NCBI GenBank assembly: GCA_022450595.1
Contig: JAKUPT010000011.1
Span: forward strand, 16,458-58,539
Source of the DNA: Bdellovibrionales bacterium
GTDB taxonomy: Bacteria > Bdellovibrionota > Bdellovibrionia > Bdellovibrionales > UBA1609
DNA: 42,082 bases
Direction of reading: 5' to 3'
The first letter of the stretch is position 1. Each line of letters starts with the position of its first letter. The notes under the pieces are model-generated. The model was given only the letters and a program-made list of their open reading frames with translations, had not been told where the DNA came from and did no database searches. The position numbers were made by a program, and so were the translations under genes. Positions 1 through 42,082 of this stretch are shown one piece after another.

Positions 1-1
1 G

Positions 2-1948
2 GTTATCAGTGAAAACTACGCAAGACTTAGAGACGAGGGCCTAAGCCAACTAGATGCCGCAGTCCAAGCCGTGCACCAATTTTGGCTCCCTATTACAGCC
101 ACAGCTTTTACAACCATTGCGGCCTTTGTGCCTATGCTTGTGACAAAAGGCGTGATGGGTGAGTTTATTAAATGGATTCCAATTGTTGTGACCTTCACAC
201 TTGTTGTGTGTTTGTTTGAAAGCTTCATTTTACTCCCTGCAAGACTTAGGTTCACTATAAGAGACAAAACTTTAAATAAAAAAACTAAATCTAAAAAACC
301 AAAGTTTCAGTGGTTTCAGTGGATACAAAACAAGTTTGAAGGCTTTATGAATTTCAGCCTTCGTCATCGCTACATTGTAAGTGTGTTTATCACTATGATT
401 ATGATCTTTAGCTTTGTGCTGGCCAAATATGGAAACCGCTTCGAGCTTTTTCCCAAAGAAAACACTGAGTTTTACATTGCCCGTTTTGAAGCCCCCATTG
501 AAACCCCTTTGGCCAGAACTAAAAAAGTGGCGCAAGATTTGGCCAAGCAGTCTTATAAATTATTAGGTGACACTAATGTGAAGTACATTATTAGCAGATC
601 CGGTGTGCAACAAATGGGCGGCAATGATCCTCAAGCTAAAAATGGCGATTATGTGGGAATGCTAATTATTGTTGTCCCTCCAGACCGAGCTCGAGAGCTT
701 GAAACAGAATGGGTGCTTGATAAACTTCGAACCATTAAAGATGACAGGCTCACCAACTTGTCCTTTGAGGCTCAAAGAAATGGCCCTCCTGTGGGCTACC
801 CTATTACCATCACTTTTAGATCTTCTAATTATCAAAAAATGCGTGAGCTTATAAATAAAATGAAAGATAAGTTCCGCCAAGTCGATGGAGTTTTAGACAT
901 TAACGACGATGAAATTGTTGGAGGACCTGAATACAATATTCAGATCAATGAAGAGCAGCTCTCTAGTTTAAATCTCTCCACTCAAGCCGTGGGGATGGCG
1001 TTAAGAACCGCCCTACAAGGCAGCATTGCCTCAGAGCTGAGTTTAAACAACAAAGAGTTTGATTTAAGAATTCGCTATGATGAAAAAGACCGAGAAACTG
1101 TCAGTGCTCTAAAAAACACCACGGTGCTCACCAACTCCGGCACTGGAGCACGACTGATTCCTATATTTAACATTGCAAATATCGAACAGGTCTCAGGCCC
1201 CTCTGTCAGAAAGCGTTTTGACTTTCAAAGAGCCATTACACTGACTGGAAGTGTGGTGCCAGAGAAAATCACCTCGGTGCAAGCCAATCAAATGGCCAGT
1301 CAGTGGTTAAAAACTGACTTTAAAGATTATGCCTCGGAGGTCACATGGAAGTTTGGCGGGGAAGAAGAAAATACCAAAGAGTCTGTGCAGTCTTTGTTTC
1401 AAGCTTTAGTATTAGCTTTTTTAGGAATTTTTGTAATCTTAATCTTTTTATTCAGAAGCTACTCCGTGCCGTTTTTGATCTTATCCTCTATTCCTTTAGG
1501 ATTGGTGGGTGTGTTTTCTGCTTTCTTTTTACACCAAAAGCCACTGAGCTTTTTTGCTCTTATTGGAATACTGGGTCTTGCAGGAGTTGTGGTGAACGCA
1601 GCCATTGTTCTAGTGAGTTACATAGAAGAGCTAAAAATGACCACCTCCTTGAACCTCAAACAGGTGCTAGCCAAAGCCTCTGCGGACCGGTTAAGAGCCG
1701 TGCTGATCACAAGCCTTACCACTGTTGGGGGCCTTATGCCCACCGCCTATGGCATTGGGGGCTCTGATCCCATCTTAGTTCCTATGACTTTAGCTATGGC
1801 CTGGGGTCTTGTCAGCGGGACGTTGCTGACTCTTATCTGGATTCCTTGTGGTTATATGATACTTGAAGATATTTTTTCATCAAAATTACTAAATCGCTTT
1901 ACCGGCTCTATGACAGAGCCTATGGTAGACAATAACGAGGGGGCATAA
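2..1948 (+). CDS. RND-family efflux pump permease, 5'-truncated by window edge
   Basis: The reading frame is open from base 2, so the gene starts before the window; the GTG at 71 is internal. The visible 648 residues are the end of an inner-membrane RND (AcrB/hydrophobe-amphiphile type) proton-driven exporter. A transmembrane block comes first, then a large periplasmic porter domain. A C-terminal set of membrane helices follows, with the family's ALIGILGLAGVVVNAAIVLV-like run and the DPILVPMTLAMAWGLVSG stretch near the end. The stop is separated by one base from the ATG of the next gene, a small lipoprotein, so the two are probably translationally coupled. Its membrane-fusion and outer-membrane partners would lie upstream, outside the window. 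Substrate cannot be told from the sequence; it is not the CusA type, since it lacks the GAMVDAAIVVVEN motif. Confidence 0.9.
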   Translation, partial: VISENYARLRDEGLSQLDAAVQAVHQFWLPITATAFTTIAAFVPMLVTKGVMGEFIKWIPIVVTFTLVVCLFESFILLPARLRFTIRDKTLNKKTKSKKPKFQWFQWIQNKFEGFMNFSLRHRYIVSVFITMIMIFSFVLAKYGNRFELFPKENTEFYIARFEAPIETPLARTKKVAQDLAKQSYKLLGDTNVKYIISRSGVQQMGGNDPQAKNGDYVGMLIIVVPPDRARELETEWVLDKLRTIKDDRLTNLSFEAQRNGPPVGYPITITFRSSNYQKMRELINKMKDKFRQVDGVLDINDDEIVGGPEYNIQINEEQLSSLNLSTQAVGMALRTALQGSIASELSLNNKEFDLRIRYDEKDRETVSALKNTTVLTNSGTGARLIPIFNIANIEQVSGPSVRKRFDFQRAITLTGSVVPEKITSVQANQMASQWLKTDFKDYASEVTWKFGGEEENTKESVQSLFQALVLAFLGIFVILIFLFRSYSVPFLILSSIPLGLVGVFSAFFLHQKPLSFFALIGILGLAGVVVNAAIVLVSYIEELKMTTSLNLKQVLAKASADRLRAVLITSLTTVGGLMPTAYGIGGSDPILVPMTLAMAWGLVSGTLLTLIWIPCGYMILEDIFSSKLLNRFTGSMTEPMVDNNEGA

Positions 1949-1949
1949 A

Positions 1950-2447
1950 ATGAAGATTCTTATTTCAATTTTATTTCTGTTTCTAACCTCATGTGGCCTT
2001 GATATCGAAGGCAATGACACCCAAGAACAAGACTTAGAACAAAGACAAAAACTCAACCAAGAGTACACTCCAGCTGTGGGCACTTACTTGGGTGAAGTCA
2101 CTAACCCTTCAAAAAGGTTAGCCACGCGCACGAATGAAATAAAAATTTTTATCACTGAAGAGGTCAAAGGCACCGATAATTACGGCAAACCTAGAGTTTT
2201 TCCAACACTTAAAGCCTACTGGAGACTTTTTCGGGATGATGGACAAGAGAGCATTGGATGTATGCTTTCAGCCCAGTACATTGAAGAGAGCTCTTCTATT
2301 GTACTCACCACCGACAATAGCACCAAAGCCAACACCTGCACCTTTTCTATGAACGGAACTATCATTGATGGAGTTCTTGAGGGCGACATCTACCTTGCCC
2401 GTGGTTATTACGGTCGCTTTAAAGGATACTTACAAGAGCAAGAATAA
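1950..2447 (+). CDS. small exported lipoprotein of unknown function
   Basis: 165 residues beginning MKILISILFLFLTSC, a short type II signal peptide with lipobox LTSC and the lipidated cysteine at residue 15. The mature part is hydrophilic with two later cysteines (in GCMLSAQY and NTCTFSMNG), possibly a disulfide in a small beta-rich domain. The ATG begins one base after the RND pump stop, so it is very likely co-expressed and may assist or modulate that pump; this is inference from position only. I do not recognise a named family. Its stop lies four bases from the convergent ndh stop, leaving no room for a separate terminator. Confidence 0.8.
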   Translation: MKILISILFLFLTSCGLDIEGNDTQEQDLEQRQKLNQEYTPAVGTYLGEVTNPSKRLATRTNEIKIFITEEVKGTDNYGKPRVFPTLKAYWRLFRDDGQESIGCMLSAQYIEESSSIVLTTDNSTKANTCTFSMNGTIIDGVLEGDIYLARGYYGRFKGYLQEQE

Positions 2448-2451
2448 TTTT

Positions 2452-3693
2452 TTACTCTTTCCATTTTTTTGAGACAATTAAACGAGCACCTCTTTTGTAG
2501 GTAAAGTAAGCCCAGGCCCATTGGAATAAAACCAGTATTCTGTTTTTAAAGCCGATCAAAAAATAAATATGCACAATAAGCCAAGCCATCCAAGCAAAGA
2601 ACCCGTTCATTTTAATATGGTCTGTTTGTAGTACAGCTTTATTTCTGCCAATGGTGGCCATCATGCCCTTATCAAAGTATTTAAAGTCTTCAGTGGGTTG
2701 GCCTTTGACTTTGTTTAAAATATTGTGTGCTGCATGTTGTCCTTGTTGGATGGCCACGGGAGCAAGCCCTGGCAAGTAATCTCCATTGTTTTTAAAAGCG
2801 GCCATATCACCTGTAACAAATACTTCAGGATACATTTCTAAAGACAGGTCTTTATTAACGACGAGTCGTCCCGCCTTATCTTTATTGGAGTTTACATCTT
2901 TAGTTAGTGGACTTGTAGCCACTCCAGCCGCCCAAAGAGCACACTTTGTATGAACAAAGTCTTTACCCACTTGAACGCCCTCTTTGTCAATATTGGTGAC
3001 CATTGAGTTGGTCCATACTTGCACACCACTATCCTCTAAGCTGCGTTGAGCTTTATCCGACAAGGACTTTTGAAATCCGGCCAAAACCCTTGGGCCTGCC
3101 TCAATAAGTATCACTCGGGCTTTAGAGGGGTCTATATTTCTAAAGTCTTTTGACAGTGTTACGCGGCTAAGTTCTGCAATACTGCCTGCAAGCTCAACGC
3201 CAGTGGGACCACCGCCCACAATGACAAATGTTAAATAGGCTTTTTGCTCTTCAATGTCTTTTGAGTTCTCAGCGCGCTCAAAAGACAATAATATTCTTCT
3301 TCTGATTTCAGTGGCTTGCTCTAAACTCTTTAAACCCGGGGCAAAGTTTTCCCAGCTGTCGTTGCCAAAATAGGAGTGACTGGATCCACAGGCCATAATT
3401 AAAAAATCAAATTCATAAACACCAAGTTTTGAGTAGGCTTTTTTGCTTTCAAGATCCAGTCTTTCAATACCATCTAACACCACGGAGATGTTACTGTAGT
3501 CTGAGAGAATATTACGAATGGGTACAGCAATTTCAGCCGGTGATAGTCCGGCGGTCGCCACCTGATAGAGTAGTGGTTGAAACAAATGATGGTTTCGCTT
3601 GTCAACAAGGGTCACTTCAACATCTTTTTTGTGGCCTAAGGTTTTGGCGGCATTGAGTCCGGCAAAACCTCCACCAATAATTAAAACTCTCAT
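2452..3693 (-). CDS. ndh: type II NADH dehydrogenase (NDH-2), FAD-dependent
   Basis: 413 residues, the normal size for single-subunit NADH:quinone oxidoreductase, which oxidises NADH and reduces quinone at the inner face of the membrane without pumping protons. FAD-binding GGGFAGLNAA lies at residues 7-16. The HHLFQPLLYQVATAGLSP block typical of NDH-2 is at 35-52, the second dinucleotide fold GGGPTGVELAG at 160-170, and the FAD-ribityl GD near VFVTGDMAAF. The C-terminal hydrophobic/amphipathic segment (FAWMAWLIVHIYFLIGF, about 370-390) is the membrane anchor. It stands alone on the minus strand and converges on the lipoprotein gene. A possible extended -10 lies directly upstream. A ferredoxin- or sulfide-quinone reductase is less likely given the NDH-2 motif. 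Confidence 0.92.
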   Translation of the reverse strand: MRVLIIGGGFAGLNAAKTLGHKKDVEVTLVDKRNHHLFQPLLYQVATAGLSPAEIAVPIRNILSDYSNISVVLDGIERLDLESKKAYSKLGVYEFDFLIMACGSSHSYFGNDSWENFAPGLKSLEQATEIRRRILLSFERAENSKDIEEQKAYLTFVIVGGGPTGVELAGSIAELSRVTLSKDFRNIDPSKARVILIEAGPRVLAGFQKSLSDKAQRSLEDSGVQVWTNSMVTNIDKEGVQVGKDFVHTKCALWAAGVATSPLTKDVNSNKDKAGRLVVNKDLSLEMYPEVFVTGDMAAFKNNGDYLPGLAPVAIQQGQHAAHNILNKVKGQPTEDFKYFDKGMMATIGRNKAVLQTDHIKMNGFFAWMAWLIVHIYFLIGFKNRILVLFQWAWAYFTYKRGARLIVSKKWKE

Positions 3694-3699
3694 GCTTTA

Positions 3700-3720
3700 C
3701 TTATAACAGTTTTTCACTGT
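3700..3720 (-). promoter_or_regulatory. possible ndh promoter with ACAGT dyad
   Basis: Read on the minus strand, TGTTATAAG supplies an extended -10 (TATAAG, bases 3705-3700) just before the ndh ATG. The dyad ACAGT-N5-ACTGT (3706-3720) sits immediately upstream in the spacer. No good -35 hexamer is visible. If this -10 is used, the transcript would begin close to the ATG and be leaderless or nearly so, and no strong ribosome binding site is seen. Tentative. Confidence 0.3.
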
Positions 3721-3739
3721 ATTAAAAAGCGAACATGAT

Positions 3740-3816
3740 TTATTTAAGCTCCCTTTCTTTCCAAATGGCATAAATTGCAGGGAGACTAAAGTCACTAGTG
3801 ATAAATATAAAGTAAA
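3740..3816 (-). pseudogene. C-terminal relic of a second cusA gene
   Basis: On the minus strand these bases translate to a tail ending LPAIYAIWKERELK followed by TAA. It matches the C-terminus of the nearby CusA (YPAIFAIWKERSLPTD) in both sequence and position. Upstream of this tail the match fades within about ten codons (ITSDFS against TSFLLELLV) and there is no open frame, so only the last 20-25 codons survive. It lies between copB and ndh, at the downstream edge of the copper island. Most simply, a second cusA copy once followed copB and was deleted. DNA similarity to bases 8205-8250 is also plain by eye. Confidence 0.7.
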
Positions 3817-3880
3817 TACAAATATTTACGATCTAAATTATGACTAAAGATTCGAACATACAGTGATAACACAAGCTACT

Positions 3881-5929
3881 TTAAATTTTAGCATTTATTT
3901 TAGACTTTAATAACTGGGCATTGATAGCCACAATTACTGTGCTTAAACTCATAAATATTGCACCAACAGCAGGATCTAAAACAAAATTGGCCTTATAAAG
4001 AACTCCAGCGGCTAATGGAATTGCAACAACGTTATATCCTGTGGCCCAAATTAGATTTTGTATCATTTTGTTGTAAGTTGCTTTTCCAAAAAGAATCAGC
4101 TTTAAAATATCTTGTGGGTTACTATTAACTAAAATAATATCTGCGGTTTCTGCAGCTACATCTGTTCCTGATCCAACAGCAATTCCAACATCCGCTTGTG
4201 CTAGTGCTGGAGCATCGTTAACACCATCACCTGTCATAGATACAAACTCCCCATTTGCTTGGAGTTTTTTTACTATGTCTACTTTTTGATGAGGAAGAAC
4301 TTCAGAGTAGTAGCCATCTAAGCCAAGTTTATCGGCAACAGCTTTTGCGACTTTTTCATTGTCACCAGTTGCCATCTTCACTTTTATACCATTATCTCTG
4401 AACTTTTTTACTGCCTCAAAAGACTCTTCTCTAATTTCATCAGAAAGTGCAATAAATCCAGATAGCTCATTATCAATAAGAATAAAAACAACAGTTTCAG
4501 CATTGTCAGAATAAGCAGATTCTGGGATAGAAATATTTTTATCTTTTAAATAACCAGGACTGACAACTTTTACATCATGACCTTCAACAACAGCTTCAAC
4601 ACCCTTTCCTGTGATGGCATTAAATTTCTCAGCCTTTGGAACATTCAGATTTTTTTCCTTAGCCTTTTTTACAATACCAACAGCAATTGGGTGTTCTGAG
4701 CTTTGCTCTAAAGCAGCTGCGTACCTCAAAAGTTTAGTTTCATCAATTGAGTTTTGTGATGTCACTTCAATTCTTGTTACCCCAAAAATTCCTTTTGTGA
4801 GAGTTCCGGTTTTATCAAAAACTATAGTCGTTATAAGGCGAGAGTTTTCAAAAGCGGTACGATTACGAATCAATAAACCATTCTGTGCAGAAAGCGCCGT
4901 TGAAATCGCCACAACAAGAGGAACGGCTAGTCCTAAGGCATGAGGACAAGAAATCACCATAACAGTCACCATTCGTTCAATGGAAAAGTTCATCGAGGCT
5001 CCTAATAATAACCATATTGATAAAGTACCAAGACCAGCTGAAACAGCTATATAGGTCAGCCATTTAGCTGCACGATCAGCCAAGTGCTGTGACTTCGATT
5101 TCGCTTTTTGAGCTTCTTGAACCATGTTTATCACTTTTGTCAAATAGCTATCTTTACCTGTATGAACTACTTTTACATAAAGAGATCCATTTCCATTTAT
5201 TGAGCCACCTATAACTTTATTTCCCTTTGCTTTTTTAACAGGTTTACTTTCACCAGTAAGCATACTTTCATTCAAATAACTCTCACCATCTTGAACAGTT
5301 CCATCGGCTGGGACCTTCTCTCCTGGCTTAATTAAAATAATGTCATCTTTATTTAGATCTTCTAATTTTATATCTTCAATATTTCCATCAATAATTCGAT
5401 GAGCTTCTGAGGGCATCATACTAACCAGAAGTTCAAGTGCTTTTGAAGCTCCTAATACTGACTTCATCTCAATCCAGTGACCGAGCAACATAATGTCGAT
5501 CAATGTAACAAGCTCCCAAAAGAAATCTTGACCAGGAAAGCCAAATATCACAGCTGTACTAAAAACATAAGCCACGGTGATTGCAAGAGCTATAAGAGTC
5601 ATCATACCCGGTGATCTCTTAACCAGTTCATTATAAAAACCTTTAAGAAAAGGCCAGCCACCATAAAAGAAAGCTACTGTAGACAAGGTAAATAAAATAG
5701 CACCCTCACCTTTGAATTCAATTTTTATACCTAGCCAATGCTGAATCATGTCGGAAAGAATTAAAATTGGAAGGGTAAGAATTAAAGATACCAAAAATCG
5801 TTTCTTAAAATCCTCTATCATCATTCGATGATGATTATGCTTACCATGACCATGATCAGAACTAGAATGACTTCCATTATTGTCATTATGTTGTTCATGC
5901 TTTTTATTTATATTTTTTTTATTTTTCAC
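3881..5929 (-). CDS. copB: copper-translocating P-type ATPase, CopB type
   Basis: 682-residue P1B ATPase that would export copper or silver from cytoplasm to periplasm using ATP. It has no N-terminal HMA CxxC domain; instead it has a His-rich tail (DHGHGKHNHH, residues 25-34). The actuator motif LTGES is at 224-228. The transmembrane metal site is CPH (328-330) rather than CPC, which defines the CopB/P1B-3 subgroup. The phosphorylation site DKTGTLT is at 372-378 and the hinge TGDGVNDAPA near the C-terminal third. The length is normal. It is the last gene of the island, 24 bases downstream of the APC permease, so probably in one transcript. CPH pumps have been linked to Cu(II) or Ag transport; which ion applies here cannot be decided from sequence. 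Confidence 0.93.
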   Translation of the reverse strand: MKNKKNINKKHEQHNDNNGSHSSSDHGHGKHNHHRMMIEDFKKRFLVSLILTLPILILSDMIQHWLGIKIEFKGEGAILFTLSTVAFFYGGWPFLKGFYNELVKRSPGMMTLIALAITVAYVFSTAVIFGFPGQDFFWELVTLIDIMLLGHWIEMKSVLGASKALELLVSMMPSEAHRIIDGNIEDIKLEDLNKDDIILIKPGEKVPADGTVQDGESYLNESMLTGESKPVKKAKGNKVIGGSINGNGSLYVKVVHTGKDSYLTKVINMVQEAQKAKSKSQHLADRAAKWLTYIAVSAGLGTLSIWLLLGASMNFSIERMVTVMVISCPHALGLAVPLVVAISTALSAQNGLLIRNRTAFENSRLITTIVFDKTGTLTKGIFGVTRIEVTSQNSIDETKLLRYAAALEQSSEHPIAVGIVKKAKEKNLNVPKAEKFNAITGKGVEAVVEGHDVKVVSPGYLKDKNISIPESAYSDNAETVVFILIDNELSGFIALSDEIREESFEAVKKFRDNGIKVKMATGDNEKVAKAVADKLGLDGYYSEVLPHQKVDIVKKLQANGEFVSMTGDGVNDAPALAQADVGIAVGSGTDVAAETADIILVNSNPQDILKLILFGKATYNKMIQNLIWATGYNVVAIPLAAGVLYKANFVLDPAVGAIFMSLSTVIVAINAQLLKSKINAKI

Positions 5930-5953
5930 AATAACACTCCTAATTGATACTTA

Positions 5954-7264
5954 TCACATTCTTGAGTGAGCTTTGATAAACCATTTTTCACAAGAAAAAA
6001 TAATAGCAATTCCACTAATAGAAACCCAAATAACTAATGGGTCACTCTGTAATTTAATCCACAGAAACGCTCCCAGTACAATAACATCTAATAGAATTGC
6101 AGTTACTAAAATAATAGGTTTGGCATCAATATCTTCTTTTAAACTTTTGAACACCCCCCAATGGATTGCAATATCCATAAGTATATAAAAAATAGCTCCA
6201 AGCGAAGCAATGCGACTAAGGTCAAAAAATACAGTTAATAAAATCGCAAGAACAATAGTATAAACAAGTGTATGCCTTTGAATGTTACCGGGCATTCCAA
6301 AATGACTATGTGGAACAAGATTCATATCTGTTAACATAGCCAACATTCTAGAAACAGCAAATACACTTGCAATTACTCCTGAAACAGTCGCAACAATTGC
6401 AAAACCTACTGTTGCCCAAAGACCAAAATTACCAAAAGCAGGTTTGGAGGCCTCAGCTAGTGAGTAGTCTTTAGCTTTAATAATTTCAGAAATACTGAGG
6501 TTTCCCGCTACAGCGAATGCAACTAACATATAAATAATAAAACAAATACTGACGGAATATATAATTGATCGACCGATATTTTTTGTTGGATTTTTAATTT
6601 CACTTCCACTATTTGTTATTGTTGTAAAGCCTTTGTAGGCCAAAATCCCAAGGGCAGTGGCCCCTAAAAATCCTGAAAAACTGGTATCATTGGGGGCAAC
6701 AGAAAGACTTTCAAAACTCAGACCTGCTGCCCAGAGACCTCCTCCGGCTAATATGAGCAATCCAGCAATTTTAATAAAGGCCATTATAAAGGAAAAGCTT
6801 TGTATAAATTTATTGCTTAAAATATTGATTAGAAATGCAAAGATCAGAAGGGCAACACCTAAAGCTGGCACAAGCCATGAACTTTTGTCCATACTAAAGA
6901 GTTGCAATGTATAAGCACCAAAAGTTCTCGCTACCAAACTTTCATTTATTACCATAGAAAAATACATAAGAAGAGCACAAGCACCAGTCATCATAGATTT
7001 CCCATATGCTTTCTCTAGAAACATAGCAATGCCACCAGCCGAAGGATACTTACTTGCCATTTTTATATAGGAATATGTGCTAAATCCCGTAACTATAGCT
7101 GCGGATAAAAAAGCTAGTGGGAACCATTCTCTTGCCAGTTCTGCCATCTGACCGGTTAGAGCAAAAATACCGGCACCAATCATCACCCCAGTGCCCATAG
7201 AGATACTTCCCCACAGAGTCAGACTATTTTTTTTTGTAATTGGTTGCTCTTGATTTATGGACAC
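5954..7264 (-). CDS. APC-family amino acid/polyamine permease
   Basis: 436 residues with about 12 hydrophobic helices. The N-terminal signature LWGSISMGTGVMIGAGIFAL is typical of amino acid-polyamine-organocation (APC) secondary transporters, and the TM6-like GFTTITNSGSEIKNPTKNIG loop is also characteristic. The substrate is unknown. Its place inside a copper/silver operon, between the cupredoxin gene (93 bases upstream) and copB (24 bases downstream), is unusual. It may import an amino acid needed under metal stress, or move a metal-amino acid complex, but both ideas are inference. The family call is firm; the role in metal handling is not. Confidence 0.85.
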   Translation of the reverse strand: MSINQEQPITKKNSLTLWGSISMGTGVMIGAGIFALTGQMAELAREWFPLAFLSAAIVTGFSTYSYIKMASKYPSAGGIAMFLEKAYGKSMMTGACALLMYFSMVINESLVARTFGAYTLQLFSMDKSSWLVPALGVALLIFAFLINILSNKFIQSFSFIMAFIKIAGLLILAGGGLWAAGLSFESLSVAPNDTSFSGFLGATALGILAYKGFTTITNSGSEIKNPTKNIGRSIIYSVSICFIIYMLVAFAVAGNLSISEIIKAKDYSLAEASKPAFGNFGLWATVGFAIVATVSGVIASVFAVSRMLAMLTDMNLVPHSHFGMPGNIQRHTLVYTIVLAILLTVFFDLSRIASLGAIFYILMDIAIHWGVFKSLKEDIDAKPIILVTAILLDVIVLGAFLWIKLQSDPLVIWVSISGIAIIFSCEKWFIKAHSRM

Positions 7265-7357
7265 TATGTTTCATCTTTACTAACCTATTCGAAAAAATAT
7301 TAAGTTTTATTATTGTTCTCATATTTTATTCTTCAATTAAATTTCCGTGGCAAACTA

Positions 7358-7681
7358 CTATTTAACAAAAATAACACCGCCCAACATCTGTTTCATTGCA
7401 CATCCAAAGCTAATTTCTCCTTTCTTATTAGGGGTAAAAACAATAGACACGGTTTTATTAAACGGAAGGTCTTTTTCAATGTTTTCAGAGGGAACTGTGA
7501 TTTTCTTGGCACATGTTGTTTTCACTTTTCGGGTAATATTTAAAATGAGCTTTTCTCCAGTATTAACTTCAATTCTTGAGGGTTCAAAACCTTTTTTTGT
7601 AACCTCCACATTATAGCTTTGACTAGCAATAGCCGCTGTAGATATTCCAAACAGTAAAATTATTAGGGTGAGTGATTTCAT
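7358..7681 (-). CDS. exported cupredoxin-like copper protein
   Basis: 107 residues with signal peptide MKSLTLIILLFGISTAAIAS and a mature part of about 88 residues. It matches the small cupredoxin (EfeO/CopC-like beta-sandwich) pattern: EVTKKGFEPSRIEVNTGEKL, then TTCAKKITVPS, then a C-terminal FGCAMKQMLGG. The two cysteines and the methionines of the last motif are the likely copper ligands. The domain makes up the whole mature protein, so it is probably a periplasmic copper carrier or redox partner. Its ATG overlaps the stop of the upstream cytochrome gene by four bases (ATGA), which implies coupled translation and a shared job. Confidence 0.85.
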   Translation of the reverse strand: MKSLTLIILLFGISTAAIASQSYNVEVTKKGFEPSRIEVNTGEKLILNITRKVKTTCAKKITVPSENIEKDLPFNKTVSIVFTPNKKGEISFGCAMKQMLGGVIFVK

Positions 7682-8181
7682 TTATTTCCTCCATTGTTTA
7701 GTATCTGTAAGCTTTTATCAATCCACTTGTTCAATACCATTTTTTCTTTTTTCGTTAGTTTTGAATTCCAATGCATCATTTTGTACTGCCATGGTGGCAT
7801 CGAGTCTTCTCTAACAGTCTTTTTTATTGCTTGTAAATCTTCTTTGGGACTGCCGTGTCCTCCAAAAGGAAATCCGTTAGTCATATCTAAATGCTTTTTT
7901 GCTTCAGACATATCTTGATTCATCATATGCTTTATCCCTGGCAAAACATAGTACCAAGGCTTTTTACTACCAAGACCATGGCAATCAAGGCATTTTTTTT
8001 CAAATATTGGTTTTATGTTTGAAAAATATTTATTATTTATCTCTTCCAGCTTATACATTTGAGTCGTAGATACCACTAAGGACTCATTGTTTGATTTTGA
8101 ATGATCCTCACCCTTATGGGCGTACAAACTAAAATGAAATAAAAGAAATACTAATAGAATATGTTTGAAAAATATGTTCAT
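7678..8181 (-). CDS. exported small c-type cytochrome (haem-binding domain)
   Basis: 167 residues with an N-terminal signal peptide (hydrophobic core through residue 20, then AHKGEDHS). One covalent haem site, CLDCH, is at residues 64-68 (IFEKKCLDCHGLG). Downstream residues include the HLDMTNGFPFGGHGSP segment and MPPWQYKMMH, which may supply the distal Met or His. It resembles the haem-binding domain proteins found beside Cus-type pumps. The start overlaps the cusA stop (ATGA) and the stop overlaps the cupredoxin start, so cusA, the cytochrome and the cupredoxin form one tightly coupled unit. A role in periplasmic copper oxidation or electron disposal is inference. Confidence 0.83.
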   Translation of the reverse strand: MNIFFKHILLVFLLFHFSLYAHKGEDHSKSNNESLVVSTTQMYKLEEINNKYFSNIKPIFEKKCLDCHGLGSKKPWYYVLPGIKHMMNQDMSEAKKHLDMTNGFPFGGHGSPKEDLQAIKKTVREDSMPPWQYKMMHWNSKLTKKEKMVLNKWIDKSLQILNNGGNK

Positions 8182-9218
8182 ACTACGTCACTCCTTTTGT
8201 CTGTAGGAAGAGACCTTTCTTTCCATATGGCAAAAATAGCTGGGTACACTAAAAGTTCCAGTAAAAATGATGTTAAAATTCCACCAACCATTGGAGCTGC
8301 CATTCGCTTCATCACATCGGCTCCACTGCTTGCAGAGCTTGCCAGCATAATAGGTAGAAGAGCCATAAAGGTTGTAAGAACTGTCATCATTTTTGGACGA
8401 ATACGTTTAACCGCACCAAAGTGAATAGCCTCTTTAAGATCAGCAAAAGAATTTAACTTTCCCTCTTTCTTTCGTTTCTCATAGGCCAAGTCTAAGTATA
8501 GAAGCATATAAATTGCCATTTCAGCGTCTATACCTAACAGGGCAATAAGACCCACCCATACAGCAATACTTATGTTGTATCCAAGAATATAAAGTAGCCA
8601 AACGGCCCCAATAGCCGAAAATGGAATTGCGAGTAAAACAATAGAAGTTTTCATCGCAGATTTTGTGTTGAGATAAATCAATACAATTATAATTAGAAAA
8701 GTTATGGGCAGCACAACTTTTAACTTTTCTTTTACCCGACCCATACTTTGATATTGGCCACTCCAACTAAGTGAATAACCTGAAGGAAGGTCAAGTTTTT
8801 CGTTGACTGTTTTTTTAGCTTTCTTTACATAACCACCAACATCCGACTCTTCTAAATCTACGTATACATATCCTGTTAAAAGTCCATTATCATTTCTAAT
8901 CATTCCAGGACCATTGAGCATTTGAATAGTCGCGACTTCAGAAAGTGGCACCTGATAACCTTTAGGTGAATCTATTAATATTCTTCTAATATGTTCTTTA
9001 TTTTGTCTAAAGGCTCTGGCATAGCGGACATTTACAGAGTATCGCTCTCTACCTTCAATAGCGGTTGTAACATTCCGTCCGCCAAGTGCCTTTGCAACAG
9101 AATCATGCGCTTGCTTTATAGAAATACCATGGCGAGCTAGAGCTTCGCGGTTAAAGTTAAAGTCTAAAAAGTACCCACCTGTTACTCGCTCGGCAAACAC
9201 ACTTCGAGTGCCTTTCAC
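8178..9218 (-). CDS. cusA: CusA heavy-metal RND permease, C-terminal part after in-frame stop
   Basis: 346 residues if translation restarts at the GTG at 9218. The frame is identical to the upstream part (both boundaries differ by a multiple of three), and the 14 codons between the TAA and this GTG still encode CusA-like sequence (IARIGLEIEKIISK). The protein covers the second half of the periplasmic domain (SVFAERVTGGYFLDFNFNRE) and the last six membrane helices (LLGIDAEMAIYMLLYLDLA), ending YPAIFAIWKERSLPTD. A restart from this GTG would lack the first membrane domain and could not form a pump alone. The gene is annotated as one broken cusA; see the entry at 9261-11444. Confidence 0.85.
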   Translation of the reverse strand: MKGTRSVFAERVTGGYFLDFNFNREALARHGISIKQAHDSVAKALGGRNVTTAIEGRERYSVNVRYARAFRQNKEHIRRILIDSPKGYQVPLSEVATIQMLNGPGMIRNDNGLLTGYVYVDLEESDVGGYVKKAKKTVNEKLDLPSGYSLSWSGQYQSMGRVKEKLKVVLPITFLIIIVLIYLNTKSAMKTSIVLLAIPFSAIGAVWLLYILGYNISIAVWVGLIALLGIDAEMAIYMLLYLDLAYEKRKKEGKLNSFADLKEAIHFGAVKRIRPKMMTVLTTFMALLPIMLASSASSGADVMKRMAAPMVGGILTSFLLELLVYPAIFAIWKERSLPTDKRSDVV

Positions 9219-9260
9219 TTTGCTTATGATTTTTTCAATTTCAAGCCCAATACGTGCTAT

Positions 9261-11444
9261 TTATTCAAGATTGTCACCAGATATTTTTATCCCAATAGGA
9301 GTTCGAATTCCAGTTGTTAGCATATCAATTCTTCCCTTAATTGGTAGAGTCCATGCATTTGTAACCCCAGGAAAGTCCATCTTCTTATTCATATCTTGAA
9401 TTAACTCTTCCCAAGTCATATAACTTGGAGTTATCCACTCAAAGGGCCAGTGCAAAAACTCTGGCAAGTCAGAATACCAACGATCTACTTTACGCCATTG
9501 CCTTTGATCTTTTAGAACTACAACAGTTTCCATCATTGAAAGCGGGGCTGGGTCAGTGGCTGTATTTGCCCTTCCTGCTTTTCCATGAACACTCTCAACT
9601 TCAGGAAAACTTTTTAAGATCTTGTCTTGTTTTTGTAGAAGGTTTTGCGCCTCTGTTACGGATATGCCAGGCATTGTCGTTGGCATATAAAGTATTGTCC
9701 CCTCATTTAAAGGAGGCATAAATTCTGACCCCAATTTAAGGTATACGGGAACTGTTGCTAGCATCATAACCACAGCAATGCCGATTACTTTTTTTCTGTT
9801 ATCAACAACCCAATCAACAGCTGGTCCATAAACTTTAAATAAAAATCGGCTTATAGGATGTTCATCTTCACTTTTCATTTTAGAAGCAAAAAGAAAGTTC
9901 ATTAATTTCGTCCACCAAGTGGGACCACTTTTAAACTCTCTTTTTTTGGTAAATATAATTAACAAAGCTGGTACAAGCGTTATTGATAATACCGACGCCA
10001 CAAGCATTGATAATGTTTTTGTATAAGCAAGTGGCTTAAATAACCTCCCCTCTTGAGCTTCAAGAGCAAATATTGGAAGAAATGATACGGCAATAACAAG
10101 CAATGAATAAAAACTTGCCGGCCCAACTTCTTTAATTGCTGAAATAATCACCTCATCAAGCTTTTCTTTCCCACCAGACTCTTTCCACTCCTCCATTTTT
10201 TTATGACAATTCTCCACAACAACAATGGCAGCATCCACCATGGCCCCAATAGCTATAGCAATTCCTCCTAAAGACATTATATTGGCAGAAACGTCCATTA
10301 AATACATAAGGATAAAAGAAATAACTATTGCTGTAGGCAAAGTAATGATTGGAACAAGTGCACTTGGTATATGTAATAAAAAGATAATTATAACTAATGC
10401 AACAACAATCATTTCAAGTACTAACTCATGAGTTAGAGTCTGGATAGAGCGCTTTATAAGATCACTTCTATTATAGGTTTCAACAATTTCAACACCATCG
10501 GGCAGTGAATTTTTAAGATCCTCAAGCTTTCTTTCAACTCGTTCAATAACCGCATTGGCATTTTCACCAAATCGCATAACGACGATTCCGCCAACAACAT
10601 CACCTAAACCATTGAGATCAGCAACACCTCGCCTCATTTCTGGCCCTTGTATTACATTAGCTACATTTTTCACATAAATAGGCACACCATTTTTATTTAC
10701 AGCAATAACAATGTTTTCAATGTCTTGTCGGTTTTTAGCGTAACCTCTGAGGCGCACCATATATTCCGTGCCGGAAAACTCAATGACTCGCGCACCTGTT
10801 TCTGAATTACCTTGGCGTATAGCTTCACTGACTTTCGACAAAGGAATGTTATAAGCACGAAGTGATTCTGGATTTACATGAACTTGATATTGATTTTCAA
10901 ATCCACCGAAAGAAGCCACCTCGGCAACACCTGGTACGGCTTGTAATTGATAACGCAAAAACCAATCTTGAAATGACCTAAGATCAGCTAGCGTGTGTTT
11001 TCCGGAGGTGTCTTTGAGTGCATATTGATAGACCCACCCCACACCAGTAGCGTCCGGCCCAAGTTCTGTGTTGGAGCCCTCAGGAAGCTGAGGGATGATT
11101 TTAGACAAATATTCTAACACTCTTGATCTTGCCCAATAGATATCTGTATCATCTTCAAAAATCACATAAACATAGGACGCACCAAAAGTGGAAAGTCCTC
11201 GTATGTCTTTTACTTTTGGTACGCCTAATAAACTCGTTACAATGGGATAGGTCACTTGATCTTCAATAATATCTGGACTGACATTCCACGTTGTGTAGAC
11301 AATAACTTGAGTATCAGAAAGGTCAGGAGTAGCATCGATCGGAATTTTGTTCATGCTAAACCAACCAGCAACTAATGCTACAGTAACGGCTAAAAGTGTT
11401 ATGAATCTATTTTTTGCACAAAACTCAATAGTTTTAATTATCAT
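9261..11444 (-). CDS. cusA: CusA heavy-metal RND permease, N-terminal part ending at an in-frame TAA
   Basis: 727 residues of the inner-membrane pump of a tripartite Cu(I)/Ag(I) exporter. Hallmarks of the heavy-metal RND subfamily are present: the start FCAKNRFITLLAVTV, the IPIDATPDLSDTQVIVYTTW block, GAMVDAAIVVVENCHKK in TM4, and FALEAQEGRLFKPLAYTKT. It stops at TAA (9263-9261) in KISGDNLE-stop, in the middle of the periplasmic domain. The same frame then continues with CusA sequence to 8178. The whole frame is 1089 codons including both stops, the usual CusA length, so the only defect is one nonsense codon, most simply GAA to TAA. It lies 12 bases after cusB. Confidence 0.9.
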   Translation of the reverse strand: MIIKTIEFCAKNRFITLLAVTVALVAGWFSMNKIPIDATPDLSDTQVIVYTTWNVSPDIIEDQVTYPIVTSLLGVPKVKDIRGLSTFGASYVYVIFEDDTDIYWARSRVLEYLSKIIPQLPEGSNTELGPDATGVGWVYQYALKDTSGKHTLADLRSFQDWFLRYQLQAVPGVAEVASFGGFENQYQVHVNPESLRAYNIPLSKVSEAIRQGNSETGARVIEFSGTEYMVRLRGYAKNRQDIENIVIAVNKNGVPIYVKNVANVIQGPEMRRGVADLNGLGDVVGGIVVMRFGENANAVIERVERKLEDLKNSLPDGVEIVETYNRSDLIKRSIQTLTHELVLEMIVVALVIIIFLLHIPSALVPIITLPTAIVISFILMYLMDVSANIMSLGGIAIAIGAMVDAAIVVVENCHKKMEEWKESGGKEKLDEVIISAIKEVGPASFYSLLVIAVSFLPIFALEAQEGRLFKPLAYTKTLSMLVASVLSITLVPALLIIFTKKREFKSGPTWWTKLMNFLFASKMKSEDEHPISRFLFKVYGPAVDWVVDNRKKVIGIAVVMMLATVPVYLKLGSEFMPPLNEGTILYMPTTMPGISVTEAQNLLQKQDKILKSFPEVESVHGKAGRANTATDPAPLSMMETVVVLKDQRQWRKVDRWYSDLPEFLHWPFEWITPSYMTWEELIQDMNKKMDFPGVTNAWTLPIKGRIDMLTTGIRTPIGIKISGDNLE

Positions 11445-11456
11445 TTTATACCCCTC

Positions 11457-12572
11457 TTAGTGGTCATGCTCTGCTGGTGAAGCCGATCCACCCTGTATTA
11501 CGGACTTTAAGCGAGACTCAGAATCAATTAGAAAATTAGCACCAACAACAACCACATCACCCTCATTAACGTCTCCGACAATAGCTGCCTCCGATTCAGT
11601 CTCCAAAACAACTTGAACCTTTTTAGGCTCAAATTTTCCTTTCTCTCTTCTTAAAAAGATATAAGTATCCACACCTGTATCCATTACAGATTCTATAGAA
11701 ACTGCTAAGTGACGTCCGACTGGAGCAAATATCGAGACATTGACATAGGATTCGGGTCGAATCGCAACATCATTTTTTAATAACTTAATTCGTACTTTTG
11801 CAGTTCGTGTTTCGGGGTTGATGACCTGATCAACAGAGATAACCTTTCCTGGAAGTGTTTTTCCTTGTAGAAAGTTTGCAGAGATTTGGGCGGATTGCCC
11901 CTCTTTAATATATGGAAGATCAACTTCAAACACATCTGCATAAATTATGTTATCTTGTCCACCAACTATAAGGCCTTCTGACTGAAAGCCTTTTTTTGTG
12001 AGGCTTGCAATTTGATCATCTGCCAATCCAAGAACTTTAAGGCGAATTTTAGAAGACCGAATCATTTGTCTTGAATTTTCCCTAACATCAGCAATGGAAG
12101 AGTCTTTTACACGATTCCATTGCCTTAATGCTTCAAGGTACTCACTTTGGGCTGTATATAGCTCTGGATCAAATGCAATTCGACCAGGTGCTTTAATTGT
12201 TTTAAATAATTTCTTCTCTTCAACTCTCTCAAGTTTTACACCTATCATTTGTTGCTTATCTAATGATAGTTTTAATGAAGTTCGTCCAACGGGCAGCTCT
12301 CCTTCACTTTCTGCTGAGCCTTGATGATCCATATCTTCATGGTCGTCCATTTTATTTGCGAGAACCAAGTCCATTCCACAAATTGGGCAAGTTCCAGGTT
12401 CGTCTGAAGTGATTTGCGGATGCATAGGACAAATATACATTGTAGCTTTTGATTCTTTATTATGTTCATGGTTTGAGTGATCTATTTTATTCTGGGAGTT
12501 CCACCAAAACAGCCCACCACCCAAGACAACGATTATAATAGCACTAATTAAAATTATAATTTTATTTCTCAT
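11457..12572 (-). CDS. cusB: CusB-type periplasmic adaptor with heavy-metal-binding domain
   Basis: 371 residues: an N-terminal membrane anchor or signal (IIILISAIIIVVLGGGLFWW), a His-rich linker (DHSNHEHNKE), then the heavy-metal-binding motif CPMHPQITSDEPGTCPICGM (about residues 48-67) and an HlyD/membrane-fusion body. The C-terminal beta-barrel region ends with a His tail (AEHDH). It bridges CusA to CusC and passes Cu/Ag to CusA. Its start overlaps the cusC end by 11 bases and cusA follows after 12 bases, in the canonical C-B-A order. Length is within the family range. Confidence 0.93.
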   Translation of the reverse strand: MRNKIIILISAIIIVVLGGGLFWWNSQNKIDHSNHEHNKESKATMYICPMHPQITSDEPGTCPICGMDLVLANKMDDHEDMDHQGSAESEGELPVGRTSLKLSLDKQQMIGVKLERVEEKKLFKTIKAPGRIAFDPELYTAQSEYLEALRQWNRVKDSSIADVRENSRQMIRSSKIRLKVLGLADDQIASLTKKGFQSEGLIVGGQDNIIYADVFEVDLPYIKEGQSAQISANFLQGKTLPGKVISVDQVINPETRTAKVRIKLLKNDVAIRPESYVNVSIFAPVGRHLAVSIESVMDTGVDTYIFLRREKGKFEPKKVQVVLETESEAAIVGDVNEGDVVVVGANFLIDSESRLKSVIQGGSASPAEHDH

Positions 12573-13869
12573 TTTTAACCTCGCTAACTGAATCTAAATT
12601 TGACACGGAAAATCCAAGCTCTCTTTCTAAAATGCATAAGGCGGAGACGTATTGTCTTAGTGACTGATAATAATCGGTCTTAATACGATAAAGAGAGCGC
12701 TCACTATCAAGCAAATCTAGAAAAGAAGTTTTATCTGCCTGATAGGCTGAGCGGCTAGAGTTATAAGAGCCTTGTGCCTGTGGAATAAGACTTGTTTGGT
12801 AAATTTCTAATGTCTTAACACCTGTGCTTACTCTTCCTTTTAAATCTTTGATATCAGCAATGAGCTTAAGTTTAGTGTCTTTCACCTTATACTCTTGAGC
12901 CATTTTTTTTGCCGAAGCAGCTGAGGCTTCATAGCCTGTCTTCCAAAACCAAAGAGGAATTGTGACTCCTATTGTAAGAATATTAGAGTCAATAGGTTCA
13001 CCAGAGATTCGCTGTTGATACTGAATTTGAAAATCAGGAGCAAATTCCCATTTAGCCAAGGTGCTTTTATATTCGGTTTCCTTAAGTTTATAATTTTCTG
13101 CTCTAAGAACTGGTGAATTTTCCTTTAATTGGTTTAAAAGTTTCGAATTATCACCTTGAATTTTTTCTTTAAAAAATTTTGGTGGAGATAACTCTAATTG
13201 GCTTATTTCAATATTTTTTAAAGAGGGAGAGTTCACGACAGATTTTAATTGGTCCTGCAGTGCCTGCTCCTCTTGTTTTAACCGAATAAGATTTAATTCT
13301 AATTGAGTTAACTCAAAATGAGCTTTCATAGAGTCACCTTGAGGAGACTTTCCAGCAGAATACTTTTTTTCAGCAACACGAGCAAATTCATTTACAGATT
13401 CAATGTTTGCTTTAGTGAGTTGAATAACCTTCTGTGCAGAGTAGATTGCATAATAAAGTGTTATAACCTGTTGTCTTACTTCAAATTTTTTTTCATTAAG
13501 TCTGGAGCGAAAGCTATCAGCCTTACTTTGCTGTGCTTTTGCCTGGTAAATATACTTTGTTGGAAATTTTATTTTCTGTGAAATCGTTCCATATTGAGTT
13601 TTTAAGCCTCTATTAAGCTCTGAAACTCCCACCATTGGGTTATCCAAAGTGGCTTGAGAGGCAATTAAAGAGTGCTCTGCGCTCCACTCATAATGTTTTT
13701 CCTGTACTCCAGGATTATTTTTATAGGATAGTTGCAAAAGCTCATTGAGTGATATAGTCCCCTCGGCATTGCTAATTGATGGAAAAAGCACTGCAAACAC
13801 TATCATGACTTTAGACAGTGATTGCCCATAGGAATTTGAGGTAAAAAACCAGTTTAAAATATAAAGCAT
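12562..13869 (-). CDS. cusC: CusC/TolC-type outer-membrane efflux protein
   Basis: An outer-membrane efflux channel (OEP family): two repeats of long helical segments (RSRLNEKKFEVRQQVITLYYAIYSAQ and RSAYQADKTSFLDLLDSERSLY regions). I chose the ATG at 13869 (435 residues), which is preceded by AAGGTG at good spacing. The longer TTG frame from 13908 has no ribosome binding site. A third candidate, the ATG at 13806, would give a compact signal peptide (MIVFAVLFPSISNA) but has only a weak site. The 16-bp dyad at 13895-13910 lies just upstream on the mRNA. Supplies the outer-membrane exit for CusBA. Confidence 0.85.
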   Translation of the reverse strand: MLYILNWFFTSNSYGQSLSKVMIVFAVLFPSISNAEGTISLNELLQLSYKNNPGVQEKHYEWSAEHSLIASQATLDNPMVGVSELNRGLKTQYGTISQKIKFPTKYIYQAKAQQSKADSFRSRLNEKKFEVRQQVITLYYAIYSAQKVIQLTKANIESVNEFARVAEKKYSAGKSPQGDSMKAHFELTQLELNLIRLKQEEQALQDQLKSVVNSPSLKNIEISQLELSPPKFFKEKIQGDNSKLLNQLKENSPVLRAENYKLKETEYKSTLAKWEFAPDFQIQYQQRISGEPIDSNILTIGVTIPLWFWKTGYEASAASAKKMAQEYKVKDTKLKLIADIKDLKGRVSTGVKTLEIYQTSLIPQAQGSYNSSRSAYQADKTSFLDLLDSERSLYRIKTDYYQSLRQYVSALCILERELGFSVSNLDSVSEVKNEK

Positions 13870-13894
13870 AATTAACACCTTTTCATTAAGATCG

Positions 13895-13910
13895 TCTTGC
13901 CTAAGCAAGA
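13895..13910 (-). promoter_or_regulatory. dyad TCTTGC-CTAA-GCAAGA upstream of cusC
   Basis: A perfect 6-4-6 inverted repeat between the Cys-rich gene and cusC, about 10 bases upstream of the cusC ribosome binding site. It could be a small RNA hairpin setting the cusC level, or a metal-regulator operator. TTGC/GCAA half sites recall copper-responsive MerR-type boxes, but no matching -35/-10 pair surrounds it, so the operator reading is weak. Confidence 0.35.
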
Positions 13911-13943
13911 TGGAATAGAAAAAATAATAATGGTGTTAATTGA

Positions 13944-14351
13944 TCAAATTAAAAAAGAATGGGTTTTAATTGTATGTTTTAAAGGAAGAACAGCCAGGTT
14001 CCAATGTGGTAAAGGCTTATAATCTCCCACATCTGTCTTAGGCTCAAAACCAAAATACATAGATATAATTATTTTGTCAGTGAAATCATTTTTTTTAGTT
14101 TCATGTTGATTTTGTTGTTCAAAGCTCAACTTTTTAGATCCAAGCAAACCTGAATTGCAAATAGACATATCAAAACATTGATTGGATTCTGGCTTTTGTT
14201 CCGATTGTTTTTGTTGATCATGACAAGGCGATGGAGAGTTTGACTCAACCAACTCCACGTCACTGTTCCAATCACAATCCAACACACACAGGCTTGATTG
14301 AACCTGAAAATAACTGAAGATTGCTACAAAGAAAAACAATAAAAACTTCAT
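13944..14351 (-). CDS. Cys-rich exported protein heading the copper operon
   Basis: 135 residues from the ATG at 14351; a longer TTG frame from 14369 is less likely. The N-terminus MKFLLFFFVAIFSYFQVQSS is a signal peptide. The mature part is hydrophilic with five cysteines clustered early (LCVLDCD, SPCHDQQ, QCFDMSIC) next to His and Met, a plausible soft-metal site, and then a C-terminal PLPHWNLAVLPLKH segment. No family is recognised with confidence; small proteins of this kind often lead cus operons. It lies 74 bases upstream of cusC on the same strand. A role as periplasmic copper sensor or chaperone is inference. Confidence 0.7.
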   Translation of the reverse strand: MKFLLFFFVAIFSYFQVQSSLCVLDCDWNSDVELVESNSPSPCHDQQKQSEQKPESNQCFDMSICNSGLLGSKKLSFEQQNQHETKKNDFTDKIIISMYFGFEPKTDVGDYKPLPHWNLAVLPLKHTIKTHSFLI

Positions 14352-14647
14352 AAGACTATACTGCCTCAAAATTTATTAAAAATCTAGCCCATATATATGG
14401 CTAATGATCGGTAAATTTGATGGTAGACTTAAATCTGAGACAATACGGCACGTCTTTTGTCGGTCATAATATTGCAACTATATATAAATATTAACTCATG
14501 TAGGTTTTTTATTTCCTACAATAGTTAGTAAGTAATTGTTTTTGCTGCACATAATTTCATAAGCATTTTTTATGAAAATGACAATTTATGTCAGCTTGAA
14601 TCGATATTTACACAATTTTTAAGCATTTATGAGATAAAGGAAGTGCC
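14352..14647. other. intergenic region between copper operon and a divergent secreted gene
   Basis: About 300 AT-rich bases that should hold both divergent promoters. Three inverted repeats are visible: TAGCC-N9-GGCTA (14385-14403), TGTAGG-N10-CCTACA (14499-14520), and TTTCATAA with TTATGAAA around 14557-14580. No confident -35/-10 pair could be fixed on either strand. The dyad at 14385-14403, about 35 bases upstream of the Cys-rich gene, is the best candidate for a metal-responsive operator. No coding potential is seen. Confidence 0.4.
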
Positions 14648-15073
14648 ATGAGAGCTATAGTTTTATTTTTTATAATTTGTTTATCAACTACCTCTTTTGC
14701 AGAGGTTTCGATTGATGATATTAAGATTAATACAAAACTAGAATTAAAAGCACCAATAAATATGAAGCTTATGTGTGATTTAGAGACCAGATTCCCACAA
14801 TATATTACAAAATTAAGAGTCATCCCACAAAGCTATGCCAAGGAAGAAAGTCCATTGATACCAAACAGTATCGTTGTAGACGACTTAACTTTTGAAAAGG
14901 GAACTGTTTCAGATATTGCCCCCCAATATATTGTTACTATGTATTTAGATACACCAAAGCTTGCAAACCACCTATACACTGATGGCCATAAAAACTGTCG
15001 ATTGTTTTACAAAAAAGTAAAAAATTATGAAAGCATTGATAGTTTACCAGAGTTTAATTTACTAAAACATTAA
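14648..15073 (+). CDS. small secreted protein of unknown function
   Basis: 141 residues with a clear signal peptide (MRAIVLFFIICLSTTSFA, cleavage before EVS). The mature part has two cysteines (MKLMCDLE and HKNCRLFY), possibly one disulfide, and no recognised domain. The ATG follows AAAGGAAG at good spacing. A diverged copy of its last 30 or so codons is found at 16269-16377 beside the intact merR gene. This gene is itself followed by a merR 3' fragment, so the pair 'this gene + merR tail' exists twice. That suggests this gene is a normal neighbour of merR in related genomes. Function unknown. Confidence 0.75.
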   Translation: MRAIVLFFIICLSTTSFAEVSIDDIKINTKLELKAPINMKLMCDLETRFPQYITKLRVIPQSYAKEESPLIPNSIVVDDLTFEKGTVSDIAPQYIVTMYLDTPKLANHLYTDGHKNCRLFYKKVKNYESIDSLPEFNLLKH

Positions 15074-15081
15074 ATCAATAG

Positions 15082-15255
15082 TTATAGTATATCTGTTTTT
15101 ATTTTTTGAACGCGCTCGATAAGACTCTCAACACGGGTATGAATGTCTTTAATTTGCCTCACACCTTCTTTAAACTTTCGAACATTTTTACCGTCTTTTT
15201 TTAAACGCTTTAAAGCGCCATGTTCTCCATCAATAGAGAAACGATCTAACAGTTA
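15082..15255 (-). pseudogene. 3' fragment of a second merR-family gene
   Basis: On the minus strand this translates to DRFSIDGEHGALKRLKKDG and onward, ending ERVQKIKTDIL and TAA. The intact MerR at 16375-16881 has DRFSIDGARAALKRLKKDG and ends ERVQKLKSDIL. Over bases 15108-15245 against 16401-16538 I count 21 differences in 139, about 85% identity, with the frame and stop preserved. Similarity ends near 15245-15255, just before the IS3 remnant. The divergence is too great for a fresh duplication; a related but different genome is a likelier source. Confidence 0.85.
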
Positions 15256-15272
15256 TTCAGGTAAAGATAATC

Positions 15273-15345
15273 TCACTTGAAGGTTTTAACAAAAGCCTTA
15301 GAGATACCATTACACTCAGGGCTGTAAGTTCTAGTAAAGAAAGAT
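15273..15345 (-). mobile_element. IS3-family transposase (OrfB) C-terminal remnant
   Basis: The minus-strand translation reads AKSFFTRTYSPECNGISKAF then VKTFK and a stop (TGA at 15275-15273). This matches the conserved end of IS3-group integrase-type transposases (pattern SPxxNGxxEAFVKTFK), including the catalytic-region Asn-Gly. An in-frame TAG lies just upstream (near 15346) and no terminal repeats are evident, so only a short dead fragment remains. It sits exactly where the truncated merR copy loses similarity. The remaining bases 15346-15558 are very AT-rich and show no recognisable content. Confidence 0.7.
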
Positions 15346-15558
15346 TTAGCCTAAGGACTTTATTCATAATTGCCGAATTCGAAAGAATTTATAAAAAATA
15401 TACAGTTTTTTAAAATTAAAATTCATGTAATATTGTTATATATATTCAAATATTATATGAAAAACTTATATTACAAATCTATTTTATTTTAAATTTATGA
15501 GATTTCCCTGAATTATAGTAATAACTACTTTAGCGTTTACATAACTTAAAGGAATCTT

Positions 15559-16158
15559 ATGAATACTAATAAAAAATTAAATGTTTTTAATTTTATTTTT
15601 CTAGTTTTTGCTTTCCTAGTAAGTGGAAATTTATGGGCCTTAACGAGATATGAAATCACAACAAACGAGCAAAGTGGTTTGCTAACTGCTGGATTTATAC
15701 CTCTTCAGAACTATCGTATTTCTGGGCATCTAGATATAGACCAACAACTTATAAAAGATGTACAATTGAAAATTGAACTTTTAAAAGACGTTTATTTTAA
15801 TCCTGTAAGAATACCCGTAAAAGCAGAAATTTTAGATTGCAATACAGAGTGCTTGGGCTTTATTGATTATGAGTTTGGACAAATAGAGTTTAATGGAGGC
15901 ATTCCTGTTTTAGGAGATGAAGTTACTAATACTCTTATAGAAAGTTTAAAAGGAAAGCCCCATTTACAACTTCGATTAAGCGGAAATTGTTATCCTGAAA
16001 ATGACAAAAATTTTAAGGACAGAATAACTGAAGGTGAAACATTAATTTGTGAACTTTTATATGATCAATCAACAATAGGTCAGTCTTCGGGTCCTAAATT
16101 TTTTCTAATGGGCAAGAAATACCCTTTACTCATTATAAAGTTAACTTCAAAAATTTGA
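15559..16158 (+). CDS. secreted protein of unknown function
   Basis: 199 residues. A hydrophobic stretch (FNFIFLVFAFLVSGNLWA) after a short basic start forms a signal peptide, with cleavage before LTRYEITT. The mature part looks beta-rich and has four cysteines (LDCNTECLGF, SGNCYPE, LICELLY), so one or two disulfides are possible. The ATG has a moderate site (AAAGGAATC) upstream. It lies alone between the two copies of the duplicated segment. No family recognised; base use is as AT-rich as the neighbouring scar zone. Confidence 0.7.
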   Translation: MNTNKKLNVFNFIFLVFAFLVSGNLWALTRYEITTNEQSGLLTAGFIPLQNYRISGHLDIDQQLIKDVQLKIELLKDVYFNPVRIPVKAEILDCNTECLGFIDYEFGQIEFNGGIPVLGDEVTNTLIESLKGKPHLQLRLSGNCYPENDKNFKDRITEGETLICELLYDQSTIGQSSGPKFFLMGKKYPLLIIKLTSKI

Positions 16159-16268
16159 ATGCATTTATGAATAAATACTTAAGTGCTGCTGATTGCCTAA
16201 TCTTATGGATATGTAGAAGTATTTAAATAAGTTCTAAAATTACTTTTTCAATAACTTGCTGCCAAAGT

Positions 16269-16377
16269 ACTGATGGTCATAAAAACTGTCGGTTGTTTTA
16301 TAAAAAAGTTCAAACTTATAAAGATTTAGAAAGCCTACCTGAGTTTAAGCTTGCAAATAATTGGAATGAATCAGTCA
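16269..16377 (+). pseudogene. 3' fragment of a homologue of the 14648-15073 gene
   Basis: The plus strand reads TDGHKNCRLFYKKVQTYKDL, then ESLPEFKLANNW, against TDGHKNCRLFYKKVKNYESI, then DSLPEFNLLKH at the end of the 141-residue secreted protein. There is no start codon, signal peptide or upstream similarity, so this is a truncated remnant. It lies directly before the convergent merR stop, in the same relative position that the intact gene holds to the merR fragment at 15082. The offset between the two copies is 1291-1293 bases on both sides, so they are parts of one duplicated block. Confidence 0.8.
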
Positions 16378-16881
16378 TAAAATATCAGATTTTAATTTTT
16401 GAACGCGCTCAATAAGGTTTTCCATACGAGTATGAATGTCTTTGATTTGACTCACACCTTCTTTGATTTTTCGGACATTTTTGCCGTCTTTCTTTAAACG
16501 CTTTAAAGCAGCACGGGCTCCATCAATAGAAAAACGATCACGGTATAAAAGCTTTTTAATAATTAAAACGTACTCTACATCTTTTTTTGAGTACATACGT
16601 TGATTGTGCTTTGATTTTTTAGGCTTCAACTCATCAAATTCTGATTCCCAATATCTTAACACATAAGTCTTAACACCACTCACCTGTGCCACATCGCCAA
16701 TTTTAAAGGCCATTTTATCTGGAATGTTTGTGATTTCATTTAATAGCTCTTCATCGAGCAACATTGGCGGCTCTGAGGGTGATCCATCCATCGTAAGTTG
16801 AGTTGAGTTTGGCTGAGTAGATTCAACTTGCTGATCGTTTGAATTTTGTGGGTCGGTTTCAAACATATCTTGTTGTTGCAT
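16375..16881 (-). CDS. MerR-family transcriptional regulator beside ihfA
   Basis: 168 residues: a Gln/Asn-rich N-terminal tail (1-50), then a MerR winged helix-turn-helix (FKIGDVAQVSGVKTYVLRYW, about 59-78, followed by NQRMYSKKDV), and a C-terminal coiled coil (KIKEGVSQIKDIHTRMENL). There is no metal-binding cysteine set, so it is not a copper sensor despite the nearby island. It starts two bases after the ihfA stop; the pheS-pheT-ihfA-merR order is widespread in deltaproteobacteria-like genomes. The target is unknown. Its 3' half exists as a diverged fragment at 15082-15255. Confidence 0.88.
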   Translation of the reverse strand: MQQQDMFETDPQNSNDQQVESTQPNSTQLTMDGSPSEPPMLLDEELLNEITNIPDKMAFKIGDVAQVSGVKTYVLRYWESEFDELKPKKSKHNQRMYSKKDVEYVLIIKKLLYRDRFSIDGARAALKRLKKDGKNVRKIKEGVSQIKDIHTRMENLIERVQKLKSDIL

Positions 16882-16883
16882 AA

Positions 16884-17231
16884 TTAACCTTTATTTAAGT
16901 TTTGCTGTTCAACTTCTTTTTGAACTTTTTCTTTAAGCATCCCTTTTAAAACTTGGCTGGGTTTGAAAGTTAATACTCGACGAGCACTAATAATCATTTG
17001 CTCACCGGTTTGTGGGTTTCTGCCCACTCTAGATTTTTTGTCTTTTACTTCAAAATTACCAAAACCTGAGATTTTAACTTTATCGCCTTTAACAAGCACA
17101 GTTTTAAGCTCATCAAAAACCATCTCGACAAGTTCTGAGGCCTCTTTTTTTGAAAAGCCGATTTTATCGTAAACTTTTTCAATAATATCTGCTTTTGTAA
17201 CTGTTGAGTTAGATGATGATGAACTCGACAT
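16884..17231 (-). CDS. ihfA: integration host factor alpha-type DNA-bending protein
   Basis: 115 residues of the HU/IHF family. The N-terminal ADIIEKVYDKIGFSKKEASE helices, the GFGNFEVKDKKSRVGRNPQT arm with the intercalating Pro in RNPQTGE, and ISARRVLTFKPSQVLK match IHF-alpha. The N-terminal Ser run and the Lys/Glu tail are extra. It follows pheT after an 84-base gap, the same order as in E. coli (pheS-pheT-ihfA), which supports the alpha assignment over HU or IHF-beta. Binds and bends DNA as a heterodimer in recombination and gene control. Confidence 0.9.
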   Translation of the reverse strand: MSSSSSSNSTVTKADIIEKVYDKIGFSKKEASELVEMVFDELKTVLVKGDKVKISGFGNFEVKDKKSRVGRNPQTGEQMIISARRVLTFKPSQVLKGMLKEKVQKEVEQQNLNKG

Positions 17232-17315
17232 ACGCCTCTCCCGAAAGTATTTAACTTACCAAAAGCCTACCAAGTATTTGAAAACTTTCAATATTTTTAA
17301 CAATAACTTTTAGCG

Positions 17316-19736
17316 TTAGCGCAATTTTGCCCCAGTTTTCTCAGCCGATTTGATGGCTTTTTGCATCAACTCTTGTAGCTGTTGGTCAGTGTATGTCCCG
17401 TCAACTGTCTGAAAGCGCATTTTTAAGGCAATGGATGACTCCCCTTGAGCCAACTTTTCACCTTGATACAAATCAAACACCTCTATGGACTTTAAGTCAG
17501 GTTTTAAGACCTTCTTAATCTCCTTTAAAATATCACCAAGATTTTGATCTGGCTGTAGAATAAAGGCTAAATCTCTCTCAACATAAGGCTGTTTGCTTAT
17601 TTTTTTATAGTTGGCACGCTTTGGATAGGAATTTTTAATCATCTCCATATTGATTTGTGCAAAAGCAATGTCTTCACGGATTTTGTTTTCTTGTATCCAC
17701 CTTGGATGCAGGCTTCCCACAACTCCAACAAGCTGACCTTGTAATTTTAGTCCTACACACTGACCGGGATGAAGAAGGCTTGGTGCTGTTTTCATCAGCT
17801 GCCATTCAAAAGAAGTAAAACCCAAAGCGTTTAAGAGCTTCTCAACAGCGGACTTTACATCATACACCACTGGGCGCTTTTTATTTTTTTGCCACAAGTT
17901 TTCAGCCTGTCCCCAGGATAACATGCTTAAGTGCAAATCCTCTTGATAGTCTTTTTTGTGAAATATAGACCCCAGCTCATAAATACGACCATAGGAAATT
18001 CCAGAGCGGTAGTTGGTGATTAAGTTTTTTAACAGCCCGGGAAGATGTGACCTTCTCATCACATCTAAGTCTTCGTTCAACGGGTTGAGTAGTTTCACAT
18101 CTTCATCAGACAATTTTAAACCATACTCATTCCAAGCACTGACATCGCCAAGCAGTGCTTTTTGCTCCACAGAGGAGGTGAAGTTGTAGTTTACAGCTTG
18201 CATATAACCACACTCCATCATTCGGCTCTCCACGTCTCTTTCCAGCAAATAACGAGTGTCTTGAGCTGAAGGTCTGTCAGTTAAAATGGGAAGGGTTTCT
18301 TTAATATACTCATAACCATGAATGCGACCGTATTCTTCCACCAGGTCCACATCTTGATCCATATCCCAGCGGTATTGAGGGGTCTGAAATTTAAAATGAC
18401 CGGATTCATCTTTATCCAGCACTTCACAACCTACACGCTTCATGCCGTCTTCAAAGTCATTAGGGCTTACGTTATAGCCTAACTTTTGAGCCACAAAGTT
18501 AACATGCACATCAATCACAGGCTTTTTTTCTGGATTTGGGTACTCGTCTTGAAAATCGACGGCAACCTCACCACCGGCGATTTGTTGAATCAAATGACAA
18601 GCACGATTTAAAGCAAGCTCTGTCATTTCAACATCAGTTCCTCTTGAAAATCTATAGCCAGAGTCAGTTTCAATACCAAATCGACGAGAGCTTTTTCTCA
18701 CCGTTTGGGGCGTAAAATGTGCTGATTCCAAAAAGATATTTTTTGTGGTTTCAGTCACCCCTGAATTTTTCCCACCAATAACACCAGCCATAGCCACAGG
18801 CTTTTTGCCATCACGGATCATTAGCTCTTCACCGGTTAGCTCCAGCTCTGTGCCATCCAATGTTTGAAACTTCTCAGATTTCTTAGAGGAGCTGATTTCA
18901 ATTTTGTTATCTTCAACAAGCTTTGAATCAAAAGCATGCATAGGTTGACCAAGTTCAAGCATAACAAAGTTTGTGATGTCCACGATGTTATTGATTGAGT
19001 TCACATCAACAGACTCTAGACGCTGTTTTAACCACGCAGGGCTTGGCCCCACTTTTACATTAAACACACTGCGCCCCATGTAGCGAGGACAGTCGTTTGC
19101 GTTTTTTAAAACTACATTTACATCCGTCTTTTGCTTGGAGCTTTGAAAGTTGGCTTCTGGCATTTTGATAGACTTTTTAGTTAAGCAGGCAATTTCTCGA
19201 GCCAGTCCAAAATGACTTAAACAATCCGCTCGGTTAGGAGTGACACTAAGATCTAAGATCACATCATCTAAGCCATAAGCTTTGGCAAAGGCTGTCCCCA
19301 CTGAAGCCTTCCCATCTAAAATCATGATCCCTGAGCTTTCCTCACTGAGGACGAGTTCTTTTTCAGAGCGCAGCATGCCTTGGCTTTCCACACCACGGAT
19401 TTTACTTTTTTTAATTTTAAAATCACCGGGCAAACAAGCACCCACCATGGCCACAACCACCTTATCACCCTGCTTGTGGTTTTTGGCTCCACACACAATT
19501 GGCAAGACTTTGCTGCCTTCCACTTTAACTTGGCAAAGTGTGAGCTTATCCGCGTCTGGGTGTTGTGACTTTTCAATAATCTCACCAATCACAATGTTTT
19601 TATACTGCTCGGATTGGTTTTCTATGGACTCCACTTCAAGTCCTGCTTGAGTGAGCTTTTCTGCCAACTGTTCTGGAGCTTTTATAAATTCAGAGATATC
19701 AACGTATTCATTTAACCAATTTAAAGAAATTTTCAT
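17316..19736 (-). CDS. pheT: phenylalanine-tRNA ligase beta subunit
   Basis: 806 residues, normal for bacterial PheT. N-terminal tRNA-binding fold (IVIGEIIEKSQHPDADKL, about 48-65), B3/B4 editing domain region (ARYMGR-like NDCPRYMGRSVF), B5 domain, catalytic-like core and C-terminal anticodon-binding FDX-ACB domain (SKQPYVERDLAFILQPDQN). Forms the alpha2-beta2 enzyme that charges tRNA-Phe and edits mischarged tyrosine. It starts 12 bases after pheS, so the two are co-transcribed. Confidence 0.96.
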   Translation of the reverse strand: MKISLNWLNEYVDISEFIKAPEQLAEKLTQAGLEVESIENQSEQYKNIVIGEIIEKSQHPDADKLTLCQVKVEGSKVLPIVCGAKNHKQGDKVVVAMVGACLPGDFKIKKSKIRGVESQGMLRSEKELVLSEESSGIMILDGKASVGTAFAKAYGLDDVILDLSVTPNRADCLSHFGLAREIACLTKKSIKMPEANFQSSKQKTDVNVVLKNANDCPRYMGRSVFNVKVGPSPAWLKQRLESVDVNSINNIVDITNFVMLELGQPMHAFDSKLVEDNKIEISSSKKSEKFQTLDGTELELTGEELMIRDGKKPVAMAGVIGGKNSGVTETTKNIFLESAHFTPQTVRKSSRRFGIETDSGYRFSRGTDVEMTELALNRACHLIQQIAGGEVAVDFQDEYPNPEKKPVIDVHVNFVAQKLGYNVSPNDFEDGMKRVGCEVLDKDESGHFKFQTPQYRWDMDQDVDLVEEYGRIHGYEYIKETLPILTDRPSAQDTRYLLERDVESRMMECGYMQAVNYNFTSSVEQKALLGDVSAWNEYGLKLSDEDVKLLNPLNEDLDVMRRSHLPGLLKNLITNYRSGISYGRIYELGSIFHKKDYQEDLHLSMLSWGQAENLWQKNKKRPVVYDVKSAVEKLLNALGFTSFEWQLMKTAPSLLHPGQCVGLKLQGQLVGVVGSLHPRWIQENKIREDIAFAQINMEMIKNSYPKRANYKKISKQPYVERDLAFILQPDQNLGDILKEIKKVLKPDLKSIEVFDLYQGEKLAQGESSIALKMRFQTVDGTYTDQQLQELMQKAIKSAEKTGAKLR

Positions 19737-19748
19737 TTAAACTTACCT

Positions 19749-20768
19749 TTATTGAAACTGTTTTAAAAAGTCGATGTGGTTTTCGTTAAACAAGCGAATG
19801 TCATCAATGCCATACTTAATCATAGCCATTCTCTCTATACCGAAACCAAAAGCATACCCCTGCCACTGTTTAGAGTCGATTTTGACATAATCAAACACCT
19901 TAGGGTTCACAAGGCCGCTGCCCCCGATTTCAACCCAGCCAGTGTCTTTACAAGTTCTACAGCCTTTGCCTTTACAAATTGGGCAAGAGCAATCCACCTC
20001 TGCACTGGGCTCAGTGAAAGGGAAAAAACTTGGGCGAAATCTTGTTTTAATTTCTTCACCAAAAAACTCTTTTACAAAATAAGAAATAGTTCCCTTAAGG
20101 TCCGCCATAGAGACTTTCTGATCTACCACTAAGGCCTCTATTTGATAAAAGTTCGGCGAATGAGAGATATCACTGTCACAGCGAAACACAGAGCCAGGCG
20201 CCAATATCCTAATCGGTGGCTTTTCATTTTCCATGGTGTGAATTTGAATGGGGCTTGTGTGAGTTCTTAAAACATGATCTTCAGTAATATAAAAAGTGTC
20301 TTGCATATCACGGGCGGGGTGATCTTTTGGAATATTTAAAGCTTCAAAGTTGTACCAGTCTTTCTCGATCATAGGCCCTGACCTAACACTAAAACCAATG
20401 CGAGATAAAATTTCTACGATCTCCTCGGTCACTTTTGATAGAGGGTGTCTGCTTCCCTGCTCAATTTGAGGGCCAGGAAGTGTTAGGTCTAACTTTTCAC
20501 TTTCAATTTGTTGATTGAGCTCTTTTAATTCGAGCTCTTTGTGTTGATTATCAATCAGTTCAGAAATTTGCTTTTTAAGAGCATTGATTTTCTGCCCCCA
20601 CTCCGGACGCTCCTCTTTTGGAAGCTTTCCCAGCTCCTTCATTAAAGCCGTCACTTCACCTTGTTTTCCTAAGAAAAACACCTTCAAATCATAAAGAGCT
20701 TTGGTGTCAGCTACCATTTTAATTTTTTCATTGGCTTGAGAGAGTAATTCATCAATTTTTTGCTTCAT
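19749..20768 (-). CDS. pheS: phenylalanine-tRNA ligase alpha subunit
   Basis: 339 residues from the ATG at 20768, which has AGGAA five bases upstream. A frame open to 20858 adds 30 residues (starting MHSNRGAF) with no family match, so the shorter start is used. Class II motifs are present: motif 2 [20 protein letters not shown], and motif 3 [20 protein letters not shown] near the C-terminus. A four-Cys knuckle ([14 protein letters not shown]) precedes the GSGLV loop. The N-terminal coiled coil binds tRNA. Catalytic subunit; first gene of pheS-pheT-ihfA-merR. Confidence 0.95.
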
Positions 20769-20872
20769 AAGATTCCTATATGTGTTGTACCTTAAACAAT
20801 GAAAATTACATGATGCAACAAATCGCGGCAAGTAAAAAGCCCCCCTGTTGCTATGCAAATAAGGACCAATTT

Positions 20873-21601
20873 GTGCAAATTACAAGCTTAGAGAATAAAA
20901 CCTTTAAACACTTAAAACAGCTATTAGAGCCCAAGGGCATTAAAAAGCACGGTGAGCACTTGCTGTTTGGGGAAAGTGTCACCAAAGAGTTTGAAAAAGC
21001 TTATTCTGACCGCATTATAGCAAGGCTTGTCAGTGAAAAATTTAATACAAATGAATCCTCTTTTAAATCCTACACTCTGGATAATGAGCTGTTTAAAACT
21101 TTAGATATCTTTGGCACCAATAGCCCCATTTTATGGGTGAAGTCTTCAGAGGTAAAAAACTGGAGTGAGAGTTCTCCTATAAGCGATACAGAACTTTTTA
21201 TCGCCACAGGAGACCCCTCTAATTTAGGCTCTCTATTAAGATCTGCCGCAGCCTTTAATTGGGAGAAGGTGATCTTGCTTAAAGAGTGTGCAAACCCCTT
21301 TCATCCAAAAGCCACCAGAGCTTCAAGTGGCCTGAGCGCACGTATGACTTTGTTCCGAGGCCCATCCATTCATGAGTTAAACAATACAAAAGACCTTATA
21401 GCTTTAGACCTTGAAGGTGAAAACTTGTACCAGTCTCAGTTCAAAGCCCCAATTCGCTTACTGGTTGGCGAAGAAGGGCCCGGCATTCCAAAGAGTTTAA
21501 ATATTAAAAAAATTCATATACCTATGTCTGACAAAGTGGAGTCACTCAATGCCACTGTGGCGGCTAGTATTGTGATGAGTTATTTAAATCGCAATAATTA
21601 G
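20873..21601 (+). CDS. SpoU/TrmH-family RNA 2'-O-ribose methyltransferase
   Basis: 242 residues from a GTG at 20873 (site AGGA seven bases upstream), giving the usual family start [16 protein letters not shown]. The frame is open to 20780 and ATGs at 20810/20813 are possible, but that extension is low-complexity and has no good ribosome binding site. C-terminal SPOUT motifs: motif 1 [18 protein letters not shown], motif 2 [13 protein letters not shown], motif 3 [14 protein letters not shown], the knotted SAM-binding fold. Methylates a ribose in rRNA or tRNA; which site is unknown. It is divergent from pheS. Its TAG stop is the first unit of the tandem repeat that follows. Confidence 0.85.
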
Positions 21602-21716
21602 TAGATTTAGTAGATTTAGTAGATTTAGTAGATTTAGTAGATTTAGTAGATTTAGTAGATTTAGTAGATTTAGTAGATTTAGTAGATTTAGTAGATTTAG
21701 TAGATTTAGTAGATTT
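21599..21716 (+). repeat. 13-copy tandem repeat of TAGTAGATT
   Basis: About 118 bases made of the 9-mer TAGTAGATT repeated 13 times without a visible change. The first TAG of the array is the stop codon of the methyltransferase gene. The unit is a multiple of three: the frame of the methyltransferase gives tandem TAG TAG stops; the other two plus-strand frames are open. After the array come about 75 AT-rich bases up to the next ATG, including a T-run/A-run pair (21765-21783) with no clear terminator stem. Perfect unit identity suggests recent slippage expansion; copy number may differ between strains. Confidence 0.95.
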
Positions 21717-21790
21717 TATAATTTAAACACATCAAATTGAAGTCAATATCACTTATTGTATTATTCCTTTTTTTTAAAAAAGGGATCTAA

Positions 21791-22303
21791 ATGAAAAAAA
21801 TATTTATTTTGATTTGCATATTATTTTGTCTTCAAACACAGGCTTCAGAGTGTTCGATCTATCTTTTTGATGGAGTTCATTTTTCTGAAAAGCTTCAAAA
21901 TCTAGTCAATAATGTATTTTTTAGAAATTCCCATCCCAGGGAACAAGACAAAGAATTGGTCGATTTATTTACACAATACAAAGATGAACTGAGTCACAAG
22001 CAGACATTAAAAATACTTAAGAACCTGTCTACACCTAAAATCAAACAAAAGATCATTAAAACTTATTATTTCGTCAATAAACGCTCATTGAGTACACCAG
22101 AAGTTCAACAGTTATTTAAAGAGCTTCCCGACAGTAAGGCCTACTTTAATTCTTCTTTAAAACTAGTAAGACTTATTTCACAAGATCACCAAAAAACATT
22201 TCCCCAAAACAAAAAAGCGAAAAGACTTTATGATCGGGCATTATCTACTCATAATATGTCTGATCTAGAGTGGAGACTATTTGTTTTAAAGTTCGGTCAT
22301 TAG
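21791..22303 (+). CDS. small secreted helical protein, unknown function
   Basis: 170 residues. The signal peptide MKKIFILICILFCLQTQA is cleaved before SECSIYL. The mature part is rich in Lys and mostly helical (SHKQTLKILKNLSTPKIKQK), with one cysteine. It has a good ribosome binding site (AAAGGGAT). Its end overlaps the convergent GNAT gene by 18 bases. No recognised domain. It is preceded by the tandem repeat region and no promoter could be fixed. Confidence 0.72.
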   Translation: MKKIFILICILFCLQTQASECSIYLFDGVHFSEKLQNLVNNVFFRNSHPREQDKELVDLFTQYKDELSHKQTLKILKNLSTPKIKQKIIKTYYFVNKRSLSTPEVQQLFKELPDSKAYFNSSLKLVRLISQDHQKTFPQNKKAKRLYDRALSTHNMSDLEWRLFVLKFGH

Positions 22304-22738
22304 AGTTTTAGACATCACTCGATGTGTGCCAATTTCCTCAATTTCAAAATCATCGCTGTTAAATTCAAAGCCTTGTTTTTGATAAAAACGAAAAGCGAGC
22401 TTGCGGGCGTTACACCATATAAGCTGAGCCTTTGGCTTTTGAGTCTTTAAGTCCTCTAAAACGCGATGAATGAGTGTTTTTCCGTAGCCATGACCTTGAT
22501 GTTTTTCGTCAATGGCCATGCCTCTGAGCTGTAGTTGGTGTTGGCTAGCAAAAAGCGAGTTCGTGGATTCAAACACACTTAAAATAGCCACAATTTCGTC
22601 ATCTTTAAACAGCCCGTAATGCAGAGTGCTTTCTGAGAAATCAAACTCAAATTTACATGCACTCAAAGCTTTTCCTTTTCTTAACACTTTTTGACGGAGA
22701 GCATAGGTCTGTTCGGCTGTGATTTGTTTGATTTCCAT
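22286..22738 (-). CDS. GNAT-family N-acetyltransferase
   Basis: 150 residues from the ATG at 22738, preceded by AGGGGAG. The frame is open to 22795 but the extra 19 residues lack a site and family match. GNAT fold: motif A QLRGMAIDEKHQGHGYGKTL contains the acetyl-CoA pyrophosphate loop QGHGYG; then CNARKLAFRFYQKQGFEF (motif B, Tyr in FYQKQGF). Transfers acetyl from acetyl-CoA to an unknown amine. Divergent from tesA, sharing an 84-base promoter region. Confidence 0.88.
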   Translation of the reverse strand: MEIKQITAEQTYALRQKVLRKGKALSACKFEFDFSESTLHYGLFKDDEIVAILSVFESTNSLFASQHQLQLRGMAIDEKHQGHGYGKTLIHRVLEDLKTQKPKAQLIWCNARKLAFRFYQKQGFEFNSDDFEIEEIGTHRVMSKTLMTEL

Positions 22739-22822
22739 AAGCTCCCCTAACCATCTTTTAGATAACACAATTAAAATATCAAGTCGTGTTGCCAATTGGG
22801 AAATATGTAATACAATTGCAGC

Positions 22823-23455
22823 ATGAAAAAAACGTTTTTTATAATTTTATTCTGTGCTTTGTCCGTAGTCGCTCAAAATAAAGACGATGCCACCAAAAAT
22901 CCCAGCTCTTCCACACCTCGAATTGTGTTTCTAGGAGACTCACTCACTGAAGGCTACGGTGTTAAAAAAGAAAACAGCTATCCTGCGATCATTGAAAAAT
23001 CACTGAAAGAACAAGGCTATAAAATTAACTTTACCAACGCCAGCGTGAGTGGCTCCACCACAGCCTCATTAATGTCTCGCCTGAAATGGCAGTTGAACAA
23101 TAAACCTGACATCATTTTAATCGCCCTAGGAGCTAACGACGGCTTGAGAGGTTTTAAAGTTAATGTGATTAAAAAAAATCTCTCAGAGGCCATTGAACTT
23201 GCACAACAAAACAACATCAAAGTCTTACTAGCAGGTATGCAAATGCCTCCTAATTACGGCAAAACTTATACAAAAAAGTTTAAACAGATTTTTCCCGATC
23301 TGGCGAAAAAACATAACGTAAAATTAATTCCCTTCTTACTCAAAGGTGTGGCCGGCGACAAATCCATGAATCAAAGCGACGGCATACACCCCAACGAAGA
23401 AGGACACAAAAAAATGGCCCAAACAGTGCTCCCCTATCTCAAGGAAGTACTCTAG
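22823..23455 (+). CDS. tesA: TesA-like exported SGNH esterase/thioesterase
   Basis: 210 residues with signal peptide MKKTFFIILFCALSVVAQ. SGNH-hydrolase blocks: GDSLTEG (38-44, nucleophile Ser40), the block II glycine near VSGSTT (76-80), GAND (103-106, Asn105), and DGIHP (186-190, Asp186 and His189 of the triad). The length and order match TesA, a periplasmic esterase/lysophospholipase. It is followed by ybbA and ybbP, the same neighbours as in E. coli, where tesA is divergent rather than co-directional as here. Substrate unproven. Confidence 0.9.
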   Translation: MKKTFFIILFCALSVVAQNKDDATKNPSSSTPRIVFLGDSLTEGYGVKKENSYPAIIEKSLKEQGYKINFTNASVSGSTTASLMSRLKWQLNNKPDIILIALGANDGLRGFKVNVIKKNLSEAIELAQQNNIKVLLAGMQMPPNYGKTYTKKFKQIFPDLAKKHNVKLIPFLLKGVAGDKSMNQSDGIHPNEEGHKKMAQTVLPYLKEVL

Positions 23456-23458
23456 GTA

Positions 23459-23507
23459 AGGTACGGACTACCTTTTGTTACACTGTGCCAAAAGGTAGTC
23501 CGTACCT
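23459..23507. repeat. perfect 19-bp inverted repeat, 11-base loop
   Basis: Arms AGGTACGGACTACCTTTTG and its exact complement are separated by 11 bases, between the tesA stop and the ybbA ribosome binding site. Each arm also contains its own small dyad, AGGTA-N5-TACCT. There is no trailing T-run, so it is not a standard terminator. It could act as an RNA hairpin that protects or attenuates the tesA-ybbA message, or be a short mobile palindrome. TCCGTACCTAA recurs at about 26789-26799, just after ybbP. Confidence 0.9.
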
Positions 23508-23518
23508 AAGGAGAAGAT

Positions 23519-24181
23519 ATGATTTTGCAGGTTAAAGATGTTCACAAGTCGTTTCAGGTAAAAAACAAAGAATTGAAGATTCTAAAAGGTGTAAACCTTG
23601 AAGTGAGTCAGCCTCAAACGCTGGCCATTATGGGTGAGTCTGGCAGTGGGAAGACCACCCTGCTTTCAATTTTAGCGGGGCTTGAGCCGCCAACAAGCGG
23701 TGAAGTTCAAATTCAAGGGACAGATTTAACACAGTTTTCTGAGGCTGAAATGACTCGGTTTCGTGGTGAGAATGTTGGTATTATTTTTCAAAACTTTCAT
23801 TTACTGCCGCAGATGACAGCTCTTCAAAATGTTAAACTCCCATTAGAGCTTAGTGGTGATGAGCAAGCTGAACAAAAAGCTATCGAGCTTTTAGAGCAAG
23901 TGGGATTAAAAGACAGAATTAATCATTTGCCCTTAAAGCTCAGTGGTGGCGAAAAACAACGGGTGGCAATTGCTCGCGCGCTATCTACAAAGCCAAAGTT
24001 ACTCTTAGCAGATGAGCCCAGTGGAAGTTTAGACATAGAAACTGGCGAAAAAATCACCCAACTTTTATTTTCATTAATTGCAAAGTATCAGATGACAGCC
24101 ATTATGGTGACGCACTCTCAGCCACTGGCCGATCGTTGTGAAGTCACATACTACTTAAAAAACGGACAACTTGAATCATGA
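23519..24181 (+). CDS. ybbA: LolD-like ABC transporter ATP-binding protein (YbbA)
   Basis: 220-residue nucleotide-binding subunit of the MacB/LolD class. Walker A GESGSGKTT (39-47), Q-loop IIFQNFHLLP (88-97), signature LSGGEKQR (141-148), Walker B LLLADEPSGSLD (161-172), H-loop MVTHSQP. The ribosome binding site is AAGGAG seven bases before the ATG, right after the inverted repeat. It overlaps the permease start by four bases (ATGA), so the two are coupled. Powers a mechanotransmission-type exporter of the FtsX superfamily. The exact substrate of YbbA-YbbP is not established. Confidence 0.9.
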   Translation: MILQVKDVHKSFQVKNKELKILKGVNLEVSQPQTLAIMGESGSGKTTLLSILAGLEPPTSGEVQIQGTDLTQFSEAEMTRFRGENVGIIFQNFHLLPQMTALQNVKLPLELSGDEQAEQKAIELLEQVGLKDRINHLPLKLSGGEKQRVAIARALSTKPKLLLADEPSGSLDIETGEKITQLLFSLIAKYQMTAIMVTHSQPLADRCEVTYYLKNGQLES

Positions 24182-26715
24182 TTTTTAAATGGGCTCTTCA
24201 AGAGATTAAAAACAATAAAAAGTTTGCAAGCTTATTTGTACTCAACTTGTGTTTGGGTCTTTTAGGCTTAACAACGATCCAAATTTTTAAGTCCAGCATT
24301 GAAAACCAACTCAATGAACGCTCGCAACAAATTCTAACAGCCGATCTTGGCGTGTCCATGCGCGGTGTAATGCCTGAAAGTGTTGAGCCCGTAGTAAAAA
24401 AAGAGTTCCCACAGGCTAAAATCCAAAAGTCTAAAGAGATGTACTCCATGATTCGCACGGAGGAACTCTCTAAACTTGTGTTTATCAAAGCGGTAGAGTC
24501 GAACTTTCCTTTTTATGGAAATGTAGAGCTTGAAAAAGAAAACTTAAAGTTTCGAGAGGTGATCACACCAGGCAGTAGTAACACTGTGGTATCAAAAGAG
24601 CTTCTCACTCAGTTAGAACTAAAAATTGGCGAGTCTATCTTTGTGGGTGAAAAGTCTTTTGAAATTATTGATACAATTTTAGAAGATAGCTCCAACGCCT
24701 TTGGCAACCAGGCCTTTGCTCCCACTTTATATATTAACCATCAAGATCTTGAAGGCACAAACCTCATTCAAGAAGGAAGCACGTTATTTGATTCCATACT
24801 TGTAAAGTTTAATGAAAGTCTTGAAGCAAGCACATTGAACTCTATGGCCAATGGCTTATTTGAAAAAATCCAAGACCCTTCTGTGCGAGTGACCACTCAC
24901 CAGCAGTCCGGCGAACAAGTGGGCAGACTTCTTGGCTACTTGAGTGACTACTTGGGGCTTACCGCTTTAATTGGTCTGTGCTTAGCTTTTATTGCCTGTA
25001 GTTTTTTATATCGTAACTACATACAAGAGAGTTTAAAAAACATTTCTATCTGGAAAAGCCTAGGGGCTTCGAACAATGTGATCTTTAAAGTCTATGGACT
25101 TGAAATTGTTTTACTCTCACTCATTGCCATTGCTATAAGCCTTGTGTTTGCCTTTTTATTCACGCCAGCGCTTATTGCTGTAGCCAATCAAATTATGCCT
25201 TTAAATTTTGAGCCTCACTTTGAGTACACAGACATCTCACTGATCGTATTGCTTTCTGTAATTGGCAGTATGCTTTTTAGTCTTCCAATTTTGCTTGATG
25301 CTTTAAAAATCAAGCCTTCTTATATTTTTACTCAGATTTCTAATTTTCAGTGGAGCTTTAAAAAACTTCTCTGGGCTGTCCCTATTCTTGGTTACTTTTA
25401 TGGCCTGTCATTTTTAGCTTCTAACTCTTTTATAGTTTCAAGCCTGTTTTTGGGCTCAGTAGTTTTAACCGTCATTGTTTTATTTGCCTTGAGTGAGTTA
25501 ATTTTGTTTTTAGGAAATAAAGTGTTTAAAAATGCCAAATCACTCACACTTTGGTCATTTAACACTTTAAAGTTTAACCGATTTGCCACACACACCATTT
25601 TTATCACTTTCAGTTTAGTGGGCGTGGTCCTAATTTTGGTGCAACAGCTTCAATACAATATTTCACAAGAGCTTGGACAACCTGAAACCAATCAAGTTCC
25701 AAGCCTGTTTTTATTCGACATTCAAGAAGAGCAACGCTCTGACTTTGAACAAATCGCAGAGTCTTTAAATCTTGAACCCCAAGTGGTTTCACCGATGATT
25801 CGAGCCAAGCTGTTAAAAGTAAATGGCAAAGACTTTGAAAAAGGAGAACGTGACACCTCAGAGATGACTCGTGAGGGGCAAAGAGAGATGCGCTTTAGAA
25901 ACCGCGGATTTAACTTGTCCTACCGCGACCAACTCCTTGATAGTGAAACTATCCTACAAGGAGAGGACTTTTCAGGCGAAACTTATAGTGGTGAAGGCTT
26001 TGCCAAGGTCTCCATTGAAGAGCGCTTTGCCAAGCGTTTAAACTTTGAGTTGGGTGACAAGCTCGTGTTTGACGTTCAAGGCGTGCCTGTAAAAGCTCAA
26101 ATTGAAAACATCAGACAAGTCAGATGGAGCTCCTTTCAGCCCAACTTTTTTGTCCAATTTCAATCAGGCGTTTTAGAGTACGCTCCAAAGACTTTTCTAG
26201 CCACACTTCCAAAAACCAATATTGAAACTAAAAACAAACTACAAACCGAAATTGTTAAAAAACTTCCCAACGTTTCGATCATTGATGTGAGCCAACTTAT
26301 TAAAAGACTCTTGTCTGTACTCACGCAGATGAGTTGGACTTTAATCATTATGACTGTGGCCTGTTTTATTGTGGGCTTAGCGGTTATGCTTTCCATCAGC
26401 CAGCTATTACTACAAAAAAGAAAGCGTGACATACAGTTGTTAAAATCCATTGGAGCCAATCATACACTGCTTTACAAAACTCTGATTTTAGAGTCCGTGT
26501 TTTTAATCAGCTTTGCTCTGTGTTTTGGAGGAATCATTGGTGTTCTCTCCACACAGATTATGGTGAACGAAGTCTTTGCCTTGGTTCCTAAATTTAATCC
26601 CACTAGCTTTCTCCTAAGCTTAGGCCTACTTTGTGCAACTAGTTATCTGGCATCACGAGTATTAATTAAAAACTTTTTAAAAGAGAAAAGCTATCAAGAG
26701 CTATTTAAAGAATAG
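24178..26715 (+). CDS. ybbP: FtsX-type ABC transporter permease (YbbP-like)
   Basis: 845 residues. An N-terminal transmembrane helix (FASLFVLNLCLGLLGLTTIQ) is followed by a large periplasmic domain, a first FtsX core (TALIGLCLAFIACSFLYRNY, with IWKSLGASNNVIFKVYGLEI), further helices, a second periplasmic domain, and a second FtsX core (LLQKRKRDIQLLKSIGANHT). This double-core layout matches YbbP (about 800 residues). Start overlaps ybbA. It has no outer-membrane or adaptor partner here. Probably extracts or handles envelope lipophilic molecules, together with TesA; this is inference. Confidence 0.88.
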   Translation: MIFKWALQEIKNNKKFASLFVLNLCLGLLGLTTIQIFKSSIENQLNERSQQILTADLGVSMRGVMPESVEPVVKKEFPQAKIQKSKEMYSMIRTEELSKLVFIKAVESNFPFYGNVELEKENLKFREVITPGSSNTVVSKELLTQLELKIGESIFVGEKSFEIIDTILEDSSNAFGNQAFAPTLYINHQDLEGTNLIQEGSTLFDSILVKFNESLEASTLNSMANGLFEKIQDPSVRVTTHQQSGEQVGRLLGYLSDYLGLTALIGLCLAFIACSFLYRNYIQESLKNISIWKSLGASNNVIFKVYGLEIVLLSLIAIAISLVFAFLFTPALIAVANQIMPLNFEPHFEYTDISLIVLLSVIGSMLFSLPILLDALKIKPSYIFTQISNFQWSFKKLLWAVPILGYFYGLSFLASNSFIVSSLFLGSVVLTVIVLFALSELILFLGNKVFKNAKSLTLWSFNTLKFNRFATHTIFITFSLVGVVLILVQQLQYNISQELGQPETNQVPSLFLFDIQEEQRSDFEQIAESLNLEPQVVSPMIRAKLLKVNGKDFEKGERDTSEMTREGQREMRFRNRGFNLSYRDQLLDSETILQGEDFSGETYSGEGFAKVSIEERFAKRLNFELGDKLVFDVQGVPVKAQIENIRQVRWSSFQPNFFVQFQSGVLEYAPKTFLATLPKTNIETKNKLQTEIVKKLPNVSIIDVSQLIKRLLSVLTQMSWTLIIMTVACFIVGLAVMLSISQLLLQKRKRDIQLLKSIGANHTLLYKTLILESVFLISFALCFGGIIGVLSTQIMVNEVFALVPKFNPTSFLLSLGLLCATSYLASRVLIKNFLKEKSYQELFKE

Positions 26716-26782
26716 TTTTAGAATAAGCACAATAGATATGGATACATTCTGGCAATCAATGTAGTTAACATGATGAGTCCCA

Positions 26783-26817
26783 AAAGTGTTCCGTACCTAA
26801 ACATTAAAAAACACTTT
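26783..26817. terminator. possible bidirectional hairpin between ybbP and doxX-like gene
   Basis: AAAGTGTT (26783-26790) pairs with AACACTTT (26810-26817) across an 18-base loop that carries CCGTACCTAA, the end of the repeat arm seen at 23459-23507. The T-runs are poor, so termination is uncertain. The position between two convergent genes fits. Confidence 0.35.
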
Positions 26818-26835
26818 ACTAATAAAGCTTTAAAA

Positions 26836-27231
26836 TCAATAGTTTGAGATTGTATACAAAGTATCTTTTTCACGAAGAGTATAAAGCGCAAAGCAGGCAG
26901 CCAGCATAGGCCAAGCGGCAAAAAACAATAAATTATCCCAAGGGTTTAAGTACTGATTGAAAGAAGATACTGTGGAGATAAAGTGCATGATGAACACAAG
27001 GCCGTAGCTGATTTTCTTTTTAAAGCCGATTACAAAAGCAATAATAATGATCATTTGTATGGAGCCAACTATAGCTAAAAGTGTCTCACCTGAGTTTGGT
27101 AGAAAATAAAAGTGTTCAAAAACTTTAGCAGCATGACCAGGGTTGATGAACTTATCTAAAGTCCACATAAACATCACTAAAAAAACACTGAGCCTTAACA
27201 TTAAAAGTGAGAGTGATAAATTGTTTTTCAT
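26836..27231 (-). CDS. DoxX-like small membrane protein
   Basis: 131 residues with four hydrophobic helices (about 8-28, 50-72, 75-93, 95-117), and an N-terminal RLSVFLVMFMWTLDKFINP typical of DoxX-family proteins, which have been associated with redox or thiosulfate-related membrane functions. It starts 17 bases after the broken flavoprotein stop, so it is in the same transcript. No catalytic motifs. A redox partner role for the TVP38-oxidoreductase is inference from position. Confidence 0.75.
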   Translation of the reverse strand: MKNNLSLSLLMLRLSVFLVMFMWTLDKFINPGHAAKVFEHFYFLPNSGETLLAIVGSIQMIIIIAFVIGFKKKISYGLVFIMHFISTVSSFNQYLNPWDNLLFFAAWPMLAACFALYTLREKDTLYTISNY

Positions 27232-27247
27232 ATAAACTAAACTCCTT

Positions 27248-27706
27248 CTAACTTCGTCTCCAAGAATGGTATTTTTTTAACCAATTTAAAACTGACTCAG
27301 GAGCATTGGCTTTTTTCCACACACCTGCTGCAAACTTATTAGCTTCTGCCAGTGTTGGATAAATATGAATAGTGCCTAAGATTTTATTTAGCCCAATGCC
27401 GTACTTCATAGCGGTAACGTACTCGGCAATGATGTCTCCTGCATGACTTCCAACAATGGTGACACCTAATATTTTGTCACTTTTAGGCTTTACAAGTACT
27501 TTCACAAAGCCCAAGTCATCGGAGTCGGCAATGGCCCGGTCGAGATCATCTATGCCATAGGTGTATACCTCGTAAGGTATATTTTTTTCTTTGGCTTCAT
27601 CTTCATTAAGTCCGACTCGTGCCACTTCAGGGTCAGTAAAGGTACACCAAGGAATGACTCTGTAATCTACTTTGAACTTTTTAAGGGGGCTAAACAATGC
27701 ATTCAC
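27248..27706 (-). CDS. disulfide-oxidoreductase dimerisation domain, part after in-frame TAG
   Basis: 152 residues from a GTG at 27706 (VNALFSPLKKF), the C-terminal dimerisation domain of a pyridine nucleotide-disulfide oxidoreductase: VIPWCTFTDPEVARVGLNED, VGSHAGDIIAEYVTAMKYGI, and GTIHIYPTLAEANKFAAGVW, with the usual His-xx-Pro-Thr active-site region. Only three codons separate the TAG (27718-27716) from this GTG, and the frame is the same. It is therefore the rest of the upstream gene, not an independent one. The C-terminus lacks the vicinal Cys pair of true MerA, so mercury reduction is not supported. Confidence 0.85.
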   Translation of the reverse strand: MNALFSPLKKFKVDYRVIPWCTFTDPEVARVGLNEDEAKEKNIPYEVYTYGIDDLDRAIADSDDLGFVKVLVKPKSDKILGVTIVGSHAGDIIAEYVTAMKYGIGLNKILGTIHIYPTLAEANKFAAGVWKKANAPESVLNWLKKYHSWRRS

Positions 27707-27715
27707 TGCACAGAA

Positions 27716-29380
27716 CTAGGCTTGATGACTTGCTACATGGGTGAACTGATAAGGCCCCGTGACATCACCGCAAACATAGATATTGGGTATATTAGTGGTT
27801 TGTAAATACTCATTGGCGACCACGGTTCCTGTTTTTGAAAGTTCAATATTTAATTTTTCTAAGCCAAAGCCTTCCACATTGGCTTTGCGACCAAGGGCTA
27901 CCAACACTCGGTCAAACTCCACTTCTACTTTTTTCCCCTTATGATCACAAATTACTTTGTTAGCTTCAAAGCTTTCAGCCTTGTGATTGGTTAAAACTTT
28001 AATGCCTTCTTTTTTAAAGTTGTCTTCAATTAAAGTGGAGACATCTTTATCTTCTTTACCCATAATATTTGGCGCCATTTCAATCACAGTGACATCGCTT
28101 CCAAGCCTTGAAAAGCTCTGAGCCAATTCACAGCCAATAGGGCCACCGCCAAGAATCACAAGTTTTTTGGGCTGCTCTGTAATGTCCCACAAATTATCAC
28201 TGGTTAAATAGTCTACCTTATCAAGACCTGGAATATTGGGCACAAGAGGCCTAGCGCCTGTGGACACCACAATATTTTTAGTGGGCAAAGTTTTACCGTT
28301 CACTTTCACTTCATAGGGACTTAAAACTTCAGCATCCCCCTGAAAGCACTCCACACCCAGTGAGGTGTACCGCTCAACGGAGTCATGAGGTTCAATTTTT
28401 TTAATAACATCTTTAATTCGATCCATCACAGATTTAAAATTTGTTTTGGCCTCCAGAGAATCGATACCGTATTTGCTAGAGTTGTTAAACTGGTGCATAA
28501 CCTTAGCTGATTTAATAATAGCTTTACTGGGAACACAGCCAGTGTTTAAGCAGTCTCCCCCCATCTTGTGCTTTTCAATAAGAGCCACTTTGGCTTTAAC
28601 TGCAGAGGCAATATAAGCCGAGACAAGGCCTGCAGAGCCCGCACCAATGACCACCATGTTGTAATCAAAGCTTTTTGGCTTTTTATACTGCTTCATCACT
28701 TTTCTAGATTTTAAAAACCGCACAAACCATTTTGAAAACAGTGGAATAATACCAATTAGAGCAAATGATAAAGCTAGTTCGAAAGATAAAATGTCTTTTG
28801 GAGATGAAATTTCACTGAGTTGAGTACCAGCGTTCACATAAACTATGGTGGCCGGAAGCATCCCGACCTGGCTGACAAAAAAGTATGTGAAAGTTTTAAT
28901 GCGTGTTAGCCCCATAGCTAGATTAATTAAAAAGAATGGGAAGACTGGTATCAGTCTTAAGCTGAACAAGTAAAAAGCTCCGTCTTTTTCAACACCTTTA
29001 TTAATTTTCTCAAAACGGTCTTTAAATTTATCATACACAAAGTCTCTTAATAAAAATCGTGACACTAAAAAAGCAAATGTCGCACCAATGGTACTTGCAA
29101 AAGAGACTATGATGGTTCCATGAAAGACACCAAAAATAAATCCAGCAGCTAATGTTAAGACTGTGGCACCTGGTATGGACAGAGCTGTTGTTAAAATGTA
29201 AATGATAAAAAAGATAAAAGCTGTAAGACCTAAGTTTTGAGCTTTAAAAGATAATAATTGTTGTTTTTGTGACTGTAAGTAATCAAGAGATAAGTATTTA
29301 CCTAAATCAAAAGCAAAAAAGCTAAAAATTAAACATCCAATAAAAACAATTAAGATCAGTTTATAAAGCTTCTTTGACAT
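27716..29380 (-). CDS. TVP38/DedA-like membrane domain fused to flavoprotein disulfide reductase, ending at in-frame TAG
   Basis: 554 residues before the TAG; the full frame is 711 codons. Residues 1-225 form a TVP38/TMEM64 (SNARE-associated) membrane domain with about six helices (GATVLTLAAGFIFGVFHGTI, LIPVFPFFLINLAMGLTRI). A linker leads to a mercuric-reductase-like flavoprotein: GAGSAG (246-251), redox-active CLNTGC (277-282), and the NAD site GGGPIGCELAQSFSRLG near 410. It ends THVASHQA-stop; most relatives have a Trp in the stop position (a TGG to TAG change), followed by an Ala-Val-Asn-Ala-Leu-Phe-like run that is still present. So this is one gene with a single nonsense codon. The substrate of the reductase is unknown. 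Confidence 0.87.
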   Translation of the reverse strand: MSKKLYKLILIVFIGCLIFSFFAFDLGKYLSLDYLQSQKQQLLSFKAQNLGLTAFIFFIIYILTTALSIPGATVLTLAAGFIFGVFHGTIIVSFASTIGATFAFLVSRFLLRDFVYDKFKDRFEKINKGVEKDGAFYLFSLRLIPVFPFFLINLAMGLTRIKTFTYFFVSQVGMLPATIVYVNAGTQLSEISSPKDILSFELALSFALIGIIPLFSKWFVRFLKSRKVMKQYKKPKSFDYNMVVIGAGSAGLVSAYIASAVKAKVALIEKHKMGGDCLNTGCVPSKAIIKSAKVMHQFNNSSKYGIDSLEAKTNFKSVMDRIKDVIKKIEPHDSVERYTSLGVECFQGDAEVLSPYEVKVNGKTLPTKNIVVSTGARPLVPNIPGLDKVDYLTSDNLWDITEQPKKLVILGGGPIGCELAQSFSRLGSDVTVIEMAPNIMGKEDKDVSTLIEDNFKKEGIKVLTNHKAESFEANKVICDHKGKKVEVEFDRVLVALGRKANVEGFGLEKLNIELSKTGTVVANEYLQTTNIPNIYVCGDVTGPYQFTHVASHQA

Positions 29381-29467
29381 TCATGCTCCTCTTATTTCTT
29401 TGTCATTAATTATTTAATTATGATAGCCTTTATATGTAAACATATTTCTCAGACAAGGTAGGTAGAA

Positions 29468-30223
29468 ATGCTTAATATTATTTTAAGTTTAACATTTTTT
29501 GTTTTTGCATCTAATACGTTTGATCACGCCTATAAGAGTTGGAACAGTTTTTTAAAAACCCATGTCAAGGTTGAAGGACCTGTCAGCACTGTAAACTACA
29601 ATGCCATTAAACAAAATCCAGAGTCCCTTAACAAAATATTAAAAGATTTTAGTAGTGTTACTAAAAAACAATATGACAGCTTTAACTCAGACCAAAGACT
29701 TGCTTTTTTAATCAATGCCTACAATGCATTCACCATTAAACTGATTGTTGATAATTACCCTGTGAAATCTATTAAAGATATTGGCAGTTTTTCATTTTCA
29801 AATCTAACAGCCAGCCCTTGGAAAAAAGAATTTTTTAATTTACTCGAGCAAAAAAGACATCTCGACAACGTTGAACACGATATGATTCGAGAGTGGTTTA
29901 AAGAGCCACGAATTCACTTTGCTGTTGTGTGCGCCTCTATTGGCTGCCCAAAGCTTCAAGATCAGGCTTATACAGGCGAAAATCTAAATGAGCTGCTTGA
30001 AACCGCTGCAAAAGAGTTTTTAAATGACAAAAGTAGAAACCGCTTTGAGAATGGAACTCTAAAACTCTCCTCAATTTTTAAGTGGTATGGAGATGATTTT
30101 AAAAACGGAGTAAAAATCTTTGTCGCGCCTTATATGAGTGAAGACAAAGAGATGCAAAAAAATATTCTTAAATCAGATGTTGAGTACCTTAATTATGATT
30201 GGAATCTCAACGAACATAAATAG
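29468..30223 (+). CDS. DUF547-domain exported protein
   Basis: 251 residues, signal peptide-like MLNIILSLTFFVFASNT. DUF547 core: RLAFLINAYNAFTIKLIVDN (about 75-94), SIKDIGSFSFSNLTASPWKK, and the conserved HFAVVCASIGCPKLQDQAY with two cysteines, then KLSSIFKWYGDDF. Function unknown; the family is often found near redox or metalloid genes. It is divergent from the TVP38-flavoprotein gene with 87 bases between the starts, so the two may be co-regulated. Confidence 0.85.
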   Translation: MLNIILSLTFFVFASNTFDHAYKSWNSFLKTHVKVEGPVSTVNYNAIKQNPESLNKILKDFSSVTKKQYDSFNSDQRLAFLINAYNAFTIKLIVDNYPVKSIKDIGSFSFSNLTASPWKKEFFNLLEQKRHLDNVEHDMIREWFKEPRIHFAVVCASIGCPKLQDQAYTGENLNELLETAAKEFLNDKSRNRFENGTLKLSSIFKWYGDDFKNGVKIFVAPYMSEDKEMQKNILKSDVEYLNYDWNLNEHK

Positions 30224-30249
30224 TTGCTTAAAATTATTGCTAAAATAAT

Positions 30250-30278
30250 GGGAGCAAAACTCACACTCCCTTTATTTT
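30250..30278 (+). terminator. weak terminator after the DUF547 gene
   Basis: GGGAG and CTCCC form a five-base stem with an 11-base loop, followed by TTTATTTT. The stem is short but the context, 27 bases after the stop and before the convergent thrA end, fits an intrinsic terminator. Confidence 0.4.
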
Positions 30279-32691
30279 AAAGCCTCGAGCCTAAGTTATA
30301 AGCAAGCCTTAAAAGATCAGCAAACACACCTTCGGCGGTCACTTCCGGCCCTGCCCCTGGACCTCTAATGATTAAAGGCTGTGAGTTGTAGTTTTTTGTG
30401 GTGAAGGAAATAATATTGTCCGTGCCTGACAGGCCTCCAAAGGCATGATCTTTTGGATAACTTTTAAGCTGGGCTGAAATATTACCTTCCCTATCAACAC
30501 TTCCAACAAACCTTAACACTTCGCCATTTTCTTCGGCCTGTTTTCTCTTTGATTCCATCTCGGAATCAAAGTCACTTAGTTTTTGCATAAACTCATCAGA
30601 GGATTCAATTCCTTGCAGTGGCTTAGGCACTAGGTTTTCAATACTCACATTCGAAATGTTTTTTTCAAGACCCATTTCACGTCCAAGAATTAAAACCTTT
30701 CTTGCCACATCCATACCAGACAAATCATCTCTTGGATCAGGCTCAGTAAAGCCTTTTTGCTTCGCTATCTTTACAATTTCTGAAAAACTTGTCTCTGAGT
30801 TAAAGTTATTAAAGATATAGGAAAGTGTGCCTGAAAACACGCCCTCAATTTTATAAACTTCATCCCCTGTTTGGATCAGGTCTCTTAGTGTTTTAATGAT
30901 GGGCAGTCCCGCCCCCACTGTGGTTTCATATAAGTATTGGGTTTGGCTTTGTTTTAAATTTTGTTGAATCTGCTTGTAGTGAGAGATGTCACTAGAGCCT
31001 GCTTTTTTATTAGGTGTGATGATATGAAGACGCTCTTCAATCCACTTTGGATAGTATTCAGAGATTTTATCACTGGCTGTACAATCAATGATGACGTGAT
31101 GAGGGTAATAGTCACTTTTAATAAACTCACCAAAAGCATCAATATCAGAGGCTTGAGCTTTTGACTCCCACTGATCGGCCCAATCATTTAAGGCCAGGCC
31201 ATCATCACTTAAAAGCATCTTTTGACTGGATAAAATTCCACGCACTCGAACGTCTAAGTTGTACTTAGTTTTTAAAGACTCAAGCTGCTCAGACAGTTGC
31301 TTTAACAGTTGTTTCCCTATCAGGCCAGGCCCAATCAACCCCACACTGAGTGTTTGATCAGAAAGATTAAAAGCAGCGTGAGCGGCTTTAATGGCTTTTT
31401 CAGCTTGTTCTTTTTTAATCACTAATGTGATGTTTCTCTCTGAACTCCCCTGAGCAATAGCCTTAATATTCACTCCCACTTTAGCAAGAGCTGAAAACAA
31501 TCGACTTGCCACCCCTGGAGTTTGCGCCATTTTGTCACCAACCGCGGCCAGTAAACAACAGCCATCCACAAGCTCTACATTTTGCACCAACTGGTGTGTT
31601 AACTCATAGTGAAAGGCTTTTTCTATTGTCTTTTGCGCTTTCTTAGCCTGAGAGGATTGCACAGCAATACAAATGGAATGTTCACTACTAGCCTGTGAGA
31701 TAGCCATCACGGAAATGCGCTCTTTAGATAAACATGAAAATAGCTTTTCACTAATCCCAGGAACCCCAATAAGTCCAGAGCCCTCAAGGTTGATCAAGGC
31801 GATATCACTGACTAAAGTAAAACCCTTAACAATGGTTTTAGACTCTGAGGCTTTTTTAGTGATTAAGGTGCCTGGTTTTTCAGGATGAAAGCTGTCCTTA
31901 ATCCTTAAAGGAATCGAAGAATGAATGGCCGGCCCCATAGTTTTTGGGTGAATCACTTTGGCGCCAAAGTAGGCAAGCTCCATAGCTTCTGAGTAAGACA
32001 TCTCAGGCACTACTTCTGCCTGAGGCACAATTCTAGGGTCAGCGTTATAAACGCCATCAATGTCTGTCCAAATAATAAGCTCATCGGCATTAAAAAGCTG
32101 AGCGATCAATGCTGCAGAATAATCACTGCCATTGCGACCAAGGGTTGTCATAGTCATATCGTAGCTTGATGTGGCGATGTAGCCGGTAGTGATATACTGA
32201 CCCGCTTTAAATTTTTTCTGCGCCTCTTCCGAGTTTTTAGTGTCTAAAACTTTATTTTCGTCCACAAAAAGCAATTCACGTGCATCTAAAAAATCAGTTT
32301 TTAAATAACTTGCTAAAATTTGTGCGCTTAAGATTTCACCACTGCCCATAATAAAATCAGAAGTCACCTCCGGGCAGGCTCTGGTTACAAACACGCCTTG
32401 CAGGGCCACTGATACTTTATCCAATTGCTCGTCCACAACAGACTTTAGCTCACTTAGCTGAAGGCTTTCTAACAGCTCGTAGTGTTTGATTTTTAAAGTC
32501 TCAATGGTTTTTATATAATCTTTATTAGAGTCTTGTGCTTGATGAATAGAAAGTTGAAGTTGATTGGTGACGCCATACATGGCAGAGACCACTGTGATAT
32601 TTGGCTTTGCACCTGAGTTAATAATTTCTGCCACATTTTTAAAGCCTTGAGCGTCTGCCAGGCTTGATCCACCAAACTTATGTACAATCAT
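30277..32691 (-). CDS. thrA: bifunctional aspartate kinase / homoserine dehydrogenase
   Basis: 804 residues. Aspartokinase domain: KFGGSS at residues 4-9 and FVTRACPEVTSDFIMGSGEI, then TTLGRNGSDYSAALIAQL. Two ACT regulatory repeats follow (SGLIGVPGISEKLFSCLSKE and GDKMAQTPGVASRLFSALAK). The homoserine dehydrogenase part begins VGLIGPGLIGKQLLKQL (about 452) and has the catalytic KKAGSSDISHYKQIQ region and EGVFSGTLSYIFNNF. Catalyses the first and third steps from aspartate to threonine/methionine; the ACT repeats imply feedback control. It follows mevalonate kinase after 88 bases with a possible own promoter. Confidence 0.95.
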   Translation of the reverse strand: MIVHKFGGSSLADAQGFKNVAEIINSGAKPNITVVSAMYGVTNQLQLSIHQAQDSNKDYIKTIETLKIKHYELLESLQLSELKSVVDEQLDKVSVALQGVFVTRACPEVTSDFIMGSGEILSAQILASYLKTDFLDARELLFVDENKVLDTKNSEEAQKKFKAGQYITTGYIATSSYDMTMTTLGRNGSDYSAALIAQLFNADELIIWTDIDGVYNADPRIVPQAEVVPEMSYSEAMELAYFGAKVIHPKTMGPAIHSSIPLRIKDSFHPEKPGTLITKKASESKTIVKGFTLVSDIALINLEGSGLIGVPGISEKLFSCLSKERISVMAISQASSEHSICIAVQSSQAKKAQKTIEKAFHYELTHQLVQNVELVDGCCLLAAVGDKMAQTPGVASRLFSALAKVGVNIKAIAQGSSERNITLVIKKEQAEKAIKAAHAAFNLSDQTLSVGLIGPGLIGKQLLKQLSEQLESLKTKYNLDVRVRGILSSQKMLLSDDGLALNDWADQWESKAQASDIDAFGEFIKSDYYPHHVIIDCTASDKISEYYPKWIEERLHIITPNKKAGSSDISHYKQIQQNLKQSQTQYLYETTVGAGLPIIKTLRDLIQTGDEVYKIEGVFSGTLSYIFNNFNSETSFSEIVKIAKQKGFTEPDPRDDLSGMDVARKVLILGREMGLEKNISNVSIENLVPKPLQGIESSDEFMQKLSDFDSEMESKRKQAEENGEVLRFVGSVDREGNISAQLKSYPKDHAFGGLSGTDNIISFTTKNYNSQPLIIRGPGAGPEVTAEGVFADLLRLAYNLGSRL

Positions 32692-32717
32692 AGTTAACTC
32701 CTAAAACTTTAAGTTAA

Positions 32718-32744
32718 CCTATAGTTGAATGTTAAATTTCTCAA
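32718..32744 (-). promoter_or_regulatory. possible thrA promoter
   Basis: On the minus strand TTGAGA (-35) and TATAGG (-10) are 15 bases apart, a short but usable spacing. They lie between the mevalonate kinase stop and the thrA ATG. Two GTTAAC palindromes flank the ribosome binding site AGGAG downstream. Weak support. Confidence 0.3.
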
Positions 32745-32779
32745 TAAAAGTTTGGTATTTTTAAAGATTTGAATGGAAT

Positions 32780-33649
32780 TTACAAAGCCATCAGCTGCTT
32801 ATCATTTGGATCTGACTCCCAAAGACTCAACACATAGCCGCCGCCACCGGAGCCTGTTGGTTTCACCGCCAAGGCACCTTTATTATAAAGGCTAGTGATG
32901 TGCTCAGACAGCTCTCCCATGCTCAAGCCCCATTGCTGAAAGCATGACTCGGCTTTTTTAATGGCTTTTGAGAGTTTAACAAGCCCCTCTTCTTTAGAGT
33001 CCGAACAGAGAGCCTGCTTGGCTTCAATCACAGCCTCTTTCATTTGCTCATCTAATTTGATTTTAGATGGATCATTTTTATATAATTTTTTTACCTGCTG
33101 CACACACTCATTGGTCACCCCAATGTGCCCACAGCTACTTAAATACCAATGAGGAGTCCATTTAACCTTGAGTGGAGTTCGATCCCCTCCACGGTAAAAT
33201 TCAATGGCTTCTCCCTCTAAAGAGACAGCAATATCAACACCACTGCTTTCGCCGTGAAACATGTCTTCTAAAGATCTAGAAAACTCATAAATCTCACTGG
33301 GTTCCACATAGCCTAAATGAGAAAACCATCTTCCCATTAACACACAAAGAGCAGCACTGGCACCAAGTCCTGCACCCAGAGGCAAATGACTCTCAATGGA
33401 CACATCACCTTTTAGCATATCTCTTTTAATATTAAGCTTTTCAACGGCTGTTTCAATAATGCCCCAAACTAAAAGCTTTAACGAATCCCCGTAGGGACCA
33501 CTTAGTTTTATGGAAAGATCTGAGTCATTCTGAGTGTAATTTAAAATCATTTTTTGATGTTTTAAAGGAAATACCAATGCTGGACAGCCCCTAAGGACAG
33601 CATGCTCACCCGCTAAAATCCATTTCCCGTAGGCTTCACAAGTAAACAT
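32780..33649 (-). CDS. mvaK1: mevalonate kinase (GHMP family)
   Basis: 289 residues. GHMP motif I near KWILAGEHAVLRGCPALVFP (9-28, with the EHAV signature of mevalonate kinases). Motif 2 LPLGAGLGASAALCVLMGR is the ATP loop, and motif with HGESSGVDIAVS the catalytic Asp. The third motif is KPTGSGGGGYVLSLW near the C-terminus. Phosphorylates mevalonate to phosphomevalonate. Its ATG shares one base with the mvaD stop (TAATG), indicating coupled translation. It is the last gene of the cluster. The HGESSG pattern separates it from galactokinase and homoserine kinase. Confidence 0.9.
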   Translation of the reverse strand: MFTCEAYGKWILAGEHAVLRGCPALVFPLKHQKMILNYTQNDSDLSIKLSGPYGDSLKLLVWGIIETAVEKLNIKRDMLKGDVSIESHLPLGAGLGASAALCVLMGRWFSHLGYVEPSEIYEFSRSLEDMFHGESSGVDIAVSLEGEAIEFYRGGDRTPLKVKWTPHWYLSSCGHIGVTNECVQQVKKLYKNDPSKIKLDEQMKEAVIEAKQALCSDSKEEGLVKLSKAIKKAESCFQQWGLSMGELSEHITSLYNKGALAVKPTGSGGGGYVLSLWESDPNDKQLMAL

Positions 33650-34599
33650 TAAAAATCATCCTGATCAATAATTTTAAAATCACTTAACTCTTTTAAAAGC
33701 TTAGCTTTAATGTCTTTTTGGTCTTCACGAAATAGATAGTGCACATTAGGGCCTGCATCCATCGTTACAAGAGGGCCGTCTTGATAAGTGTCCCAACACT
33801 GCCTAGCTGCCTCTAAAGCTTTAAGGCTTCCAGAGTTCATATAACCAAAACTGGGCTTACAGGTTTCAAAAAGCACATGCATGTCCCAAAACTCACGCCA
33901 ACAAATCTCAAAAGCCTCTTTCCAGTCATTGTCTTCAAAGGCCTTGCATAGCAAAGATAATCTTTTCTCAGCTCTTTCTGGCCTTCCGGGAAATAGCTCT
34001 GAATGGGCTACTAACTTATGCGCTTCACTAGAGGATATTTTTTTTTGCTCTTCATCAACAATAACCACAACATGCTTTAAGTTATTTACAGGCAAGTCTA
34101 TACTTTGAGCCCCTTCTGGTGTCCATAGTCCCCATGGAGAAAAAAAAGAACGACAAGATGAACCTGAGCCTTGTTGACTAAAAGAGGCCAATTGCTCAAC
34201 AGTGACATCTGGAGAGGCCAAATCAAGGGCTGCTTGATGCACACACTCGGTTAAAGCTGCAAAGCTTGAAGCCGAGCTGGCCAGTCCGCAGTCTGAGGGA
34301 AAGTTATTTTTTGACTGCACATGAAAGTAATAATCTTGAAGACCAAACTCTGACTTTAAAAAATTTAAGTGTTTTAAATATCGAGCCTGACCTTTTTCAG
34401 AAAGCTTGAGTTTATATTTTGAGTCTGAGGCTTCCGACCAATGATCTTTTTCATCAACAGTTAAAGTCACGGTGGTTTGTAGGTGGTTCATCGTCCAAGA
34501 CAATGAAGAGTTGGTGGGCTTGTTGGAACTTACATCTGTTTTGCCCATATATTTGATTAATGCAATATTAGAGGGTTTACTGCATGACCACGTCTTCAT
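33649..34599 (-). CDS. mvaD: diphosphomevalonate decarboxylase
   Basis: 316 residues, the expected length. N-terminal SNIALIKYMGK (usual YWGK, here YMGK), the nucleotide loop CGLASSASSFAALTECV, GSGSSCRSFFSPWGLWTPEG, and TMDAGPNVHYLF with the catalytic Asp. Converts diphosphomevalonate to isopentenyl diphosphate with ATP. The start lies 23 bases inside the phosphomevalonate kinase end and the stop touches the mevalonate kinase start, so translation of the three genes is tightly coupled. Confidence 0.93.
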   Translation of the reverse strand: MKTWSCSKPSNIALIKYMGKTDVSSNKPTNSSLSWTMNHLQTTVTLTVDEKDHWSEASDSKYKLKLSEKGQARYLKHLNFLKSEFGLQDYYFHVQSKNNFPSDCGLASSASSFAALTECVHQAALDLASPDVTVEQLASFSQQGSGSSCRSFFSPWGLWTPEGAQSIDLPVNNLKHVVVIVDEEQKKISSSEAHKLVAHSELFPGRPERAEKRLSLLCKAFEDNDWKEAFEICWREFWDMHVLFETCKPSFGYMNSGSLKALEAARQCWDTYQDGPLVTMDAGPNVHYLFREDQKDIKAKLLKELSDFKIIDQDDF

Positions 34600-35545
34600 C
34601 TTGGCTCTCTTTGTTTTTTATATTCACATCAAAATCAAAATGCACTTCCAGCCCAGATTCAATCTCATTAGAATCAGCAATCCACTTTAAGCCCACAACT
34701 TGAGCTAAGTTTTTTACAGCTAAAAGATTCTTCTTTTCACAGACCACTAAAATCACATCTGCTCCCATGGCACCACAGCCTTTCACAGACAAAGCAAGGC
34801 CTGACTTATGAAACTGATGAACTAATGAAAAGGTCTCACGGGCCACTAACTTTTTAGCTTTTAAGGCCTCATAAAAGTCATTCACACCAAAGGTAAAATC
34901 AAAAGCCGATTCTTCTTCAAAGGATTCTATCACTCGGTTTACGGCCGGAAGCAGTGACTCAAAAGAGTCAACCTTCAGCTCACTTAAGTGATTGTGAGTG
35001 GCTATTTTATTTTTTGTTTTTAAGATACAAAAAGACTGTTCTTCAAAATTCCATGAATAGCGTTTGATTTTAAAAGGCTCTGATTGAAATAAACAAATAC
35101 CTCCGACATATTGAGCCACCACGTCGGCACCACTAGGAGGTGTGGACTGGCCTTCAAATAAGGATTGATAACTTCTCCACAGCTCTTCCACGTTAATGTC
35201 ATTCCAGTTCGATATATTTTCACTGTGCATTTTTGTCCAGACATAAAACATAACAAACTGTGCACTGGAAGCGCCCATGCCCCCGGCCCCATTGTAGGGA
35301 TCAACAAAACTAAAATCAAAATTATCAAAGCACTCAGAATACTTTAAAGCCCAACGGCCCGCTGGTGATTCTGGATGAATGCCGGCTTTGTTAAGCTTAT
35401 TCACTAAAGGATTTTCTTCATTAACTTTTTGTAGCACCAATTGAAATCTCTGGCCTGTGGTGGCCACAAGACTTGGCCCCCCGCTAAGAGCTAGGTATTC
35501 ACCAACCAGAAAAGTTTTGCTTGGAGCAGACAAGGTAATTTGCAT
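34577..35545 (-). CDS. mvaK2: phosphomevalonate kinase (GHMP family)
   Basis: 322 residues. GHMP start KTFLVGEYLALSGGPSLV (9-26), ATP loop GGMGASSAQFVMFYV, TPPSGADVVAQYVGGICLF with the catalytic Asp, and a C-terminal SVKGCGAMGADVILVV glycine motif. It phosphorylates phosphomevalonate to diphosphomevalonate. It starts five bases after the mvaA stop and overlaps mvaD. The assignment is by order and by elimination, since the mevalonate kinase and the decarboxylase are both clear; sequence alone gives less certainty than for the others. Confidence 0.85.
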   Translation of the reverse strand: MQITLSAPSKTFLVGEYLALSGGPSLVATTGQRFQLVLQKVNEENPLVNKLNKAGIHPESPAGRWALKYSECFDNFDFSFVDPYNGAGGMGASSAQFVMFYVWTKMHSENISNWNDINVEELWRSYQSLFEGQSTPPSGADVVAQYVGGICLFQSEPFKIKRYSWNFEEQSFCILKTKNKIATHNHLSELKVDSFESLLPAVNRVIESFEEESAFDFTFGVNDFYEALKAKKLVARETFSLVHQFHKSGLALSVKGCGAMGADVILVVCEKKNLLAVKNLAQVVGLKWIADSNEIESGLEVHFDFDVNIKNKESQDEDVVMQ

Positions 35546-35550
35546 AAGAG

Positions 35551-36882
35551 CTATCTTACCTCATTGTGTTGAGTTGTCACCTTATGACTGGATCTTAATT
35601 CTTTTAATACTTCAATCGCATGACTTAAAGAGATGCGTTTTTTGAGTTTTAATATTTCTTCTAATTTTTTTTGCACTATAGGGATTTCTCTCTCTTCAGC
35701 CCCAGCTCCTAATGTGAGGTTTTGAATATGAAGCTTCATATGACCTTCAATAATCCCAACTGTGGTCAAAGCTTTAATCGCACCTAGGTTTTGTACAAGG
35801 CCTACGGCCGCGCAAACTTGAGAGAGTTCATTTGAGCTTTCAATCCCCATCATTTTAAGACTAAGCTGGGCTGTTGGGTGAAGTTTGGTCACTCCTCCAA
35901 CAGTTCCTACAACTATAGGGGCTTCAAAGACACCTGTAAGCTCACTTGTATCTTCGTTATAAGTCCACTTGGTAATGGATGTGTACTGTCCAGTGCGAGA
36001 GGCATAGGCATGAATACCCGCCTCGACCGCGCGCCAGTCATTGCCTGTGGCAATGAGAATAGGATCTATGCCGTTAAGCACACCTTTGTTGTTGGTTGCA
36101 GCACGGTAAGGGTCTATTTGAGAAAAAAGAGACCCCTCTTCAATACTTTTTCCAAGCTCAGTGTTAATATTTTTTAAGACTACAGTGGCACGGGTCACTT
36201 TAGTGTCCACTAAGTTTGAAAGGATACACATACCAAGCTCTTCACCCGTCATTTGCTGAATGATGGGTTTCAAAAACTCAGTGACCTGGTTAATAATATT
36301 AGCACCCATAGCCTCACAGGTGTTAGCCATCACATGAATCACGGCCATCATGCCGCCATCTGGTCGTTCAATGGGACGAAGTTTAATATCTGTCACTCCA
36401 CCACCACGACGAACAAGGCCAGCAGCAACCTCAACATTGGCTTGATCAATAAGGTTTTGTTTATTCTCAGCAAGTTTCGCTGATAAAAATTCATAGTTTT
36501 TTACTTTTGGAATCTGAATTTGACCTATAATCTCTTGCCCAATAACTTCAGTTTTTATATAGCCGTTTTCTTTAACCCATTTGGCCGTTTTGCTAGCTGC
36601 TGCAATGATTGAGGTCTCTTCTACCGCCATGGGAATCACATAAGGTTTTTCATCAATAATAAAGTTTGTGACAACCCCCATTGGCATATGAAAGTAGCCG
36701 ATCACATTTTCAATAAACTTTTCTGCCAGGTCAAAACTCACAGGCTCTTTTTTTTGTAAATACTCAACATCAGAAGAATCTAAAGCACCCATTTCCACAA
36801 GTTTTTGATAGCGTTCTTTTTTGTTAAGCTTTGAAAAACCAGAAAAAAGTTTTTGAACTTCTTCATTTAATTGCTTCGACAT
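35551..36882 (-). CDS. mvaA: hydroxymethylglutaryl-CoA reductase, class II
   Basis: 443 residues, close to the Pseudomonas mevalonii enzyme. ENVIG at 58-62, VEETS with the catalytic Glu at 88-92, CEAMGANIIN (189-198), the catalytic Lys in NNKG (266), GNDW with Asp282, and GHMKLH with the catalytic His381. Reduces HMG-CoA to mevalonate, the committed step. Class II enzymes vary in NADH or NADPH preference, which cannot be read here. It overlaps the fni end by 16 bases and is followed by mvaK2 after five bases. Confidence 0.95.
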   Translation of the reverse strand: MSKQLNEEVQKLFSGFSKLNKKERYQKLVEMGALDSSDVEYLQKKEPVSFDLAEKFIENVIGYFHMPMGVVTNFIIDEKPYVIPMAVEETSIIAAASKTAKWVKENGYIKTEVIGQEIIGQIQIPKVKNYEFLSAKLAENKQNLIDQANVEVAAGLVRRGGGVTDIKLRPIERPDGGMMAVIHVMANTCEAMGANIINQVTEFLKPIIQQMTGEELGMCILSNLVDTKVTRATVVLKNINTELGKSIEEGSLFSQIDPYRAATNNKGVLNGIDPILIATGNDWRAVEAGIHAYASRTGQYTSITKWTYNEDTSELTGVFEAPIVVGTVGGVTKLHPTAQLSLKMMGIESSNELSQVCAAVGLVQNLGAIKALTTVGIIEGHMKLHIQNLTLGAGAEEREIPIVQKKLEEILKLKKRISLSHAIEVLKELRSSHKVTTQHNEVR

Positions 36883-37931
36883 AATAAAACCTTTTTTGTT
36901 TTAAATTCTTCAATACTTTTACTATTTGTACAAAATAATGCTGTTTTCAACTCATATTCTAGTTGTTGCATTTTAATGTCTAAAGACTCTTCAGAATTGA
37001 TTGCCGCTTGTAACATAGGCTTGGCAAATCCCACGGCCTCAGCACCAAGTGCTAATAGCTTTGCTGCATCCACACCAGTTCGAACCCCGCCTGAGGCCCA
37101 AAGTTTATAATCAGGGCTCACTTGCTTGGCATTCAATAAGCTATGTACTGTTGAAATACCCCAGTCTTTAAAAGTTTGAGCCGCTGAAGATAAATAAATG
37201 GGGTCTTTACTTCTACAGCCTTCAATGCGCCCCCAGTGTGTGCCACCATATCCACTCATATCTACGGCGTAAACTCCAATGGATTTTAATTTTTCAAGTG
37301 TGGGGATGGAAAAACCACATCCTGTCTCTTTAATAATCACTGGCACACTGAGCTTGTTGCAAACCTGTTCGATAGCTTTTAATCCACCTTTAAAGTACGG
37401 GGTGCCCTCGGGCTGCATGCACTCTTGAAGAGCATTGAGATGAATAAATAAAGCCCTACCATTAAGACTGTCCACCAGCTTTTGCACTGACTCAATTGGT
37501 GTATGAACCAATTGAGAAATTCCAATATTGCCAATCAAGCGAGCTTCTGGGGCTTGATTTAAAATCTGCTCCCACTCTTTGGCGGCAGTATTGTCAAACA
37601 GCTCTTTTCTTTGAGAGCCCACGCCCATAAACCAACCGTTTTTTGCACTGGCTTTTGCGAGCCTTAAGTTGATATTCACAGATCCTGCATGTCCTGCAGT
37701 CATTGAGGAGATAAAAAAAGGCGATCTCACCTTTTCATTTAATAACTTTGTGGAGATATCAACGTCTGAAAAGTCTAAGTCCGGCAGAGCATCGTGGATG
37801 AGCTCAAAAGAACAAAGCCCTGATTCACCCAGGGCTTCGTTTTGATCTAATAACGAGTATTCGATATGATCTGATTTTCGTTGCTCAAATTGAGTTTTGG
37901 ATTCTTCTACCATATTATCTATTATGGACAT
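36867..37931 (-). CDS. fni: type 2 isopentenyl-diphosphate isomerase (FMN-dependent)
   Basis: 354 residues. FMN-barrel motifs: SPFFISSMTAGHAGSVNIN (about 71-89), FMGVGSQRKE, HLNALQECMQPEG with the catalytic Gln, KETGCGFS, MSGYGGTHWGRIEGCRSKD, and ASGGVRTGVD near the end. Isomerises IPP to DMAPP using reduced FMN and NADPH. First gene of the mevalonate cluster, 47 bases after rplT, with AAAGGA ribosome binding site. It is likely read through from the ribosomal protein promoter; no separate promoter is obvious. Confidence 0.94.
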   Translation of the reverse strand: MSIIDNMVEESKTQFEQRKSDHIEYSLLDQNEALGESGLCSFELIHDALPDLDFSDVDISTKLLNEKVRSPFFISSMTAGHAGSVNINLRLAKASAKNGWFMGVGSQRKELFDNTAAKEWEQILNQAPEARLIGNIGISQLVHTPIESVQKLVDSLNGRALFIHLNALQECMQPEGTPYFKGGLKAIEQVCNKLSVPVIIKETGCGFSIPTLEKLKSIGVYAVDMSGYGGTHWGRIEGCRSKDPIYLSSAAQTFKDWGISTVHSLLNAKQVSPDYKLWASGGVRTGVDAAKLLALGAEAVGFAKPMLQAAINSEESLDIKMQQLEYELKTALFCTNSKSIEEFKTKKVLLCRSN

Positions 37932-37978
37932 TTCTAGAATCCTTTCAAATTGAATGGGATAATATGTACTTTATCCAA

Positions 37979-38323
37979 CTATTGCATCAGTTTTTCAACA
38001 ATCGCAGTAAAGGCCTTAGGGTCATTTACTGCCATTTCAGCTAGGGTCTTTCTATCTAACTCAACAGAAGACTTGTTTAAAGCTCCCATAAGTCTTGAGT
38101 AAGTGGTTCCATTCATTCTAGCTGCCGCGTTGATTCTTTGAGTCCAAAGCTGACGAAACTCACGCTTTTTAACCTTACGGTCTCTGTAAGCATAAGCTAG
38201 TGCTCTGTCATTTTTCTCAATAGCGACTGTAAATACACGGCTGTTCGCTGAACGATAACCGCTGGCTCTTTTTAATACTTTATTACGTCTACGTCTTGCG
38301 ACGACACCTCTTTTAACACGCAT
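37979..38323 (-). CDS. rplT: 50S ribosomal protein L20
   Basis: 114 residues, standard for L20: [20 protein letters not shown] at the N-terminus, the [20 protein letters not shown] region, [20 protein letters not shown], and a normal C-terminus. Early assembly protein of the large subunit that in other bacteria also represses its own operon. It lies 10 bases after rpmI, the usual order; infC is not adjacent. Confidence 0.97.
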
Positions 38324-38333
38324 GACTCACCTC

Positions 38334-38525
38334 TTATATAACTAGTTGACGGGAAATTTGATATTCGTTGGCAGGATCAACGTATGCCGTTTTTCCTAGT
38401 TGACGCTTCTTTTTAGAGGAATGCTTAGATAAAATGTGTCGCATACCCTGCTGTTTTCTTTTGATTTTTCCGCTTTTTTTGACTTGAAAGCGCTTTTTAG
38501 CACCACTGTGCGTTTTCTGCTTCAT
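38334..38525 (-). CDS. rpmI: 50S ribosomal protein L35
   Basis: 63 residues, highly basic: KQKTHSGAKKRFQVKKSGKI and then the RKQQGMRHILSKHSSKKKRQ block, typical of L35. Ribosome binding site AGGAGA is seven bases upstream. First gene of the rpmI-rplT-mevalonate transcript, with a promoter at 38602-38630 and a leader hairpin. Confidence 0.95.
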   Translation of the reverse strand: MKQKTHSGAKKRFQVKKSGKIKRKQQGMRHILSKHSSKKKRQLGKTAYVDPANEYQISRQLVI

Positions 38526-38549
38526 TTTTGTCTCCTTCCTGAAACGGCG

Positions 38550-38566
38550 TTAACAGATACTGTTAA
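38550..38566 (-). promoter_or_regulatory. leader hairpin upstream of rpmI
   Basis: TTAACAG-N3-CTGTTAA is a perfect seven-base stem in the roughly 70-base leader, ending shortly before the rpmI ribosome binding site. It may be the L20-type autoregulatory element or simply a small stem; I do not see the full L20 leader structure. Confidence 0.4.
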
Positions 38567-38601
38567 GCTTTGAGGCCTATCTCAGCAAATTTAAGACTAG
38601 A

Positions 38602-38630
38602 TATATAACGCGTCTCCACTTAGCGGGCAA
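38602..38630 (-). promoter_or_regulatory. promoter of rpmI-rplT-mevalonate operon
   Basis: On the minus strand TTGCCC (38630-38625) and TATATA (38607-38602) are separated by exactly 17 bases, a good sigma-70 pair. The expected start is near 38595, giving a leader of about 70 bases before rpmI. This is the best-supported promoter in the window. Confidence 0.55.
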
Positions 38631-38706
38631 GGAAATATCTGGATTTTCTATAAAAATCACAGGGTCTAAGATTAAGAAAAATTAATAAATTAAATCACCA
38701 AATAGA

Positions 38707-40374
38707 TTAAGGGCGATATACGCAGCGAAACCCAACATGATCCGCCGAATTACCTGGCCCCCAACCCAAGTAAGTAGTGAAAATACCAGCACTTGAACCC
38801 CAGCCCCAATCACCTCCACGCAGAATACCTACAGTACCACCAAAACCTCCACGCCCTAGTCCACCATACACGCCAGAATTCATTGATGTGTAATCTCCTA
38901 GAGGACCAAATTGATTTTTTGCATTTCTTGCCGTTGTTGTCGTGCCTCCACTAAGAGAATAACTATTAGGATGTGTTACTGAAGTGATCTGAGAAAAGTC
39001 GCTGGAAGAGCCATAAGAATTTGAATTGTCGTCTTTAGGCCACTCCCAAACATTAGCACTAAAATCCCAAATGACCTCTCCATTAGATAAATTATGCGTA
39101 CGCTTTTGAAAGTTCCAATCCCCACCAGTTCCACCATTACAAGTTTGACTGGTACCTTCGCAGCCCTGAGCATCGTCAGTATTGGCTGAAAGAGGTTCAT
39201 CTGGTGTACCATCAGCATGCCCTTGATTCAGCCTATTGTTATCGGTTCCACCATTGCCTGTAGACACACCCCCAACAATATTTTCTTCCCAATTGCTTGT
39301 TTGATTCTCTATGTTTCTAGCAATGGTCTGCCACTCATCATTGGTGATAAGGTCAAAGCCTGCCCCAAGGGACTGACACTCCAACAAGGCTTGACCTCGA
39401 CTAATTTCCCGCCACGGTCTCCCTGTTGCAACAGAAACTGGTGTTGAGGCTTCAGCTGGTGTGTTTGAGACCCAATTGCTGGTCCCACAACTGACTGTGC
39501 CTTCAAGACAACCCCAAGCATTGATTTGTGAGTCTGAATCCCTTTTAGCTTTAGCCTCATACTTCATCACACAAAAATCACTGGTACCATAAGCACTGTT
39601 GCCGGGCACAACAATGTATTCCCCCTCTGGCCCACCGGATGGACACATGATTGCTGTAGTTGAAGCACTTGAGACCAAGTTTTGATTACTGGCCTGGTCA
39701 CTTGCGGTGTTGGCGCCCACAGTTATGCCAATAGAGCCATGGCCAGTGCAGTTACTCAAAGTCACAGTTGGAGTCAAAGTATCTCCATCAACAATCACCG
39801 GCGCATCACAACTAAGACCTGAGCCATTCAATGTAATATCACCTGATGTTAAGTTTACGGTGTCAGCCCCTGAATAGCTAACGGGAAAACTAAAAGTAGT
39901 TGATGAGTCTCCGCTGGTAGGACTTGGCGAGCCGACACTCACAGTGGGGCTTGTATTGTCTACTGTCACCACTCCACTCACGGCCCCACTGTCAGTATTT
40001 CCCTTACTGTCCTCACTAGAGCCTGGGTTAAGTAAAACCTTTACTGTTCCATCTCCTGTACAACCAGAAAGACTGAGTGTTGGGTTCATACTGGTGCTAT
40101 TGTTAATAGCTAGAGGAGCACAAGTCACACCACCAGTATAGCTCATAACAAGAAAACTGTTTTGAAGTTCTACAGACTGAGCATTTTTATAATCTAATTC
40201 AAACTCAAAGTTAGTTGATGAATTACCAACAGCCGCAGACGGAGTGATCGACTTAAAACTGACTTGTGGTGAATTATTAAGAAAACGATCAGTATTAAAA
40301 ACATTTGTACAAGATATTAGTAAAAATGAAAAAATATAGATTACAATATACGTGCTTATTCTTTTATTAGCCAT
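38707..40374 (-). CDS. lipoprotein with tandem beta domains and C-terminal FGE/SUMF1-type domain
   Basis: 555 residues. The lipobox LLISC puts the lipidated cysteine at residue 22. Two tandem Ig-like repeats follow (SPQVSFKSITPSAAVGNSST and SPTVSVGSPSPTSGDSSTTF), each containing a cysteine pair. A C-terminal formylglycine-generating-enzyme (C-type lectin fold) domain begins near EYIVVPGNSAYGTSDFCVMK and ends GGDWGWGSSAGIFTTYLGWG, then GNSADHVGFRCVYRP. It is probably a surface-exposed binding protein; the catalytic Cys set of true FGE enzymes is not evident, so enzymatic activity is unlikely. It is monocistronic. Such lipoproteins are often multi-copy in predatory deltaproteobacteria-like bacteria. 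Ligand unknown. Confidence 0.8.
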   Translation of the reverse strand: MANKRISTYIVIYIFSFLLISCTNVFNTDRFLNNSPQVSFKSITPSAAVGNSSTNFEFELDYKNAQSVELQNSFLVMSYTGGVTCAPLAINNSTSMNPTLSLSGCTGDGTVKVLLNPGSSEDSKGNTDSGAVSGVVTVDNTSPTVSVGSPSPTSGDSSTTFSFPVSYSGADTVNLTSGDITLNGSGLSCDAPVIVDGDTLTPTVTLSNCTGHGSIGITVGANTASDQASNQNLVSSASTTAIMCPSGGPEGEYIVVPGNSAYGTSDFCVMKYEAKAKRDSDSQINAWGCLEGTVSCGTSNWVSNTPAEASTPVSVATGRPWREISRGQALLECQSLGAGFDLITNDEWQTIARNIENQTSNWEENIVGGVSTGNGGTDNNRLNQGHADGTPDEPLSANTDDAQGCEGTSQTCNGGTGGDWNFQKRTHNLSNGEVIWDFSANVWEWPKDDNSNSYGSSSDFSQITSVTHPNSYSLSGGTTTTARNAKNQFGPLGDYTSMNSGVYGGLGRGGFGGTVGILRGGDWGWGSSAGIFTTYLGWGPGNSADHVGFRCVYRP

Positions 40375-40585
40375 ATTCTATATATCGGCAACTTAAATAA
40401 GAAGTCTTTAAGAATTCATTAAAAACTTATGTCGAAAATGCTAGTTTTCTCAAATTAAGACATAATCGTATCAAAACAACACAGAATTCATTTTTTTGAT
40501 GATTTTCCTTTGAAAATATCGCCTCTTAAAAATCTCCAAAAAATTAATTAAATACACAGCGAAGCCTCTTACCCAAACCCTCAAA

Positions 40586-40621
40586 CAAAAAAACGCCAGG
40601 CTTAACCACCTAGCGCTTTAA
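40586..40621 (-). terminator. intrinsic terminator after the 40657-41625 gene
   Basis: On the minus strand AAGCGCTAGG and CCTGGCGTTT form a ten-base stem (two G-T wobbles) around an eight-base loop, followed by TTTTTTT. The spacing of about 35 bases downstream of the stop is typical. The 280 bases between this gene and the FGE lipoprotein otherwise hold only AT-rich sequence and probably the lipoprotein promoter. Confidence 0.8.
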
Positions 40622-40656
40622 AATTTAGAATTTGAATATAATTAATTTTTTAGTAA

Positions 40657-41625
40657 TTACTGACTATCAGAAACATCCTTTACAATGTCTTCAGGCTCAA
40701 CCTCATTTAGATTTAAGATTCCCAGAGTTGACTGTTCAAAATACCTAAAATCATAGCCAAACTTAATATTAGTGGATCCAAAAACAAAGTACGGGTTTTC
40801 AGATGGAGACTGATACTCTTCATTTGTTCTTAGATCAATTAACTCTAGTTCACTTAATGGATATCGATCTCTACCTAAAGAAAGATGACTCATAACAGAA
40901 TACCCTTCTAAGTAGTTCTGAGGATTAAAGGATCTGCCTCCATATCTCGCGCTTTGTAAAGGAATCGCCTGACTTGGAGAGATATGTCCCATAGCTAATT
41001 TAACTCTCTCGGCGAAAACCTCAGCATTTCCAATGTTCTTGTTTATCGGAGCGATAACTACGTGGCCGAAATATGTTTTTTTATTATTCTTTATTCCAGC
41101 TACGTTTTTTAACAACAGGCCTTCACATGGCTCATATTTAGGCTTATCGTCATTCAAATTTTCTTTATTAGTCCATACACATACGTCTAAATTTTTAATT
41201 TGAACTGGAATAACCTCAAAAGCCATAGGAGCTTCAATATCTGGAGCTACAGAAACATCAATTACTGGGTTAGTGCTCATTTTAATTGGAGAAGAACACG
41301 TACTAAGCAAAGACCAGGATCGACGATTAAAACCAAATAAATGTTTATTACAAGTTGGTATACTTTTATAACCTTTAAAATATGTATACGGTTGTAAGGT
41401 TGGACATTCAACCTCATCAGCAGATGGATCATCAATAAAAGAGCATTGCTTTAAATCTTCAAATAAGTATTGTTGTGTGTTTCTTACTCTAGCCTCTTCA
41501 TAAAAAGCCAGTGTATCAGAAGCTAGTGAGCTACTAATATCATCCATATATTCATTTTCTGAGACTCCAAAAGATGTTAAACTCATACAAACAACGCCTG
41601 TTATAGTTAAATAATACTTCCACAT
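40657..41625 (-). CDS. exported protein of unknown function
   Basis: 322 residues with a signal peptide (YYLTITGVVCMSLTSFG, cleavage near VSENE). There are eight or so cysteines in the mature part (KQCSFIDD, VECPTL, PTCNKH, STCSSP, DVCVW, EPCEG), probably disulfides, so a periplasmic or surface protein. No recognisable domain or catalytic motif. It has a good ribosome binding site (AGGAG) and a terminator, so it is a self-contained unit next to an IS element end. A hypothetical protein; no function is suggested. Confidence 0.75.
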   Translation of the reverse strand: MWKYYLTITGVVCMSLTSFGVSENEYMDDISSSLASDTLAFYEEARVRNTQQYLFEDLKQCSFIDDPSADEVECPTLQPYTYFKGYKSIPTCNKHLFGFNRRSWSLLSTCSSPIKMSTNPVIDVSVAPDIEAPMAFEVIPVQIKNLDVCVWTNKENLNDDKPKYEPCEGLLLKNVAGIKNNKKTYFGHVVIAPINKNIGNAEVFAERVKLAMGHISPSQAIPLQSARYGGRSFNPQNYLEGYSVMSHLSLGRDRYPLSELELIDLRTNEEYQSPSENPYFVFGSTNIKFGYDFRYFEQSTLGILNLNEVEPEDIVKDVSDSQ

Positions 41626-41641
41626 ATTTTACTCCTAAGTC

Positions 41642-41670
41642 TTCATAATTTAATAAAACAGATCTGTAAA
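41642..41670 (-). promoter_or_regulatory. possible promoter of the 40657-41625 gene
   Basis: On the minus strand TTTACA (-35, 41670-41665) and TATGAA (-10, 41647-41642) are 17 bases apart. The predicted start falls very near the AGGAG ribosome binding site, so the leader would be very short, which weakens the call. Confidence 0.38.
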
Positions 41671-41773
41671 GTGCATACATTGTACCAACCTAAAATACCA
41701 TCATATCTAATATGAACTTTTTAAAACTGTAAAATTGTGCCCAAAATCGTCACTTTTTCTCGCCTCTCCGGTT

Positions 41774-42082
41774 TTAAGCGGGGTTTGGCCATTTGTAAAA
41801 GAATTCTTCAGTATTAATAGATAGATGGTTTAAGTACCCACATCTTTGAAGTATCTTCCAGCAAAATGAGGTAGGGTTGCTATAGCCATAACCCATTCTC
41901 TTTAACACTTTTATCTTATTATTTAATCCTTCAGCCACAGCTGTTGTTAATCTGGATGTAATATAACCCTCAATATTTTTTCTATATTTTCTAATTGTTT
42001 TAGAAAGTTTTTTAAATGGCTCTAATTTTGATTCTCTTACCAACTGATACCAATCAAATAAAACCTCTCTAAAGCCTTTTAT
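41774..42082 (-). mobile_element. ISL3-family transposase C-terminus, cut by window edge
   Basis: The frame is open to the window end (103 residues seen). It includes FDWYQLVRESKLEPFKKL, then the ISL3 hallmark TAVAEGLNNKIKVLKRMGYG with the catalytic Glu in EGLNNKIK and YGYSNPTSFCWKILQRCGY. The C-terminus (EEFFYKWPNPA) appears complete. Terminal inverted repeats would lie within the 100 bases before the stop (41690-41773) but I could not define them. Whether the element is intact depends on sequence outside the window. Confidence 0.85.

Follow-up and report, generated by a model that had tools for sequence, protein, structure and literature searches.

The locus analysed here raises the question of how two convergent neighbours, a gene for a putative secreted protein (X) and merR, came to lie side by side twice, once as an intact X followed by the 3' end of merR and once as the 3' end of X followed by an intact merR, and whether this arrangement records the arrival of the copper-resistance genes located next to it. 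The latter had been proposed in an earlier note, in which the arrangement was taken as the scar of the capture of a copper island.

Organization of the locus

The window, i.e. the whole stretch of 42,082 nucleotides that was analysed, corresponds to C13:16458-58539 in a draft genome of 3.06 Mb in 156 contigs. From left to right, the region of interest contains a copper block (minus strand), X (plus), a merR 3' fragment designated tail A (minus), a transposase fragment (minus), a second ORF designated Z (plus), a 3' fragment of X designated tail B (plus), and then merR-ihfA-pheT-pheS (minus). At the left end of the window (1-70, C13 near 16458), a few consecutive bases of an RND pump gene are undetermined in the contig (translated as XXXX).

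The nearest named matches of the MerR protein are metagenome-assembled records of Bdellovibrionaceae. The pheS-pheT-ihfA-merR block is kept in most of the genera sampled, with merR closing the block. The 3' neighbour of merR varies among these genera (L076-L090), which makes this flank of merR look like a variable boundary in the order as a whole.

A diverged direct repeat of the X and merR 3' ends

The features that make up the duplicated arrangement, together with the ORF lying between the two copies, are as follows.

14648-15073, plus strand, X: intact ORF of 141 aa, apparently with a signal peptide; the last 96 nt at its 3' end fall within R_A
14978-15246, R_A (copy A of the repeat): the 3' end of X and merR tail A, delimited by blastn and by global alignment to R_B
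15082-15246, minus strand, merR tail A: headless, comprising the last 54 codons and the stop codon
15559-16158, plus strand, Z: orphan ORF of 199 aa with an apparent signal peptide, between the repeat copies
16269-16361, plus strand, X tail B: 3' remnant of another X allele, lacking both the head and the stop codon of X
16269-16539, R_B (copy B of the repeat): X tail B and the final part of the intact merR, delimited by blastn and by global alignment
16375-16881, minus strand, merR: full-length resident ORF (MerR_1, PF13411, E=5e-18)

The reciprocal truncation described in the earlier note (intact X with a merR 3' fragment in copy A, X 3' fragment with an intact merR in copy B) was borne out, and its parts belong to one contiguous direct repeat of about 270 bp that consists of the X 3' end, a spacer and the 3' end of the convergent merR. 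R_A and R_B share 80.9% identity over 272 columns in blastn (E=1e-66) and 78.6% identity, with one 2-bp gap, in a gap-aware global alignment. The X part is 80% identical over 80 nt and the merR part 84% identical over 167 nt, close to the previous estimate for merR of about 85% over 139 bases. From start to start, the two copies are offset by 1291 in X and by 1293 in merR, agreeing with the constant 1291-1293 noted before. The merR fragment of copy A, previously placed at 15082-15255, does start at 15082, but it ends at 15246 and the further bases belong to another feature. Beyond R_A and R_B the flanks are unrelated to each other, and the repeat ends sharply on both sides. We found neither a third copy of the repeat nor a second merR or X elsewhere in the 3.06-Mb genome. 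This repetition is far beyond chance. The possibility that the repeat is a shared terminator was rejected, the sole terminator-like site being at chance level.

The interval between the two copies (15247-16268, 1.02 kb) contains the transposase fragment and Z only, with no integrase, element or plasmid gene. Z has no Pfam match, no match in the 140 other genomes of the order (E<=0.001) or in plasmids, and a single weak match in the phylum (E=2.8e-5). X likewise has no Pfam match, and searches of 141 genomes from the order, 291 from the phylum, IMG/VR and plasmids found no relative of it. Since X has no detectable relative, it can be assigned neither to an island nor to the resident chromosome, and since it has no outgroup, a resident and an incoming X allele are indistinguishable. 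Among the codons shared by the two X copies, the first 14 carry 4 synonymous and 0 non-synonymous changes, and the second half of the tail has a dN/dS of 0.40, indicating no strong constraint. X and Z were also considered as paralogues, which was rejected on comparing the two.

The merR versions diverged as functional genes

The geometry of the repeat is most simply obtained by a tandem duplication of the 270-bp segment that was truncated at birth, or by template-switch repair, followed by neutral decay, because duplicating an internal segment in tandem always yields copies that lack, reciprocally, the heads of the two genes. The codons of merR speak against such an origin. Over the 54 codons compared (about 26 differences), tails A and B differ at 5, 5 and 17 sites at codon positions 1, 2 and 3, respectively, with a dS of 0.73, a dN of 0.083 and a dN/dS of 0.11, i.e. 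mainly by synonymous changes. Two histories were simulated: i) with tail A evolving neutrally and without its head throughout, at most 10 non-synonymous changes were obtained at P 0.0000-0.0065 across the constraints assumed, and ii) when both tails were functional, the observed pattern was ordinary (P 0.13-0.99). Since the differences are dominated by synonymous changes and the truncated-at-birth model is rejected, the loss of the merR head postdates functional divergence: the two versions diverged as two functional genes and one lost its head later. A recent or truncated-at-birth duplication is thus highly unlikely, and the view of the earlier note that the arrangement is not a simple recent duplication holds.

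After the break, merR tail A decayed. A Gly-Ala-Arg (G-A-R) motif is near-invariant in the relatives (A in 28 of 28, R in 24 of 28), whereas tail A reads G-E-H.

Regarding the source of the second version, the merR tails were compared with those of 28 relatives, all from other genera. Twenty-four of these are closer to tail B and none (0/28) to tail A. The two tails share 83% protein identity with each other but at most 43% with any of the 28, and the best tail identity between any two of the relatives is 72%. These identities indicate that the second version came from the same genus or from very near it; no congener was found in the GTDB-based collections. In the relatives searched, this MerR is single-copy and located at the end of pheS-pheT-ihfA, so that a duplicate kept for long would be unusual. 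Since two copies occur in no sampled relative, xenology is likelier than paralogy, and we infer, from these comparisons of sequence, a foreign donor, favouring a foreign merR allele over an old paralogue.

A transposase fragment at the joint

One further feature, absent from the previous account of this locus, was recognised at the inner edge of R_A.

15247-15361, minus strand: 115-bp inner piece of a transposase of IS3-family type (rve_3 integrase core), dead, with 3 stops

The fragment begins exactly where merR tail A stops (15247), indicating that tail A was severed at, or fused to, a dead IS fragment. It shares 82% DNA identity over 115 bp with a copy in the same genome (G000:C74:42512-42628), which lies at a contig end and matches rve_3 (PF13683, E=3.4e-14); the window fragment aligns to residues 21-58 of this copy. 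A second, longer homologue is present at C76. The fragment in the window is internal at both ends, and no complete IS, terminal inverted repeats or target duplication was found at the joints in the window.

These data bear on an old duplication within the genome, in which the whole X-merR pair was duplicated in tandem, both merR genes were functional for long, and the middle (the head of merR in copy A and that of X in copy B) was then lost, with IS and Z DNA in its place. Such a history yields identical anatomy, agrees with selection on both tails during much of their divergence, and would place an IS fragment at the deletion joint, as is seen. However, two functional copies would have had to coexist up to a dS of about 0.7, and a second copy of this MerR was found in no other genome searched. 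We regard this history as an alternative of lower probability than the reading favoured below.

A related transposase copy spans two contig ends (the end of G000:C74 and the start of C38), which suggests that intact copies probably break the assembly. With the genome fragmented into 156 contigs and related IS copies at the C74 and C38 ends, the locus might also be a chimera in which contigs of two related strains were joined at a transposase repeat. The join, however, falls at a degraded fragment of 115 bp and not within an intact repeat; single-copy genes occur towards either side of contig C13 (proA in one copy, merR in one full copy); and composition is alike on both flanks. A chimera is therefore very improbable.

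The copper genes lie outside the repeat

To the left of X lie the copper genes and a short gene remnant at their outer edge.

3752-3790, minus strand: remnant of a CusA-like 3' tail (PAIYAIWKERELK*), bordering the copper block on its left
3881-14369, minus strand, copper block: P-type ATPase, amino-acid permease, haem-binding protein, CusA, CusB, CusC and a Cys-rich secreted protein

In the CusA gene of the block (8178-11444), the sequence is open in one frame except for one in-frame TAA (9261-9263), and relatives carry intact copies; the TAA is a nonsense mutation of recent origin or else an error of sequencing.

The copper block has a GC3 of 0.24-0.32, as compared with 0.38-0.43 in the left flank. 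Its CusA and CusB are 79-86% and 59-78% identical, respectively, to those of other genera, whereas PheT and PheS are mostly 45-54% and 58-66% identical to those of the same comparison genera. At the loci examined, the copper operon of relatives is located in other neighbourhoods, never beside merR or an X gene. Since the CusA and CusB identities exceed those of PheT and PheS, GC3 is distinct and the neighbourhoods differ, the block appears to have moved between lineages, and it is probably a horizontally acquired operon, separate from the scar.

The proposal that the scar marks the capture of a copper island was not supported, since the repeats enclose only the IS fragment and Z, with the copper block outside the R_A-R_B interval; no direct repeats bracketing the copper genes were found. 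In that model, one foreign segment (copper block, X and merR tail of copy A) was joined illegitimately to the resident X and merR of copy B by homology-facilitated illegitimate recombination, making the scar the right edge of the island; in its fuller form, a resident copper operon was replaced and its CusA tail left behind. The distinct GC3 and the high CusA and CusB identities agree with this model, as do the headless tails at both edges (CusA-like at 3752-3790 and X at 16269), and for effector modules it has been proposed that displacement of this kind leaves behind the 3' end of the gene that was ousted (PMC5361080). On the other hand, a copper operon lies beside X or merR in no relative examined, X is not assignable to either the island or the host, and the CusA-like tail is only about 40 nt long. 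We consider the model unlikely. Of the earlier suggestion that foreign DNA was taken up at the resident merR, the joining of related homologous DNA fits the data, but the copper cargo is unsupported.

The CusA-like tail is 85% identical over 40 nt to the CusA gene of the same genome and 90% identical over 39 nt to cusA of another genus (L106, E=3e-8); the left copper edge carries a separate small scar of its own. One joint event for the scar and the copper genes is possible, although the repeats themselves do not point to one. The whole of 3752-16539 would then be a single allelic-replacement scar, in which a relative's copper operon, X and merR tail ousted the resident copper operon with both joints illegitimate, leaving the resident CusA tail on the left and the X tail on the right; this we hold to be improbable.

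Proposed integration of homologous DNA at the X/merR junction

The reading we favour, tentatively and at a little short of an even chance, is that the repeat is a worn scar, left when an X-merR segment of a close relative was captured at the convergent X/merR junction and followed by IS-linked decay. An incoming molecule from a close relative, carrying the 3' ends of its own X and merR, would have joined the resident X-merR locus by a single crossover of the Campbell type or by an equivalent displacement, the crossover partner being a circle or an integrating element with an internal X-merR segment. The product would be a direct repeat, with a full X and a merR tail on one side, a headless X tail and a full merR on the other, and the incoming DNA enclosed by the two. 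This interior may then have decayed to the 115-bp transposase piece fused to merR tail A, plus Z. The geometry of a Campbell integration, a direct repeat of the internal ends of both flanking genes around an insert, is present at the locus. What the sequence shows directly is the repeat with its sharp ends, the transposase fragment at the joint, the signature of selection on the merR tails and the later decay of tail A; the donor, the type of crossover, the resident X allele and the order of these events are inferences.

Three known systems offer comparisons. In Escherichia coli, prophage e14 leaves a diverged 165-bp, 54-codon duplicate of the icd 3' end (icdC) (PMC11148124). At both loci an intact gene is accompanied by a headless, diverged second copy of its last 165 bp (54 codons in both cases), with mostly synonymous changes and foreign DNA between the two. 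Unlike e14/icd, the X-merR repeat also takes in the 3' end of X, the convergent neighbour, retains no integrase or prophage, and shows much greater divergence between its copies (84% identity across the merR part). Single crossovers between a circular plasmid and the chromosome generated duplications of 109-950 bp of part of lacZ (PMC3240628); the X-merR insert is likewise flanked by a direct repeat, of about 270 bp. In the lacZ case, however, the homologous DNA was delivered by laboratory conjugation, whereas the X-merR event would be a past one whose interior has decayed to about 1 kb. In the T6SS effector/immunity arrays of Vibrio cholerae, displacement by homology-facilitated illegitimate recombination has been proposed (PMC5361080), and such a displacement would produce an identical arrangement at X-merR. 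There, as here, the displaced copy would keep only its 3' part, with the newly arrived gene copy lying upstream of it. The X-merR locus differs in having no recognisable effector/immunity pair and in that the anchor side is not identifiable.

The X-merR scar is an ordinary kind of genome scar, and because integration scars of this type are well known, the gain is local; the repeat alone does not reveal how the nearby copper-resistance genes arrived. The codon-level test distinguishes true gene divergence from simple duplication even without a close relative. Under the favoured reading, the scar would be a readable footprint of the exchange of DNA with a close relative in a genome that appears to belong to the Bdellovibrionota.
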